Source of the DNA: Neopusillimonas maritima
Lineage (GTDB): Bacteria > Pseudomonadota > Gammaproteobacteria > Burkholderiales > Burkholderiaceae_B
Direction: 5' to 3'
Assembly: GCF_003576595.1 (NCBI RefSeq)
Contig: NZ_NQOU01000008.1
Span: 32,524 to 96,523 of the forward strand
Length of the DNA: 64,000 bases
Within the stretch, counting starts at the first letter, position 1. Each line of letters begins with the position of its first letter. The position numbers and the translations under genes are program-made. Below the pieces are notes generated by a model, which was given only the letters and a program-made list of their open reading frames with translations, did no database searches and was not told the DNA's origin. This document shows positions 1 through 64,000 of this stretch, one piece after another.

Positions 1-603
1 GTGTCGACGTCGTCACCGGTTTTGGGTAAACCCACAGCCAAGCCGTTGCTCACGCAGTTTGATGAGGATTTGCTGTTTACCCATAAGGGTTTGTCGGGGC
101 CGGCTATTTTGCAAATTTCCAGTTACTGGAATCCAGGTCAGCCTATTGTGTTGGACTTGGCCCCGGATGCCAATATTGAACGAACGTTGCAAGAGACGCG
201 TCAGGGCAATCGGCAACTGCTTTCTTCGGTTCTGGCGTCCATCTGGCCGAAAAGATTGGCGGAGCAATGGCTTAAGAACACGCCCGATTTACCAAAACAG
301 ATTGGTGATATGAGGTTGGCGGATGCACCTAATGCGGTCTTGAGCAGTCTGGCTCGTCATATACATGAGTGGTCTTTGGTGCCTTCGGGTACAGCCGGTT
401 ATCGCAAAGCCGAAGTGATGCGCGGCGGTGTTGATACGCGTTACCTTGATCAACGCAGCATGGAAGCCAAGCCAGTGGCGGGTTTGTATTTTGTCGGTGA
501 GGCTGTTGATGTCACCGGTTGGCTGGGCGGCTACAATTTTCAGTGGGCCTGGTCCTCGGCAGTGGCCTGTGCCCGGGCAATAAAAGCAAAGGAATTTCAA
601 TGA
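1..603 (+). CDS. NAD(P)/FAD-dependent oxidoreductase, YhiN/BaiN (HI0933) family, C-terminal part
   Basis: The frame is open at the left edge, so only the last 200 residues are present and the start lies outside the window. The visible part carries the HI0933-family signature block 'FTHKGLSGPAIL' near the middle and the C-terminal FAD-contact region 'GLYFVGEAVDVTGWLGGYN'. The family consists of soluble Rossmann-fold flavoproteins; the physiological substrate in most bacteria, E. coli YhiN included, is not settled. The stop codon overlaps the gcvH start by ATGA-type overlap, so the two are probably co-transcribed. The first GTG in the window should not be taken as the true start. Confidence 0.85.
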   Translation: MSTSSPVLGKPTAKPLLTQFDEDLLFTHKGLSGPAILQISSYWNPGQPIVLDLAPDANIERTLQETRQGNRQLLSSVLASIWPKRLAEQWLKNTPDLPKQIGDMRLADAPNAVLSSLARHIHEWSLVPSGTAGYRKAEVMRGGVDTRYLDQRSMEAKPVAGLYFVGEAVDVTGWLGGYNFQWAWSSAVACARAIKAKEFQ

Positions 604-974
604 ACTTACCGAACGATCGTAAATACACGGAATCGCATCAATGGATCAAGCAGGACGCAGAGACATTCCTGGTGGGAATTACCGACCATGCGCAGGAGCA
701 ACTGGGCGATTTGATGTTTGTGGGCGAGGTTGAGGAAGGCCGGGCGGTAAAGGCCGGCGACGTGGTGGCGGTGGTCGAATCGGTTAAATCGGCGTCTGAT
801 GTTTATGCCCCGATTAGCGGAACCATCATGGCTTTTAACAAAGAGCTGGAAACCCGCCCTGAAAGCCTGAACGAGGCGCCTTACGAGACGTGGATTCTTA
901 AGCTCAAGGCAGACAACCCTGCCGACCTTGACGCCTTGCTGGATGCGGCTTCTTACGCTGCCTTAACCGACTGA
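600..974 (+). CDS. gcvH: Glycine cleavage system H protein (lipoyl carrier)
   Basis: This 124-residue protein has the usual length for GcvH. It carries the lipoylated aminomethyl arm between the P, T and L proteins of the glycine cleavage complex. The lipoyl attachment site is visible as 'VVESVKSASD', with the Lys as acceptor, and the family motif 'GDLMFVGEVEEG' lies upstream. The ATG overlaps the stop of the preceding flavoprotein gene by 4 bases. A longer in-frame extension exists upstream but would add 27 non-homologous residues. The gene stands apart from gcvT and gcvP, which are not in the window. Its last 22 bases overlap the convergent folA gene. Confidence 0.95.
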   Translation: MNLPNDRKYTESHQWIKQDAETFLVGITDHAQEQLGDLMFVGEVEEGRAVKAGDVVAVVESVKSASDVYAPISGTIMAFNKELETRPESLNEAPYETWILKLKADNPADLDALLDAASYAALTD

Positions 975-1456
975 TACGTGGCGATTTCGTACGCGTAGCC
1001 GTTTTCTTCTACGCGTGGCAGGCGGTTGGTTTCCCGCCATTCAGACGCGGAAAGTTCGGGAAAAAACACATCACCGTCGATCTCGGCCATGATTTCCGTG
1101 GCAATAATTTCATCGATGAAAGGCAAGGCGTCGTTAAAGATTTGGGCGCCGCCAATGATGCAAACCGACGGTTCATTGTGGCAGGCCTGAACAGCCTGTT
1201 GAACCGAGGAAAAGACTTCCGCACCCGGTGCCTCGTAGCTTGCATTGCGGCTCACCACAATGTTGCGTCTTCCCGGCAAGGGGCGACCCAGTGATTCCCA
1301 CGTTTTCCGACCCATGATAATGGGTTGGCCCATGGTGACTTTCTTGAAATGCGCCAAGTCGGATGGCAGGCGCCAGGGCAACGTATTGTCGCGCCCTATG
1401 ACACGGTTTTTCGAGTAGGCGACAACACATTTGATATGGGGGCGGAGCGTATTCAT
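953..1456 (-). CDS. folA: Dihydrofolate reductase
   Basis: The enzyme reduces dihydrofolate to tetrahydrofolate with NADPH, replenishing the folate oxidised by the neighbouring thymidylate synthase. The protein has 167 residues (E. coli 159). Visible hallmarks are 'NRVIGRDNTLPW', the catalytic acidic residue near Asp33, the NADPH-binding 'GRKTWESLG' and the 'CIIGGAQIF' segment. I chose the ATG at 1456. A TTG at 1492 overlaps the thyA stop and would add 12 residues that family members lack. It lies just downstream of thyA on the same strand, the classic thyA-folA pair, and converges on gcvH. Confidence 0.95.
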   Translation of the reverse strand: MNTLRPHIKCVVAYSKNRVIGRDNTLPWRLPSDLAHFKKVTMGQPIIMGRKTWESLGRPLPGRRNIVVSRNASYEAPGAEVFSSVQQAVQACHNEPSVCIIGGAQIFNDALPFIDEIIATEIMAEIDGDVFFPELSASEWRETNRLPRVEENGYAYEIATYQSVKAA

Positions 1457-1488
1457 AAATGCTTCGATAAGGCCCGGAAGGCCGTTAT

Positions 1489-2283
1489 TCAAACGGCGAC
1501 GGGCGCCTTGATATGCGGGTGCGCCTGATATTCCGTGATTTGGAAGTCTTCATACTCATAGTCGAACAAAGACGGTGCGCGACGCAGGATAGTTAACTTG
1601 GGATAGGGGTAGGGCTCGCGCGAAAGCTGCTCCTCAACCTGGTTGAAGTGGTTGCTGTAGATATGGCAATCCCCGCCCGTCCAGATAAACTCACCCACTT
1701 CCAGGTTGCATTGCTGGGCAACCAAATGCGTGAGTAATGCATAGCTGGCAATATTGAAGGGCACCCCCAGGAAGATATCGGCGCTGCGCTGATACAACTG
1801 GCACGACAATTTGCCGTCGGCCACGTAAAACTGGAAAAAAGCATGGCAAGGGGGCAGGGCCATGTTGGGAATATCGCTGACATTCCACGCCGACACAATC
1901 AACCGGCGCGAGTCGGGGTTGCGCTTTATTTCCTCGATCACCTGCGCCAACTGGTCGATGTGGCCGCCGCCCGGCTTTGGCCATGAGCGCCATTGAACAC
2001 CGTAAATGGGCCCCAGGTCGCCGTCCGGCCCGGCCCATTCATTCCAGATGCTTACGCCGCGCTCTTGCAGCCATTTTGCATTGTTGTCGCCTCGCAAAAA
2101 CCACAAGAGTTCAATAAAAATACTCTTGGTATGTAATTTTTTGGTGGTAACCAGCGGGAACCCTTGCGCCAGATCGAAACGCATTTGATAGCCGAAAACA
2201 GAGCGCGTGCCCGTGCCGGTGCGGTCGGTTTTCAGCGTGCCGTTTTCATACACGTGGCGCATGAAATTTTCGTACTGTTGCAT
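1489..2283 (-). CDS. thyA: Thymidylate synthase
   Basis: ThyA methylates dUMP to dTMP using methylenetetrahydrofolate and releases dihydrofolate for FolA. At 264 residues it is the same length as E. coli ThyA and appears collinear with it. Near the N terminus is the phosphate-binding '[12 protein letters not shown]'. The nucleophilic Cys is in '[12 protein letters not shown]' (about residue 146), followed by the dUMP-contact '[18 protein letters not shown]'. The start is a clear ATG. It probably forms an operon with folA downstream; the OsmC-like gene upstream on the same strand ends 5 bases before the start and may be part of it. Confidence 0.97.
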
Positions 2284-2288
2284 AGTGA

Positions 2289-2735
2289 TTACTGTGACGG
2301 GGTTTCAGGTTCGGCTTGGTCGAGCACGGTGACCGCATGGGTGATGTCGGCTGTTTTGGCCAATATGGCCGAGGCCGAGCAGTATTTGTCGTGCGACAGC
2401 CGTACCGCTCTTTCAACGGCGGCTTGAGGCAGATTGCGCCCGCTTACCGTAAAGTCGAAATGAATTCGGGTGAAGACTTTGGGGTCGGTTTCGGCGCGTT
2501 CGGCCGAAAGCTTAACGCGGCAGCCTGTTACAGCATGCCGGCCGCGTTTTAGAATGAGCACCACGTCGTAGGCGGCACACCCGCCGGCCCCCGTGAGCAT
2601 CATTTCCATCGGGCGAGGGGCAAGATTATTGCCGCCCCCCTCGGGTGCGCCGTCCATGGCGGCGACATGGCCGCTTCCTGTGCGGGCCACAAACAGCATT
2701 CCGTCTGGGCCACCCCAGTCGATCGTGCATTCCAT
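2289..2735 (-). CDS. OsmC/YhfA-family protein
   Basis: This small alpha/beta protein (148 residues) belongs to the OsmC/Ohr superfamily. Members with this layout are thiol-dependent peroxidases or YhfA-like proteins of uncertain role. Two conserved Cys positions are present, one in '[12 protein letters not shown]' and one in '[12 protein letters not shown]', as expected for the redox pair. I prefer the ATG at 2735, which has an AGGTG ribosome site about nine bases upstream; a GTG four codons earlier is possible. The gene ends 5 bases before thyA, suggesting co-transcription. Which peroxide it acts on, if any, cannot be read from the sequence. Confidence 0.85.
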
Positions 2736-2973
2736 TGTGTTTGACACCTATAATTCGGCCCCTGGCGGGGCGTGGAACTTAAAAGAAAGATAGTAATGCA
2801 TAACGCCGCGACGGTGCAGGAGGCAGAGACACGGCAGGCTTGAGAAGCGTTATTGCGTTATTTCAGAGCAGCGGGTTTACCAAGATTGCAAATCTCGTTG
2901 TACCATTTTCATATTGATGGTTGTGTGCATAGCCCTGTTTGTGCAGGGAAGTGCTTATGTTTAAGGTGATTAT

Positions 2974-3636
2974 ATGCAGGCAGGCCAAGACGTTCGTCGT
3001 CACTTCAACCCGGTTGATAAAGGTTTGATTGAGTTGGGTAGAGCCCTTGAAGTGCTTAGTGGTGTGGCGCATGCGGTGCGCCCCAATCCGGCAGGGCCAC
3101 CACAGGCTGATGAGGCGCAGCTTAATGATACCGATCGTCGTCACTCGGCTGGTTTAATGCGGGTTAACCATGTTGGCGAAGTTTGCGCCCAGGCCTTGTA
3201 TCGCGGGCAGGCTTATTTTTGTCGCGACGCATCAACCCAGGCTGTACTGCATGCGGCGGCTCAGGAAGAGGTGGACCATTTGGCCTGGTGTAATGATCGT
3301 CTGACCCAGTTGAATAGTCATCGCAGTTATTTGAATCCGTTCTGGTATGCGGGTTCTTTCGCATTGGGTGCGTTGGCCGGCCGCGCCGGTACGGCGTCGA
3401 ATCTCGGCTTTATGGCTGAAACCGAGGCGCAGGTTGAACAACATTTGAATCGCCATTTAAAAGCATTACCGGCAGATGACGGTCGCTCGCGCGCCCTTGT
3501 GGAGCAGATGCGGCAAGATGAAATTGCGCATCGTCATCAAGCTGAAGCAGCCGGTGCACGAAAATTGCCTTTTCCGCTTCGATGTGCCATGAAGCTGATG
3601 TCTAAAGTCATGACGACAACGGCGTACCGTATCTAG
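2974..3636 (+). CDS. coq7: Ubiquinone biosynthesis di-iron hydroxylase Coq7
   Basis: Coq7 hydroxylates 2-polyprenyl-3-methyl-6-methoxy-benzoquinol at C6 (5-demethoxyubiquinol hydroxylation), the penultimate step of aerobic ubiquinone synthesis. The 220-residue protein is of the usual betaproteobacterial length. The di-iron ligand pattern is visible: Glu in 'NHVGEVCAQ', E-x-x-H in 'QEEVDHLAW', Glu in '[11 protein letters not shown]' and a second E-x-x-H in '[10 protein letters not shown]'. A membrane-associating hydrophobic patch lies around '[15 protein letters not shown]'. AAGGTG sits a few bases before the ATG. It is monocistronic by position, with 238 bases upstream and the regulatory region of the polysaccharide locus downstream. 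Confidence 0.93.
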
Positions 3637-3655
3637 GTAGGGTGCTAATTTTGCA

Positions 3656-3671
3656 ACAAATTGCAATTTGT
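3656..3671. repeat. Perfect 16-bp palindrome downstream of coq7
   Basis: ACAAATTGCAATTTGT reads identically on both strands. It lies 19 bases after the coq7 stop, in AT-rich DNA, about 115 bases upstream of the -35 box at 3788. Its symmetry suits a dimeric DNA-binding protein; no T-run follows, so it is not an intrinsic terminator. The protein that would bind is unknown. Confidence 0.6.
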
Positions 3672-3688
3672 ATGCATGCTGAGTATTG

Positions 3689-3711
3689 ACCTAGGATTAA
3701 CCCTAGGTTAA
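3689..3711. repeat. Overlapping dyads (ACCTAGG/CCTAGGT and TTAACC/GGTTAA)
   Basis: Two nested inverted repeats share this stretch: ACCTAGG (3689-3695) with CCTAGGT (3702-3708), and TTAACC (3697-3702) with GGTTAA (3706-3711). With flanking partial complementarity the hairpin could extend to about 3683-3714. No T-tract follows. It lies about 75 bases upstream of the predicted -35 box and may be an operator or an activator site; this is inference. Confidence 0.5.
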
Positions 3712-3787
3712 ACTGAGTTCGTCGTTAGGAATTTATGTGTATTTGAAGACGGCAATGTTGTAAAAAAGTTGTAGGACAAAAAATATC

Positions 3788-3816
3788 TTGCATCGCAACA
3801 TTTTTTCAAATACAAT
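3788..3816 (+). promoter_or_regulatory. Strong sigma-70-type promoter upstream of the polysaccharide locus
   Basis: TTGCAT (3788-3793) and TACAAT (3811-3816) are separated by exactly 17 bases, both close to consensus. The predicted transcript start is the A near 3823. The transcript would run into the terminator at 3946-3978 after about 155 nt. Confidence 0.6.
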
Positions 3817-3827
3817 TTGCTTATCGG

Positions 3828-3947
3828 ATGTCGAAACGTGATTGCAAAGGGTTTTCCCCAGTTGAATCATGGTGGCTCAGACAAAAAGTCTTTGTAGCCC
3901 GACATGCCAAGGTTGTCTCCTCCACCCTCCTCCTTTGGTGGATTTAG
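3828..3947 (+). CDS. Possible 39-residue leader peptide (uncertain)
   Basis: An ATG frame begins about 5 bases after the predicted transcript start and ends with TAG at 3945-3947, which overlaps the first bases of the terminator stem. The peptide has two Trp-Trp pairs (residues 15-16 and 37-38), a Leu-Leu-Leu run before the second, and several Arg/Lys. No ribosome-binding site fits in so short a leader, so it would have to be translated almost leaderless. It could be a fortuitous frame across a structured RNA, or a leader peptide whose ribosome covers the terminator. No homologue is recognised. Confidence 0.25.
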   Translation: MSKRDCKGFSPVESWWLRQKVFVARHAKVVSSTLLLWWI

Positions 3948-3978
3948 CCCGAGATCTAAGATCTCGGGCTTTTTTTTT
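3946..3978 (+). terminator. Strong intrinsic terminator
   Basis: A perfect 12-base inverted repeat (AGCCCGAGATCT / AGATCTCGGGCT, one base between the arms; in practice an 8-10 bp stem with a small loop) is followed by nine T residues. It lies between the promoter at 3788 and the first gene of the polysaccharide cluster. Confidence 0.9.
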
Positions 3979-4113
3979 GCCCGGATCAGGGCTAACCCCT
4001 ATTTTTCCCCTGTTTTGATGTAACATTTCTCGTTGCATCTGCTTGCACGTAGCAAGGTAGAGCCAAGAAAGTCACTTCATAATGTAATCAATTTCATCAC
4101 GCATGGTAATAAT

Positions 4114-5253
4114 GTGACCAATCCTCAAACTTGGGATACTGTAACTTGGCTCTACATTTGTGTTGTCGCCTTCATGGTGGGGGGGCTGATTGTTGCCTCG
4201 GAACGCTGGCATGGCAAGCTTACGGGCGATGTGGATTTCAAAAAGCCACAGGCGTCTCACAGCCGTTCAACGCCTCGCGTAGGGGGCCTGGCGGTTGTTG
4301 CGGGTAGCCTGGCAGGGTTGTTGGTGCTTGGCCCAAGCAATATGACACTCACCTGGCTTTGGCCGGTATTGTTTATTGCCGCCATGCCCGTTTTTGTTGC
4401 AGGATTGCTTGAAGACATAACGAAAGATGTTGGCGCCGGCAAACGCCTGTTGGCGGCTTTTTTGTCGGCGGCAATTGCCTGGTGGCTTATAGGGGGTGTG
4501 TCACGTGTCGGCATACCCAGTGTCGACTGGTTGCTGGCTTGGTGGCCGGTATCGCTGGTTTTCACAATGCTGGCGGTTGGCGGCTGTACCCACGCGCTGA
4601 ATATTGTTGACGGCATGAATGGGCTGGCCGGCATGGTAGCGACCTTAATGGCCGTCTCCATTGGTTTGGTGGCGTTGCAGGTACAAGACATTCCCATTTT
4701 TCTGATTTCAGCGGCATTGGCCTCGGCGACCTTGGGTTTCCTGGTTTGGAATTTCCCTTTTGGTCGTGTATTTTTGGGCGATGGCGGGGCTTATTTCCTG
4801 GGCTTTATGTTGGCCGAACTGGCGGTGCAGCTCGTGGTTAGAAACCCTGGCGTATCGCCATTCTATGCGCTGGCAGTCCTGTTTTATCCGGTATTCGAAA
4901 CACTGTTTTCCATATGGCGCCGTCGGTTCAAACGCGGTACGCCCATTGATCAACCCGACGCCTTGCATTTGCATCAACTGGTTTTCCGACGCTTGGTACG
5001 TGTGACATTCAGCCGCGACAGCCGTCATGCCGTGCCGGCGCTATGTAACGCCATGGCGTCGCCGTATTTGTGGGTTCTTACGTTAATTGGTTTGGTGCCT
5101 GCAACGATTTGGTGGGACAGCACGCTGATTCTATGCATCAGCCTGCTGGTGTTTTCTTTGGTATACATCTGGTTGTATTCGCGTCTGGTTTCCTGGCGCG
5201 GCCCCTCCTGGCTGTTGTTGCCGTCTATCGGTAAAACAAAAAAGCCGGATTAA
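4114..5253 (+). CDS. WecA/MraY-family undecaprenyl-phosphate glycosyl-1-phosphate transferase
   Basis: This polytopic inner-membrane enzyme probably starts surface-glycan assembly by moving a HexNAc-1-phosphate from a UDP-sugar onto undecaprenyl phosphate. Family hallmarks seen in order are '[10 protein letters not shown]', the acidic '[15 protein letters not shown]' (equivalent to the DDxxK region), '[11 protein letters not shown]', '[14 protein letters not shown]' and the cytoplasmic '[12 protein letters not shown]' His motif. About ten hydrophobic segments are evident. It is closer to WbpL/WecA than to MraY. I chose the GTG at 4114, just before the first membrane segment; a TTG at 4033 would add 27 residues. 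It is the first gene of the cluster and lies just after a terminator. Confidence 0.85.
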
Positions 5254-5297
5254 ACGAAATTGAATTTTTGTGTGTTTGCGCAAACAAGGAGAATAAG

Positions 5298-6572
5298 TTG
5301 CAGATTGCAGACGTGAAATTGGCGGTTGTCGGCCTGGGATATGTTGGCTTGCCGTTGGCCGTTGAGTTTGGCAAAAAACGCCCGGTGTTGGGGTTTGATA
5401 TTAACGTGCGCCGTATTGCCGAGTTGCAGCAAGGTAAAGACCACACCCGGGAAGTAGAGCCCGAGGAATTGGCACAAGCATCGCACCTGAGCTTTACGCA
5501 CACGACGTCTGAACTGGCTAAGGCCAATGTATTTATTGTGACGGTACCCACCCCCATTGATGATTACAAACAACCGGATCTCACGCCATTGGTGCGGGCC
5601 AGTGAAACAATTGGCAAGGTGCTTAAGCGGGGCGATATTGTTATCTATGAGTCAACTGTTTATCCCGGCGCAACCGAAGAAGATTGCGTACCTGTCCTGG
5701 AGCGTGTGTCGGGCTTGAAATTCAATGAAGATTTCTATGCCGGTTATAGTCCTGAACGCATAAACCCGGGTGATAAACAGCATCGTGTAGCAACAATTAA
5801 AAAGGTCACGTCGGGCTCAACGCCTGAAGTGGCCGAGTTGGTTGATGCTCTTTATCGTGAAATTATCGTCGCCGGCACGCACAAGGCTTCATCTATTCGT
5901 GTTGCGGAGGCGGCCAAGGTTATTGAAAACACCCAGCGCGATGTCAATATTGCGCTCATTAACGAGCTTGCCCTGATCTTCAACAAAATGGGCATTGACA
6001 CTCAGGCGGTGCTGGAAGCGGCCGGAACCAAATGGAACTTTTTGCCGTTTCGCCCCGGTTTGGTTGGGGGGCACTGCATCGGCGTTGATCCTTATTACTT
6101 AACGCACAAAGCCCAAGCCATTGGCTACCATCCAGAAATTATTCTGGCCGGCCGTCGGTTGAATGACTCAATGGGCGGCTACGTGGCGTCGCAACTGATC
6201 AAGGCCATGACCAAACGACGCATCCAGGTGCAGGATTCCCGCATTCTTGTGATGGGCCTGGCGTTCAAGGAAAACTGCCCCGATTTGCGTAATACACGGG
6301 TGGTGGACATTGTGAATGAGCTAAGCGACTACAGCACGCAGGTTGATGTATACGACCCCTGGGTTGATGCTGATGAGGCTCGCGAAGAGTACGGCATCAC
6401 ACCTGTGAAAGAGCCGCAGCAAGGCGCTTACGACGCAATTGTGCTGGCGGTGGCACACAATGAATTCGTGCAAATGGGCGTCGACAAAATCCGGGCGTTG
6501 GGCAAAACCCCGCATGTGTTGTACGACCTGAAGTACCTACTAACGGCGCAAGAAGCCGACCTACGTTTATAA
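5298..6572 (+). CDS. wbpO: UDP-N-acetylhexosamine 6-dehydrogenase (WbpO/TviB-like)
   Basis: The enzyme is an NAD-dependent nucleotide-sugar dehydrogenase of the UDP-glucose/GDP-mannose dehydrogenase family, oxidising C6 twice to a uronic acid. The NAD-binding '[15 protein letters not shown]' is at the N terminus, and the catalytic Cys is near residue 260 in '[12 protein letters not shown]'. The 424-residue length and sequence match TviB/WbpO proteins, so the product is likely UDP-GalNAcA or UDP-GlcNAcA. The TTG start at 5298 is chosen because AAGGAG lies six bases upstream. The next gene encodes the matching C4 epimerase, as in Vi-antigen and P. aeruginosa O6 loci. Confidence 0.88.
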
Positions 6573-6588
6573 GAAAGAGCAGGGCGCT

Positions 6589-7614
6589 ATGAGTGAACGC
6601 TTTCAAGCCGTTGTTAAGCAGTTTCAAGACGAGCCGGGTGTTTGGCTGGTAACCGGATGCGCCGGATTTATTGGGTCGAACCTGCTTGAGGCATTGCTGA
6701 AAATGGGTCAAACAGTCGTGGGTCTGGATAATTTCGCCACCGGCTTTCGGCACAATCTTGAGGAAGTGCAGCGAAACGTTGGTGACCAGGCATGGGGTCG
6801 TTTTCGATTTATAGAGGGTGACATTCGGGATCCCGAACATTGTCACGCGGCGGTTCAGGGAGTGGATTACGTGTTGCATCAGGCGGCGTTGGGCTCGGTG
6901 CCGCGCTCCCTGAATGACCCGGCCACCACGAACGCCGTCAATATTTCCGGTTTTCTTAATATGCTGATCGCGGCGCGCGACGCCAAAGTGAAGTCTTTCG
7001 TGTATGCGGCCTCCAGTTCAACGTATGGCGACCACGAGGCATTGCCGAAGATCGAAGAACGTATTGGTCAACCGCTTTCCCCTTACGCGGTAACCAAATA
7101 CGTGAACGAACTTTATGCCGGCGTTTTTGCACGCTCATACGGTTTCAACAGTATTGGCTTGCGGTACTTCAATGTTTTTGGCCCTCGCCAAACCCCGGAT
7201 GGCGCTTATGCGGCGGTGATACCGCGCTGGATTGGTGCGATGATTCGTAACGAGGCCGTGCATATCAACGGGGATGGAGAAACCAGCCGCGACTTTTGCT
7301 TCGTAGAAAATGTCGTGCAAATGAACGTGCTTGCTGCAGCCGCTTCAGGCGATGCCGTGAATCAGGTTTACAACGTGGCGTTTAACGCGCGCACCAGCCT
7401 GAATCAGTTGTTTGATTACCTGGTCACAACGCTTGCCAAAAACGGGGTTTCATATGATCGCCGCCCCGAATACGGCGATTTCAGGGCCGGCGATGTGCGC
7501 CACTCACAGGCCGACATCGCCAAAGCCCGGAAGCTGTTGGGATATGAGCCACAGTTCAGCATTATTCAGGGGCTTGAAAAAGCCATGCCTTGGTACATTC
7601 AGTTTTTAAGTTAA
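6589..7614 (+). CDS. wbpP: UDP-N-acetylglucosamine 4-epimerase (WbpP/TviC-like)
   Basis: This 341-residue extended short-chain dehydrogenase interconverts UDP-GlcNAc/UDP-GalNAc or their uronic acids. It has the Rossmann motif '[10 protein letters not shown]' near residue 20, the signature '[11 protein letters not shown]', the catalytic Ser region '[10 protein letters not shown]' and the Y-x-x-x-K pair in '[11 protein letters not shown]'. The substrate-loop '[10 protein letters not shown]' follows. Length and sequence are very close to P. aeruginosa WbpP as I recall it. It starts 16 bases after the dehydrogenase stop and is evidently in the same operon; together they should supply UDP-GalNAcA. 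Confidence 0.9.
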
Positions 7615-7615
7615 T

Positions 7616-8974
7616 TTGAAAATCATTCGTGACCGCCTGACCCGCCTGGGATCCGACCATAAGCGCATTGCGCGGGGTGCCATGCGGGTCGCCTTCTTTC
7701 TGCTGTTGGGCAAGTTCGTCGGTGCATTCAAGGAAATGGCCGTCGCGTACCGCTATGGTATTTCCGACGTGGTGGATGCGTACCAATTCACGCTAACCAT
7801 GGCAGGGTGGTTGCCGGTTACCGCCATTGGTGTTCTTTCGGTGGTTTTGATTCCGGTTCTGGTGAAGTTAAAGCGCCAGTCGCAGCAAACGCGTGAGCGC
7901 TTCTTGCAGGAGCTGTTCGGCGTCACTTTAGCCGTTGGGGCCTTGTTGGCAGTGGGTTTGTATTTTGCCTGGCCCTGGGTGCTCGAATGGGTGGGTGCCG
8001 ACTTAACGGCCAACACCCGGGCGATGAGTCAGGAGCTTATGCTGGCGTTCGCTCCCGTGGCCTTGTTAACGCTGGTTGCCGGTGTGAGTTCTGCCCGGTT
8101 GCGGGCGCACGAGCGGCATATCAATACGCTGCTCGACAGTATTCCGGCTTTGCTGATTTTGGTTTGGGTCATGTTGGCGGCAACGGCGGCCGATGTTGGG
8201 CCTTTGCTTTGGGGTACGTTAGTTGGTTACATGATTCAGTCTGCCTGGTTGCTGTGGTTGGCCTCTCACGCCGATAACGTGGGCGTCAAGCCCCGGCTGG
8301 GTTTTCAATCGCCTTATTGGCCTCAGCTGGTGGCTGCCGCGGGCATTATGCTGGTAGGGCAGGTTGCCATGAGCATAGTGGGGCCTTTGGACCAATATAC
8401 CGCGGCCGAGTTAGGTCGCAATGCCAACGCCACGCTGGGTTATGCAAACCGCATTTTGGCGTTGTTGCTAGGTTTGGGCGCGGTGTCTGTTGGGCGTGCC
8501 GCCTTGCCTGTGTTGTCGGACATCCACAGTCGGGGTGACGCCGCGCAGGGCCGGCGCATGGCTTTGAAATGGTCTGTTCTCATGCTGGGCATGGGCATGG
8601 CGGCTGCGCTGATGGGATGGTTGCTTGCGCCGTGGGGTGTGAGTTTATTGTTCGAGCGTGGCGCTTTTACGGAACAAGACACCATGAGGGTTGCCGGCGT
8701 GTTTCGTTGGGGCTTGCTGCAAATGCCGTTTTATTTCGGCGTTCTGGTGCTGGTTCAATTACTTGCAAGCCAGAATCGTTACCGCATCATGGCGGTCATT
8801 GCATTAGGGAATTTTGCGCTCAAGGCGCTATTGAACCCCATACTGGGTTCAGCCATGGGCTTGCAGGGCGTGATGTTGGCAACAGCATGTATGTATGCAT
8901 TGTCATATGGTTGCTATGTTTTGGCAGCGCTCAAGTCTGTTGCAAACGAAGCGCCGTCCGGCCCTGCGCAATAA
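7616..8974 (+). CDS. MurJ/MviN-family lipid-linked oligosaccharide flippase (Wzx role)
   Basis: The 452-residue protein is almost entirely membrane-embedded, with about twelve to fourteen hydrophobic segments. The MurJ-type N-terminal region is recognisable as 'GKFVGAFKEMAVAYRYG...DAYQF'. MurJ proteins flip lipid II; here the position between sugar-nucleotide and glycosyltransferase genes suggests it exports the undecaprenyl-linked glycan, the job done by Wzx in O-antigen loci. The TTG at 7616 begins two bases after the previous stop and has a poor ribosome site. An ATG at 7682 is possible but leaves almost nothing before the first membrane segment. Whether a separate lipid II MurJ exists cannot be judged here. 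Confidence 0.8.
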   Translation: MKIIRDRLTRLGSDHKRIARGAMRVAFFLLLGKFVGAFKEMAVAYRYGISDVVDAYQFTLTMAGWLPVTAIGVLSVVLIPVLVKLKRQSQQTRERFLQELFGVTLAVGALLAVGLYFAWPWVLEWVGADLTANTRAMSQELMLAFAPVALLTLVAGVSSARLRAHERHINTLLDSIPALLILVWVMLAATAADVGPLLWGTLVGYMIQSAWLLWLASHADNVGVKPRLGFQSPYWPQLVAAAGIMLVGQVAMSIVGPLDQYTAAELGRNANATLGYANRILALLLGLGAVSVGRAALPVLSDIHSRGDAAQGRRMALKWSVLMLGMGMAAALMGWLLAPWGVSLLFERGAFTEQDTMRVAGVFRWGLLQMPFYFGVLVLVQLLASQNRYRIMAVIALGNFALKALLNPILGSAMGLQGVMLATACMYALSYGCYVLAALKSVANEAPSGPAQ

Positions 8975-8995
8975 TCGTATTCAGAAGGAATTGGT

Positions 8996-10165
8996 GTGGT
9001 TAGGTTGAAGCGTTCCCCGCATTTGATGATTGTGATTCACTCGCTGCATGGCGGTGGTGCTGAGCGCGTGACGGTTGATTTAAGCGAGTTTTGGCGCGCC
9101 CGAGGCTATGAGGTAACGGTTGTCACGCAAGCCGGGCCCGAACATGATGCTTACCAGCTTCACGCTAACGTGCGTCGCGAAGTATTGGGTACGGCCGGGG
9201 CCAGCGGCAATAAATTGAAAGCGCTTTACTCGAATTTACGTCGCTTATGGCGTTTGCGGCGGCTGATCCGAAAGTATGAACCCACCATTATTCTGGGCAT
9301 GATGACAACGTCTTCGGTGCTCGCCATATTGGCGGCCAGAGGCCTGTCATGTCGCGTGATCGCAACCGAACACACGCATCCGCCGTTTCAGGATCTGCCG
9401 TCGGTGTGGAAAAAAATGCGAAAGAAAGCATATCCGCAAGCGTATAAAGTGGTCGCGCTCACGTCGGATACCGCCCGGTGGGTTAAAGAAAACATTCCCG
9501 GCAGCCAGGTTTGCGTCATTCCGAATGCCGTCGTCTGGCCGCTTGCGCAAACCGATCCCGTGGTCGAACCACCTCAGCGCGGAACGCGCAGACGATTGCT
9601 GGCGGTGGGGCGCTTGCATTCGCACAAAGGTTTTGACCTTCTTTTGACCGCTTTCGCGTCGATTCAGTCATACTTCCCAGATTGGGATCTTGTGATTCTG
9701 GGTGAAGGCTCCGACCGGGAGTCGCTTCAGGCACAAGTGCAACAGCTGGGCTTGGATGAGCGCGTTGCCATGCCGGGTCGGGTCGGTAATGTGGGGCAGT
9801 GGTATCAGTCGTCCGACCTTTATGTGCTTAGTTCACGCGTTGAGGGCTTGTCTAACACGTTGCTGGAGTCAATGGCAAGTGGCTTGCCGGTTGTTGCGTT
9901 CGATTGTGATACGGGGCCGCGTGAAATTGTGCGTCACGGGATTGACGGCGCATTGGTGAGTCCGCCCGAGGATGTCGATGCCCTGGCCGCACATCTTTCC
10001 GATTTAATGGCGCATCCCGATAAGCGCAGAATGTTGGCCATGCGCGCGGTGGATGTGCGTGACCGGTTTTCGTCGGTCAGGGTCATGGCCTTGTGGCGAC
10101 AAGTATTTGAGGGGGGCAATACCCCGGAGCAAAACAAAGGAAGTAGCTCATGTGCGGAATCGTAG
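8996..10165 (+). CDS. Glycosyltransferase family 4 protein
   Basis: The 389-residue GT-B enzyme transfers a sugar from a nucleotide donor to the growing lipid-linked glycan at the cytoplasmic face. The N-terminal acceptor domain opens with 'VIHSLHGGGAERVTVDL', a signature of capsule and O-antigen transferases. The donor-binding C-terminal domain has 'VGRLHSHKGFDLLL' and the retaining-GT4 E-x7-E pair in 'SRVEGLSNTLLESMASG'. GTG is chosen as start because AGAAGGA lies a suitable distance upstream. The 3' end overlaps the amidotransferase gene by 16 bases. Donor and linkage cannot be predicted. Confidence 0.88.
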   Translation: MVRLKRSPHLMIVIHSLHGGGAERVTVDLSEFWRARGYEVTVVTQAGPEHDAYQLHANVRREVLGTAGASGNKLKALYSNLRRLWRLRRLIRKYEPTIILGMMTTSSVLAILAARGLSCRVIATEHTHPPFQDLPSVWKKMRKKAYPQAYKVVALTSDTARWVKENIPGSQVCVIPNAVVWPLAQTDPVVEPPQRGTRRRLLAVGRLHSHKGFDLLLTAFASIQSYFPDWDLVILGEGSDRESLQAQVQQLGLDERVAMPGRVGNVGQWYQSSDLYVLSSRVEGLSNTLLESMASGLPVVAFDCDTGPREIVRHGIDGALVSPPEDVDALAAHLSDLMAHPDKRRMLAMRAVDVRDRFSSVRVMALWRQVFEGGNTPEQNKGSSSCAES

Positions 10166-12066
10166 GAGTTTGGGGTGGTATTCCCGACAAAATGGCGGTA
10201 TTGGCGCGAAGTCGCGCAGCGATGCGCCATAGAGGGCCGGATGACGAAGGGTTCTGGGAAGATATTGAAAACGATCTGGGCCTGGCCCATGTTCGCTTGT
10301 CCGTTCTGGATGTCTCGCATGCCGGACACCAGCCCATGGTTTCCGCTTGCGGGCGATACGTACTCGTGTTGAACGGGGAAATATACAACCACTTGGCATT
10401 GCGTGAGCTGTTAACGATTCAGGGGCAGGCGCCCGATTGGCGTGGCCACTCTGATACAGAAACCTTATTGGCCGCCATGGTCGCCTGGGGGATTGAGGCA
10501 ACATTGAAATCTGCCGTGGGCATGTTCGCCCTGGCGTTGTGGGATCGCAGCGAGCGTGCGTTGTATTTGGCCCGCGACCGGATGGGAGAGAAGCCGCTGT
10601 ATTACGGGTTTACCGGTTCAACTTTGTTTTTTGCATCCGAATTGAAAGCGCTGCATCCCATTCCGGGTGTTGATTGGACCCTTAACCGGGATGCGGTCGC
10701 ATTAATGATGCGGCACAACTATATTCCGGCGCCGCATTCCATTCATCGGAATGTGCGCAAACTCATGCCGGGCAGCTATTTGCGCTATACGCGTGACACC
10801 CTTCCAAATCAGTTCGACCAGCAGACAGTTTCGTATTGGTCTGCCTACGACGTCGCGCTTGATGGTGTGAAACAGCCCCTTGCCTTTAGTCGTGATGACG
10901 ATGCGCTGGATGCACTCGACGGCGTGCTCGCTACATCGATCAGGGGTCAAATGATGGCCGATGTACCGCTGGGCGCGTTTTTGTCGGGCGGTATCGACTC
11001 CTCACTTGTGGTGGCAATGATGCAATCGCAATGCGCCGATCCGGTCAACACTTTTTCCATCGGCTTTAATGAACCCCGTTTTAACGAGGCCGAACATGCC
11101 CGCGCCGTGGCGGAACATTTGGGCACCCGGCATACCGAGTTGTACGTGTCGGCGCACGATGCCATGTCCGTCCTTCCAGACTTGCCGAAAATCTACGACG
11201 AGCCGTTTGCCGATGCGTCGCAAATTCCCACCTGCTTGTTAATGCGTTTGGCGCGTCAGCACGTGACGGTGTCATTGTCCGGTGACGGAGGTGATGAGTT
11301 GTTCGGGGGGTATAGCCGTTATCAACGAGCGATGTCGTGGTGGGATCGCCGCGCATCACTTCCCAGCTCGCTCAGCCAGACCGTAGGGCGTATGTCAGGC
11401 GGTGCTGCCCGCTGGATGCCTGGGGCGAGCAGGTCGCAACGTCTGGCCAAATTGGGGCACATTCTTACGGCGTCGGGCGCGGGGCCGTTTTACCAGCAGT
11501 TCGTGTCGTATCAAGGCGACCCGGCCTCATTTGTGTTGGGTTCAAAACTGCCACCCACACCGTTTGATAAAGCGACGAATCTTGCATTTTTTGACCACAT
11601 CACCTGGCTTGATGCCGTAACGTATTTGCCCGACGATATTCTGGTTAAAGTCGATCGTGCCGCGATGGCCGTTAGCCTTGAAACGCGGGTGCCGATGCTG
11701 GATCACCGCGTTTACGCTTTTGCCCGGCGTTTACCGCAACAGTACAAAATTCGCGATGGCCAGGGAAAATGGTTATTACGTCAATTATTGCATCGCTATG
11801 TGCCATCCGCCTTGGTCGATCGGCCCAAGAAGGGCTTTAGTGTTCCGTTGGGAGAATGGTTGCGTGACCCCCTTAGGGAGTGGGCCGCCTCTTTGTTGGA
11901 TCCCGTTCAATTGAAGCACGATGGTTTGTTTGACGCCGATCGTGTTCAGCAGGAATGGCGTCGGCATTTGTCTGGTCGGGAGGACCGCAGCGGCCAATTG
12001 TGGGGAATCCTCATGACGCAAGCCTGGCTGGCGCATTATCGCGATAAAGGGTTAAGCGGTTTGTGA
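10150..12066 (+). CDS. asnB: Asparagine synthase (glutamine-hydrolysing)-family amidotransferase, AsnB/WbpS-like
   Basis: The 638-residue protein has an N-terminal class II glutamine amidotransferase domain with the nucleophile Cys2 in 'MCGIVGVWGG' (residues 1 to about 210), followed by the ATP-pyrophosphatase domain with 'SGGIDSS' at about 279-285 and 'SLSGDGGDELFGGY'. True AsnB makes asparagine. Inside polysaccharide clusters with GalNAcA genes, homologues such as P. aeruginosa WbpS are thought to amidate the uronic acid carboxyl group, which I infer here. AAGGAAG precedes the ATG and the Met1 is removed in this family. It overlaps glycosyltransferase genes at both ends. Confidence 0.88.
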   Translation: MCGIVGVWGGIPDKMAVLARSRAAMRHRGPDDEGFWEDIENDLGLAHVRLSVLDVSHAGHQPMVSACGRYVLVLNGEIYNHLALRELLTIQGQAPDWRGHSDTETLLAAMVAWGIEATLKSAVGMFALALWDRSERALYLARDRMGEKPLYYGFTGSTLFFASELKALHPIPGVDWTLNRDAVALMMRHNYIPAPHSIHRNVRKLMPGSYLRYTRDTLPNQFDQQTVSYWSAYDVALDGVKQPLAFSRDDDALDALDGVLATSIRGQMMADVPLGAFLSGGIDSSLVVAMMQSQCADPVNTFSIGFNEPRFNEAEHARAVAEHLGTRHTELYVSAHDAMSVLPDLPKIYDEPFADASQIPTCLLMRLARQHVTVSLSGDGGDELFGGYSRYQRAMSWWDRRASLPSSLSQTVGRMSGGAARWMPGASRSQRLAKLGHILTASGAGPFYQQFVSYQGDPASFVLGSKLPPTPFDKATNLAFFDHITWLDAVTYLPDDILVKVDRAAMAVSLETRVPMLDHRVYAFARRLPQQYKIRDGQGKWLLRQLLHRYVPSALVDRPKKGFSVPLGEWLRDPLREWAASLLDPVQLKHDGLFDADRVQQEWRRHLSGREDRSGQLWGILMTQAWLAHYRDKGLSGL

Positions 12067-13190
12067 TGAATATCCTGTTTTTTGTCAGTTCGTTGAATGC
12101 AGGGGGGGCGGAGCGGGTGGCCGTGACCCTGGCAAACGCCTGGGCAGGTCAAGGCCATCGGGTAACGCTGGTGCCTACTTACGGGAAAAAATCGGAAAGC
12201 TTTTATGAGCTTGGCCCTGATGTGCGAGTGCATTGGCTTATTGACACCATTGTCGGGTCGGTGCTTTATCGGCGGGCGCGGTATGCGGGAAAGTTGTTGG
12301 CTGTGCGAAAGACAATCCGTCGTGAGCAACCCGACGTCGTGGTGTCTTTTCTAACCAATGTCAATGTCACAGTGTTGGCGGCATCCATTGGTTTGAACGT
12401 ACCCGTGGTGGTTTGCGAGCGTACCAATCCATCGGCCAGTCGCCATAGTCGCGGTGCGCTGCACGCTTTGCGAAAGATACTTTATCCGCGGGCCAGTGCA
12501 ATATGTGTGCAAACGTCGGCTGCAGAAGCTTATTTTCAGGCAAGGCTGGGCAAAAACCTTCCGTTGTTTGTTATTCCCAATCCGTTACCGGACGCCCTGG
12601 GTGGCGGTCCGCGCGCATCGTTGAACGCCGACGCCATGGGGCGCTATCGCCTGGTGGCTTTGGGACGTTTGGTTCCCGAGAAACAGTTTTCGCATCTAAT
12701 ACGTGTCTTTGCCGGGTTGGCCAAGCAGTTTCCCGATTGGGATTTGTGGGTCTACGGCGAGGGGCCGGAACGAACACAGCTTGAATCATTAATTCAGCAG
12801 TTTGATTTAAACCAACGCATCTTCTTGCCCGGCACAACGGCGAATCCTTGGGATGTTTTGCGCGAAGGCAGTTTGTTTGCCATGACGTCTCGTGTTGAGG
12901 GGTTCCCCAATGTGCTGCTTGAGGCAATGGGCTGCGGCTTGCCCTGCATTGCTTACGATTGTCCAAGCGGGCCTTCAGAGATCATGGAGGGCGGTCGCGC
13001 AGGGGTGTTGGTGCCGCTGAACGATGAGCAAGGTTATGCGTCGGCGCTGGGCGCTTTAATGGCCAACCCAGGGACGCGTCGGCAGTTGGGCCAACTTGCG
13101 TTACAACGTGTTTTGCAGCGATTCAGCCGGCCGGTTGTCTTAACGCAGTGGAGCCAAATGTTTTCCAAGGTAGGGGTGCGTCATGATTAA
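12066..13190 (+). CDS. Glycosyltransferase family 4 protein
   Basis: This 374-residue GT-B transferase has the same design as the gene upstream of the amidotransferase. It begins 'MNILFFVSSLNAGGAERVAV', has a C-terminal donor domain with 'LGRLVPEKQFSHLI' and the E-x7-E pair in 'SRVEGFPNVLLEAMGCG'. The ATG shares one base with the TGA of the amidotransferase gene, implying translational coupling. A GTG one codon upstream is a less likely start. It should add one residue of the glycan; the donor sugar is not predictable. Resemblance to 8996-10165 suggests the two arose by duplication. Confidence 0.88.
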   Translation: MNILFFVSSLNAGGAERVAVTLANAWAGQGHRVTLVPTYGKKSESFYELGPDVRVHWLIDTIVGSVLYRRARYAGKLLAVRKTIRREQPDVVVSFLTNVNVTVLAASIGLNVPVVVCERTNPSASRHSRGALHALRKILYPRASAICVQTSAAEAYFQARLGKNLPLFVIPNPLPDALGGGPRASLNADAMGRYRLVALGRLVPEKQFSHLIRVFAGLAKQFPDWDLWVYGEGPERTQLESLIQQFDLNQRIFLPGTTANPWDVLREGSLFAMTSRVEGFPNVLLEAMGCGLPCIAYDCPSGPSEIMEGGRAGVLVPLNDEQGYASALGALMANPGTRRQLGQLALQRVLQRFSRPVVLTQWSQMFSKVGVRHD

Positions 13191-15501
13191 ATCCCCCAAG
13201 GTGCATGTTGTGCATATTATCGGTGGGCTGGGGCAGGGGGGCGCCGAGACGGTGATGTATCGTTTACTGACGCAATCAACCGCCCGGTTTGAGCACACCG
13301 TGATCTCTTTAACGGATGCCGGCGTGTTCGGGCCGCGCCTTGAACAGGCCAATATTGAAGTTATTAGTTTGGGCATGTCTTCGGGGCGTGTTTCTTGGTC
13401 GGCGTTAAAAGCGTTATACCGTTTGTTGAAACAGTTGCGCCCGGATGTGGTGCAAACCTGGATGTACCATGCCGACCTCATCGGCGGGGTGGTCGCGCGG
13501 CTGGCCGGCGTTCGACATGTTGTTTGGGGTATCCGGAACTCGGGTGCACACCTTGAGCGAACCAGCCGGGCGGTGCGACTTTCGGCCTGGCTGTGCGCGC
13601 GTTTGTCCGGATTGGTTCCGGCGGCCATTGTGGCATGCGCCAATGATGCAGCTGAACGGCATCAGAAGAAAGGATACGCAGCGGCGAAAATGCAGGTTAT
13701 TCCCAATGGCTACGATATGGCGCGGTGGTCGTCCGATGCCGCCACGCGTATCAAGCTTCGTGCACAGTTGGGTGTTTCGCTTAATACGCCGCTGCTCGGT
13801 GCAGTGGCGCGTTGGCATCCTTTGAAGGATCACGCCAATTTAATTGATGCTTTCTCTAAAGTGGTTCAGGCGCATTCACAGGCCCGATTAGTGCTGGTGG
13901 GCGATGGGATGGATTCAGCCAATCCGGAGTTGATGGAGTTGCTCAGGCGGCACGGCGTCGAGGCGCAGGTGTTGTTGTTGGGTCGTCGTGACGACATTCC
14001 CGCGGTGATGAATGCATTGGATATTCACGTGTTGTCCAGTTGCGCGGAAGGGTTTCCGAACGTGGTGGCTGAGGCAATGGCAGTGGGGGCGGCCAATGTG
14101 GTAACCGACGTGGGTGATGCGGCATACATTGTTGATGCGTTTGGTTGGGTCGCGCCGCCCCGGGATCCTGCCGCGCTTGCTCACTCCCTGGGTGAGGCAA
14201 TTTGCGCCTTGGGTTCACCGGCCATGGCCGTGCGCTTGCAGAAAGGGCGTGAACGGGTACAAATAGAATTCAGCCTTGGCGCTATGGTGTCGCGATATGA
14301 AGGGTTATGGGCGAAGTTGGCCGGCGGCCGCCGCTTACTGATGGTGGTGAATAATCCGGCCTTTATCATGTCGCATCGTCTGCCCATTATTCAGGCGGCC
14401 CGCACCGCCGGCTACGATGTTCATTTGGCGACAATGGATGGGCCGGCAGTGGCGTCGTTGCGGGCGTTGGGCTTTACGCATCATGTCGTGCCCATGAACC
14501 GTAGCGGCCGCAATCCCGTTAAAGAGATTTATACCGTTTATTCATTGTGGCGCCTGTTTCGTCGTCTGCGTCCGGCCATTGTGCATACCGTCACCATTAA
14601 GCCTGTGTTGTACGGTGGTATTGCCGCACGGCTGGCCCGCGTTCCCGGTTTTGTAGCGGCAATTTCCGGTCTTGGGTTTGTTTTTACCGGTGCCGGCTTC
14701 AAGGCGCGGTCGCTACGCGTGGTTGCCACGTTGCTTTATCGAGTCGCCCTGGGGCATGGCAACAGTCGAATTATTTTTCAGAATCCCGATGACAGCCGTT
14801 TAATGCAGAAGTTTGGTGCCGTTCGCGAATCGCAAGTCGTCATGATTCGGGGTTCAGGCGTTGATATGCAGGCGTGGCCAATCGAACCCGAGCCGCCGGG
14901 GCCGCTTGTTGCGCTGATGGTGTCGCGCCTTTTGAAAGATAAAGGCGTTGAAGAGTTCGTGGAAGCCGCGCGGCTTTCCCAAACTCATCCATTAGGTGTG
15001 CAATGGAAAATAGCCGGAAGCCTCGACCCAGGCAACCCGGCCAGCATTTCCCCTGAAACCCTGGCTCAGTGGCGCGCAGAAGGGGTGGTGACTTTTCTGG
15101 GTGAGTGCGACAACATTGCCGGGCAATATGCGCAGTCGCATATTGCCGTGCTTGCTTCGTATCGCGAAGGGCTTCCCAAATCGCTTATCGAAGCTGCGGC
15201 TTCCGGGCGGGCTGTTGTCACAACCGATGTTCCCGGTTGTCGCGACGCGATCGTGCCGAACGAAACGGGGCTTTTGGTGCCGGTACAAGATGCTCCTGCG
15301 CTTGCGGCTGTCGTGCAAAGGTTGGCTGAAAATAAGGTGTTACGGCAAGCCATGGGGCAGGCCGGTAGGCGGTTTGCCGAACGTGTATTTGATATTCGCG
15401 AAGTGCAACGACTGCATCTGGAGACTTATGCGGTGCTGCTTGCGCGTAAGCGGCATACCCAGCCCAAACGCATCGAGCCCCGTTTGCCTGAGTCTGAATA
15501 G
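13183..15501 (+). CDS. Tandem fusion of two GT4 glycosyltransferases
   Basis: At 772 residues this is twice the normal length of a GT4 enzyme. Residues 1 to about 375 form one GT-B unit ('HIIGGLGQGGAETVMYRLL' at the start, E-x7-E in 'CAEGFPNVVAEAMAVG'). From about residue 380 a second complete unit begins ('RRLLMVVNNPAFIMSHRLP'), with a hydrophobic patch around 'AAISGLGFVFTGAGF' and E-x7-E in 'YREGLPKSLIEAAASG'. The second half resembles exopolysaccharide transferases often encoded as separate proteins. Both halves retain the catalytic motifs, so two consecutive sugars may be added by one polypeptide. It overlaps the previous gene by 8 bases and ends the cluster. Confidence 0.88.
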   Translation: MIKSPKVHVVHIIGGLGQGGAETVMYRLLTQSTARFEHTVISLTDAGVFGPRLEQANIEVISLGMSSGRVSWSALKALYRLLKQLRPDVVQTWMYHADLIGGVVARLAGVRHVVWGIRNSGAHLERTSRAVRLSAWLCARLSGLVPAAIVACANDAAERHQKKGYAAAKMQVIPNGYDMARWSSDAATRIKLRAQLGVSLNTPLLGAVARWHPLKDHANLIDAFSKVVQAHSQARLVLVGDGMDSANPELMELLRRHGVEAQVLLLGRRDDIPAVMNALDIHVLSSCAEGFPNVVAEAMAVGAANVVTDVGDAAYIVDAFGWVAPPRDPAALAHSLGEAICALGSPAMAVRLQKGRERVQIEFSLGAMVSRYEGLWAKLAGGRRLLMVVNNPAFIMSHRLPIIQAARTAGYDVHLATMDGPAVASLRALGFTHHVVPMNRSGRNPVKEIYTVYSLWRLFRRLRPAIVHTVTIKPVLYGGIAARLARVPGFVAAISGLGFVFTGAGFKARSLRVVATLLYRVALGHGNSRIIFQNPDDSRLMQKFGAVRESQVVMIRGSGVDMQAWPIEPEPPGPLVALMVSRLLKDKGVEEFVEAARLSQTHPLGVQWKIAGSLDPGNPASISPETLAQWRAEGVVTFLGECDNIAGQYAQSHIAVLASYREGLPKSLIEAAASGRAVVTTDVPGCRDAIVPNETGLLVPVQDAPALAAVVQRLAENKVLRQAMGQAGRRFAERVFDIREVQRLHLETYAVLLARKRHTQPKRIEPRLPESE

Positions 15502-15522
15502 CAGCGCGATCCGCAGAAATAG

Positions 15523-16926
15523 TCAGAACGGGAGTTGCGCAGCGGGAGCCAGTTTTTGCAATGCGCGGCGAAACTCCGCTTGAATGCGTTCCAGCGCCTG
15601 TTCGTTGTCGCCTTCAAACCGCAATACAACGACGGGCGTTGTATTGGACGCCCTTGCCAAACCGAAGCCATCTTTGTATTCAGCCCGAACTCCGTCGATT
15701 TTGATGATTTCAGTTGCGGTGTCAAATTGCCCTTGGGCTTGCAGTTTTGCAATCAGGGTGTGCGGTTCACCTTCCTGCATGTGCAGCTTCAGTTCCGGCG
15801 TGGATACGCCTTTTGGAAGTGCTTCGAGCACTTCAGAAGGGTTGTGTGATGCGGACACAATTTCCAGTAAACGTGCCCCTGTGTAAAGGCCATCGTCAAA
15901 GCCGAACCAACGCTCTTTGAAGAACGTGTGGCCGCTCATTTCACCGGCCAGCGGAGCCCCTGTTTCCTGCAGTTTTGCCTTGATCATTGAGTGCCCGGTT
16001 TGCCACATCAAGGGGGTGCCGCCTGCGTCAAGAATGGCCTTACCGACATGGCGACTGCATTTCACGTCGAAAATAATGGTTGCCCCGGGTTCGCGGGATA
16101 AAACATCACGGGCGTATAAAATCAATTGACGATCCGGCCAAATGATTTCGCCGGATTTTGTCACAACGCCTAAACGATCGGCGTCGCCATCGAAGGCCAG
16201 CCCCAGTTCGCATTCGGTCTCTTGTACAGTGCGAATCAGGTCTTGAAGGTTTTCCGGGTCGGCGGGGTCGGGATGATGATTGGGGAACCGGCCATCCACC
16301 TCGCAGAATAATTCGATTACTTCACATCCCAGCGCGCGAAACAGGGCCGGTGCTGCGACTCCCCCTACGCCATTGCCGCAATCAATGGCAATTTTCATCG
16401 GCCGCTTGAGCTTTATATCGCTGACAATGCGGCTGGTGTAGTCGGTAACAGGCGAGTAGATTTTCGTACTGCCTTTGTCTTTGTGTAAATGTGACTCGAC
16501 GCCCGGCGCTTTGGCTGTTTGGGCCTGCTGCATCAAACCTTTCAAGGTTTGGATCTGTTCGCCGAACAGCGTTTTTCCGGCCATCATCATCTTGAAGCCG
16601 TTATAGTTCGAAGGGTTATGGCTTCCCGTAATGGCAACGCCCGATCCTGTTCCCAATGTGTGAGCCGCAAAATAAACCAGGGGGGTGGGCACACACCCCA
16701 AATCGACGGTGTTGATACCGGAGTCTGTGAGGCCTTTTTGCAGCGCCTGGCTTAACTCAGGGCTGCTCAGACGCCCGTCGTAACCCACAACCAGCGTATC
16801 AACTTCGGCTTGCATGGCCATTTCAGCTAAAGCTGAGCCGAGCGCATAGGCAAAGTCTTCATGGATTTGTTCGGGCACAGTGCCGCGGATATCGTAGGCT
16901 TTAAAAACGGCGTCGGAAACAGACAT
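15523..16926 (-). CDS. algC: Phosphomannomutase/phosphoglucomutase (AlgC/ManB type)
   Basis: The enzyme interconverts hexose 1- and 6-phosphates and feeds UDP-glucose or GDP-mannose into LPS core and exopolysaccharide synthesis. The 467-residue protein shows the four-domain alpha-D-phosphohexomutase layout: 'FKAYDIRG' at the N terminus, catalytic phosphoserine near residue 102 in 'TGSHNPSNYNG', metal-binding 'FDGDADRLGV' and sugar-binding 'GEMSGHTFF'. The C-terminal phosphate-contact segment is 'RASNTTPVVVLRFEG'. I chose the ATG at 16926; the longer frame starts with TTG and adds 18 unrelated residues. It is convergent with the polysaccharide cluster and probably has its own promoter. Confidence 0.93.
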   Translation of the reverse strand: MSVSDAVFKAYDIRGTVPEQIHEDFAYALGSALAEMAMQAEVDTLVVGYDGRLSSPELSQALQKGLTDSGINTVDLGCVPTPLVYFAAHTLGTGSGVAITGSHNPSNYNGFKMMMAGKTLFGEQIQTLKGLMQQAQTAKAPGVESHLHKDKGSTKIYSPVTDYTSRIVSDIKLKRPMKIAIDCGNGVGGVAAPALFRALGCEVIELFCEVDGRFPNHHPDPADPENLQDLIRTVQETECELGLAFDGDADRLGVVTKSGEIIWPDRQLILYARDVLSREPGATIIFDVKCSRHVGKAILDAGGTPLMWQTGHSMIKAKLQETGAPLAGEMSGHTFFKERWFGFDDGLYTGARLLEIVSASHNPSEVLEALPKGVSTPELKLHMQEGEPHTLIAKLQAQGQFDTATEIIKIDGVRAEYKDGFGLARASNTTPVVVLRFEGDNEQALERIQAEFRRALQKLAPAAQLPF

Positions 16927-17024
16927 AAGGGTTGCTCGTGATGAATCGGTGAAAATGTTGTAGTGTATTGTCGCAGGCAATTATGTCACAGGCCTGAAAT
17001 CTTAAAAAAACAGGAATATTTTTG

Positions 17025-18449
17025 ATGGATCAGCTAGGTGAATTAGCCGCTTTGGTGGGGGCCGCCAATGTCATTACGGGTGATGACGCACAAGGGTATC
17101 TTACCGATTGGCGCGGTCGTTACTCCGGTTCGGCGCTGGCGGTTGTGCGCCCCGGCTCCACCCAGGAAGTGGCCGACGTCGTGAAATGGTGTGGGCGCCA
17201 TCAGGTGCCGATTGTGCCGCAAGGCGGAAACACCAGCTTGTGTGGCGCCGCCACGCCGGATGACTCGGGGCATGCGTTGGTATTGTCGCTGGGTCGGCTG
17301 AACTCGGTGCGCGAAGTGGATACCGACAATGACACCATGGTGGTAGAGGCCGGCTGCATTTTGCAAACGGTTCAGCAGACGGCGCGCGATGTCGACCGCT
17401 TGTTTCCCTTGTCTTTGGCGGCTGAGGGCAGTTGCACGATTGGGGGTAATTTGGCGTGTAATGCCGGTGGAACCCAGGTGTTGCGCTACGGTAATGCCCG
17501 TGATTTGGTCCTGGGTCTGGAGGTCGTGACGGCACAGGGTGAAATATGGCATGGCTTGCGCGGTTTGCGTAAAGACAATACTGGCTACGACTTGCGCGAC
17601 CTGTTCATTGGCAGTGAGGGCACCTTGGGCATTATTACGGCAGCCACATTAAAGCTTTTTCCATTGCCTGTTGCGCAGTGTACGGCGCTTGTCGGGTTGC
17701 AAAGTGTGGAAGCGGCAGTCAGCCTTTTGTCGATTGCGCGTAAGGGGTTTGGCCCGGCTTTAACCGGTTTTGAACTGATTGCGGGCAACTGTTTGCACCT
17801 GGTTACACACCACTTCCCGCAGCAAAGAATGCCTTTCGATGGCCCGTCGGCAGCGTTGCCCTGGTATGCCTTGCTTGAACTCTCCGACAGCGAAAGCGCC
17901 GATCACGCTCGTGAGCGGTTTGAAACGGTTGTTGGCGATGCAATTGAAGCGGAAGTAGTGGTCGACGCGGTCATTGCCGAAAATATTTCACAAAGCAAGG
18001 CTTTATGGCATTTGCGTGAAAGCATCCCTTTGGCGGAAAAAGAGCAGGGCAAAAGCATTAAGCACGACGTATCGGTTCCGGTGTCGTCAATGGCCGACTT
18101 CGTGCGCACTACCAATGAAGCGATTCAGTCGCGTTTTCCTGGTTTGGAGCACGTTATTTTCGGCCATTTGGGCGACGGTAACCTGCATTACAACATTGCA
18201 CGCGGAACGGCGTTTTCAGAGGACGATTTGTTGGGCCAGCAAGAGGCGATTTACGACATTGTTCACCGCAGTGTCCATCATTATCATGGGTCGATTAGTG
18301 CGGAACACGGTGTAGGGCAGTTAAAGCGTGATCTGCTCGACCAGTTTAAAGACCCGGTCGAAATGAAGCTCATGCGCCTGCTGAAGCAAACGCTGGATCC
18401 ACACGGCATCATGAACCCGGGTAAGGTTGTGATATCGGAGGCGGGATAA
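17025..18449 (+). CDS. FAD-binding oxidoreductase of the GlcD/D-2-hydroxyacid dehydrogenase family
   Basis: The 474-residue flavoprotein belongs to the vanillyl-alcohol-oxidase fold group that includes GlcD, D-lactate and D-2-hydroxyglutarate dehydrogenases. The FAD PP-loop is at 'VPQGGNTSLCGAATP' (about 65-80), with a second FAD contact at 'EGSCTIGGNLACNAGG'. The C-terminal substrate domain carries 'GHLGDGNLHYN' and 'SAEHGVGQLKRDLL', typical of D-2-hydroxyglutarate dehydrogenases, which is my preferred guess. AGGAA lies about eight bases before the ATG at 17025. The gene is divergent from the phosphohexomutase and has no accompanying iron-sulfur subunit gene. Confidence 0.85.
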   Translation: MDQLGELAALVGAANVITGDDAQGYLTDWRGRYSGSALAVVRPGSTQEVADVVKWCGRHQVPIVPQGGNTSLCGAATPDDSGHALVLSLGRLNSVREVDTDNDTMVVEAGCILQTVQQTARDVDRLFPLSLAAEGSCTIGGNLACNAGGTQVLRYGNARDLVLGLEVVTAQGEIWHGLRGLRKDNTGYDLRDLFIGSEGTLGIITAATLKLFPLPVAQCTALVGLQSVEAAVSLLSIARKGFGPALTGFELIAGNCLHLVTHHFPQQRMPFDGPSAALPWYALLELSDSESADHARERFETVVGDAIEAEVVVDAVIAENISQSKALWHLRESIPLAEKEQGKSIKHDVSVPVSSMADFVRTTNEAIQSRFPGLEHVIFGHLGDGNLHYNIARGTAFSEDDLLGQQEAIYDIVHRSVHHYHGSISAEHGVGQLKRDLLDQFKDPVEMKLMRLLKQTLDPHGIMNPGKVVISEAG

Positions 18450-18494
18450 GGTCTTGCTTTACACCGCTGCCTTCTCGTTGGTTCCAGGGCGGTC

Positions 18495-19322
18495 TTATCG
18501 TGCCTGGCATTTGGGGCAGTAGTATGTGGTGCGCTGCCCCTGAACAATTTTTTTAATGGGTGTGTGGCAAACCCGGCAAGGCTGACCCGAACGGTTATAA
18601 ACCGCGGCATGAATATCGAAATAGCTGCCGGGCGTTCCTGTAGCATTTACATAATCGCGCAGGGTACTGCCGCCTGAGTGCAAGGCGTCCGAGAGCGTAC
18701 TTAGTACGGCTTCGTGCAATCGTGAACACCGCTCCCGAGACAAGCGGCCGGCTGCGGTTTTTGGGTTGATGCGTGCCCTGAACAAGGCTTCAGAAGCATA
18801 AATATTTCCCACGCCCACCACAACATCGCCGGCCAGCAATGCCGTCTTTATTGCCTGTTTTTTGTTTTTGAAGGCTTGGTGCAGCGTTGTTCCGGTAAAA
18901 CCCGGGTCAAACGGTTCGATGCCCAAGTTGGCTAATAAAGGGTGGGTTTGTACAGGCCCGTTACCGTGGTCGTGCCAGAGTACCGCCCCGAAGCGCCGGG
19001 GGTCATGCAACAGAAAGCGCGCGTCATCGAATACCCATTCAACATGGTCATGTTTGCGTTTTATTTCGTCTAATGGCGCACGCCGAAGCGAGCCCGACAT
19101 TCCCAGGTGAACGATCATGGTGCCGTTATCGAAACCAATTAACAAGTATTTCCCCCGTCTTTCACATCGCCGCACGATTTGGCCGGCCACCGTTTGGCTA
19201 AGATGGGCGGGCACCGGCCAGCGCATACGCGGCTCGTGAACCACCAGGGAACGCAAGCGTCGGCCGGGCATGACAGTCGCTATTCCGCGACGGGTTGTTT
19301 CAACTTCAGGCAGTTCAGGCAT
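18495..19322 (-). CDS. mutM: Formamidopyrimidine-DNA glycosylase
   Basis: MutM removes 8-oxoguanine and formamidopyrimidines and nicks the abasic site. The catalytic N-terminal Pro is supplied by 'MPELPEVETTRRG', which fixes the start at 19322 rather than three codons upstream. Other expected elements are Lys in 'RRGKYLLIG', 'HLGMSGSLR', the helix-two-turn-helix region ending in 'GVGNIYASEALF', and a C-terminal four-Cys zinc finger with CRVC and CPKC pairs. The 275-residue length is normal. It is divergent from the TPR-lolB-ispE operon, separated by about 80 bases that must hold both promoters. Confidence 0.96.
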   Translation of the reverse strand: MPELPEVETTRRGIATVMPGRRLRSLVVHEPRMRWPVPAHLSQTVAGQIVRRCERRGKYLLIGFDNGTMIVHLGMSGSLRRAPLDEIKRKHDHVEWVFDDARFLLHDPRRFGAVLWHDHGNGPVQTHPLLANLGIEPFDPGFTGTTLHQAFKNKKQAIKTALLAGDVVVGVGNIYASEALFRARINPKTAAGRLSRERCSRLHEAVLSTLSDALHSGGSTLRDYVNATGTPGSYFDIHAAVYNRSGQPCRVCHTPIKKIVQGQRTTYYCPKCQAR

Positions 19323-19405
19323 CGGACACACTACTAATTGGAATGTTTGTGTTATTTTGCCATCATGCGCAAATCCGCTTGGCGCACTTGTGATGGTTGT
19401 GTTGA

Positions 19406-21196
19406 ATGAAACTTTCTAATTCTTTGTTATCCATTTTGTTCGCAGGTTTTTTTCTGCAGGGCGCAGCGCTTGATGCGAATGCGCAAACGGGCAGCCCGTT
19501 AGAGCCTACTCCTTCGGCTGAGCCTGTAGAGCATATACATCTGCACCCCGATTCGCTGCCTTCGGTGAATTTAACCGGCGAAATGTTATACAAGTTGCTA
19601 GTTGCCGAGTTTGCAGCGCAAAGGGGCGAGATGGGTGTGGCGACAGACGTATTCTACGAGCTGGCGCGCACGACCTCCGATCCACGTTTGGCAAAACGGG
19701 CATTTCAGTACGCCATGGTGGCACGCAATTTCCCCAAGGCGAACCGCGCGGCTCAATTGTGGGCATTGATTGCACCAAACGACCCTGAAGCGGTTGCCAG
19801 CTCGTTGGCGATGTCTGCGTCGAACGGGGAAACGGAAGGCTTGGCCGATGCGCTCTGGAAGCGCATTGAAAATGCCCAGGATAAGGAAGTGGCCATTGGT
19901 CAGGCTGCGGCAATCGTGGGCAAACTGAATGACCGTACGGCAGCCTACGACATTTTGCGCTCGGCATTGCGCGAGCCGGTACAGAATTTGCCGGTCACTT
20001 GGTTGGCGCTTTCAGACATGGCTTGGGCGGCGGGCGATCCAGGGCGCGCCCTGGCGCATGCCGAGCGTGCCCAGCAGCTTGACCCGGCGTCAGAGCCGGC
20101 GGCGCAACGTATTCTTGAATATGGCTTGAAAGTTGATCCCGACGCGGCGATCAGCGCGGCTCAACGTTACCTCGAGCGATATCCGCAAGCAGACGACCTT
20201 GGTTTATTGCTTGTACGGCGGCTAACAGAAGCGGGTCGTGTTGACCAGGCATTAATGCAGGTTCAGGCCATGCGTGAGGCAGCGCCGGAAAATTTTGATT
20301 TGCTTTACACCGAGGCGGAAGTGAATGCCCGGTCGGAGCGATATGACCAGGCCAAAGCGTTGTTGAATGAATATATCGCAGTGCAAATGCAGCGGCGCGA
20401 GTCGATTGACGATAAAGCCAGTAATGCAATAGCGGATGCCTCCGACGCGCGTCTGATGCTGGTGCGAATTGCAGAGCGCCAGGACAATCTCGAAGAAGCG
20501 ATTGAACAGTTGAGTCTCATTGACGACCCTTCCTTGATTTTTCAATCGCAAATTCACAAAGCGGTGTTGTATGGCCGAATGGGCAAGCTGGAGCAGGCGC
20601 GTGGAGTGATTGATACGATTGCGCCCCAGAATGATCAGGAGCGGACAGTAGCGGCGTTAACGTTGGCTTCGATATATCGTGATGCCGGGCGTACAGACCT
20701 GGCGGTTGAAACGCTTGAGAAAGCCGACAAAGCCTTGCCTGATACACCGGAAATTAAGTACGACTTGGGGATGCTTTACGAGCGTCAGGGCAAGTACGAC
20801 GCCTTCGAAAAAATGATGCGGCGAATTATCGATCTCACGCCCGACGACGCCAACGCATACAACTCTTTGGGCTATACGTTTGTTGAACAGAATACGCAGC
20901 TGGACGAAGCCCAGGCTTTACTGGAGAAAGCACTGCAACTGGAGCCTGATAACCCATACATTCTGGATAGTGTGGGTTGGTATTTTTATCGTACGGGCGA
21001 TTATGAATCTGCGTTGCAATATTTGCAGCGTTCGTTTGAAATTCTGCCAGAGGCCGAGGTGGCAGCACATTTGGGTGAGGTGTTGTGGGTAATGGGCCGA
21101 AAAGATGAAGCGCGGGAGATCTGGAAGCAGGGGAAGCAAAAAGATGCAAACAACGAAACCCTGCTTAAGACCATTGAACGACTTGGGGCCGAATAA
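19406..21196 (+). CDS. Exported tetratricopeptide-repeat protein
   Basis: The 596-residue protein has an N-terminal signal peptide (residues 1 to about 26, cleavage after 'DANAQ' or nearby) with no lipobox Cys. It continues with TPR repeats almost throughout; the clearest lie in the last third ('AYNSLGYTFVEQNTQLDEA', 'YILDSVGWYFYRTGDYESA'). Such proteins are periplasmic scaffolds in betaproteobacteria and are regularly encoded just before lolB. The stop is two bases before lolB, so a link to outer-membrane lipoprotein sorting is suggested by context only. No catalytic motif is visible. Confidence 0.85.
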   Translation: MKLSNSLLSILFAGFFLQGAALDANAQTGSPLEPTPSAEPVEHIHLHPDSLPSVNLTGEMLYKLLVAEFAAQRGEMGVATDVFYELARTTSDPRLAKRAFQYAMVARNFPKANRAAQLWALIAPNDPEAVASSLAMSASNGETEGLADALWKRIENAQDKEVAIGQAAAIVGKLNDRTAAYDILRSALREPVQNLPVTWLALSDMAWAAGDPGRALAHAERAQQLDPASEPAAQRILEYGLKVDPDAAISAAQRYLERYPQADDLGLLLVRRLTEAGRVDQALMQVQAMREAAPENFDLLYTEAEVNARSERYDQAKALLNEYIAVQMQRRESIDDKASNAIADASDARLMLVRIAERQDNLEEAIEQLSLIDDPSLIFQSQIHKAVLYGRMGKLEQARGVIDTIAPQNDQERTVAALTLASIYRDAGRTDLAVETLEKADKALPDTPEIKYDLGMLYERQGKYDAFEKMMRRIIDLTPDDANAYNSLGYTFVEQNTQLDEAQALLEKALQLEPDNPYILDSVGWYFYRTGDYESALQYLQRSFEILPEAEVAAHLGEVLWVMGRKDEAREIWKQGKQKDANNETLLKTIERLGAE

Positions 21197-21198
21197 GC

Positions 21199-21768
21199 AT
21201 GTCGCAGCGGCTTTTTATGCGTGTGTGGGTTTTCGTCTCGCTCTTGGTGTTCCTGGCGGCATGCGCATCGCCGCCGGCGATTCAGGGTACCGACCGTTCG
21301 GCATTCAGCAGAACCGGGCGGTTTGCGGTAACGGTCACTGAGCCGGGTACGGCGCCACAGGCCGTACAGGGGGGGTTCGCCTGGCGCGATTCGGGTCAAA
21401 CACAACAGCTGGATTTGGCAAACCCTATGGGGTCGGTATTGGCCAGGGTGGAAATCAGCCCCGCGCGAGCAGTCTTGATTAGAAGCGACGGTTCCCGCGA
21501 GGTCGCGCCGGATGCCGATGCGCTTTTGGCACAAGTTGTAGGAACCGACATGCCGATACGCGGGCTTAAACAGTGGCTTCAAGGGGAAGTCGATACAGCG
21601 GCAGCCCAAGTGACGAGAGGCGAAAATGGGCGGCCGACGGCGCTTGTTTCGAATGGCTGGGCGGTCACGCTTTCCCGCTACGACACTGAGGGGCCTCGTA
21701 TGCTCGTGCTTGAACGGCGTCATGATGCGCAACAGGTTCGTGTTCGTTTGGTTGTTGATGGGGCATAA
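21199..21768 (+). CDS. lolB: Outer-membrane lipoprotein receptor LolB
   Basis: LolB accepts lipoproteins from the periplasmic carrier LolA and inserts them into the outer membrane. The 189-residue precursor has a type II signal peptide with lipobox 'LAAC' (Cys at about residue 22), so it is itself a lipoprotein. The mature part shows the LolB pattern: 'GRFAVTVTEPG', 'QGGFAWRDSG', a 'DLANPMGSVLARVEI' strand and 'RGLKQWLQGE'. Identity is weak at sequence level across the family, but the order TPR-lolB-ispE-tRNA-Gln-prs is conserved in Burkholderiales. It sits two bases from both neighbours. Confidence 0.9.
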   Translation: MSQRLFMRVWVFVSLLVFLAACASPPAIQGTDRSAFSRTGRFAVTVTEPGTAPQAVQGGFAWRDSGQTQQLDLANPMGSVLARVEISPARAVLIRSDGSREVAPDADALLAQVVGTDMPIRGLKQWLQGEVDTAAAQVTRGENGRPTALVSNGWAVTLSRYDTEGPRMLVLERRHDAQQVRVRLVVDGA

Positions 21769-21770
21769 TT

Positions 21771-22742
21771 TTGTCTGCGCTTTACGACGTTCCGGCTCCC
21801 GCCAAATTGAATTTGTTTTTGCACGTCACAGGGCGTCGTCCCGACAGTTATCATCTCCTGCAGTCGGTTTTTCGCTTTATTGATTTGTGTGACTACCTGG
21901 ATTTTGAGGTGCGTCCCGACGGACAAATTGTGTGTGAGTCGCCGTTGGCCGGGCTGAGTTCGGACGACGACCTGGTTGTCAAGGCGGCACGGGCGCTGCA
22001 ATTGGCAACGGGCGTCAAGCTAGGGGCTCAAATTCAGTATCGCAAAGCCATTCCTTCAGGCGGTGGCCTGGGGGGCGGATCAAGCGATGCCGCCAGCACG
22101 CTTATTGCCCTTAACCGTCTTTGGAAAACAGGTTTGTCACGCGCCGAATTGATGCGTTTGGCTTTGCCGCTGGGGGCTGATGTACCGGTGTTTGTATTTG
22201 GGCAAAACGCTTTTGCGCAAGGAGTGGGTGAAGATCTGCAACGCGTTGAACTCGGCAACGCCGGCTATGTTGTTGTTCAACCTGCTCAGCACGTGGCGAC
22301 AGGGCAAGTTTTTTCCGACCCTGATTTGACAAGAAACACAAAGTCCATCATAATTACGGACTTTGCTGAGTGGCAAAAGTTAGCCGATAACAGGTTAAGG
22401 TTGGCGCAACCGGCCGGTTTAAACGTTATTGGCACCAGCCAGGAAAATGGGGTGCGCCCCTTGTATGGTTGGAATGACTTGCAGCCTATTGTTTTGGCAC
22501 GTTATCCTATTGTTAAGCAAGTATATAATTTGCTGCTTGAGCTAGGTGTAATGCCAAGAATGACAGGTTCCGGGGCTTGTTTGTTTGTTGAATTTGTAAC
22601 AAGTGAGCATGCCCAGGCATTTCAACAAAAAATTGTCGCTAAAATAGCGTGCTATGGAAACGACAGTACAAAGGTGGTTAGCAACACCTGGGTTTGCTCG
22701 GGTTTGCAGGAACATCCTTTGTATCACTGGTTAAACAGTTAG
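21771..22742 (+). CDS. ispE: 4-diphosphocytidyl-2-C-methyl-D-erythritol kinase
   Basis: IspE phosphorylates CDP-ME at the 2-hydroxyl, the fourth step of the MEP isoprenoid pathway. The GHMP-kinase hallmarks are 'PAPAKLNLFLHVTGRR' at the N terminus (catalytic Lys region), the ATP loop 'IPSGGGLGGGSSDAA' near residue 95, the catalytic Asp in 'LGADVPVFVFG', and the third motif 'GSGACLFVEF' near residue 270. The only reasonable start is TTG at 21771, two bases after lolB; the preceding in-frame codon run is closed by the lolB stop region. At 323 residues it is slightly longer than E. coli IspE. Its stop is one base before tRNA-Gln. Confidence 0.93.
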   Translation: MSALYDVPAPAKLNLFLHVTGRRPDSYHLLQSVFRFIDLCDYLDFEVRPDGQIVCESPLAGLSSDDDLVVKAARALQLATGVKLGAQIQYRKAIPSGGGLGGGSSDAASTLIALNRLWKTGLSRAELMRLALPLGADVPVFVFGQNAFAQGVGEDLQRVELGNAGYVVVQPAQHVATGQVFSDPDLTRNTKSIIITDFAEWQKLADNRLRLAQPAGLNVIGTSQENGVRPLYGWNDLQPIVLARYPIVKQVYNLLLELGVMPRMTGSGACLFVEFVTSEHAQAFQQKIVAKIACYGNDSTKVVSNTWVCSGLQEHPLYHWLNS

Positions 22743-22743
22743 G

Positions 22744-22820
22744 TGGGGAATCGCCAAGTTGGTTAAGGCACTGGATTTTGATTCCAGCATGCGAAGGTTC
22801 GAATCCTTCTTCCCCAGCCA
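22744..22820 (+). tRNA. tRNA-Gln (anticodon TTG)
   Basis: The cloverleaf is complete: acceptor TGGGGAA pairs with TTCCCCA (22810-22816), discriminator G, and CCA is encoded at 22818-22820. The anticodon arm CTGGA/TCCAG encloses the loop TTTTGAT, giving anticodon UUG, which reads CAA and wobbles to CAG. The T arm has the usual GGTTCGAATCC core. It follows ispE by one base and precedes prs, so it is probably processed from the operon transcript. Confidence 0.96.
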
Positions 22821-22943
22821 GCCTTCTTGTATGAAGCCTATGCAAGGCTTGCAATAAATGCCAAGCTGTTGAGTCGACCCCGAATAGGGCGTACGGGTCA
22901 ACAGCTTTTCTTATTTAACGCTTCGGAATCTATACCATTCATC

Positions 22944-23894
22944 ATGGCACAAGACAGATTCATGATCTTTACCGGCACAGCCAACCCCCGACTGGCCGTT
23001 GACGTTGTCAATCATCTCGATATGTCGCTTGGCAAAATGACGGTAGGTCGTTTCTCAGACGGCGAAGTGATGGTTGAGATCAACGAGAACGTGCGTGGCA
23101 AAGACGTCTTTGTGTTGCAGCCAACCTGTGCGCCCACGAACGACAATCTCATGGAAATCATGGTAATGGTCGATGCGCTGCGCCGCGCATCCGCAGGCCG
23201 CATTACAGCGGCCTTGCCTTATTTTGGCTACGCACGCCAAGACCGTCGCCCGCGTTCTGCACGTGTTTCCATCTCCGCCAAAGTGGTTGCCAATATGCTA
23301 CAGGTGGTGGGTGTGGATCGCGTCATGACGATGGATCTACATGCTGATCAAATCCAAGGCTTCTTCGACATTCCCGTTGATAACGTCTACGCCGGGCCTA
23401 TTTTGCTGGGTGACATCTGGCGCCGTAACTATAAAGATGTTGTCGTCGTATCGCCCGATATCGGCGGTGTGGTGCGTGCCCGCGCACTGGCAAAGCAACT
23501 GGAAGCCGACCTGGCTATTATCGATAAACGTCGCCCGCGCGCCAACGTGTCGGAAGTGATGAATATTATTGGTGAAATCGAGGGGCGCACGTGCATCATT
23601 ATGGATGACATGGTCGATACCGCCGGCACCCTTTGCAAGGCAGCGCAGGCGTTGAAGGAGCGCGGTGCGTTGGGTGTGTACGCCTACTGTACTCATCCGG
23701 TTCTTTCGGGTCAGGCGGTTGAGCGAATCACCACCTCCGATCTTGATGAGCTCGTTGTAACCGATACTATTCCGCTCTCGGAACCGGCTAAAGAATGTGG
23801 GAAGATTCGCCAGCTTTCGTGTGCCTCGTTGTTAGGCGAGACAATGTTGCGTATTTCGAATGCCGAGTCGGTAAGCTCGTTGTTCGTTGATTGA
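22944..23894 (+). CDS. prs: Ribose-phosphate pyrophosphokinase
   Basis: Prs makes PRPP from ribose 5-phosphate and ATP, the precursor for purine, pyrimidine, NAD, His and Trp synthesis. The 316-residue length matches E. coli Prs. Visible motifs are '[19 protein letters not shown]' at the N terminus, the ATP-contact '[11 protein letters not shown]', the catalytic '[17 protein letters not shown]' and the PRPP loop '[13 protein letters not shown]'. The ATG at 22944 gives the canonical '[11 protein letters not shown]' start; an upstream frame reaching into the tRNA gene is discounted. It sits between tRNA-Gln and rplY. Confidence 0.97.
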
Positions 23895-23994
23895 TTTTTT
23901 GGCTGCGGGTTGCGCTGGTCGCGGCCTCCCGCAGGTGTTTGCAGCAATTTAGCTGTGTTTTTTTCTGGGTCTAAAGCCCGATTTGGAGTTTTCC

Positions 23995-24627
23995 ATGAAA
24001 TTTAATGCCACTTTGCGTAGCGTACAAGGTACGAGTGCGAGCCGCCGCCTGCGCCACGCAGGCCGTGTTCCCGCCATTGTTTATGGCGGTGAAGAAAAGC
24101 CGTTGAACATTGAGCTCGATCACAATGAAATTTTCCATGCCTTGCGCAAGGAAGAGTTCCATGCTTCTATTCTCGACATGAATGTCGATGGCAAAGAGCA
24201 GAAAGTATTGTTGCGTGCGGTTCAATGGCACCCTTACAAGCAGCTCGTTTTGCACATCGACTTTCAACGTGTAGACGCCTCGCATGTTATTACTACCAAA
24301 GTACCGCTGCATTTCGTGAATGGTGAAACGTCTCCCGCCGTGAAGTTGGGTGGTGCGGTTATCAGTCATGTGATGACTGAGCTGGAAATTACCTGCTTGC
24401 CCGCCAACTTGCCTCAATTTATCGAGGTTGATCTGGCCAAGATGGTTGCGGGTGAAAGTGTTCACCTTGATGCGGTTACCTTGCCCAAGGGTGTTACGTT
24501 TGCTGCGCACGGCGGCGATACGAACCCGGCATTGGCTGTGGCCTTGGTTAAGGGCGGCGCCAAGAACGCTGGTGGTGGCGATGACGACGAAGCCGAAGGT
24601 GAAGAAGCCTCGTCCGACGACGCTTAA
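23995..24627 (+). CDS. rplY: 50S ribosomal protein L25 (CTC/TL5 type)
   Basis: L25 binds 5S rRNA on the large subunit; the longer CTC/TL5 form is also linked to stress tolerance. The N-terminal L25 domain ('[22 protein letters not shown]', part) covers about residues 1-95, with the 5S-binding '[16 protein letters not shown]'. It is followed by a TL5-type beta domain to about residue 190 and an acidic C-terminal tail. The total of 210 residues is typical of betaproteobacteria. GGAG lies seven bases before the ATG at 23995. A terminator follows at 24665. Confidence 0.95.
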
Positions 24628-24664
24628 TTCATTCGCGTTTTACAGCCCGTTGCGACGGGTTCTG

Positions 24665-24700
24665 AAACCCCTGTCGGTCGTTGCCGTCAGGGGTTTTGTT
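24665..24700 (+). terminator. Intrinsic terminator after rplY
   Basis: AAACCCCTG plus CGG (24665-24677) pairs with CCG plus CAGGGGTTT (24684-24696) around a six-base loop with one T-T mismatch, followed by TGTTTT. It separates the prs-rplY transcript from pth. Confidence 0.8.
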
Positions 24701-24738
24701 TTACAGTTAGCGCTTAATACACAAAAGCATAGGTCAAT

Positions 24739-25335
24739 ATGACGACTGGCATCAGATTGATAGTGGGTTTGGGAAATCCGGGGCCGGAGTACGATGCAAC
24801 CCGCCATAACGCCGGGTTTTGGCTGGCCGATCAGGTTGCGCGCGACCTTTCCGCTCAATTCAGCATTGAAAAATCTTTTTTCTCGTCGGTTGCCAAGGCA
24901 CGTGTTCAAGGCGACGCCGTTATCATTGCCAAGCCGATGACGTTTATGAATCGGTCCGGGCAGGCAACGGGCGCGTTAATGCGATTTTATAAGCTCGTGC
25001 CTGAGCAAGTTCTCGTTTTGCATGATGAACTGGATTTGCTTCCCGGGGATGCGAAGTTGAAGCAAGGGGGCGGTCACGCCGGGCATAATGGCCTGCGCGA
25101 CATCCAGTCCCAATTGGGTAGCGCGGCATTCTGGCGTTTGCGTATCGGTATCGGGCATCCTCGTACGCTGGGCCTGAATCAACAGGTGGTGGGCTTTGTG
25201 CTGAATCCTCCGCGGCGTGAAGACACTTTAAAAATTGAATCTGCACTCGACCGCTGCCGTGCTGTTGTACCTGCCTTAATTGAAGGCCGGTTTGAGCAGG
25301 CTATCAGCCAGTTGCATAGTGGCAATGGGAGTTAA
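24739..25335 (+). CDS. pth: Peptidyl-tRNA hydrolase
   Basis: Pth cleaves peptidyl-tRNA released by stalled ribosomes and is usually essential. The 198-residue protein begins with '[20 protein letters not shown]', which includes the catalytic His in 'TRHNAG'. It also has '[12 protein letters not shown]', the catalytic Asp in 'HDELDLLPG' and '[12 protein letters not shown]'. All active-site residues are in place. It lies downstream of rplY and upstream of the CPBP gene, with which it overlaps by 11 bases in another frame, so the two may be translationally coupled. Confidence 0.97.
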
Positions 25336-26083
25336 GGTGGCTTGGCCCTCATTTTCCACTGAACTGCGCGACTTCATCGCATTCATCAGGCGACCCAATC
25401 TACGTCGTTTGCCTGGCCGATCGGCGCGCAGGGGGTGGCTGGAAGACTGGTTTACCCATCTGGATTTCGCGCGGCTGCTGAAATGGGCAGGTTTGCTTTG
25501 GTTGATGAATATGGTGGTATTGGGGCCGATTGCCGTTGCCGCCGCCGGCGCGGGTGGAGCCGAGCACCGCTTGCGTCTCGATGCCTTGCCCTGGTTGCAG
25601 GCGCTTGTTTGGGCTCCCATCGTGGAAGAGCTTGTGTTTCGCTATGGCCTTCGCATGCCGGGGCACGCGCTGTGGCTCGTGCCGGTGAGCGTTTTTGCCT
25701 TGTTATCAGGCCCGCAATGGGGTTCGGCTTTTTTGGTGGGGTTGGTTGTGCTGGCGTGCTGGTGGCCCTATTTATTTCGGTCGAGTGCCGCTCCAAAGCC
25801 GCTACCCTGGGGGTTACGTAAAACCTATCGTCGTTATTTCGGGGTGGTTGTACATCTGTCGTGCCTGCTGTTTGCCGCCGTTCATTTAGGTAACTTTTCT
25901 TATAATGAAACACCGTTGTGGTTGCTGCCTTTTCTAGTGTTGCCACAATGGGTTACCGGTTTGGCTTTGGCCTGGCTTCGGGTGCGACGGGGTATCGGTG
26001 CGGCCATGGTCCTCCATGGCATTTTTAACGGCGGCCCGCTTTTGGTGATCTGGTTGGTGATCAGTTGGTTGCCGCCCCAGTAA
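25325..26083 (+). CDS. CPBP-family intramembrane metalloprotease-like protein
   Basis: The 252-residue protein has about six hydrophobic segments and the CPBP (Abi/Rce1) motifs: E-E-x-x-x-R in '[13 protein letters not shown]' (motif 1), 'FAAVHLGNF' (motif 2) and 'VLHGIFNGG' (motif 3). These Glu and His residues form the putative metal site, so the catalytic set looks intact. Family members process membrane proteins, prenylated substrates or bacteriocins; the substrate here is unknown. I chose the ATG at 25325, inside the end of pth; a GTG at 25337 is an alternative. It is presumably co-transcribed with pth. Confidence 0.8.
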
Positions 26084-26208
26084 TCACAATCTTGTGATGT
26101 CGCAAGAGCACGGCAAAGCGCCGTCCACTTGTTCCGACAGCGTGCCTGACTAATTTTTCGATCGGGTTACAATCGCGTATCGAATGTGACTTTAATTTAA
26201 GGACTTCC

Positions 26209-27300
26209 ATGGCTTTGCAATGTGGCATTGTTGGCTTGCCCAATGTTGGTAAATCAACTTTATTTAACGCGCTAACCAAGGCGGGTATCGCCGCTGAAAA
26301 TTATCCTTTTTGTACGATCGAGCCGAATGTCGGCGTGGTTGAGGTGCCCGATCCGCGCCTGCAGGCCCTGGCTGAAATCGCCAAGCCCGAACGCGTGTTG
26401 CCCGCCGTGGTGGAGTTCGTTGACATTGCCGGTTTGGTTGCAGGGGCTTCCAAAGGCGAAGGCTTGGGGAACCAGTTTCTTGCCAACATTCGTGAAACCG
26501 ATGCCATTGTGCATGTAGTGCGCTGTTTCGAAGACGAGAACGTTGTTCACGTGGCCGGGCGTGTTGACCCTGTTTCCGACATTGAAGTCATTAATACAGA
26601 GTTGGCGTTGGCCGATTTGGCGACCGCCGAAAAAGCCCTTCAGCGTCATCAGAAAACGGCACGGGCGGGCGATAAAGAGGCCGCCAAAATGGTGTCTTTG
26701 CTCGAGAAAGTGATTCCCTCTTTAAATGAGGCAAAAGCCGTGCGTTCGTTGGGTTTGGATGAAGACGACCTGCTGTTGTTGAAACCTTTGTGTTTCATTA
26801 CCGCCAAGCCTTGTATGTATGTGGCGAACGTCATTGAAAGCGGTTTCGAAAATAACCCATATTTAAAGGCTGTTCAGGATTACGCCAAGGCTGAAAATGC
26901 GCCGGTGGTGGCGGTTTGTGCTGCAGTGGAAGCAGAAATTTCTGATCTTGAAGACGAAGATAAGGCCGTGTTTCTGTCGGATATGGGCATGGACGAGCCT
27001 GGGTTGAATCGTGTGATTCGTGCAGGTTATCGCTTGCTTGGTTTGCAAACATATTTCACTGCCGGCGTGAAAGAGGTACGTGCCTGGACGATCCGTATCG
27101 GGGATACCGCACCGAAGGCGGCCGGTGTTATTCACACCGACTTTGAACGAGGCTTTATTCGCGCACAAACGATTGCTTACGAAGATTTCATTGCATGTAA
27201 GGGCGAACAGGGCGCGAAAGAGGCGGGCAAAATGCGTGCCGAAGGCAAGGAGTACGTCGTTAAAGACGGTGATGTATTAAACTTCTTGTTTAACGTTTAA
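26209..27300 (+). CDS. ychF: Ribosome-binding ATPase YchF
   Basis: YchF is an Obg-family P-loop protein that hydrolyses ATP rather than GTP, binds ribosomes and affects the oxidative stress response. The 363-residue protein opens with the Walker A '[18 protein letters not shown]', followed by '[19 protein letters not shown]' (switch II with the degenerate Leu/Val in place of a catalytic residue). A coiled-coil helical pair lies about residues 130-200, and a TGS domain ends the protein ('[19 protein letters not shown]'). The start has TAAGGA upstream. It follows the conserved order pth-ychF seen in Burkholderiales. Confidence 0.97.
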
Positions 27301-27345
27301 TAGTTTAAGTGTAAAATTATTTGCTGCATCTATATGTAACAATCA

Positions 27346-27364
27346 ATTTATCTATTGGATAAAT
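27346..27364. promoter_or_regulatory. LysR-type operator candidate upstream of dctPQM
   Basis: ATTTATC and GATAAAT form a perfect 7-bp inverted repeat around TATTG and contain a T-N11-A core, the classic LysR-family binding shape. The 12-mer TATCTATTGGAT inside it (27349-27360) recurs exactly at 31338-31349, between the LysR gene and the oxidoreductase. The TTGGAT part could also serve as a -35 box. Confidence 0.5.
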
Positions 27365-27480
27365 CATATAGCGCCGATTACGCTATCGCTGAAGTCCATG
27401 GGGCAAGTCCTAGTTAAATAATCCGCCGTTACATGACAGACTTCAACACAACTTGCTTGTAAGACAACAGGAGACGAAAA

Positions 27481-28452
27481 ATGAAATTATTAAAGAAAGT
27501 TGCCAGTGCGCTGGCGGTTGCTACCATTTTCGCGGCGGGTTCCGCTTCGGCCGACGAGGTCGTATTGCGCGCTGTCAATGCGTTCCAGCCGGGTTCAGTG
27601 GTTGCCAAACCTTTCGAGCGTTTTGTTGAGCACGTCAACAAGGAAGGCAAAGGTTTGGTCCAAATTAATCTTATCGGTGGTCCTTCCGCGATTCCTCCTT
27701 TCGAGATCGGTAACGCAGTGTCGTCGGGTGTTGTCGACATGGCTTATGTCACCAGCGCGTTCTATCCTAATTTGTTGCCGGAAGGCGCAGCGCTCAAACT
27801 GACTGAACGTACCATGAGCGAACTGCGTGAAAACGGCGGTTGGGAGTTCATTAATGAACTCCACAATAAAAAAATGAATGTCTGGTACCTGGCTCGTTCC
27901 GGTGTTGGTAATCCATTTCACCTGTACGTGAACAAGCCACTTGATAAAGCGGATCTTTCCGGCCTCACGCTGCGTGTCACGCCTGTTTATCGCTCGTTTT
28001 TCGAGGATCTCGGCGCCAATGCCATTCAAACGCCGCCGTCTGAAGTATATACAACGCTTGAGCGTGGTGTCGCCGATGGTTACGGTTGGCCCATTCAGGG
28101 CATCCTGGACTTGGGCTGGCACGAAGTGACGAAAGCGCGTGTGGACCCTGGTTTCTATCAGGTTGATGTCAATGCGCTGGTTAATCTCGACAAGTGGAAT
28201 TCGCTTACCGACGAGCAACGTGCGTTCCTGACGGAAATGGGTCTGTGGCTTGAAGGATTGAATGCAGAGAACGCAGCCATTAACGAAGCAGAGAAGAAGA
28301 AACAGGCAGACGCTGGTATGGTTGTTTATGAGTTAACCGGTGCCGAGCGTGAAAAGTGGATTAACCAGGCACGTGAGTCTGGTTGGGCCGAGGTACAAGA
28401 AGTAGCGCCTGAATCTGCTGCACGTCTGCGTGAGTTGCTGGCCAAAGAGTAA
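27481..28452 (+). CDS. dctP: TRAP transporter solute-binding protein (DctP family)
   Basis: This periplasmic receptor delivers a carboxylate substrate to the DctQM membrane pair. The 323-residue precursor has a typical signal peptide cut after 'GSASA' at about residue 24. The DctP fold is seen in 'SGVVDMAYVTSAFYPNLLPE' and in 'LSGLTLRVTPVYRSFFEDLG', where the Arg is the usual carboxylate-binding residue, then 'LERGVADGYGWPIQGI'. AGGAGA precedes the ATG. The downstream oxidoreductase and LysR genes suggest an aromatic or 2-oxo acid as substrate, but the sequence alone does not decide it. Confidence 0.9.
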   Translation: MKLLKKVASALAVATIFAAGSASADEVVLRAVNAFQPGSVVAKPFERFVEHVNKEGKGLVQINLIGGPSAIPPFEIGNAVSSGVVDMAYVTSAFYPNLLPEGAALKLTERTMSELRENGGWEFINELHNKKMNVWYLARSGVGNPFHLYVNKPLDKADLSGLTLRVTPVYRSFFEDLGANAIQTPPSEVYTTLERGVADGYGWPIQGILDLGWHEVTKARVDPGFYQVDVNALVNLDKWNSLTDEQRAFLTEMGLWLEGLNAENAAINEAEKKKQADAGMVVYELTGAEREKWINQARESGWAEVQEVAPESAARLRELLAKE

Positions 28453-28472
28453 CGTCGCAGTTTCTGTTAGTG

Positions 28473-28504
28473 GCGCATCGGGCATTCAGCCCGATGCGCG
28501 TTTT
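28473..28504 (+). terminator. Hairpin between dctP and dctQ (partial terminator or 3' stabiliser)
   Basis: GCGCATCGGGC (28473-28483) pairs perfectly with GCCCGATGCGC (28489-28499) around a 5-base loop, followed by GTTTT. The short T-run suggests incomplete termination, which would leave more dctP than dctQM mRNA, as is common when the binding protein is needed in excess. Confidence 0.7.
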
Positions 28505-28533
28505 GTGTCTACCTTATCCAATCGGCTCCTACC

Positions 28534-29052
28534 ATGGCATCCCCCAATCCTGTCGCGCGTGCATACAATGGACTCATCACATGTCTTGCCGTCATATCCG
28601 GGTTCATTTTTGGTTTAATGGCTTTCTTTATCGGGGCCGACGTTTTCATGCGCAACGTCATGGATTCGGGCATGCCGTGGGTTATTGAGGCGACGGAGTA
28701 CGCCATGTACGTGGCAACGGTATTCGCCGCGCCATGGGTCTTGCGGGAAGGAAGCCACGTCAGTGTCGATGTCATTACATCCGTGTTGCCTCAGCGATAT
28801 GGTCGATATGTTGTACTTGTGGCCTCGCTGTTGGGTTCCGTGATCTGCCTGATTGTTTTTTATTACAGCGCAATTGCAACCATTCAAGCATTCGAACGTT
28901 CCAGCATGGTCTATAAGTCGTTCACGATTCCCGAATGGTGGATCAATATTTTTGTTCCTTTCGGGATGGCGTTAATGACAATCGAGTTTTTCCTTTTATT
29001 TTGGAGCCGCCTGGTTCATTCTTCAACTGCTCAATCCGGAAATCAGGTTTAA
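28534..29052 (+). CDS. dctQ: TRAP transporter small permease (DctQ family)
   Basis: The 172-residue inner-membrane protein has four hydrophobic segments, as usual for DctQ subunits: about 13-35, 48-66, 85-107 and 128-150. The family-typical 'VFMRNVMDSGMPWVIEATEYAM' region lies between the first two helices, and 'LREGSHVSVDVI' follows. It pairs with DctM to form the sodium-coupled permease fed by the preceding DctP. The ATG at 28534 is the first after the hairpin. It is four bases from dctM and clearly in the same operon. Confidence 0.9.
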   Translation: MASPNPVARAYNGLITCLAVISGFIFGLMAFFIGADVFMRNVMDSGMPWVIEATEYAMYVATVFAAPWVLREGSHVSVDVITSVLPQRYGRYVVLVASLLGSVICLIVFYYSAIATIQAFERSSMVYKSFTIPEWWINIFVPFGMALMTIEFFLLFWSRLVHSSTAQSGNQV

Positions 29053-29055
29053 ATT

Positions 29056-30369
29056 ATGGAATGGACCGTCGCACTTTCGATTTTGGTGGGTACGCTGGCA
29101 TTTTGTCTTATGCTGGGGTTGCCGGTAGCAATAAGCTTTTTTGGCGTCAACATTGTTGGGGCTTTCATTTTTCTGGGCGGTGAGGTTGGGCTGGTTCAAA
29201 TGACCCGCAACGTTGTCACCGCCATTACAAACTATAATCTTGCCCCCATTCCATTGTTCATCCTCATGGGTGAAATCCTATTGCACTCGGGTATGGCGTT
29301 TAAGGCTATTGATGCTATTGAACGGCTTATTACCAAGATACCCGGGCGAATGTCGGTAGTAGCTGTTGTTGCAGGTACCGTTTTTTCCGCCTTATCGGGG
29401 TCAACCATTGCGAACACCGCCATGTTGGGTCGTTCACTCATGCCCGAGATGTTGCGCCGGGGCTACCACCCCACCTTATCGATGGGTCCCATTATGGCGA
29501 CAGGCGGCATCGCCATGCTGATTCCTCCTTCCGCCTTGGCGGTTCTGGTGGGTAGTTTGGCGGGCATGTCGATTTCGCGATTGCTGATTGCGGGTATTCT
29601 GCCGGCGCTCATCATGGCGACTTTATTTTTCGGTTATATCGTTGTGCGGGCGAAATTGCGGCCTCAAGACGCCCCTGCCGACGATCCCGTCCAGCGCAGC
29701 CTGAAAGATCGTTGGATGCCGTTTTTAATTTATGTTGTACCTTTGTCGGGTATTTTAATTGTGGTTGTCGGCTCGTTGCTCGGTGGCATTGCCACCCCAA
29801 CTGAATCGGCTGCCCTGGGTGTTATTGCTTCGTTTGTAGCCGCCGCCGGTTATCGCTGCCTTAGCTGGGCGGTAATCTGGGCCACGTTGCGGGAAACGGC
29901 TCGCACCAGCGCCATGATTCTTTTCATTATCATGGCTTCAACAACCTTCAGCCAGATTTTGTCTTTTTCGGGCGCCACCTCAGGCATGGTGAGCCTTATT
30001 ACCAATGCCGGAGCCGACCCGTTTATGGTGTTGCTGGCCATGATTCTGGTGTTGCTTATTTTGGGTTGCTTCATCGATCAGGTCAGCATGGTCATGATAA
30101 CGGTGCCGCTTTTCATCCCCGTAGCCAATTCGGTGGGTATTGACCTGATCTGGTTGGGTGTTATTTACCTTCTCACCATGGAAATGGCATTCCTTACACC
30201 GCCATTTGGGCTGCTATTGTTCGTCATGAAAGGGATTGCGCCCGAAAGTATTGGAATCAAAACGGTTTACCGCGCCGCAATGCCTTTCCTGGCAATGATG
30301 TTCACGGTTCTGATTCTGGTGCTTATTTTCCCCGGAATTGGGTTGTGGCTACCCAGCCTGATGAGATAA
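29056..30369 (+). CDS. dctM: TRAP transporter large permease (DctM family)
   Basis: The 437-residue protein is the transport subunit of the TRAP system, a sodium symporter of the ion-transporter superfamily. About twelve to thirteen hydrophobic segments fill the sequence. Family signatures include 'APIPLFILMGEILLHSG', 'SALSGSTIANTAMLGRSLMPEM', 'PIMATGGIAMLIPPSALAVL' and 'LLGGIATPTESAALGV'. The C-terminal half repeats the hairpin theme with 'EMAFLTPPFGLLLFVMKGI'. It ends 21 bases before the convergent LysR gene. Confidence 0.93.
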   Translation: MEWTVALSILVGTLAFCLMLGLPVAISFFGVNIVGAFIFLGGEVGLVQMTRNVVTAITNYNLAPIPLFILMGEILLHSGMAFKAIDAIERLITKIPGRMSVVAVVAGTVFSALSGSTIANTAMLGRSLMPEMLRRGYHPTLSMGPIMATGGIAMLIPPSALAVLVGSLAGMSISRLLIAGILPALIMATLFFGYIVVRAKLRPQDAPADDPVQRSLKDRWMPFLIYVVPLSGILIVVVGSLLGGIATPTESAALGVIASFVAAAGYRCLSWAVIWATLRETARTSAMILFIIMASTTFSQILSFSGATSGMVSLITNAGADPFMVLLAMILVLLILGCFIDQVSMVMITVPLFIPVANSVGIDLIWLGVIYLLTMEMAFLTPPFGLLLFVMKGIAPESIGIKTVYRAAMPFLAMMFTVLILVLIFPGIGLWLPSLMR

Positions 30370-30390
30370 GGGTTGCTGCGACGCTATGTT

Positions 30391-31299
30391 TTAAAGGTTG
30401 CTCATCGTTTTGCGGATTGTTTCAATGAGCCAGGTTTGGGGCGCGTTTTGCCCCTGCTGGCGATCCCAGTGAACCCGCACCTCTAACGGCGGCACTTCAA
30501 AAGGCAGCGGCAGTAACTTAAGGCCGCCATATCCTTCAAACATGCGCCCAATGGTGCCTGGCACAATAACCAGAAGATCCGTTGATGTGATTAAGTGCGG
30601 CAACACCGTGAACTGCTGAACCTGCAGGGCAATTTTCCTGACAATGCCGGCGTTGCGAAGAATGGACTCCAGGTGTTTGTGGCCTGTTAGTTCCGATGAC
30701 ACATGGGCGTGGCGTGCGGTCAGGTAGGTCTCCAGGCTCAATTGCGTTTTTATCGTGGGATGGCTGGACGACAACAGGCACCAGTACTCCTCTTTCAATA
30801 GCAGTGCGCTTTCAGTCAGTTTGCCGATGAGCGGCAAGTTCCCAACGGCGGCATCGATTTTCCCTAACGCCAATGCTTCCGGCAGCGTTTCCGGCGGTGC
30901 TTGCATTGTTTCGATTTCGATACCCGGCGCATTGTGCTGAATGTATTTAAGCAGTGGGGGTAAAAACGCCAATGCACCAATATCCGACATGGCCAACCTG
31001 AATCGGCGGGACGACAGTGTGGGGTTAAACGCGCGTTGCTGATCAACCAGTTCATTAATCTGATGCAAAATGGCACGGAATTTTTCGTAGCAATCCTGTG
31101 CACGCCGGGTTGGTACCATGGTGCGGCCTTCCCGGATAAAAAGCCTGTCGTTCAGAATCTCGCGCAAGCGGGCCAGCGTATAACTTATTGTGGGTTGCGT
31201 GAGTGTCAGCCGCTCGGCGGCGGCTGTGACGCTGCCGGTTTCATAAATGGCCACAAAGGCTTTAAGCAACGGAACGTCGAGAGAGTGTGTGTCGTCCAT
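30391..31299 (-). CDS. LysR-family transcriptional regulator
   Basis: The 302-residue protein has an N-terminal winged helix-turn-helix ('GSVTAAAERLTLTQPTISYTL', about residues 17-37 in part) and a C-terminal effector domain with 'RFRLAMSDIGALAFLPPLL'. It is divergent from the oxidoreductase gene and convergent with dctM. The intergenic region at 31300-31460 contains two LysR-type dyads, and one element is repeated in front of dctP. It therefore probably controls both the transporter and the oxidoreductase, and itself. The likely inducer is their shared substrate, which is unknown. Confidence 0.9.
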   Translation of the reverse strand: MDDTHSLDVPLLKAFVAIYETGSVTAAAERLTLTQPTISYTLARLREILNDRLFIREGRTMVPTRRAQDCYEKFRAILHQINELVDQQRAFNPTLSSRRFRLAMSDIGALAFLPPLLKYIQHNAPGIEIETMQAPPETLPEALALGKIDAAVGNLPLIGKLTESALLLKEEYWCLLSSSHPTIKTQLSLETYLTARHAHVSSELTGHKHLESILRNAGIVRKIALQVQQFTVLPHLITSTDLLVIVPGTIGRMFEGYGGLKLLPLPFEVPPLEVRVHWDRQQGQNAPQTWLIETIRKTMSNL

Positions 31300-31306
31300 G
31301 ATTTAG

Positions 31307-31323
31307 TATAGATCATTTCTATA
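31307..31323. promoter_or_regulatory. Perfect dyad TATAGA-N5-TCTATA in the LysR/oxidoreductase intergenic region
   Basis: TATAGA (31307-31312) and TCTATA (31318-31323) form a perfect inverted repeat with a T-N11-A core. It sits only eight bases upstream of the LysR start codon, a position suited to autorepression and to activation of the divergent gene. The binding by the adjacent LysR protein is inferred. Confidence 0.5.
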
Positions 31324-31337
31324 CGTAAAAAATAAAC

Positions 31338-31349
31338 TATCTATTGGAT
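31338..31349. repeat. Second copy of the 12-mer TATCTATTGGAT
   Basis: This 12-mer is identical, in the same orientation, to 27349-27360 upstream of dctP. Its flanks (AAATAAA on the left, TTTATTT on the right) give a wider imperfect dyad. It is about 110 bases upstream of the oxidoreductase ATG and is a likely shared operator. Confidence 0.5.
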
Positions 31350-31460
31350 TTATTTTTTCCGCCATATTACCCTACGCTGATAAGTTGATCCAACGTCTGT
31401 TATTTGGGCGTTGCGGTGTGTTTTTGCTGGTTTCTTTGCGTTCGTTCGGGAATTTAATCT

Positions 31461-34400
31461 ATGACTCAATATCGTTCACTGAATCTCGTTGCCAAATCGT
31501 GGTTGGATCAGGGTAAGGCAGGTTTGTTGCCGGATCATCCAGGCAATGACAATGATCCGGGCCGGAAATTAGACGTCCCGTCGCTGGACGACCGGTATGA
31601 GCAAGAGAACGGCGCCGTTTTTTTGAGCGGTATTCAGGCGTTGATTCGATTGCCCATCGAGCAGATGCGACGCGATCGGCGCGCAGGCTTAAGTAACCGG
31701 GCATTCATTACCGGTTTCCCAGGGTCTCCTTTGGGTGGTTACGATATCGCGCTGAACCAGGCGCGCAAGATGCTGGATAAGTACGGTATCAAACACTTAC
31801 CCGGACAGAACGAAGAACTGGCTGCGTCAACCTTAATGGGTACGCAAATGTTGAATGAGCATCCGCATCCGGATGTAGACGGCGTAGTCGGTTATTGGTA
31901 CGGAAAAGGACCAGGTGTGGACCGGTCGGGCGATGCCCTTAAACACGGTAATTTCGCCGGCACCAGCGAACACGGGGCCGTCGTGATTCTAAGTGGTGAA
32001 GACCACGAAGCAAAAAGCTCAAGCGTGCCGTACCAGCAGGAATTTGCCTTTGAGCATCATGGTATGCCGGTGTTATACCCAGCTACCGTTTCGGAGTTTC
32101 TTGAATATGGTTTGCATGCTGCCGAACTATCGCGATACAGCGGTTGTTGGGTGGCATTGAAGTTGGTTGGGGCGCTGTGTGACGGCGGTGAAGTGGTGCA
32201 TTTTCGCCCTGATCAGTTCAAGGTGATAACGCCCAAACTCAATATCAATGGCAAGCCATTCAAGAAAGTGGCCAACCATAAGTTTTTTCCGGTCTTCAAC
32301 GTTGAAACCGAACGCCAGTTGTATGTTGAGCGGCACGCCGCCGCCTTAGCCTATATCAAAGCGAATAATCTGAATCGCATCACTGTTTCCGGCGATCACG
32401 ACACCATTGGCGTTATTTCGGCAGGGAAGTCTTATGCCGACACCATGCAGGCTTTTGAAGATCTGGGCCTGGATAAGGACGGGTTGCGGGCCGCCGGTGT
32501 TCGTGTTGCCAAAATTGGTGCGCTCTGTCCTTTGGATCACGATTTTGTTCGGGAATTTGCCCGAGGGTTGAAAAAACTGATTGTGGTGGAAGAGAAACGC
32601 GACTTCCTTGAACGGCAAATTGGGCGGGCTGTTTGCGAGATTGGTCCAATGCGAATTGTTGGCAAGTTCGACGAGGACGGCCAAATCCTGTTCCCTCAGG
32701 AAGGTGGCATGAACAGCGATATGGTGGCTGTTTTGCTAAGCAGGGCGTTGGCAAAGGACATCAACCTACCAGCACCGTCCGGTTGCCGTCTGGGTGAGCT
32801 GGATGACATTTCGAAGCGCGATTACGGCGCCCAGCCGCGCCGCACCTTGAATTTCTGTTCCGGTTGTCCTCATAACGTGTCGACCAAGCTGGCTCCTGGT
32901 CAAATTGCGTGGGGAGCACCGGGGTGTCACGTATTTGCGGCCATTATGGAGCGGCCCGATAAACGTATTGAAGCGGTGACGCAATTGGGTGGAGAGGGCC
33001 TGCCCTGGATTGGGCTGGCTCCTTATACTTCTCGCAAACATATTGTTCAGAACCTGGGTGATGGCGCGCTGATGCACTCAAGCTACATGAACATTCGGTT
33101 TGCCGTCACAGCCGGCGTGAACATTACGTTCAAGATCATGTTCAACGGGGTCATTGCGAACACCGGTGGCCAAGAGTCTGTCGGGTCGCCTTCTGTTTAC
33201 GACCTCGTGCAGCACCTGTCGCTGGAGGGCGTTAAAAAGATTGTCATTATCGCCAAAGAACCGGAACGCTATAACGGCAAAGCCATGCCCGCGAAAGTTT
33301 CCCTTCGCACGGTGCCGGATCTTGAACCCTCCTTAATTGAGTTGTCGGAAATTGAGGGTACGACCGTACTGATATACGACGGAGAGTGCGCCAATGAGCG
33401 TCGCCGACGCCAAAAGCGCGGCAAGTTGCCGCCACCCGCTAAATACACGGTAGTGAACGAAGATGTGTGCGAAAACTGCGGGGATTGCGGGCAGGTGGCC
33501 AATTGCATGTCGCTGCAGAAGGTCGACACCGAGTTTGGCGCGAAAACCCAAATTCATCAATCTTCCTGTAATCAGGATCAGGCTTGCATTAAAGGCGAAT
33601 GCCCTTCCTTTGTGACGGTCGAAGTCAGCGAAGGAACGCGTTTGCGCAAGCCGCCTTTGCAGGAAATCGATGCCTCCACATTACCCGAGCCTGTTTTGCC
33701 GGCCATCAGTACCCCCTATAACGTCTATGTTCCCGGTTTGGGCGGAACCGGTGTCATCACGGCAAATGCAATTTTGGCGCAAGCCGCAACGCTTGATGGC
33801 AGTGAGGTGAAGAGTTACGACCAGACTGGGGCTGCCCAGAAGTGGGGGGCGGTGCTGTCCAGCCTGATCATTTCTGCGCCCGGTCGCCCGGTGATTTCCA
33901 ACCGGGTGGGTTTCGGTAAAGCCAACCTGTATCTGGCGCTTGACCTGCTGGCGGCGGTTGATAAGAACAATCTGGCATGTACCAAGCCCGGCTTAACTCA
34001 GGCGGTCGTGAACTCCGACGTCATGCCCAGTGCCGATATGATCCGCGACCCGCGCATTGTGCTGCCCAAAGACGATATGGTGGGCACAATCGCGCAAGCG
34101 ACAGACGGCAAGCCTGTTGTGGTGGTTGATGCGCGCCGCATTGCCGAAGGCCTGTTCGGCGATTACGTCATGACAAATATGGTCACTATTGGCGCGGCTT
34201 ATCAAGCCGGGCTGTTACCGATTTCGGCCAAGAGCATCGAAACGGCCATTCGTATGAATGGTCGCCAGATCGAAGTGAATCTATTGGCGTTCCGTGCCGG
34301 TCGTATGTCGCAGTGTGATCCAGAAAAATTGACGGAAATGCTACACCGCCCCTACACCATCAATGCCGACCGAGTTGCCGAGCGCGCACGCCGCGGCTTG

Positions 34401-35126
34401 GATGATAGCCGGGTTGATCGTTTGGTTGCCCAACTGGGTCTGGGTGATACAAACGCACGGTTGCAAGCCTTGGTTCGATTGCGTGTGGCCGATCTCATCG
34501 AATATCAAAGTGAACGTTATGCTGCGCGTTACATTAATCGCTTGCAGCAGGTTTTGCAGCTTGAGCAAAGCGCCACCAAGGATAAATTCGACGGTACGCT
34601 GACAGAAACAGTGGCGCGTAATCTGTACAAATTAATGGCATATAAAGATGAGTATGAGGTTGCTCGTCTGCTGACGCAGGAAACCTTTAAAACTCGCGTT
34701 CAGGAAATGTTCACCGGTCCTGTGCGGTTGAAATTCAATCTTCAGCCACCGTTCATGCGTTGGTTTGGGCTGAACCGCAAAGTGGCGATGGGGCCCTGGA
34801 TTCGCCCTGTGTTGTCTGTTTTGGCGAAAGGTAAAGCATTGCGCGGTTCACCGCTTGACCCATTTGGTTACTTGAAGGTGCGTCGTGAAGAGCGTGAATT
34901 GATTACCTGGTATGAGTCGCTGCTTGACCGTGTTTTGCCTAAAGTGTCGGCTACCAATATGGGAACGGTTAAAGCGTTGTGCGCATTGCCCGATGGTATC
35001 CGGGGCTACGAGCACGTGAAATCGCAGAACGTTGAGCAAACCAAGAAAAAGGCGGGGGAGTTGCTGACTGATTTAGAACAGGGGCGCGGGACGCCACGAG
35101 TCATTCCCGTGGCGGTTTCTCTGTAG
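31461..35126 (+). CDS. Indolepyruvate ferredoxin oxidoreductase-family protein (fused alpha/beta/gamma)
   Basis: The 1221-residue enzyme oxidatively decarboxylates an aryl or branched 2-oxo acid to the acyl-CoA, passing electrons to ferredoxin. Residues about 40-420 form the pyrimidine-binding IorA part ('AFITGFPGSPLGGYD'), and about 440-660 the TPP-binding part ('CSGCPHNVSTK', 'TAGVNITFKIMFNGVIANTG'). A Cys-rich region with C-x2-C-x2-C then 'SSCNQDQACIKGECPSF' follows near 670-720. The gamma domain starts at 'VYVPGLGGTGVITANAIL' near 755, and a helical C-terminal domain ends it. Single-chain forms like this are common in proteobacteria. LysR gene divergent upstream. Confidence 0.9.
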   Translation: MTQYRSLNLVAKSWLDQGKAGLLPDHPGNDNDPGRKLDVPSLDDRYEQENGAVFLSGIQALIRLPIEQMRRDRRAGLSNRAFITGFPGSPLGGYDIALNQARKMLDKYGIKHLPGQNEELAASTLMGTQMLNEHPHPDVDGVVGYWYGKGPGVDRSGDALKHGNFAGTSEHGAVVILSGEDHEAKSSSVPYQQEFAFEHHGMPVLYPATVSEFLEYGLHAAELSRYSGCWVALKLVGALCDGGEVVHFRPDQFKVITPKLNINGKPFKKVANHKFFPVFNVETERQLYVERHAAALAYIKANNLNRITVSGDHDTIGVISAGKSYADTMQAFEDLGLDKDGLRAAGVRVAKIGALCPLDHDFVREFARGLKKLIVVEEKRDFLERQIGRAVCEIGPMRIVGKFDEDGQILFPQEGGMNSDMVAVLLSRALAKDINLPAPSGCRLGELDDISKRDYGAQPRRTLNFCSGCPHNVSTKLAPGQIAWGAPGCHVFAAIMERPDKRIEAVTQLGGEGLPWIGLAPYTSRKHIVQNLGDGALMHSSYMNIRFAVTAGVNITFKIMFNGVIANTGGQESVGSPSVYDLVQHLSLEGVKKIVIIAKEPERYNGKAMPAKVSLRTVPDLEPSLIELSEIEGTTVLIYDGECANERRRRQKRGKLPPPAKYTVVNEDVCENCGDCGQVANCMSLQKVDTEFGAKTQIHQSSCNQDQACIKGECPSFVTVEVSEGTRLRKPPLQEIDASTLPEPVLPAISTPYNVYVPGLGGTGVITANAILAQAATLDGSEVKSYDQTGAAQKWGAVLSSLIISAPGRPVISNRVGFGKANLYLALDLLAAVDKNNLACTKPGLTQAVVNSDVMPSADMIRDPRIVLPKDDMVGTIAQATDGKPVVVVDARRIAEGLFGDYVMTNMVTIGAAYQAGLLPISAKSIETAIRMNGRQIEVNLLAFRAGRMSQCDPEKLTEMLHRPYTINADRVAERARRGLDDSRVDRLVAQLGLGDTNARLQALVRLRVADLIEYQSERYAARYINRLQQVLQLEQSATKDKFDGTLTETVARNLYKLMAYKDEYEVARLLTQETFKTRVQEMFTGPVRLKFNLQPPFMRWFGLNRKVAMGPWIRPVLSVLAKGKALRGSPLDPFGYLKVRREERELITWYESLLDRVLPKVSATNMGTVKALCALPDGIRGYEHVKSQNVEQTKKKAGELLTDLEQGRGTPRVIPVAVSL

Positions 35127-35140
35127 TTTGTTGCGTTTGG

Positions 35141-35674
35141 TTATCGGAACAGGCTATTGATGTAGTCTGCGCCGATACCCACTTTTTCGTAATGTTCACG
35201 ACACATTGCTATGTAGTCGTGAACATCGAAGTGGCCCTCGGAGTTGCCTTCTTCGTCCAGCCATATCAGTGGCCCTTTAACGATAAAGAATACGCGCATC
35301 GGGTCTTCGTGTTCGTGTGCTACCAGTGTGTGGCCTTCGCCCGGCGTTTCGTAAACGAAGTCACCTGCGGTCGCCACCCAGTCGTGTTCAAGATAGCTCC
35401 ATTTGCCCGAGATGGTGTAGGCAAAAACCTCGTGTGGATGATAATGGCGATTAACCATTCCAGGAGCATCTGCACGCAGAATGTCGGCCCATTTGTTTTC
35501 GGATGGTGAAATCCATAGCGGCCGGGAACAGACAGTTTCACTGAACGGAACGTAGTATTTCATGTCGTCGGTGGCCGCGTTCGAAATATACGCTTCCGGC
35601 TTGGCGTCGGGTTTGAATACGTCTTTGATTGGGGGAATTGAACGCCAGAATTCATTTCCTTTTGATTCGCTCAT
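35141..35674 (-). CDS. Cupin dioxygenase-like protein (2,4'-dihydroxyacetophenone dioxygenase family)
   Basis: The 177-residue single-domain cupin has the metal-binding motif 1 as 'HYHPHEVFAYTISGKW' and motif 2 around 'YETPGEGHTLVAHEHEDP'. The arrangement resembles 2,4'-dihydroxyacetophenone dioxygenase (DAD), a non-haem iron enzyme that cleaves the C-C bond between the two oxygenated side-chain carbons to give 4-hydroxybenzoate and formate. The exact substrate cannot be assigned. AAAGGAG precedes the ATG by a good distance. It is divergent from an AraC regulator and ends 15 bases from the convergent oxidoreductase gene. Confidence 0.75.
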   Translation of the reverse strand: MSESKGNEFWRSIPPIKDVFKPDAKPEAYISNAATDDMKYYVPFSETVCSRPLWISPSENKWADILRADAPGMVNRHYHPHEVFAYTISGKWSYLEHDWVATAGDFVYETPGEGHTLVAHEHEDPMRVFFIVKGPLIWLDEEGNSEGHFDVHDYIAMCREHYEKVGIGADYINSLFR

Positions 35675-35765
35675 GGCATGTCTCCTTTAACAATAAAACC
35701 AGTGCTATGCTTAGTCATTCTAGAAAAAGACACTGTGCTTGTTTTTTCTCAGGGCGACAATTTAT

Positions 35766-36764
35766 ATGCAACTGAAGCACAAGCTGGTCGATCAAATATC
35801 CGGCCAATATGTTCCGACAACAGAGGCGTCCACCGACCAGGTTGATCCTGAGCATCGGATCGCATATTGGGAAGAACATAATGCAGTTGAACTCATCGGT
35901 TTGACCTGTCGGGAATTGCATGGCGTTGCTTTGCAGGCCTATGAGCGCAACTACGACCTGGGCCGTGTTCGTTTAAGCGATATTCGCGGCTCGTCGCATG
36001 AAATAGAGCGCGGCCCGTCAATGGTCAGGCGTCTGCCTAAAAATGCCTTGTTCGCCAGTGTATTGGTCGATGGCCGTGGCTATTTTCTGCAAAATGGTCA
36101 GAAAGTTTGGCTTGAGCCTGGAGACGCGGTGCTGTACGCCACTGATCAGCCTTATTTGTTCGGGTTCTCAAAGCCAATGCGGCAGATTCTGGTCGATTTG
36201 GATTTACAGACGGCACAATGCAAAGGCTGGCCGCGATTGCATGGGCCTGTGCTGGTTGGTCAAAATCGTCGGCTCGATCGGTATGACATGATGTCGTTTG
36301 TGAGCATTCTGACCAAGTTTGTTCAGCTACCAGTGCAAAGCCAGGCGAATTGTGTGGCGGCGAGTGTTCAATCACTCATCGGGCGCGCAGTGGGCACAAC
36401 GGTTTCCCGGGGGCGCGACTCAACCGCTCAGCTGCGTTATGCGCGCGCGAAAGCTTTTATTTCGGAAAGGGCCGCGAATCCCGGTTTTGATCGTGAGCAA
36501 TTGGCCGCTTTTATGGGAATGTCGCTTCGCACATTGGAGCGTTTGTTCGTGCAATTTGGCTCGACACTGACCGAAGCGGTTTGGCAACAGCGTTTGGAAA
36601 AAGCCCGCGACCTGCTAACCATGCCGTCGACCCAAACCTTGCCTATTGCGGAAATTGCGGGGCGCTCGGGCTTTGTCTCTCAAGCGCACTTTTCCACGGC
36701 GTTTCGACGGTTTTACGGTGTTTCCCCACGGCAGTTTCGTGAACAGTGTTTAGTCGTTAAATGA
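35766..36764 (+). CDS. AraC-family transcriptional regulator
   Basis: The 332-residue protein has an N-terminal ligand/oligomerisation half of the AraC_binding_2 type ('SMVRRLPKNALFASVLVDGRG', part) and a C-terminal pair of helix-turn-helix motifs at about residues 225-330 ('REQLAAFMGMSLRTLERLF', 'PIAEIAGRSGFVSQAHFST', 'GVSPRQFRE'). I chose the ATG at 35766 with GGGCG upstream; a TTG nine codons earlier is possible. It is divergent from the cupin dioxygenase gene, so it likely controls that gene in response to an aromatic compound. The shared 91-base region should carry both promoters. Confidence 0.85.
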   Translation: MQLKHKLVDQISGQYVPTTEASTDQVDPEHRIAYWEEHNAVELIGLTCRELHGVALQAYERNYDLGRVRLSDIRGSSHEIERGPSMVRRLPKNALFASVLVDGRGYFLQNGQKVWLEPGDAVLYATDQPYLFGFSKPMRQILVDLDLQTAQCKGWPRLHGPVLVGQNRRLDRYDMMSFVSILTKFVQLPVQSQANCVAASVQSLIGRAVGTTVSRGRDSTAQLRYARAKAFISERAANPGFDREQLAAFMGMSLRTLERLFVQFGSTLTEAVWQQRLEKARDLLTMPSTQTLPIAEIAGRSGFVSQAHFSTAFRRFYGVSPRQFREQCLVVK

Positions 36765-36805
36765 GTGCCGGTTGATTGGGTTATGGTGGTAAACGGAGAG
36801 GGATT

Positions 36806-37726
36806 ATGCAAGTATTGGTAATAGGAGGGAGCGGCTTCATTGGCCGCCACTTGATCGCCCGTCTGGTTGCCGACGGACATTTTGTTTCGGTGCCAACGCG
36901 TCGCTACGCTCATGGAAGGGCGCTCTTGCCGCTACCCACTGTCACGCTGCATTCAGGTGATGTTCATCGGGAAGAGACACTGGCCCCTTTAGTTGAAAAA
37001 GCCGATGTTGTTGTGAATCTGGTGGGTGTACTGCACAGTCGTAACGGTACGCCATGGGGGCCTGATTTCGACAAGGCGCATGTGCAACTACCCGAAATGC
37101 TGGCCCGCTTGTGCTGTCGGTACAAGGTTGCTCATTTTGTTCATATTAGTGCCTTGGGGGTGTCAACGGATGCGCCCAGTGCGTATTTGCGCTCCAAAAT
37201 GGAGGGCGAATCACGAATTCAGAACATTTTCGCTGCCTCGCAAATGCGCAACTGGACGATATTTCGTCCTTCCGTCGTTTTCGGCCCCGATGACAGGTTC
37301 ATGAACCTGTTTGCGCAATTGGCCTGTTGGATGCCTGTTTTGTTCATGGCCGGGACTGAATCGCGCCTGCAGCCGGTTTTCGTGGGCGATGTCGCCAAAG
37401 CGATTACCGCAGTGATGGGGCAAAGCCGGCATTTTGGTCAAGTATATGATTTAGCGGGGCCCGAAGTTTATACCCTGGGAGAACTGGTGGCTCGGGCGGC
37501 CCGGTGGGGAGGGCATCCAAGGCCCGTCATTGGTTTACCTGCCAGTGTTGGGCGTCTCCAGGCTTGCTTATTGGAAAAGCTGCCCGGAGACCCTTTGATG
37601 TCGCGCGATAACCTGGAGTCGTTGAAGGTCGATAACGTAAGTGCAACGCCTATGCCTGCCTCGCTTGACATGATTCCCACACCCCTTGAGGCTGTCGCCC
37701 CGCGGTATCTGGCTCGGTGGCGTTAG
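36806..37726 (+). CDS. NAD(P)-binding protein, NDUFA9-like atypical short-chain dehydrogenase
   Basis: The 306-residue protein starts with a dinucleotide-binding 'VLVIGGSGFIGRHLIARL' and has the atypical SDR layout of complex I NDUFA9/39-kDa-like proteins and their bacterial relatives ('ISALGVSTDAPSAYLRSKMEGE', in part). The Y-x-x-x-K pair is present as Y-L-R-S-K. 'FRPSVVFGPDDRF' is a family hallmark. GGAGAG precedes the ATG at 36806; the frame extends ten codons further upstream but without support. The role in bacteria is not well defined. It is convergent with metY. Confidence 0.82.
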   Translation: MQVLVIGGSGFIGRHLIARLVADGHFVSVPTRRYAHGRALLPLPTVTLHSGDVHREETLAPLVEKADVVVNLVGVLHSRNGTPWGPDFDKAHVQLPEMLARLCCRYKVAHFVHISALGVSTDAPSAYLRSKMEGESRIQNIFAASQMRNWTIFRPSVVFGPDDRFMNLFAQLACWMPVLFMAGTESRLQPVFVGDVAKAITAVMGQSRHFGQVYDLAGPEVYTLGELVARAARWGGHPRPVIGLPASVGRLQACLLEKLPGDPLMSRDNLESLKVDNVSATPMPASLDMIPTPLEAVAPRYLARWR

Positions 37727-37734
37727 CCTTTGGA

Positions 37735-39012
37735 TTATGCCTTGGCAGCATCAAGCGCCTGGCGGATATCGTCAAGAATGTCGTCGATATGTTCAATACC
37801 GATCGACAAGCGAACCATGTCGTCGGTAACACCGGCGGATTTCAGTTCTTCGAGTCCTAACTGACGGTGCGTCGTTGATGCCGGATGGCATGCCAGCGAT
37901 TTTGCGTCGCCGATATTGACCAGCCGTAGAATAAGTTGCAACGCGTCGATAAATCGGGCGCCTGCTGCGTGGCCGCCTTTGATGCCGAACGACATAATGC
38001 TCGCAGGTAAACCACCAAAGTATTTTTCGGCCAGGCCATGTTCGGGATGGTCCGGCAGGCCGCCGTAGTTTACCCAGGACACCTGCGGGTGATTTTTCAG
38101 AAAGTTGGCAACCTTGAGTGCATTTTCATTGTGCCGTTCCATCCGCAGTGACAAGGTTTCAATTCCTTGCAGAATCAGGAACGCGTTAAACGGCGACAAG
38201 GCTGCACCGGTATTACGCAAGGGAACGACACGGCAGCGACCGATGAATGCCGCCGGGCCAAATGCTTCTGTATAAACGACACCGTGATATGAGGGATCGG
38301 GCTCGTTCAACATGGGGAAGCGGCTTTTATGCTCCGTCCAGGGAAATTTTCCTGAATCGACAATGCAACCGGCAATGGTGGTGCCATGGCCCCCCATGTA
38401 TTTGGTGAGCGCGTGCACCACGATGTCGGCGCCGTATTCGATGGGGCGGCACAATGCAGGCGATGCCACCGTGTTATCGACAATAAGCGGTACACCGTGA
38501 CGATGCGCGGCTTGGGCTAATGCTTCAATATCAACAATATTGCCCGCGGGGTTGCCGATTGTCTCGCAGAATACGGCTTTGGTGTTGTCGTCGATTAAAG
38601 CCTCAAGGGCGGCAACATCGTTGTGCGGGGCAAATTTAACGGTAATACCTTGGCGTGGAAAGGTATGGGCAAAAAGGTTGTAGGTGCCGCCATATAGTTT
38701 GCTCACCGAAACAATATTGTCGCCGGCTTGGGCAATCGTTTGGATTGCGTAGGTAATGGCGGCCATTCCAGACGCCACCGCAAGGGCTGCCACGCCGCCT
38801 TCCATTGCGGCTACACGTTCTTCCAGTACCCCGTTGGTGGGGTTCATGATGCGCGTATAAATATTGCCGGGTACTTTCAGGTCGAACAGGTCGGCACCAT
38901 GTTGGGTGCTATCGAATGCGTAAGAAGTTGTTTGGTAAATGGGCACCGCAACCGACTTGGTCGTGGGATCGGGTTTGAAGCCGGCGTGAACGGCAAGTGT
39001 TTCAAGTTTCAT
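37735..39012 (-). CDS. metY: O-acetylhomoserine aminocarboxypropyltransferase (MetY)
   Basis: MetY condenses O-acetylhomoserine with sulfide (or methanethiol) to homocysteine (or methionine), the direct sulfhydrylation route. The 425-residue length fits MetY rather than the shorter MetB/MetC (about 385). PLP-enzyme features are '[20 protein letters not shown]', the phosphate-binding '[20 protein letters not shown]', the Asp in '[20 protein letters not shown]', and the Schiff-base Lys in '[13 protein letters not shown]'. Insertion around '[19 protein letters not shown]' is typical of MetY. No SAM riboswitch is seen in its leader. Confidence 0.93.
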
Positions 39013-39232
39013 AATGAGTTTCTCGCAAAAACTGTGTTAGATGAATGTCGGGTTTGTTTTAATTGGAATAGCGTGCTCAAGCATAGCAAAACATTCTGGT
39101 TCAAGGTGCGCGTGACCATTTTCTAACTTTATATGATAATTGCGGTCGGGTAAGTGTTTTGCATATGAAACGGGTTCTGTGCACAATTGCGTGTAATCCT
39201 TATGTAAACCATTGCAACAATCCAGAATCGGG

Positions 39233-39261
39233 TTGGCACTTGAGTTAGCATTACATATAGT
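39233..39261 (+). promoter_or_regulatory. Sigma-70-type promoter of the AsmA gene
   Basis: TTGGCA (39233-39238) and TATAGT (39256-39261) are separated by 17 bases. The predicted start near 39268 leaves a leader of about 38 nt before the ATG at 39306. The rest of the 293-base gap back to metY shows nothing I can name. Confidence 0.55.
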
Positions 39262-39305
39262 TGCGAACACATATGGCACGGCGCGTCCGGAGTCAAAGGC
39301 ATTTC

Positions 39306-41921
39306 ATGAAAGTTTGGATTAAGCGTGTATTAATTGGGTTGGTGGCAGTCTTTTTCCTGGTTCTGCTGGGTATTGCTGTATTTCTTCTAACATTCGACCC
39401 CAACTCATACAAAGCGCGCGTTCAGGATGAGGTATTTCAGCGCTATCAGCGTACATTGAATATCGAAGGCGATATTGCGTTGTCGGTATTTCCGCGTCTT
39501 GGTCTTACCGTGAATAAAATCTCGCTTTCAGAACCGAACAGTGATTTGGTGTTTGCCTCGATCGACCACGCGCGCATTGCGGTTGCAATATGGCCACTGG
39601 TGTCAAATCGATTGGTGGTCGATCACATTGCGCTTGACGGCTTTAAAGCCTGGCTTAAGCGATCTCCCGAAGGTGAATTCAATTTCGAAGACCTGATCCA
39701 CGCGACAGGTTCGGACGCAGCGGTGGCACAAGCAACTGAAATCCTTGCTCCGCCCGCCAAACCTTTAGGTATCGCGGAAGCCCAAGCTTCGGATTTAGTA
39801 ACGGGCGTACCCGATGAACGGACCGATTTGCAGGTTGATATCGCAGGCCTGGAGCTTCGCAACAGTGAGGTGCACTACTTTGATGCGAAAGATGGTTACG
39901 ATGTTCGTATCGTTGGGGTTCAACTGAATACGGGGCGTATTACGTTCGATCAACCATTCGACGTCTCGTTAAATGGGCGCCTGCAAGGAAGCCTGCCGGC
40001 CACCGACGCCCAAATTCAAGGGCAGGCTGCGGTACGCATCGACCCGGTTAAGCGCGAATATTCCGCTCAGCGGATCAATGTGCGCATGGTTGGGTCAGTG
40101 CATCCATTTCAGGCCGAAAGTGCTTCGCTGCGTGGCAACCTGGCTTACAGTGCTTTCAGCCAGCACCTGAATGCTGGGAATCTTGATTTTGAAATGCAAG
40201 GACGCATTGCCGGTCAAACGCCGGTCGAATCTTTAAGTCTCGAGCTTACTGCTCCAAGGTTGCGGGTCGACCCCAGTCGTCGCGAGTTGCAAGTACAAGA
40301 TCTTGCCATTCGGGGCTCCGGCGATATGCCCGACGGTAATGCGCTAATTGAACTTGATGCTCCCCGCTTGTTGATTTCACCGGAAAAGGCCGAAGGTGAA
40401 ACTGTTCTGGGCACGCTGAAGCTTGAGGGTGAGTCGGTTTTGGGTGTCGCGTTGGAAATGACGGGGTTGAGCGGAAATGCACTGGATTTGAATTTGAAAG
40501 AGCTTAAAGTTGATGGCAATTTAAAGCAGGGTGATCGTTTGATTCAGGTTGATATGTCATCACCGGTACGCTGGAATGCCATTAACGAACAGTTAGGGCT
40601 CACTGCAATTAAAGGCGATGTCCAGATCAACGCGCCGGTGCTGGGAGATCAGGGGTTCGAATTCCCCCTTATCGGCAGTCTGGCAGTCGACTTTCTTAAA
40701 AGCACCCTTTCGAGCGATATGAACGCCGTGCTGAACGGAAGTCAGCTAAGCCTTAAAACGCGGGTCGATCAGCTTGATAAGCCGGTGATCAATCTCGACC
40801 TGAATGCTGAAGAGCTGGATTTTGATAAATTGTTCCCGCCTGTTCAAGTGGCAAAATCAGAAGAAAGCGCCAAGGGCGGCGCCTCGGAAAATCAGTCGAA
40901 TGAGGCTGTAAACGAGCAGGCGAATCAGGGCGCCGCCAAGGGCGAGCCGGCAAAAGCGTCAGAGCCGGCAGTCATTGATCTGACATTCCTGAACGAGCTT
41001 AACCTGACCGCCAACGCCAAAATCGGGCGGCTGGCCGGCAGGGGTTTTGAAGCATCCGATGTGGTTGCTGCTGTGCTTGCCAAACAGGGGCGCCTCGATG
41101 TAACCCGTTTAACCGGCAAGCTTTATGATGGTTCGTTCACTGGTAAAGCCGGTGCAACGGTAGCCAATGAGTTTTCAACTCAGCTTAATTTGTCTTCCGT
41201 TTCGGTGGGCCCGCTTATGCGGGCGATTACCGGCGAAGAGCGAGTCACCGGGACGGGTAATGTTTCGCTGCGTTTGTCGACACAGGGGGAAACGGTGCGG
41301 GCGTTGCCGTCGGCGCTCGCGGGCGACGCTAAAATAGCGGTGCGCGATGGTGCAATAAAAGGAATCGATTTACCCCGGATTCTGGGGCGCGCATCGCAAG
41401 CCATAAAAGATTTGTCCGGTGGTACGGGGCCCAGTTTGGGCATTTCGGAGAACCTCGATGACGAAACGACTTTCACGTCGCTAGACGCCGATTTACGTTT
41501 TGCCGAAGGTGTCGGTACCTTAAGGAAATTGGCCATACAGGCGCCGTTATTGCGTATTACGCAAGGTAAGCCTGCCACGATTGATGTCGGCAAGCAGGTC
41601 ATCGATTTGGTTGTCAATGTGCGTGTCGTTGATACGTTGCGTGGTCAGGGTGCCGAGCAACTGGCCCAATTACGGGGTGTGACGGTACCGCTGCGTGTAA
41701 ACGGCCCTTTTAATGCCTTGAATTATGGTGTTGAGTGGAAAGGAATCGGTGAAGCGGCGATTAAGCGGGTGCTTGAGCAAGGTCTGGAAAGTGGCCTGAA
41801 AAGTTTACTTGAAGGGCAGACGAAGCCTGCTGATGGCGGTGCGGCAACTGCGCCGGAGCCTGCCGCAAATGATCCGGTGAAAAACATAGGCGAAGCGCTG
41901 AAGGGCTTAATCGGGCGCTAA
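39306..41921 (+). CDS. asmA: AsmA-family protein
   Basis: The 871-residue protein has one N-terminal membrane anchor (about residues 5-28) and a long periplasmic part. AsmA-like proteins are bridge-like lipid transfer proteins that help carry phospholipids or affect outer-membrane assembly. The N-terminal 'FDPNSYKARVQDEVFQRYQR' and the C-terminal AsmA_2 region with 'GRASQAIKDLSGG' and 'TFTSLDADLRFAEGVGTL' are typical. A low-complexity Ala/Glu/Asn/Lys linker lies about residues 515-560. The ATG at 39306 is preferred because the promoter at 39233-39261 would leave earlier codons very close to the transcript start. Confidence 0.88.
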   Translation: MKVWIKRVLIGLVAVFFLVLLGIAVFLLTFDPNSYKARVQDEVFQRYQRTLNIEGDIALSVFPRLGLTVNKISLSEPNSDLVFASIDHARIAVAIWPLVSNRLVVDHIALDGFKAWLKRSPEGEFNFEDLIHATGSDAAVAQATEILAPPAKPLGIAEAQASDLVTGVPDERTDLQVDIAGLELRNSEVHYFDAKDGYDVRIVGVQLNTGRITFDQPFDVSLNGRLQGSLPATDAQIQGQAAVRIDPVKREYSAQRINVRMVGSVHPFQAESASLRGNLAYSAFSQHLNAGNLDFEMQGRIAGQTPVESLSLELTAPRLRVDPSRRELQVQDLAIRGSGDMPDGNALIELDAPRLLISPEKAEGETVLGTLKLEGESVLGVALEMTGLSGNALDLNLKELKVDGNLKQGDRLIQVDMSSPVRWNAINEQLGLTAIKGDVQINAPVLGDQGFEFPLIGSLAVDFLKSTLSSDMNAVLNGSQLSLKTRVDQLDKPVINLDLNAEELDFDKLFPPVQVAKSEESAKGGASENQSNEAVNEQANQGAAKGEPAKASEPAVIDLTFLNELNLTANAKIGRLAGRGFEASDVVAAVLAKQGRLDVTRLTGKLYDGSFTGKAGATVANEFSTQLNLSSVSVGPLMRAITGEERVTGTGNVSLRLSTQGETVRALPSALAGDAKIAVRDGAIKGIDLPRILGRASQAIKDLSGGTGPSLGISENLDDETTFTSLDADLRFAEGVGTLRKLAIQAPLLRITQGKPATIDVGKQVIDLVVNVRVVDTLRGQGAEQLAQLRGVTVPLRVNGPFNALNYGVEWKGIGEAAIKRVLEQGLESGLKSLLEGQTKPADGGAATAPEPAANDPVKNIGEALKGLIGR

Positions 41922-41972
41922 TGTTTCTTTGCCGTTAGTTTTGAATACTCGTCAATCTTCATACTCATCATT

Positions 41973-42344
41973 ATGCAAACCGGTTATTGCCCTATTTACG
42001 GATGTGAACCGCTTCCTGACTCAGAAGCGCAACCCTATCATCATCGTTGGTTGGTTGTTGATCAGGATGGCCACGCCCTGAATGCAGAACAGAAGCCAAA
42101 GTTAAAAGAGATTCAACTAAGCTTGAGTTTTGGCTATTTGGTGCTTAAGGGCGAGGGAATGTTGCGGATGGATATCCCGCTCGATGTTATTGAGGACGAT
42201 GACAGCGTTGTGGGTGAAATTCACGCCGGCATGCGTCGTCTTCGAATTGTCGATGAAGGCGATCTTGCCGCTGCCTGGGTGAGTAATTTTCTGGGCGTAC
42301 AGGGGCGCCTGGTGAAAATTCATCCCGACGAAAAACCACTATGA
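41973..42344 (+). CDS. Stand-alone MOSC N-terminal beta-barrel domain protein
   Basis: The 123-residue protein consists only of a domain like the N-terminal beta barrel of YcbX/mARC-type MOSC proteins ('HHRWLVVDQDGHALNAEQ' is the clearest stretch). The catalytic MOSC domain with its molybdenum-ligand Cys is absent: the frame closes with 'GRLVKIHPDEKPL' just where the second domain would begin. No remnant of the missing part follows before the ferredoxin gene. Such short forms occur in Bordetella relatives and may be a genuine family rather than a truncation. The function is unknown; molybdenum chemistry is unlikely from this domain alone. Confidence 0.75.
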   Translation: MQTGYCPIYGCEPLPDSEAQPYHHRWLVVDQDGHALNAEQKPKLKEIQLSLSFGYLVLKGEGMLRMDIPLDVIEDDDSVVGEIHAGMRRLRIVDEGDLAAAWVSNFLGVQGRLVKIHPDEKPL

Positions 42345-42373
42345 GTGTCTCCAGGTTTTTCTAAAGGTGCGTT

Positions 42374-42634
42374 TTACCCTGGTTTGCGTGTTGATGTGAG
42401 TTCTTCGTAACGCTCAAGAAGCTGTTCACGACTTTCCTGCCAGTCGGGGTGAATTTCTATGCATTCAACGGGGCAAACAACCTGGCACTGCGGTTCTTCG
42501 AAATGTCCGACGCATTCGGTACATTTCGACGGGTTGATTTCGTAAATGTCTTCACCCATGTATATTGCTTCGTTCGGGCATTGCGGCTCGCAAACGTCGC
42601 AGTTAATACACTCTTGGGTAATGTACAGTGCCAT
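42374..42634 (-). CDS. yfhL: 2[4Fe-4S] ferredoxin, YfhL type
   Basis: The 86-residue ferredoxin shows two four-Cys clusters: C-x2-C-x2-C-x3-C in 'ECINCDVCEPQCPNEAI' and a second C-x2-C-x8-C-x3-C in 'KCTECVGHFEEPQCQVVCPV'. The long insertion between the second and third Cys, and the C-terminal helix, are typical of the Alvin/YfhL class of low-potential ferredoxins. It lies 12 bases downstream of coaD on the same strand; the pairing rsmD-coaD-ferredoxin is conserved in Burkholderiales. The electron partner is not known; it could serve the ferredoxin-dependent oxidoreductase at 31461, which is speculative. Confidence 0.93.
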   Translation of the reverse strand: MALYITQECINCDVCEPQCPNEAIYMGEDIYEINPSKCTECVGHFEEPQCQVVCPVECIEIHPDWQESREQLLERYEELTSTRKPG

Positions 42635-42645
42635 ATTAAATCGGT

Positions 42646-43792
<1,147 letters not shown>

Positions 43793-43875
43793 GGTTGTTC
43801 ATGCGCTTGAAAAAGGCGGCGTGAGCTGCCTGCCCGCGGGCGAATCGCTCGCCAACTTGGAATAGTGTAAAGCTT

Positions 43876-45054
43876 ATGTTTAGTTTCTTTAAACGTAAAT
43901 CAAAAGAAGCCGCGCAGGAATCGTCAATTGTAAAAGACGAGCTTGAAGTTTCTCAAGAAGAACCTGCGCTGACGCAAGATGGTGCGTCAACGCAGGTTGA
44001 TGAAACGACGCAAGAGGATCTTGCTGAAACCGGGCAGGCAGTGTCAGTTGAGACGGAGCCTGACAGTCCGGACGTGGAAGCTGCCCCAGCGGACGAAACG
44101 CCCGTGCAGGATGTCGCCACGGTTCAGGCCGAGCCTGAGAAAAGGTCCTGGTTTTCCCGCCTGCGGCAAGGGTTGTCGCGCACGGGCCAGAATTTGGGGG
44201 GGCTGTTCGTCGGCGTCAAGGTGGATGAAAGTCTATTTGAAGAGTTGGAAACCGCTTTGATCATGGCGGATGCCGGCATGGACGCCACAACTTCGCTTTT
44301 AACTGCCTTGCGGGCACGCGTTAAAAAAGAGCGGCTTACGGATGCACAAGCAGTCAAGGCGGCGCTGCAGGAAATTTTGGCTGAGCATTTACGTCCTCTC
44401 GAGAAAACATTTCCAGTGGGTCGGCACAAGCCTTTGGTCATGATGATCGCGGGTGTCAATGGTGCAGGTAAAACGACCTCAATTGGGAAGTTGGCGTACA
44501 ACTTTCAGCTTCAGGGGCACCGCGTCTTGTTGGCGGCCGGTGATACCTTTCGCGCGGCTGCGCGTGAGCAACTGATGGCTTGGGGCGAGCGCAACAATGT
44601 GACCGTTATTGCGCAAGACGGTGGTGATCCGGCGGCAGTTGCATTCGACGCGGTGAACGCAGGGCGCGCACGCGACACCGACATTGTTATGGTGGATACG
44701 GCGGGTCGCTTACCGACTCAATTGCACCTTATGGAAGAGCTTAAAAAAATCAAACGCGTGATCGGCAAAGCGGATGCGCAAGCGCCTCATGAGGTGTTGC
44801 TGGTGGTGGATGGCAACACGGGTCAGAATGCGATTGCGCAAATTCGGGCTTTTGATGCGGCCATCGGCCTTACCGGGTTGGTTGTGACCAAACTCGATGG
44901 CACGGCAAAGGGCGGAACGCTGGCTGCGGTGGCCGCCGGCGCGCAGAGCGTGCGGCCGGTACCGGTGTATTGGATTGGCGTCGGTGAAGGTTTGGAAGAC
45001 TTGCAACCCTTTGTCGCGTCGGAGTTTGCGGCAGCCTTGCTGGGTAGTGAATAA
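43876..45054 (+). CDS. ftsY: Signal recognition particle receptor FtsY
   Basis: FtsY is the membrane receptor that docks SRP-ribosome complexes at the Sec translocon. The 392-residue protein has an acidic, Glu/Asp/Gln-rich A domain over about residues 10-95, then the NG GTPase domain. GTPase motifs are the P-loop 'GVNGAGKTTSIGKLAYN', the SRP-type 'DTFRAAAREQL', 'DTAGRLPT', and 'TKLDGTAKGG'. The C-terminal 'GVGEGLEDLQPFVASEF' helix is standard. The start ATG has a weak ribosome site. It is convergent with the CYTH-CHAD gene. Confidence 0.95.
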   Translation: MFSFFKRKSKEAAQESSIVKDELEVSQEEPALTQDGASTQVDETTQEDLAETGQAVSVETEPDSPDVEAAPADETPVQDVATVQAEPEKRSWFSRLRQGLSRTGQNLGGLFVGVKVDESLFEELETALIMADAGMDATTSLLTALRARVKKERLTDAQAVKAALQEILAEHLRPLEKTFPVGRHKPLVMMIAGVNGAGKTTSIGKLAYNFQLQGHRVLLAAGDTFRAAAREQLMAWGERNNVTVIAQDGGDPAAVAFDAVNAGRARDTDIVMVDTAGRLPTQLHLMEELKKIKRVIGKADAQAPHEVLLVVDGNTGQNAIAQIRAFDAAIGLTGLVVTKLDGTAKGGTLAAVAAGAQSVRPVPVYWIGVGEGLEDLQPFVASEFAAALLGSE

Positions 45055-45073
45055 GCGGTAAAGCTTCCGTCTT

Positions 45074-46630
45074 TTATTTTTTGCCGGCCAGGCGAGGTGC
45101 CTTTTTCAATAACCTGAAATGCGATTCGGCGTCTTTCTGTTTTTGTGTTTGCATGGCTTTTAACCAACCGATCGCGAACCAGGCTTGCGGCTGTTTTTGG
45201 GCTATATCATGAAATAGCGTTTCAGCGGTGTAGTAATCGTTAAGCTCTCCCAGGTCTTCTTGGGCCTGTTCAAGCGCGGGGCGTAGTTTCGACAATAGAT
45301 TTTTATCCAGCACACCGGCACACATTTCCAGACAATAGCGCAGTCGTTTAACGTCTTTGCGCACATTGTGCTGTTCTTCGATAGGCAGACTGGTAAATTT
45401 TCCACCCTTTTTCACAATCGCCCGAAGCCATGCGTCCAGGTACTTGGGCAAGGGGTTGCCGCCCTGTTTTTTGGCGGTGTTCTCTGATTGTGCCTCCAAT
45501 TGCAGCGTGTCTCCGAAAATCACCAGTGTTTCAAGCACATCAAGTAACGCGTTCTGAAATGAAGGGCTGCTGGTAAGGGAAGCCGGTGCAGTTCGGTTTG
45601 CACCAACGCGTGGCATGCGCATGTCGGGCATCCCGGCTAATTTCAGCCGAGGGGCGATCACTGTTCTGACCACGTCGATATCACGTCGGGCGCCCAGTTG
45701 GTTGAATGTGTTGCTGATTTTTTCCAGCGCGTCTTTGGGTAGTTCCGGTGCCCACTCGCCAAACAACTTTTGGCACGACTTGAATCGGCGAATACCAACG
45801 CGCAATTGGTGCACATACTCCATGTGTGTGCTGCTGTTGGCGCGCGCCGTGTCGATACCGGCTGTGTAAGCGGCATTCTGAGCAATCTGGGTCAGGCATT
45901 CGTGGGCGCACTTCAGGTAGGCGGAGGCAGGTGTTAATTTGTTGGTTAGTTTTGGTGGTTTGGCCCGGCAAGGTTTGAATAAATGATGATTATTCGGCCG
46001 ACTCACCGATGTAACTATGGTTTCACCTGTTTCGGTGGTTTGTACTGATAGCGCAAGGCTTGCCAATGTGTCACCCCGTTCCGCCTTGCTTCTGGGGTCA
46101 AGCATCAGACCGAAGTCAAGCGTCCATTGTTTTGCGACTTCGAACAGCGTTGTTGGTGAACCTTTCACTAATTCGAATTCGACTTCGCAAATTGGCAACT
46201 CAAGCTCACCGGCAAACAAAGCGCCTTCGTCAAAAGCAATTTCAATAGTGGTGTTGTCAGCGTGGTACTCATATTGCAAGCGAACCACTTTTGTTTCATA
46301 GCGCAATGAAAGTGGGCTGGAAAGGGTGTTTAATGCAGCCTGGATTGAGGTATTGTCGTAAAGCGCCAGATCGAGGTTGCCGTCGGGCCTGAGATGATTC
46401 AGTTCAAGGCGTGACACGGGGTCGGGCCCGGGGGCTTTTACCGTTTGCATCCAACGGCGACCTTCTTTGCGCATGCGTAATGCGATGCCGGAATTGGCAA
46501 GCTCGCGTTCGGGGGTGTCGTAGTACCGCGCGTGCAAGGATATCCTGCGTGCTTTGGCACTGCGAAGGCGTTTTATGATGTCTGCCCGGGCGTGGGCAGG
46601 CACATGCAGTTTAAGCTCGCGTTCTATCAT
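45074..46630 (-). CDS. CYTH and CHAD domain protein (inorganic triphosphatase-like)
   Basis: The 518-residue protein has an N-terminal CYTH triphosphate-tunnel domain (about residues 1-200) with the E-x-E-x-K signature in 'MIERELKLHV' and the strand 'GIALRMRKEGRRWMQTVK'. A C-terminal CHAD domain (about 240-510) has many conserved His, Arg and Lys in 'HMEYVHQLRVGIRRFKSC' and 'RKDVKRLRYCLEM'. E. coli YgiF with the same layout hydrolyses tripolyphosphate; CHAD domains bind polyphosphate. A long-chain polyphosphate role is therefore likely but inferred. It is divergent from ribBX. Confidence 0.88.
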   Translation of the reverse strand: MIERELKLHVPAHARADIIKRLRSAKARRISLHARYYDTPERELANSGIALRMRKEGRRWMQTVKAPGPDPVSRLELNHLRPDGNLDLALYDNTSIQAALNTLSSPLSLRYETKVVRLQYEYHADNTTIEIAFDEGALFAGELELPICEVEFELVKGSPTTLFEVAKQWTLDFGLMLDPRSKAERGDTLASLALSVQTTETGETIVTSVSRPNNHHLFKPCRAKPPKLTNKLTPASAYLKCAHECLTQIAQNAAYTAGIDTARANSSTHMEYVHQLRVGIRRFKSCQKLFGEWAPELPKDALEKISNTFNQLGARRDIDVVRTVIAPRLKLAGMPDMRMPRVGANRTAPASLTSSPSFQNALLDVLETLVIFGDTLQLEAQSENTAKKQGGNPLPKYLDAWLRAIVKKGGKFTSLPIEEQHNVRKDVKRLRYCLEMCAGVLDKNLLSKLRPALEQAQEDLGELNDYYTAETLFHDIAQKQPQAWFAIGWLKAMQTQKQKDAESHFRLLKKAPRLAGKK

Positions 46631-46815
46631 TGCGATTCCGGTTCAGGGTAAGGGTGCCGTTATGATACGCAGTGAGCACGCGAAATATTATGACAAGCGT
46701 CAAACTTTTTGATGTTTGGCCGTGTTCGATCCCACTTTTCAGGCAAACTGCCGGTTGCGGCTACAGCTTGCCCCGCACGCGTTAAAATGGACGAAACTTC
46801 AAAGAGCTTACCTTT

Positions 46816-47976
46816 ATGACGCAACCCACTTCCACTGATCATGCCCACGAACTTGCGGGCATTTCACCCATTGCAGAGATTATTGCCGAGCTGCGCGCCG
46901 GCCGCATGGTTATCCTGGTCGACGAAGAAGACCGCGAAAACGAGGGCGATTTGGTCCTGGCAGCCGATTACGTTACGCCGGACGCCATTAATTTCATGGT
47001 CACACACGCGCGTGGGCTGGTATGTTTAACTTTAACGGAAGAACGGTGCCGGCAGCTTGATCTGCCTCTTATGGCAAGTCGCAACGGTGCGCGGTTTGGC
47101 ACTAATTTCACGATGTCCATCGAGGCGGCCGAAGGGGTTGAGACCGGCATTTCAGCCGCCGATCGTGCCCGCACCATTCAGGTTGCCGTGGCGCGCGACG
47201 CCAAGCCCACCGATGTGGTTCAGCCCGGTCATATTTTTCCGGTGCAGGCCGTTCGCGGCGGGGTGTTGGTACGTGCCGGCCATACCGAGGCGGGCTGCGA
47301 TCTAACCGCGTTGGCGGGCTTAACACCAGCCGCTGTTATTTGCGAGATTCTTAAACCCGATGGCACGATGGCGCGTTTGCCCGATTTGCAAGCGTTTGCC
47401 AAGCAGCATAATTTGAAAATCGGTACTATCGAAGATTTAATCCAGTATCGCAGTCAGCACGAATCCATGGTTGAGCGAACCGGGGCCCGTGTCATGCAAA
47501 CCCCCTGGGGCGAGTTTAATGTGGTTGCTTACCGCGACAAAGCGTTTGGAGCGCCACATTTGGCCTTGTCGCACGGCACAATCGAGTCCGATCAGGAAAC
47601 GCTTGTTCGGGTGCACGAACCCACAACCATTGTCGATATGCTGGCCGAAGACGGCGCGGGTCATAGCTGGACGGTTGCCGATGCGCTACGCAAAATCAAG
47701 GCCGCACCATCAGGAGTTATGGTATTGCTTAATTGCCACAGCTCGGCTGAGCAGTTTTTCAAGCAAACCGAGTCGTGGGGCGCTGCGCCACCCGAGAAAA
47801 AAGTACGCGATGAAAACCGGTTTGATTTGCTCACTTATGGCATTGGCGCACAGATATTGCGTGATCACAATGTCGGTAAGGCCAAGTTGTTGGCCAAGCC
47901 CAGAAAAATGCCGAGCATGGCCGGGTTTAACCTGACCATTACCGGTTACGATAACGACCCTGTTACCCACCCCTGA
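46816..47976 (+). CDS. ribB: 3,4-dihydroxy-2-butanone-4-phosphate synthase with degenerate GTP cyclohydrolase II-like domain (RibBX)
   Basis: The N-terminal RibB domain (about residues 1-210) makes DHBP from ribulose 5-phosphate for riboflavin; its acidic loop '[19 protein letters not shown]' and '[14 protein letters not shown]' are intact. The C-terminal half is GTP cyclohydrolase II-like but lacks the three zinc-binding Cys that should follow the start of that domain: the corresponding stretch reads '[13 protein letters not shown]'. So this is the RibBX type, with a second domain that cannot be a normal RibA. A separate RibA is expected elsewhere. Downstream ribH and nusB are probably co-transcribed. 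I see no FMN riboswitch. Confidence 0.9.
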
Positions 47977-47989
47977 AAGGACTTTTCTC

Positions 47990-48514
47990 ATGAATCCATA
48001 CACTATGACACCCGATTTGAATGGGGAAGGCCTGCACATCGGCATCGTTCGCGCCCGATTTAATGAAGATATCGGCTTGGCGGAACTGGAGGCATGCCTG
48101 AGTGAGCTTGAGGCTTTGGGCGTTGATGAACGCGACGTCATGGTCGTTTCCGTACCCGGCGCACTCGAGCTGGGTCTTACGCTGGCCCAAATGGCTGAAA
48201 CTTACGAGTTCGATGCTTTGATCGCGCTGGGGGCGGTGATTCGCGGTGAAACCTATCATTTCGAACTTGTCAGTAACGAGAGCGCCGCAGCGATGACCCG
48301 TGTTGCGCTTGAAACCGCGATTCCCGTCATTAATGGTGTTCTAACAACCGATACCGACGAACAGGCGGAAGTTCGTGCAACCGGTAAGGGCCAGGATTGC
48401 GCGCGTGCCGCCGTTGAAATGGCGAATCTTGCCGCAGCCTTAGAGCCCGAGTCGGAAGACGACTTTGATGAGGAAGACGACGAGGAAGAGGACGAAGACC
48501 TTGACGACGAGTAA
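47990..48514 (+). CDS. ribH: 6,7-dimethyl-8-ribityllumazine synthase with acidic C-terminal tail
   Basis: RibH condenses DHBP with the pyrimidine intermediate to lumazine, the step before riboflavin synthase. The 174-residue protein has '[12 protein letters not shown]', the substrate-binding '[11 protein letters not shown]', and '[20 protein letters not shown]' with the catalytic His. Family members end near residue 155; here about 21 Asp/Glu-rich residues follow (codons 48452-48511). The end overlaps the nusB frame, which reads the same DNA in another frame. AAAGGA precedes the ATG. It follows ribBX by 13 bases. Confidence 0.95.
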
Positions 48515-48992
48515 ATCCGAAAAAGGCGCAAGCGCCCCTCGTAACAACCGAAGCGCGCGCCGTCGCGCGCGTGAATTTGCTTTACAGGGTATCTATGCCT
48601 GGTTGCTTAGGGGCGACGAAGGCTTGCAAGAGGCTGGGGCGATCGATGCGCACCTGCGCGATGATGAAACCTTTCCTGAGGCGGACGCGTTATGGTTTAA
48701 AACATTGCTGCATGGTGTGTTGCGAGAGGCGGAAAGTTTGCGCAACGCTTTTGCTCCCTATCTCGATCGTTCCGTTGAAGAGCTTTCGCCTATAGAGCAC
48801 GGCATTTTGCTTCTGGGAAGCTACGAACTGGTGCACCATGTCGAGGTACCCTACAAAGTTGCTATTAATGAGTCAGTTGAGTTGGCTAAATCTTTTGGTG
48901 GAACCGATGGTTTCAAGTTTGTGAACGGCGTACTCGATAAGGTAGCGGCTGATGTCAGGGCAGTCGAAGTCAATGCAGCAGCGCGTCGGTAA
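48501..48992 (+). CDS. nusB: Transcription antitermination factor NusB
   Basis: NusB binds boxA RNA with S10 (NusE) in rRNA antitermination complexes. The 163-residue protein has the all-helical NusB core: '[17 protein letters not shown]' at the N terminus, '[20 protein letters not shown]' in the middle, and '[19 protein letters not shown]' followed by '[10 protein letters not shown]'. The start is uncertain. I chose TTG at 48501 with GAGGA upstream; an ATG at 48468 would add 11 Lys/Arg/Thr residues encoded across the acidic tail of ribH. Gene order ribH-nusB-thiL-pgpA is standard in Burkholderiales. Confidence 0.92.
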
Positions 48993-49024
48993 GCGCCTGG
49001 AAACCGACATTTCATGGAGCGGCG

Positions 49025-49978
49025 TTGGGGGAGTTTGATTTAATCGCCCGGTATTTCAGCAGGCCGGTTCCCGAAGGGTATTTGGGGGCCGGAGATGATT
49101 GTGCGTTATTGCCGTTAAGGCCTGGCAGGCAGTGTGTGGTCAGTACTGATGCACTGATCGAGGGGCGCCATTTTTTGCCCGAAGTGGATCCTCTGACTCT
49201 TGGGCACAAATCGCTTGCCGTTAATTTGTCGGATCTTGCCGCAATGGGAGCAACGCCTTCAGGCTGTGTGCTGGCGCTTGCATTACCCGAGGTTGATGAG
49301 GGTTGGCTAAGTCAGTTTTCCGAAGGTTTTTATCGTCTGGCCAATGAGTTTGATTGCCCCCTGATAGGGGGCGATACAACCGGCACCGACCACGGCATTA
49401 TGATTTGCGTCACTGTGTTTGGGCACGTTACGCCGGGAACCGCGTTGTTACGCAGTGCGGCTCAAAGTGGGGACGATATATGGGTAACCGGTTCGCTCGG
49501 CGCTGCTCATATTGCACTTAAATTATTGCAGGGGGCGCTGCCGCATAATGATTCATTGCTGGCGAAAACGCGACCCATGCTTGAGCAGCCCTGCCCACCA
49601 TGCTTGTTTGCCGCTCAATTGCCGGGTTTGGCGCACGCAGCTTTGGATATATCCGATGGGTTTTTGCAAGACCTCGGCCATATCATTAAGGCCAGCCAGT
49701 GCGGTGCCCATGTTATTTTTGATCACTTGCCCATTGATCCGGCCATTCGCAACTTATCCGAGGAAACAGTACAAGAGGCGGTTTTATCAGGTGGTGATGT
49801 TTATCAGTTATGTTTTACAGCCCCTCCAAAACACCGCGACGCCATTGAAACTCTGGCTCAACAGTTTCACACCGAGGTTTCTCGCGTGGGTTCTATCACG
49901 GGTGGTGGCGGGCTTTTGGTGGAAACGCTGGATGGTCGGCGCGTTACCTGCGCCAATATGGGCTACCAGCACTTTTAG
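49025..49978 (+). CDS. thiL: Thiamine-monophosphate kinase
   Basis: ThiL phosphorylates thiamine monophosphate to thiamine pyrophosphate, the active cofactor (also needed by the TPP enzyme at 31461). The 317-residue protein begins 'GEFDLIARYF' with the metal/ATP-binding 'GAGDDCALL', 'VSTDALIEGRHF', 'LAVNLSDLAAMGATPSG' and 'LIGGDTTGTDHG', all typical of the AIR-synthase/ThiL superfamily. 'ALDISDGFLQDL' is the second substrate motif. The TTG start is preferred because GGAGCGG lies immediately upstream and no ATG fits the family alignment. It ends 11 bases before pgpA. Confidence 0.94.
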   Translation: MGEFDLIARYFSRPVPEGYLGAGDDCALLPLRPGRQCVVSTDALIEGRHFLPEVDPLTLGHKSLAVNLSDLAAMGATPSGCVLALALPEVDEGWLSQFSEGFYRLANEFDCPLIGGDTTGTDHGIMICVTVFGHVTPGTALLRSAAQSGDDIWVTGSLGAAHIALKLLQGALPHNDSLLAKTRPMLEQPCPPCLFAAQLPGLAHAALDISDGFLQDLGHIIKASQCGAHVIFDHLPIDPAIRNLSEETVQEAVLSGGDVYQLCFTAPPKHRDAIETLAQQFHTEVSRVGSITGGGGLLVETLDGRRVTCANMGYQHF

Positions 49979-49989
49979 CACAACGGATC

Positions 49990-50505
49990 ATGACTCAACG
50001 GCCTGCCCAAGCACCTTCTGAAAGCACGATTAGTTTGTCATGGGTTTATCGCAAGCCTGATCGTTTCCTGGTAATGGGTCTGGGTAGTGGGTTGCTTCGA
50101 CCCGGTCCGGGAACCTGGGGAACCTTGCTTGCCTGGTTTATCTGGTTTGCCGCCTTTTCGCGACTCAATGATGCTGCTGTAGCACTTTTGCTGCTGGTTG
50201 GGTTTATCTATGGGTGTTGGGCGTGTCAGCGTGTCGGCAAAGAGCTCAAACGTCCTGATGACAGCCGAATGGTGTGGGATGAAATGGTGGCGTTCTGGCT
50301 GGTGTTGTGGCTTACGCCGCCGGGCTTCTTTGCGCAAATGGCCGCCTTTTTGTTGTTCCGCTTATTTGATATTGTCAAACCACCGCCAATCGGTTGGTTT
50401 GATGCCCGTTTGAAGAACGGGTTTGGCGTAATGTGGGACGACATAGTGGCCGCGCTGTATGCGCTTTTGGTGCTGGCATTGTTATTTCAGATCGGGGTCA
50501 TTTAG
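49990..50505 (+). CDS. pgpA: Phosphatidylglycerophosphatase A
   Basis: PgpA dephosphorylates phosphatidylglycerophosphate to phosphatidylglycerol in the inner membrane. The 171-residue protein has the family motif 'GSGLLRPGPGTWGTLLAW' near residue 35, the acidic 'DDSRMVWDEMVAFW' and 'RLFDIVKPPPIGWFDARLKN' followed by 'GVMWDDIVAALYA', which carry the metal-binding Asp and Glu residues. About four hydrophobic stretches are visible. It follows thiL by 11 bases, the conserved thiL-pgpA pair. Confidence 0.95.
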   Translation: MTQRPAQAPSESTISLSWVYRKPDRFLVMGLGSGLLRPGPGTWGTLLAWFIWFAAFSRLNDAAVALLLLVGFIYGCWACQRVGKELKRPDDSRMVWDEMVAFWLVLWLTPPGFFAQMAAFLLFRLFDIVKPPPIGWFDARLKNGFGVMWDDIVAALYALLVLALLFQIGVI

Positions 50506-50532
50506 TTCATGTCGTTGCCGGGGGCATCTTGA

Positions 50533-51042
50533 ATGTATACAGATCAGCAGTTTGTTGACTTGGTGGAATCGTTGGGCGAACAGTGCCTGCGTCATGGCTG
50601 GATGCTGGTGTGTGCAGAATCTTGTACCGGCGGACTTTTAAGTGCTTCGCTCACGGATATTCCCGGTTCCAGTGGTTGGTTTGAGCGAGGCTACGTGACG
50701 TACAGCAATGCGGCTAAAGTCGAGCTTCTTCAGGTGGGTGTCGATACGCTTGAACGATTTGGCGCCGTGAGTGAAGAAACGGCGATGGAAATGGCTGCCG
50801 GCGCGCTGGCCAACACCGAAAACGCTCATTTTGCGGTTTCTACAACCGGAATTGCCGGCCCCGGCGGCGCAACATCGGGTAAGCCTGTCGGCATGGTTTG
50901 TTTCGGCTTCGCCCACCGCGCCGGCGATGGCATATCCACCCAGGCCATAACGCATATATTCGACGGCAACCGCACGCAAATCCGCCTAAGCGCGGTTGAG
51001 TTCGCCCTGCAGAAACTCCAAAGGTTTATGTCACAGCGTTAA
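50533..51042 (+). CDS. pncC: Nicotinamide-nucleotide amidohydrolase (CinA C-terminal domain)
   Basis: PncC hydrolyses NMN to nicotinate mononucleotide for NAD recycling. The 169-residue protein is the stand-alone CinA C-terminal domain, with the catalytic Ser/Tyr region '[19 protein letters not shown]', '[17 protein letters not shown]', '[12 protein letters not shown]' and '[18 protein letters not shown]'. These match the family closely. It ends the ribBX to pncC run; 27 bases separate it from pgpA, and its last 17 bases overlap the convergent pyrF. Confidence 0.95.
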
Positions 51043-51841
51043 TCGCGTTACGGGTGTCAAGTGCGGCCTGGGCCGCCGCTTCGCGCCAGTTGTCGTCGGT
51101 GCTTGCATACAGAATGGCGCGAGATGAGTTGATCATCATGCCTCTTCCTGTGCCGTTTCGACCCGCTTTAACGGTTTGTTCAATATCGCCACCCTGAGCG
51201 CCGATGCCCGGAATGAGCAGAGGCATATCGCCGACCCGTTGCCGTACTTTGGCGATTTCCTCGGGGAATGTCGCACCCACCACGAGGGCGCATTGCCCGT
51301 TTTTGTTCCATTTGTCGGCGACCAGGCCGGCTACATGCATATAAACAGGCGTGTGTTGTTCGGTTTGAATAAATTGCAGGTCGGACCCACCTGGGTTAGA
51401 GGTGCGACATAGAATAATGACGCCTTTTTCTTCCCATTCAAGATATGGCTTGATCGAGTCAAAGCCCATGTATGGGCTAACAGTAACCGCGTCGGCCTGA
51501 TAGCGCTCATACGCTTCAAGCGCATAGTGTTCTGCGGTAGATCCAATATCCCCCCGTTTTGCATCCAGCACAATAGGAAGCTGTGGATACCGTTCGCGAA
51601 TGTATTGGCATAGCGCTTCCAACTGCGTTTCGGCGCGCTGTGATGCAAAGTACGCAATTTGCGGTTTAACACCGCAAATATGCGGTGCGGTGCTGTCGAC
51701 TATAGCTTTGCAGAATTCATAAATGGCATCGGGTTTGCCTTGTAGCTCGGCAGGAAAGCGACGCGGATCGGGATCAAGCCCAACCATGAGTTGGGAGTCG
51801 GCGTGTTGCCAGGCAGAGTTAAGCTTCTCGGTGAATTTCAT
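51026..51841 (-). CDS. pyrF: Orotidine 5'-phosphate decarboxylase (long type)
   Basis: PyrF decarboxylates OMP to UMP, the last step of de novo pyrimidine synthesis. At 271 residues it is the longer type found in betaproteobacteria, actinobacteria and Myxococcus. It begins '[13 protein letters not shown]', has the catalytic D-K-x-x-D array in '[17 protein letters not shown]', and the phosphate-binding '[19 protein letters not shown]'. It is convergent with pncC and lies 18 bases downstream of dgkA on the same strand. Confidence 0.95.
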
Positions 51842-51859
51842 TTTGACGCGTGGTTAAAA

Positions 51860-52243
51860 TTACAGAAAATGGCTAATGCCAACGGCAGACCACACTGTAA
51901 CAGCCAGAATAATGGAAAGCATCACGGCGGCGCTTCCCAAGTCTTTTGCACGGCCGATCAGCGTGTGATGATCCAGGGTGACGGCATCGGCCAAGGCTTC
52001 AATGGCTGAGTTAATGAGTTCGACAATTAAAACGAAAAAGAGGGCACCAATGAGCAGCGCTCGTTCGGCGATATTGTTACCAAGCCAAAGCGCGACCGGG
52101 ATCAGCACCACCAGCAGGAAAAGTTCCTGCCTGAAGGCGGCTTCGTGTTCAAAGGCGGCTTTGAAACCACGAGCGGAATAACGCAACGCGTTGGCCAGTC
52201 GCCGCATGCCCCGTTTACTTTTGAAGGGGGAGTTCGGAATCAT
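51860..52243 (-). CDS. dgkA: Diacylglycerol kinase
   Basis: DgkA phosphorylates diacylglycerol left over from membrane-derived oligosaccharide or LPS phosphoethanolamine transfer. The 127-residue protein has three transmembrane helices and the family signature 'VELINSAIEALADAVTLDHH', with Glu residues of the active site and the 'RAKDLGSAAVMLS' stretch. 'ARGFKAAFEHEAAFRQEL' is the N-terminal amphipathic part. I chose the internal ATG; the frame goes further upstream only into the groEL terminator. It is followed by pyrF. Confidence 0.94.
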   Translation of the reverse strand: MIPNSPFKSKRGMRRLANALRYSARGFKAAFEHEAAFRQELFLLVVLIPVALWLGNNIAERALLIGALFFVLIVELINSAIEALADAVTLDHHTLIGRAKDLGSAAVMLSIILAVTVWSAVGISHFL

Positions 52244-52292
52244 GTACGTAATATATAGATTGTTTGGGTGGCATTGTAAACGCGTCGGACAT

Positions 52293-52329
52293 AAAAAAAC
52301 CCTCTTCAACGCATGATGAAGAGGGTTTT
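52293..52329 (-). terminator. Intrinsic terminator of groEL
   Basis: Read on the minus strand, AAAACCCTCTTCA pairs with TGAAGAGGGTTTT (arms at 52317-52329 and 52296-52308) around eight bases and is followed by a T-run. It closes the groES-groEL operon. Confidence 0.88.
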
Positions 52330-52386
52330 GCCTGCAGGGCACCTGGAAGCAAGCGTGCCCTGTGCTGACAGACTGATGGAGGGAGA

Positions 52387-54356
<1,970 letters not shown>

Positions 54357-54410
54357 GAAGGAACTCCTGTTTCAAGAAATGTTGGAAAATTTCAATTCCG
54401 GGGACGGTTG

Positions 54411-54437
54411 TTAGCACTCACCCCCATCGAGTGCTAA
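54411..54437. promoter_or_regulatory. CIRCE operator (HrcA binding site) of groESL
   Basis: TTAGCACTC (54411-54419) and GAGTGCTAA (54429-54437) form the exact 9-N9-9 CIRCE consensus inverted repeat. It abuts the -10 box of the groESL promoter, so HrcA would block transcription until heat shock. hrcA itself is not in the window. Confidence 0.97.
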
Positions 54438-54464
54438 TTATAAGGATGAAGTGGCAGACTTCAA
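54437..54464 (-). promoter_or_regulatory. Sigma-70 promoter of groESL
   Basis: On the minus strand TTGAAG (complement of 54459-54464) and a perfect TATAAT (complement of 54437-54442) are 16 bases apart. The start point would fall within the CIRCE element. I see no clear sigma-32 motif, so repression by HrcA is probably the main heat control. Confidence 0.75.
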
Positions 54465-54656
54465 GGGGTGGGGTGGAGATTGTTACATTTTCGATGGATG
54501 TTTTTTGAGAAAAGATGTTGATGTGCGCGGCAAGCAGCGAGCGTTTGCGGTTCAGCGCCTGGGAAACTACCATATGCTATCGAACAGAAAACAAAGTTCC
54601 GACACCCGTCGTCGGTCAAAAAAGCCAATTTATTGCGAGGCCGTCTGGAAAATTCC

Positions 54657-55625
54657 ATGCAACCCCTAACACGCAAGCCCGAACCAGCACTCTTTTTTAT
54701 TGTTAATGGCGGTTCGGGGCGTCGGAATGCAGACGCCGCATGTCAGGCGATTGAATCCGCAATGAGTTCGGCGGGGCGCAAACATCGCATATTTGTCATC
54801 GAAAACGTTAACAGCCTGGAAACCACGGTTCAGGAAGCAATTAGAGCCGCCCAGGAGGAACACGGCGCTGTGGTGGCCGTTGGTGGAGACGGGACAATTA
54901 ATTTCGTGGCGGCCGCTGCCTTGACAAACCGTTGTTTGTTCGGGGCCGTCCCGCAAGGCACGTTCAATTACTTTGGTCGCACGCACGGTATCCCCGAAGA
55001 GATTACCGAAGCGCTCGACGATTTGCTGCACGGCGAGCCTGTGCCGGTACAGGTCGGTTCGGTGAACGACCATATTTTTCTCGTTAACGCCAGCGTGGGC
55101 CTGTATCCGGAATTGCTGGAAGATCGTGAGAAATTCAAGCAGCGGTATGGCCGCAGCAGGCTGGTGGCGCTTTGGTCGGCCGTGGTGACAGCATTCCGGC
55201 ATCATCGATATCTGGACATGGCGCTGGAGCAAAATGGCACGCAAACACAATTTCGAACCATGACACTTTTTATTGGCAATAATCGTCTTCAGCTTGAGCA
55301 GGTTGGTATGCCGCAGGCAGAATCAACAAAGCAGGGACAACTGGCGGCGATTGCGGTTAAACCTGTGGGAACGATGGCGATGTTGTGGCTGGCTGCGCGC
55401 GGCGCGTTGGGGCGCTTGTCCGACGCTGAAAATGTCAAGGGTTTCAGTTTTCGCAGTCTCACCGTTGTTCCGTTGGGAGTGTGGCGAAATGCGCGTAAGC
55501 GTCGCATTAAGGTTGCGACAGACGGTGAGATTATTTGGCTGCGCGCGCCGCTGAAGTTTCGTGTGGCGCCAGAACCCCTGCTATTAATTAAACGTCGTCG
55601 CGAATCAAGATTGGACGCGCCATGA
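54657..55625 (+). CDS. Diacylglycerol/lipid kinase family protein (YegS/DagK-like)
   Basis: The 322-residue protein has the DAGK catalytic domain with 'FFIVNGGSGRRN' at the N terminus, the nucleotide-binding 'VVAVGGDGTINFVAAAA' and 'GAVPQGTFNYFGRTHGIP'. The C-terminal domain follows to 'KVATDGEIIWLRAPLKFRV'. Family members phosphorylate diacylglycerol, phosphatidylglycerol or sphingoid lipids; the substrate here is unknown. I chose the ATG at 54657; a TTG eight codons earlier is possible. The stop overlaps the ATG of the phosphoesterase, so the pair is translationally coupled and may act on the same lipid. Confidence 0.85.
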   Translation: MQPLTRKPEPALFFIVNGGSGRRNADAACQAIESAMSSAGRKHRIFVIENVNSLETTVQEAIRAAQEEHGAVVAVGGDGTINFVAAAALTNRCLFGAVPQGTFNYFGRTHGIPEEITEALDDLLHGEPVPVQVGSVNDHIFLVNASVGLYPELLEDREKFKQRYGRSRLVALWSAVVTAFRHHRYLDMALEQNGTQTQFRTMTLFIGNNRLQLEQVGMPQAESTKQGQLAAIAVKPVGTMAMLWLAARGALGRLSDAENVKGFSFRSLTVVPLGVWRNARKRRIKVATDGEIIWLRAPLKFRVAPEPLLLIKRRRESRLDAP

Positions 55626-56428
55626 GGGTGCTGCTGCATATTTCGGACCCCCATTTCGGCACAGAGCGGCCGCAAGTCGTTAAGGCACTGGAGCGTCTGG
55701 CACATGCCCAGGCGCCTGAATTGGTGATTCTGTCTGGTGATATTACCCAGCGTGCGCGCAAGGTTGAATTCGCTGCGGCCGGCGCCTTTATGGACCGGCT
55801 GGCAGTGCCGTCCCGACTGGTTATTGCCGGTAATCATGATATCCCGCTATTCGACCTGGTCACTCGCATTTTCGGGCCTTATTCACGCTACAGGCGGGTC
55901 TTCGGTTCCGACCTTGAGCCTGTTCATGATGCGCCGGAATTGCTGGTTATAGGTGTGCGGACAACGCGCCGTTATCGGCATATCGAAGGCGAGGTTTCGG
56001 CAAGACAGATTGAGCATGTGGCCCGACGCTTGAAACAGGCTGATGCAAACCAACTACGCATTGTTGTGACGCACCAACCTGTTTATGTCACTCACGCTGA
56101 AGATGAGGAGCACCTGTTGCGCGGTCATCAGAAAGCCGTGACCGAGTGGGCGCAGGCCGGGGCCGATTTGATATTGGGCGGCCACATTCATCGTCCGTTT
56201 ATTTCAGGGCTGCACGACAGCTTTACCAGCCTGCAGCGGCCGGTGTGGATTGTTCAGGCCGGCACTGCCGTGTCGACCCGTATCCGGCATGACTCAAACA
56301 ACTCCGTCTATGTGATACGGCATGGCTTGGCCCGTGGAGCACGCCAATGTGAGATTGAGCGCTGGGACTATGACGAAGATTCCAATGAGTTCGCCATGAT
56401 ACAAAGCAAGGCTTTGCGAATTGCATAA
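55622..56428 (+). CDS. Calcineurin-like metallophosphoesterase
   Basis: The 268-residue protein has the five metal-binding blocks of the family: D-x-H in 'HISDPHFG', 'ILSGDITQRARKVEF' (GD), 'VIAGNHDIPLF' (GNHD), 'VVTHQPVY' and 'GGHIHRP' (GHxH). The active site is intact with two metal ions expected. Substrates of this subgroup include cyclic nucleotides, UDP-sugars and lipids; none can be picked. Its ATGA overlap with the lipid kinase upstream suggests a shared pathway in phospholipid turnover, which is inference. Confidence 0.87.
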   Translation: MRVLLHISDPHFGTERPQVVKALERLAHAQAPELVILSGDITQRARKVEFAAAGAFMDRLAVPSRLVIAGNHDIPLFDLVTRIFGPYSRYRRVFGSDLEPVHDAPELLVIGVRTTRRYRHIEGEVSARQIEHVARRLKQADANQLRIVVTHQPVYVTHAEDEEHLLRGHQKAVTEWAQAGADLILGGHIHRPFISGLHDSFTSLQRPVWIVQAGTAVSTRIRHDSNNSVYVIRHGLARGARQCEIERWDYDEDSNEFAMIQSKALRIA

Positions 56429-56469
56429 TGCCAATGGCCCGCTTTGTGTATTGACGCGTACTTGCTTTA

Positions 56470-57489
56470 TTACTCCTCCAGACTCTTCAGACGGTGTCTC
56501 CAACGCCGTTTGGCATAACGGCGCATGCTGGGTATGTCGTCGGTTTCATCCATAATTGGCTTGCCCAGAATGGTTTCGATGACGTCTTCCAGTGTGACCA
56601 GCCCTTGCCAACTGCCATATTCGTCATAAACAAGGAACATATGCTGTCGTTCCTGAATGAATTGGCTCATCGCGTTTTCGACACTCATTTTCTCGTTAAC
56701 AACGGTTACCGGCTTCATCAGCGTTGAAATATTGGCGTCGGGGTCGGCATCGATGACGTCGTAACGAAACAAAAGGCCCAGCGGGTTCTCGTCCTTGTCG
56801 ATAACGGGGTAGCGCGAGAATTGGCTTTCCTGTACGTGACGAGTGAACTCGCCAATGGTCATGTCGGGCGAAATATACCGACAAACGGTGCGCGGCGTCA
56901 TGATTTCGTGAATCCGCATATCGTGCAAATCCAGGATGTTGGCGATCACGCGCTGCTCGTCTTCATCCAGTTTGTTCATTTCGCGGCCTAATATCGACAA
57001 CGCTTTAATTTCCTGACGCACATCGTGTTCAGGGGCGGGGCCGCCGAACAGGTCCATAATTCGGTCGGATAACCAAATAAAAGGTTTCAGAACAAAAATC
57101 ATCTTGTTCAGTGTTCCGGGCAGGTAAGGGGCAATTGCCGGCCAGTACCGCGCACCCATTGATTTGGGCAGAATTTCAGACAAAATCAGGATGAGGATGG
57201 TCATCACGGCTGAGGCAATACCCAGATAGCCGTTGCCGAATACAACAGTAACCTGCGCGCCCACGCCTGTGGCCCCTACTGTGTGTGCGATGGTGTTGAG
57301 AGTAAGAATGGCGGCCAGGGGTTGGTCGATGCGGTCTTTCAAGACCCTAAGCTTTTCGTGTAATTTAGGCTTGGTTAGCTTTAATTGGGCGATGTAGCTT
57401 GGTGTGATGGATAAAAGTGCAGCTTCCAGTATTGAACAAATAAATGAAATGGTAATAGACAGTACAGCAAATGCTATAAGAAGACTCAT
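56470..57489 (-). CDS. CNNM/CBS-domain membrane protein (hemolysin-related, no CorC_HlyC domain)
   Basis: The 339-residue protein has an N-terminal CNNM (DUF21) membrane domain of three to four helices (about residues 1-140; 'SILEAALLSITPSYIAQLK', 'LILSEILPKSMGARYWP') and two CBS domains (about 195-310; 'TVCRYISPDMTIGEFTRHVQ', 'MFLVYDEYGSWQGLVTLEDV'). Related proteins move or sense Mg2+ or Co2+. The C-terminal CorC_HlyC transporter-associated domain seen in longer members is missing; the protein ends with a basic tail. It is divergent from the LysR gene. Confidence 0.85.
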   Translation of the reverse strand: MSLLIAFAVLSITISFICSILEAALLSITPSYIAQLKLTKPKLHEKLRVLKDRIDQPLAAILTLNTIAHTVGATGVGAQVTVVFGNGYLGIASAVMTILILILSEILPKSMGARYWPAIAPYLPGTLNKMIFVLKPFIWLSDRIMDLFGGPAPEHDVRQEIKALSILGREMNKLDEDEQRVIANILDLHDMRIHEIMTPRTVCRYISPDMTIGEFTRHVQESQFSRYPVIDKDENPLGLLFRYDVIDADPDANISTLMKPVTVVNEKMSVENAMSQFIQERQHMFLVYDEYGSWQGLVTLEDVIETILGKPIMDETDDIPSMRRYAKRRWRHRLKSLEE

Positions 57490-57580
57490 GTCGAGCGTGT
57501 GGCCTGAAAAATGAAGTAGTCTAATGTTAAGGTTTTTGTCAGCTTGAGCGCAAACCGTCTCAAGTGCTTAAAACAATTAA

Positions 57581-58531
57581 ATGGCGTCAATGATGAGTTT
57601 TTCAAATCAATCGCTGGTTCGGCGTTTGAAATTGCAGCAATTGGCTGTTTTTGAACGGGTGCTAAGTTGCGGCTCATTGTTGGCTGCGTCTCGTGAATTG
57701 CACATGACGCAACCGGCTATTACCAAAATCATTCAGGAGCTTGAGGAGCATTTCGGGCAAATATTATTGGTGCGATCCCGGCGGGGCGTACAGCCCACAG
57801 ATTTTGGCCTGATGCTGCGCAATCACTGTCGTACGCTCATGGCCGACTTACGGTATTTGGCCGATGATTTGAATTCGTGGAGTGCGGGGGTATCCGGCCA
57901 GGTTGTTGTTGGAACGTTACTGGCGGCGTCTGCGCAACTGTTACCTGGTGCCGTACGTCGTTTGCGTGAAATGGCACCCAATGTCGTGGTTCAGGTCAGG
58001 GTCGGGGTCAACGACAAAATGTTTCCTGAGCTGGCAAGGGGTGAGCTTGATGTGGTGGTGGGGTTAATTCCCTTGCATGAAAAGAACCCCGACTATGAGC
58101 ACGTTCCGCTATACGCCGAAACGCTTTGCGCGGTGGTAGGGCGCCAACATCCTTTGGCGGCAAGTCGTACGATTTCGGTTGCTCAACTGGAGTCCTGGGA
58201 CTGGATTCTGCCAACGTCCGAATCTGAGGCCTCGCATTCGGTTGACCACTTTTTTGAAACCTTGAAAATGCGCAAGCCCACCCGTATTGTGGAGTCGGTT
58301 TCGATCATGACGAACCTGGGTTTGTTGGTGGACTCCGACATGATCGCCATCATGCCTTACAAAGTGGCCGCTAAATTTGTTCATCTTGGTTTATTAAGCG
58401 TTTTACCTGTGGGGCAGGATATCCCGTTTGGCTATGTTGGTTATACCTTGGCTAATGGTCGAACTGCGTCGCCGGCCACCCAACGCTTGCTGTTAAGCCT
58501 GCACGACGTGGCTTCGCAAATATCGTCTTAA
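57581..58531 (+). CDS. LysR-family regulator, probably of the 3-hydroxyanthranilate cluster
   Basis: The 316-residue protein has the LysR helix-turn-helix ('GSLLAASRELHMTQPAITKI', about residues 31-50) and a periplasmic-binding-protein-like effector domain of the GbpR/CbaR type ('VVVGTLLAASAQLLPGAVRRL', part). Codon 1 could be any of three close ATGs at 57581, 57590 or 57593. It lies upstream of, and in the same direction as, the deaminase gene. An inverted repeat at 58589-58620 is a candidate target. The inducer may be an aromatic amino-acid breakdown product, which is inference. Confidence 0.88.
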   Translation: MASMMSFSNQSLVRRLKLQQLAVFERVLSCGSLLAASRELHMTQPAITKIIQELEEHFGQILLVRSRRGVQPTDFGLMLRNHCRTLMADLRYLADDLNSWSAGVSGQVVVGTLLAASAQLLPGAVRRLREMAPNVVVQVRVGVNDKMFPELARGELDVVVGLIPLHEKNPDYEHVPLYAETLCAVVGRQHPLAASRTISVAQLESWDWILPTSESEASHSVDHFFETLKMRKPTRIVESVSIMTNLGLLVDSDMIAIMPYKVAAKFVHLGLLSVLPVGQDIPFGYVGYTLANGRTASPATQRLLLSLHDVASQISS

Positions 58532-58588
58532 GTTTCGTTACGCGTTTCCCCGGCTGAGCAGGGTACTTGATATTCCATTTGTTTATAC

Positions 58589-58620
58589 CTGGACCAAAAG
58601 AATTTATTATTCACGTCCAG
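58589..58620. promoter_or_regulatory. Inverted repeat CTGGAC-N20-GTCCAG upstream of the nba operon
   Basis: CTGGAC (58589-58594) and GTCCAG (58615-58620) are inverted with a 20-base AT-rich spacer, about 40-70 bases upstream of the deaminase ATG. It may be a binding site for the LysR protein encoded just upstream. Short arms make the assignment weak. Confidence 0.35.
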
Positions 58621-58658
58621 TTGCGTTCGCTACAGTACGAAAATAACAGGAGACTTAC

Positions 58659-59090
58659 ATGAGCAGCAAAGAATCAGCGGTTATTGGTGGGAAAGCCAGG
58701 CCGCGGGGCCGCTTTCCACATTATCGGCGCGCCGGCGATTTCATTTTTGTTTCGGGTACCAGTTCGCGTCGACCCGATAACTCCTTCGAAGGCGTCGAGG
58801 TCGACCCCATGGGGGTGACCAATCTGGATATTCGTGTTCAGACTCGCGCCGTTATCCAGAACATGGCCGATATTCTTCAACATGCCGGTGCCGGCCTCGA
58901 AGATGCGGTTGAAGTGCAGGTGTTTCTGGTGAACATGAATGATTTCGGCGGCTTTAATGAGGTCTGGGCCGAGTTTTTCGATCATGACGGACCAACGCGC
59001 ACAACGGTGGCTGTGCATCAATTGCCTCATCCTCACCTGCTGGTTGAGATGCGGGCAACAGCATACAAGCCGCTTTCAGATCAGGAGTGA
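58659..59090 (+). CDS. nbaF: 2-aminomuconate deaminase (RidA/YjgF superfamily)
   Basis: The enzyme releases ammonia from 2-aminomuconate to give 4-oxalocrotonate in the modified meta-cleavage route for aminophenols, 2-nitrobenzoate and 3-hydroxyanthranilate. The 143-residue protein matches the AmnD/NbaF subgroup, not generic RidA: '[20 protein letters not shown]', '[15 protein letters not shown]', '[16 protein letters not shown]' and '[19 protein letters not shown]' with the conserved Arg. AACAGGAG precedes the ATG. It is the first of three enzyme genes in tight succession. Confidence 0.88.
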
Positions 59091-59666
<576 letters not shown>

Positions 59667-59700
59667 GCTTGCTTGAAGTTTCTGGTATGGACATTACAGA

Positions 59701-60693
59701 ATGATCGATATTCACTCTCATTTTTTTCCGCTTATTGGTAAAGACGTCGCCCATAAGGTAGACGCTGAAAAAGCAGCATGGCTGCGCGTGGACGAAGGCG
59801 GGCAGAAAGGCCATATTATGCTTGGTGATCAGCCTTTTCGGCCTGTGTACCGCGCGTTGTGGGATCCGGCCTATCGCGTGCAGGAGCTCGATGAGCAGGG
59901 CGTTGAGACCCAATTGGTGTGTTCAACTCCGGTCATGTTCGGTTATACGTGGGACCCAGCCAAAGCCGCAGATTGGGCGGCACAAATGAATGAACAGGCA
60001 ATTGCATTTTGCGCAGATCACCCCTCTCGTTTGAAGGCTTTGTCGCAAGTGCCTTTGCAAGATATCAAGCTGGCTTGCGCCGAGGCCTCCCGGGCGCAGG
60101 CCGCCGGGTGTGTGGGCGTTCAAATTGGTAATCATGTGGGTGAAAAAGACCTCGATCATCCGGATTTGGTTGATTTCCTCATTCACTGTGCCAATGAGAA
60201 TATTCCGGTTTTTGTTCACCCATGGGACATGATGGGTGGGCCGGGCCGCATGAAGCAATGGATGCTGCCGTGGCTTGTTTCCATGCCGGCGGAAACGCAG
60301 TTGGGCATGTTGTCGTTAATTTTGTCGGGTGCCATGGAGCGTATTCCTGAATCGTTAAAGATTTGCTTCGCCCATGGCGGGGGCAGTTTTGCCTATTTGC
60401 TGGGTCGCGTCGACAACGCCTGGAAATATCGCGATATCGTGCGCAAAGATTGTCCTCGTCCCCCTTCTGAGTACGCACGCCGTTTTTATTGCGATGCCAC
60501 TATTTTCGACCAGGGTTCACTGCGTTTGCTGGCCGATGTGCATGGTGTCGATCGCCTCATGATGGGGTCGGATTATCCGTATCCGTTGGGTGAGCAACCT
60601 ATCGGTTCTTTGGTGCAGGCATCATCGTTTTCCCCGAACGAAAAACAGCAAATACTGCACGACAATGCTATAACTTTTTTTAATCTGGCCTAA
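59701..60693 (+). CDS. nbaD: 2-amino-3-carboxymuconate-6-semialdehyde decarboxylase (ACMSD)
   Basis: The amidohydrolase-superfamily Zn enzyme decarboxylates ACMS to 2-aminomuconate semialdehyde, steering carbon away from quinolinate and NAD. The 330-residue protein begins with the metal motif '[10 protein letters not shown]' (HxH), has the His in '[13 protein letters not shown]', '[11 protein letters not shown]' and the Asp in '[14 protein letters not shown]', as in Pseudomonas fluorescens ACMSD. It follows nbaC directly. The next enzyme, the semialdehyde dehydrogenase, is not in the window and may lie beyond the right edge. Confidence 0.95.
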
Positions 60694-60754
60694 GTCGCCA
60701 GTTTCAAGAGAATGGACTTTTTAAATGAGTCCTTTCAACCTCGAGGAGACAGCA

Positions 60755-61741
60755 ATGAAAATACGAAAAATTGGAACTTTAATCGCGGCTGTGGCGGGCG
60801 TGTGCGCTTTCAGTGCACCGGCGTTGGCCAAAGATTTCCGTATGGGCCTTATTACTCCCCCTCCGCATATCTGGACGCAGCAGGCTAACGGCTTTGCGGA
60901 AGACCTTAAAGAAGCCAGCGGTGGCAAACATACCGTGTCAGTTTTTCCAGCAGGCCAGTTGGGAAGTGAGGCGCAAATGCTTCAGCAAATGCAAACCGGC
61001 GCCCTCGATATGGCATTTCTTACTATTGCCGAAGCGTCTAACCGGGTAGAGAACCTAGGGGCGTTGTACGCACCTTATCTGGTTCGTAATGTCGCCGAAG
61101 CGGCTGAAATTTTGAAAACGCCGGCGGCAACCAATTTGCTGAAAGAGCTGCCGGCCAAAGCGGGTGTTGTGGGCATCGGCTACGGCATGGCCGGGATGCG
61201 TCAAATCTTAACGGCCAAGCCGGTTGAGACCGCCGACGACTTAAGTGGCATGAAGCTGCGTATTACGCCGTTGGACCCAATCCGTGATTTCTATATCGAC
61301 CTGGGCGCTGCACCCACGCCGCTGCCATTGCCTGCTGTATACGATGCGTTGGCCAACGGGCAGGTCGACGGCATCGATATGGACCTCGAACTGATTTGGG
61401 CTTTGAAATTCTGGGAGAAGGCCGATACGATTCTTGTTTCCAATCACATGATGTTCCCGATGGTGGGCGTTGTGTCAGCGCGGGTGTGGAAAGACATGAG
61501 CGAGGAAGATCGTAAAATGATTACCGATCTCATGAGCAAGCGCCTGGATATGGTGATGGCTGAGTACAAAGCAAAAGAATCGGGTTGGGAAGAAAAAGTG
61601 CGTGGTACGGGCAAAACCATTAAAGATGTCGGCCCCGAGTTTTTCGAGGAAGAGATTGTGGAATGGGAGGAAACCTGGTCCAAGCGCACACCGGAAGCGC
61701 TGTCCGGCCTGCGTGAAGCAGCCAAGAATATTAAAAAATAA
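60755..61741 (+). CDS. TRAP transporter solute-binding protein (DctP family), nba cluster
   Basis: The 328-residue periplasmic receptor has a signal peptide cut after 'APALA' at about residue 25. The DctP layout is evident: 'GQLGSEAQMLQQMQTGALDM', then 'DLSGMKLRITPLDPIRDFYI' with the carboxylate-binding Arg, and 'ALANGQVDGIDMDLELIW'. AGGAG lies ahead of the ATG at 60755, which I prefer to an ATG ten codons earlier. It follows the catabolic genes and so may bind 3-hydroxyanthranilate, anthranilate or a related aromatic acid; this is inferred from position. Confidence 0.9.
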   Translation: MKIRKIGTLIAAVAGVCAFSAPALAKDFRMGLITPPPHIWTQQANGFAEDLKEASGGKHTVSVFPAGQLGSEAQMLQQMQTGALDMAFLTIAEASNRVENLGALYAPYLVRNVAEAAEILKTPAATNLLKELPAKAGVVGIGYGMAGMRQILTAKPVETADDLSGMKLRITPLDPIRDFYIDLGAAPTPLPLPAVYDALANGQVDGIDMDLELIWALKFWEKADTILVSNHMMFPMVGVVSARVWKDMSEEDRKMITDLMSKRLDMVMAEYKAKESGWEEKVRGTGKTIKDVGPEFFEEEIVEWEETWSKRTPEALSGLREAAKNIKK

Positions 61742-61771
61742 CGTTTTCTCAAGTTAGTGAAGGTACCCGCT

Positions 61772-62326
61772 ATGTTGCAGCGATTATCAACCCGGCTCGC
61801 CCAAATCGAGCTGGTGTTGGCCGGTTTTTTTGCGTTGTTGGTAACGATTCTTATCATTTACAACGTGATTACCCGCGCCATGAATAACTCTCAGTTTTGG
61901 GTTGATGAGGCCGCTATTTTTGCCATGATCTGGATGTTGTTTCTGGGAACAGCCGTACTACTGAAACAACGTCAGGCGGTAGCCGTAACCGCGCTGGTAG
62001 ACGTTCTACCCAGAAAGTGGCGGCGCATAGTGGGTGTCTTTGTTGATTTAAGTGTTTTGCTGTTCGGCATTTTGCTTTTGGTATTTTGCTGGAAATGGTA
62101 TGCCCCCCTGGACATGATCCAGGCGGGCTTTGATAAAGACGCATTCAGCGCGGAAACGTTTAACTTCATGTACCAGCAAAAAGCGGTAACGCTACCCATG
62201 TTCAAGTTTTGGGCATGGTTGATTGTCCCGTACTTTGCGGTGTCGCTTTGCTTTCATACCTTGGTTAATTTAATGAACGATCCGCGTGGCCATTACATGG
62301 ATGAATCCGAGGGGCAGGCATTATGA
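61772..62326 (+). CDS. TRAP transporter small permease (DctQ family), nba cluster
   Basis: The 184-residue protein has four hydrophobic segments (about 15-35, 50-68, 88-110 and 145-165), as for DctQ. The family region 'NVITRAMNNSQFWVDEAAIF' and 'VLLKQRQAVAVTALVDVLP' is recognisable. It has an unusually long loop, about 35 residues, before the last helix. The ATG at 61772 has AAGG upstream; a GTG five codons earlier is less likely. Its stop overlaps the dctM ATG, so the two permease subunits are coupled. Confidence 0.87.
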   Translation: MLQRLSTRLAQIELVLAGFFALLVTILIIYNVITRAMNNSQFWVDEAAIFAMIWMLFLGTAVLLKQRQAVAVTALVDVLPRKWRRIVGVFVDLSVLLFGILLLVFCWKWYAPLDMIQAGFDKDAFSAETFNFMYQQKAVTLPMFKFWAWLIVPYFAVSLCFHTLVNLMNDPRGHYMDESEGQAL

Positions 62327-63585
62327 CGTTTTTTGTGTTTGCCCTCTTATTGCTTTTGCAGGTTCCCATAGGGATCTGTCTTTGTTTAACCGCGGTGTTT
62401 TATATTTGGTATTCAGGCAATACAGTCTTGTTTGAGTCGTATGCGCAGCAATTATTCGGATCAGTTGAGTCATACGGTTTATTAGCCATCCCGCTGTTTA
62501 TTTTGGCCGGAGAGTTAATGAACGAAGGTGGATTGACACGCCGTCTTATTAACTTCGCCCGGGTGTTTTTTGGTGGCTTTCGCGGTGGTCTGGCCTACAT
62601 TAACTTGCTGGCAAACATGATGATGGCGTCCATTATGGGGTCGGCCAATGCGCAGATCGCCATTATGTCTCGGGCCATCGTGCCGGAAATGGAACGCGAG
62701 GGATACGACAAAACATTTTCAACCGCCATTACGGCTGCAGCCGGTTTAATGGGCCCCATTATTCCGCCGTCAATGCTGTTTGTTATTTATGGGGTGCTGG
62801 CACAGATATCCATTGGCGACATGTTTATCGGCGGGATTATTCCCGGGATATTGATGGGGTTGGCATTTTTCCTGATCGTTGCCGGTTTCGGGTTTATACA
62901 TACGTATCCGAAAGGTCGCTGGCCCGATGCGAAAGAGGCTGTGCAGTCTGTTATTCAGGTTATTCCTGCATTGGGTGTGCCCATTATTATCATTGGTGGC
63001 ATTTTGTCCGGACTGGCTACGCCAACAGAGTCGGCAGGGTTGGCGTCATTGGCCGCGTTGTTGGCAGGGAAGTTTTGTTATGGTGATCTGAAATTGGGCG
63101 TTATGCCCGATTTGCTGAAACGCACCGCGTTAAATTCGGCGTTGGTTATTTTCCTTGTTGCGTCGGCAGGTGTTTTCGGCTGGACCATCACGTTCGAGAA
63201 AATTCCTCAAATGGTTGCCGAGTGGATTGGCGCCAGTACATCCAGCCCATTTGTTTTTATGCTGCTGGTGATGGCTCAACTGCTCATTGTGGGCATGCTT
63301 ATTGAGGGCATTGCCGCGTTAATTCTTGTTGTGCCTATTCTGTTGCCGATAGCGGTTGACCAGTTTGGAATTAGCCCGGTTCATTTTGGCGTGGTTGTGT
63401 GTTTGAACCTGGTGTTGGGGCTGTTAACGCCACCGGTGGGTACAGGTTTGTTTGTTGCGTCCGCCATGACAGGCATTAGTCCAATGAAAATTGCCAAGGC
63501 GCTCATTCCCTTTCTGGTGAGCGTTATTCTTTTGTTGATCTGGTTCAGTTATGACCCATGGCCTGTCATGGTCTTATTGGAATAA
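62323..63585 (+). CDS. TRAP transporter large permease (DctM family), nba cluster
   Basis: The 420-residue protein is the transport subunit of the second TRAP system, with about twelve hydrophobic segments. Typical stretches are 'AIPLFILAGELMNEGGLTRR', 'MGSANAQIAIMSRAIVPEME', 'GPIIPPSMLFVIYGVLAQIS', 'GGILSGLATPTESAGLASL' and 'LGLLTPPVGTGLFVASAMTG'. It is a different lineage from the DctM at 29056, so the two systems likely have different substrates. A terminator follows at 63632. Confidence 0.92.
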   Translation: MTFFVFALLLLLQVPIGICLCLTAVFYIWYSGNTVLFESYAQQLFGSVESYGLLAIPLFILAGELMNEGGLTRRLINFARVFFGGFRGGLAYINLLANMMMASIMGSANAQIAIMSRAIVPEMEREGYDKTFSTAITAAAGLMGPIIPPSMLFVIYGVLAQISIGDMFIGGIIPGILMGLAFFLIVAGFGFIHTYPKGRWPDAKEAVQSVIQVIPALGVPIIIIGGILSGLATPTESAGLASLAALLAGKFCYGDLKLGVMPDLLKRTALNSALVIFLVASAGVFGWTITFEKIPQMVAEWIGASTSSPFVFMLLVMAQLLIVGMLIEGIAALILVVPILLPIAVDQFGISPVHFGVVVCLNLVLGLLTPPVGTGLFVASAMTGISPMKIAKALIPFLVSVILLLIWFSYDPWPVMVLLE

Positions 63586-63631
63586 TTGTTTAAGGTTTAT
63601 GTGGGCCTTTCATAAAATCGCACTCTATTCA

Positions 63632-63665
63632 AAAAGGCGTTACGTTTATAGGCGTAACGCCTTTT
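63632..63665 (+). terminator. Intrinsic terminator after the second TRAP operon
   Basis: AAAAGGCGTTACG (63632-63644) pairs perfectly with CGTAACGCCTTTT (63653-63665) around eight bases. The T-tract is partly in the stem, and the A-rich 5' side would make it work in either direction. The FAD monooxygenase after it must have its own promoter within 63666-63764. Confidence 0.85.
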
Positions 63666-63764
63666 AATTTGGTTATGGTGCTTGCCGGTAACCGTTACAA
63701 TGGATCGTCGCATACCTGTTACGGCACAAGTTAATGAACGCAACGCTTTGAATTAAAGGGAAGA

Positions 63765-64000
63765 ATGAAAGTAAATATTTTGGGCGGTGGCCCTGCTGGT
63801 TTGTACGCAGCTTACCGAATTCGTCGTGACCTGCCTAATTCTGAAGTTCAGGTCTTCGAGCAAAACGATGCGCACACGACCTTTGGCTTTGGGGTAGTGT
63901 TCTCTGATAAAGCACTCGAATTCTTGCGAGCCGGCGATTCGGAAACGCTTGATTTGATTACCGCCGGCCTGGAAAGCTGGAGCGATATCGAAATTAATAT
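63765..64000 (+). CDS. FAD-dependent monooxygenase, N-terminal part (salicylyl-/anthraniloyl-CoA hydroxylase-like)
   Basis: Only the first 78 codons are present; the right edge cuts the gene. The N terminus has the FAD-binding 'VNILGGGPAGLYAAYRIRRD' and the stretch 'TFGFGVVFSDKALEFLRAGD', which is characteristic of salicylyl-CoA 5-hydroxylase and the monooxygenase part of 2-aminobenzoyl-CoA monooxygenase/reductase rather than of kynurenine 3-monooxygenase. AAAGGGAAG precedes the ATG. In this setting it might act on a CoA-activated aminobenzoate; the missing part is needed to decide. Confidence 0.8.
   Translation, partial: MKVNILGGGPAGLYAAYRIRRDLPNSEVQVFEQNDAHTTFGFGVVFSDKALEFLRAGDSETLDLITAGLESWSDIEIN

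Follow-up and report, generated by a model that had tools for sequence, protein, structure and literature searches.

The window, by which we mean the whole 64-kb stretch of DNA analysed here, carries an S17-type small RNA gene of the RF02278 family whose -35 hexamer lies inside a predicted operator of the PHB regulator PhaR. We regard it as quite probable that PhaR keeps this RNA repressed up to the formation of PHB granules, and that the RNA then blocks the translation of mRNAs for uptake and catabolism. The wider reading, that throughout the Burkholderiales the PhaR regulon has the RF02278 RNAs as its RNA arm, appears reasonably likely; PhaR on granules would then free phasin and a ribosome-site-blocking RNA together, the latter either from its own boxed promoter or from the tail of the phasin mRNA.

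The RNA gene and its family

A search of the whole window against Rfam recovered RF02278 (Betaproteobacteria toxic sRNA) at 3914-3977 on the + strand, with 70.8 bits against a gathering score of 50 and with the full model covered (positions 1-64 of 64). This contradicts the original prediction, which had recognised neither an Rfam family nor a known product at this place. Sequence, folding and alignment display the features of the family, namely a CU-rich 5' end, a hairpin with a CU-rich loop and a terminator hairpin, and a single RF02278 copy is present in the 3.25-Mb genome. The order of the locus, coq7 - RNA - glycosyltransferase, is that of the S17 locus of Bordetella pertussis. Judged by its sequence, the RNA adds a new member to a family already described and is orthologous to S17. 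The features of the locus are:

2974..3636, + strand: coq7, the upstream neighbour (PF03232, 150.6 bits)
3785..3801, + strand: predicted PhaR operator ATCTTGCATCGCAACAT, core TGC-ATC-GCA at 3789-3797, overlapping the -35 hexamer (18.2 bits with the matrix described below)
3788..3793, + strand: -35 hexamer TTGCAT, from the sequence; the same as in the mapped S17 promoter
3811..3816, + strand: -10 hexamer TACAAT after a 17-nt spacer, from the sequence
3823..3978, + strand: S17L-like primary transcript as predicted, length about 156 nt; its start, the A located 7 bp past the -10, is placed by analogy to S17
3826..3908, + strand: 5' domain, with GGATGTCG as its closing helix (3826-3833 with 3900-3908); the inner helices show compensatory changes in the alignment of 20 of the 35 orthologues
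3828..3947, + strand: 39-codon open frame, judged not coding (in-frame ATG in 13/35 orthologues)
3914..3978, + strand: RF02278 / S17S-like mature part (Rfam match 3914-3977), probably released by RNase E as in S17
from 3914, + strand: Site 1, the CU-rich 5' end of the mature part
3921..3942, + strand: first hairpin of the mature RNA, TCCACC / GGTGGA with a CU-rich loop, from folding; invariant in 20 relatives
3927-3936, + strand: Site 2, the loop within the mature part
3946..3978, + strand: intrinsic terminator, 11-bp stem and nine T, from the sequence; two pairs change on both sides in relatives
4033..5253, + strand: glycosyltransferase family 4 gene, the downstream neighbour, start codon uncertain (PF00953, 105.5 bits)

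Both promoter hexamers with their spacer, and the hairpin at 3946-3970 followed by nine T (3970-3978), are found exactly where they had been predicted, and the unit foreseen as about 155 nt measures about 156 nt when counted from the A at 3823, seven bases past the -10. The TTGCAT-N17-TACAAT promoter is not among the hits of a plain sigma-70 scan because TTGCAT fits only three of the six consensus bases; its support comes instead from conservation in relatives and from the mapped promoter of S17.

In B. pertussis, S17 starts at an A located 7 bp past the -10 of TTGCAT-N17-TACTAT, and ends in a nine-T terminator, and RNase E shortens it from 190 to 67 nt; it is an Hfq-binding RNA with at least one mRNA as a directly repressed target (PMC11722255). 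Its loss raises 92 genes; in 70 of these, complementary sites lie at the ribosome site or close to it, and the affected genes include many transporters and phenylacetate catabolism; S17 slows E. coli only modestly (PMC11722255). The RNA of the window resembles S17 in its coq7 and glycosyltransferase neighbours, in TTGCAT with a 17-bp spacer, in the A start 7 bp past the -10, in the nine-T terminator and in having a long form with a conserved 3' part, but its 5' part is shorter, giving about 156 versus 190 nt overall. By this analogy RNase E would cut near 3914 in the window's species. Of the two options offered by the original prediction, that of a trans-acting RNA is thus favoured by the membership in RF02278/S17 and by the RNA having its own conserved promoter and terminator.

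Relatives of the RNA have also been described in B. cenocepacia, which has three to five RF02278 copies. There ncS27 is processed and affects amino-acid and carbohydrate use, three of four members are up 4.3- to 8.0-fold in glucose medium, and the authors call the regulation of these sRNAs unknown (PMC5688073, PMC10987360); three of the copies share a 'common upstream motif' (PMC5688073). Like ncS27 and the other double-hairpin RNAs of that species, the RNA of the window has two hairpins, CU-rich unpaired stretches and a predicted pairing with ribosome sites, but it is single-copy.

RF02278 matches were found in 48 of the 61 genomes of our set of relatives (own genome included) and in 158 of 250 genomes of the order, 93 of them over the gathering score, as against none of 14 control genomes. 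We take the family to which the window belongs (f1) as Alcaligenaceae and the order as Burkholderiales. The best match of each f1 genome in the set of relatives yields 35 orthologues, two of the 37 f1 genomes being without a match; coq7 lies upstream in 31 of the 35, and in nine the 1.5 or 3 kb of flank that were examined contain no such glycosyltransferase. A phage origin was rejected, since 3600-4060 had no match in the phage collection searched. The only other Rfam match in the window is a tRNA gene at 22744-22817. The region 4033-15501 is a glycan cluster, with, among the frames scanned, those for the family-4 glycosyltransferase, a UDP-glucose/GDP-mannose dehydrogenase, an epimerase, a MurJ-like flippase, an asparagine synthase and a double glycosyltransferase.

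Folding of 3823-3985 gave a z-score of -3.57, with none of 200 shuffled sequences as stable. All the pairings that had been proposed are present: 3828-3833 with 3900-3905, which extends to the 8-bp helix that closes the 5' domain, GGG/CCC at 3849-3858, and 3921-3926 with 3937-3942. Covariation was examined in the 20 of 35 orthologues whose 5' parts could be aligned, the other 15, with more divergent 5' parts, being excluded. In this alignment 97.8% of the cells of five helices are paired, a figure that leans towards structure because the structure was derived from the consensus of the same alignment. Changes on both sides of a pair are better structural evidence: they occur in 17 cells against 4.4 +/- 1.7 in shuffles and in 8 pairs against 3.2, and sliding the partner strand destroys the signal. 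One of five measures, that of further pair types, showed no excess over shuffles (134 of 500). The both-side changes are located in the 5' domain and the terminator; the hairpin of the mature part never varies in the 20 relatives, so that covariation speaks neither for nor against it.

A predicted PhaR operator over the -35 hexamer

Conservation continues past the -35 hexamer. Alignment of the 35 f1 orthologues gave CTTGCRNYGCA, which is present within 300 nt upstream of the RNA in every one of them. The palindrome at the -35, which we consider the informative part of this region, was missing from the original prediction. Its core resembles that of PhaR operators: the consensus in R. eutropha is YTKNTGCRNYGCANMAR (PMC12849132), and the operator of PhbF in H. 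seropedicae, established by footprint and reporter repression, is TG[N]TGC[N]3GCAA (PMC3206438). The site in the window departs from the R. eutropha consensus at three positions, all of them in the flanks, which counts against the PhaR reading; 12 of the 35 orthologues have a single mismatch.

To avoid leaning on a published consensus, the phasin genes (PF09361) of relatives were taken as the training source. The core TGCRNYGCA is present within 400 nt upstream in 29 of 30 phasin loci, versus 0.116 occurrences per 410 nt elsewhere in the same loci; the thirtieth is cut short and its position is uncertain. The upstream regions of phaR contain the core in only 4 of 30 cases, and hence the matrix was built from phasins alone. 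It has 17 positions, comprises 54 sites from 28 phasin loci (two short loci of the 30 were dropped), was made palindromic and used no sRNA. Its consensus is TTGTTGCAATGCAACAA, and of 28 spacings between sites in the phasin promoters 21 are 54-57 nt. With this matrix 3785-3801 is the top position in the 64 kb of the window, its 18.2 bits comparing with a median of 21.8 for the phasin sites. As the -35 hexamer falls inside this match, repression by PhaR is predicted, and we infer that PhaR binds 3785-3801 in this bacterium. Other matches of the matrix in the window, at 43232-43248, 56061-56077 and 21006-21022 (16.9, 15.8 and 13.5 bits; probably incidental) and at 3219, were rejected as operators since all lie inside reading frames.

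The promoter of locus L038 has a site at -70 according to the matrix. Among 34 f1 promoters, a position exactly 56 nt further upstream of the operator has the highest mean score of 101 distances; only two single sites at that distance score above zero, and we therefore claim no second operator for the window.

Loci of named relatives with the exact 29-nt core of the RNA numbered at least 119, of which 80 were used. In these, many of which are from related species and so not independent, a site of at least 10 bits lies within 300 nt upstream of 66 of 77 evaluable copies, versus 0.5% of 644 random segments from the same loci. Counted per locus, such a site is present upstream in 65/76 and in the 300 nt downstream in 3/78, and 200 column-permuted matrices found it in a mean of 0.5 and a maximum of 11 of 76 loci. 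Pairs of sites at a distance of 55-57 nt occur in eight named loci, and the full palindrome is present in two Bordetella genomospecies (L144, L152). Against the PhaR reading count the 11 copies without a site, ten from Cupriavidus or Ralstonia and one from Aquabacterium; most Cupriavidus/Ralstonia loci without it have another palindrome instead. Sites are also weak or missing in multi-copy genomes, which likewise counts against this reading: seven copies in one genome (G042) comprise four at 10.7-11.5 bits and three below 10, and in another (G017) both extra copies of the RNA are without a site.

Two side observations concern these named loci. At L168 and at L141, L146, L172, L174, L183, L200 and L211, all from Cupriavidus or Ralstonia, the PhaR-like palindrome is absent and TTGCAT is preceded instead by a conserved sequence similar to ATTTCGTAGTGCAAAT (in L168 in mirrored form), as if a different regulator had taken over. 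In a Pigmentiphaga sp. (L214) the RNA core is present as two exact tandem copies at a distance of 377 nt, both having a PhaR-like site of their own at -118.

Predicted operator, PhaR and phasin genes across the order

PhaR (PF07879) is found in 171 of the 250 genomes of the order. Among the 93 genomes over the RF02278 gathering score, 69 have PhaR and in 24 it was not found; a site of at least 10 bits is present in 61 of the former versus 2 of the latter. The corresponding p is 3e-12 for 61/69 versus 2/23, p values having been computed before the ninety-third genome was included. By family, with families sorted by hand, the site occurs in the majority of genomes in 16 of 19 families with PhaR versus 1 of 9 without (Fisher p = 4e-4). 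One of the two genomes with a site but no PhaR found is G157, whose assembly is 85% complete and whose genus mate does have PhaR; the other is G079, where the site, of 13.4 bits, lacks the exact core. On the opposite side, 8 of the 69 PhaR genomes are without a 10-bit site, and the site is missing from G175, which has PhaR, just as it is from G044, a genus mate without PhaR; both facts count against the proposed link.

A different arrangement was recovered in two further genomes, G055 and G057, in which a weaker RF02278 match lies past the stop codon of a phasin gene and is closed by a hairpin with a T run that resembles a terminator. In the family of G057 (f22) 16 of 28 genomes have matches, none of them strong enough to reach the gathering score. 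Twelve of the 16 have a match that starts 20-126 nt past the end of a phasin alignment, and there one or two PhaR-like sites exceeding 15 bits stand further upstream and phaR adjoins; the remaining 4 have no phasin beside the match. In the family of G055 a match is present in 39 of 41 genomes, and all 27 best-match loci over the gathering score that were examined (L315-L341) have an upstream site of at least 10 bits, PhaR presence having been determined in a minority of the 41 genomes. The RNA thus occurs in two gene arrangements, behind its own PhaR-boxed promoter or coupled to phasin, with the same predicted control. The family of G057 also has a second RF02278-like paralogue, of the CTCCTCCTCGTCCT type, without a strong PhaR-like site (L344-L366), which in several of its genomes stands beside the phasin-coupled one.

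Alternative readings, mechanism and candidate targets

The chief alternative accepts an S17-type RF02278 sRNA but takes the palindrome for the site of another regulator or for an extended -35, leaving the link to PHB indirect. The -35 hexamer does by itself explain part of the conserved bases, TTGCAT occurs without the full palindrome in most Cupriavidus/Ralstonia loci, and in B. pertussis it is the Bvg mode that sets the level of the RNA (PMC11722255). The YGCA beyond the -35 is nevertheless kept in 35/35 orthologues, the site tracks the presence of PhaR, column-permuted matrices miss it, and an RNA-like match lies behind a phasin gene in family f22, all of which makes this alternative unlikely.

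The other two readings concern the nature of the transcript. A role as leader or attenuator for the glycan cluster downstream, the second option of the original prediction, might be suggested by the transcript ending about 54 nt before the opening of the frame at 4033 on the same strand; we rejected this very improbable reading on account of the strong nine-T terminator and of the 9/35 orthologues without a glycosyltransferase in the flank examined. Moreover, elsewhere the RNA is often found with coq7 but no such gene nearby, or behind phasin, and the forms of S17 on Northern blots are about 190 and about 70 nt long (PMC11722255). It is extremely unlikely that the transcript is a small mRNA for a 39-residue peptide. 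An open frame with an ATG does run through 3828-3947, and one of 32 residues is noted for S17 (PMC11722255), but an in-frame ATG ahead of the core is present in only 13 of 35 orthologues, among which frames and stops vary, while the other 22 are stop-broken or startless; the start would be missing from the mature RNA, and conservation follows base pairs. As the frame is not kept in relatives, the coding reading was rejected.

Under the preferred reading, an S17-type RNA repressed by PhaR, PhaR on 3785-3801 would keep polymerase off the -35 as long as there is no PHB. When PHB granules form, PhaR would be drawn to them and the RNA would be made together with phasin; R. eutropha PhaR is known to leave its operator for nascent PHB granules (PMC12849132). 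After processing near 3914 the CU-rich end and the loop could cover purine-rich ribosome sites, in this species presumably, by analogy, on mRNAs of transporters and catabolic enzymes, so that a cell storing carbon would lower further carbon uptake and breakdown. The data from B. pertussis and B. cenocepacia are consistent with such a storage-linked brake.

Repression of an sRNA by PhaR is already known: MmgR of Sinorhizobium meliloti is repressed by PhaR (AniA) and has a PhaR box in its promoter (PMC12542648, PMC8401924). The predicted PhaR-boxed promoter in the window is like that of MmgR, which itself acts in carbon storage; the likeness is one of description, and MmgR, unlike the present RNA, is alphaproteobacterial and is reported to lower phasin levels. 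With the PhaR/PhbF regulon of R. eutropha and H. seropedicae the locus shares the TGC-N3-GCA core at or near the promoter, and phasin genes have sites in both; the known targets named there are PHB genes, and PMC12849132 nowhere uses the word sRNA (PMC12849132, PMC3206438). For S17 a promoter repressor has been postulated but left unnamed (PMC11722255), whereas for the RNA of the window we propose PhaR, B. pertussis being compared through the published hexamers only. What is new here is the switch, with PhaR as candidate repressor for RF02278/S17 RNAs, and it offers a candidate answer to the question left by the authors of the S17 and B. cenocepacia studies, namely what controls these RNAs. 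If PhaR is the repressor, post-transcriptional control on a broad scale would, in a large order of bacteria, be gated directly by a storage polymer, and the PhaR-MmgR pair of the Alphaproteobacteria would gain a counterpart; if the RF02278 RNAs are the RNA arm of the regulon, carbon storage would directly shut carbon intake and the postulated repressor of S17 would have a name. Among the matches listed, no open-access title or abstract start tied RF02278, S17 or ncS27 to PhaR; an earlier notice of the box in supplementary material on B. cenocepacia is possible.

The own genome encodes PhaR and one phasin, whose two sites score 20.6 and 18.6 bits and lie 56 nt apart. For candidate targets of the RNA, GGAGGAGACA was sought before ATG codons and occurs once outside the RNA gene (control 0); a looser pattern occurs at five places, one of them the RNA gene itself (control 3). 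The candidate starts belong to an ABC-transporter binding protein (PF13458) and a cytochrome P450 (PF00067). Of two candidate starts, one has a pairing energy of -19.9 and one of -26.0; the best of 25 ordinary gene starts of the window has -21.9, so that the -26.0 start beats all 25 and the -19.9 start does not. The yield of this search did not clearly exceed its controls, and given the small counts and mixed energies these candidates are not used as evidence. The exact operator pattern WTNNTGCRNYGCANNAW has 15 places in the 3.25 Mb versus 1 for the reversed control. Outside longer frames there are four of these: the pair before phasin, the one at the RNA gene and one before a 64-codon frame. 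A fifth, at the very start of the frame for DXP reductoisomerase (L384), may be incidental. The 64-codon frame (1603-1797 in L372:1501-1797, contig C11) has promoter-like sequence and a 20.9-bit PhaR-like site upstream, and from this arrangement its product is possibly a small protein of the PhaR regulon.
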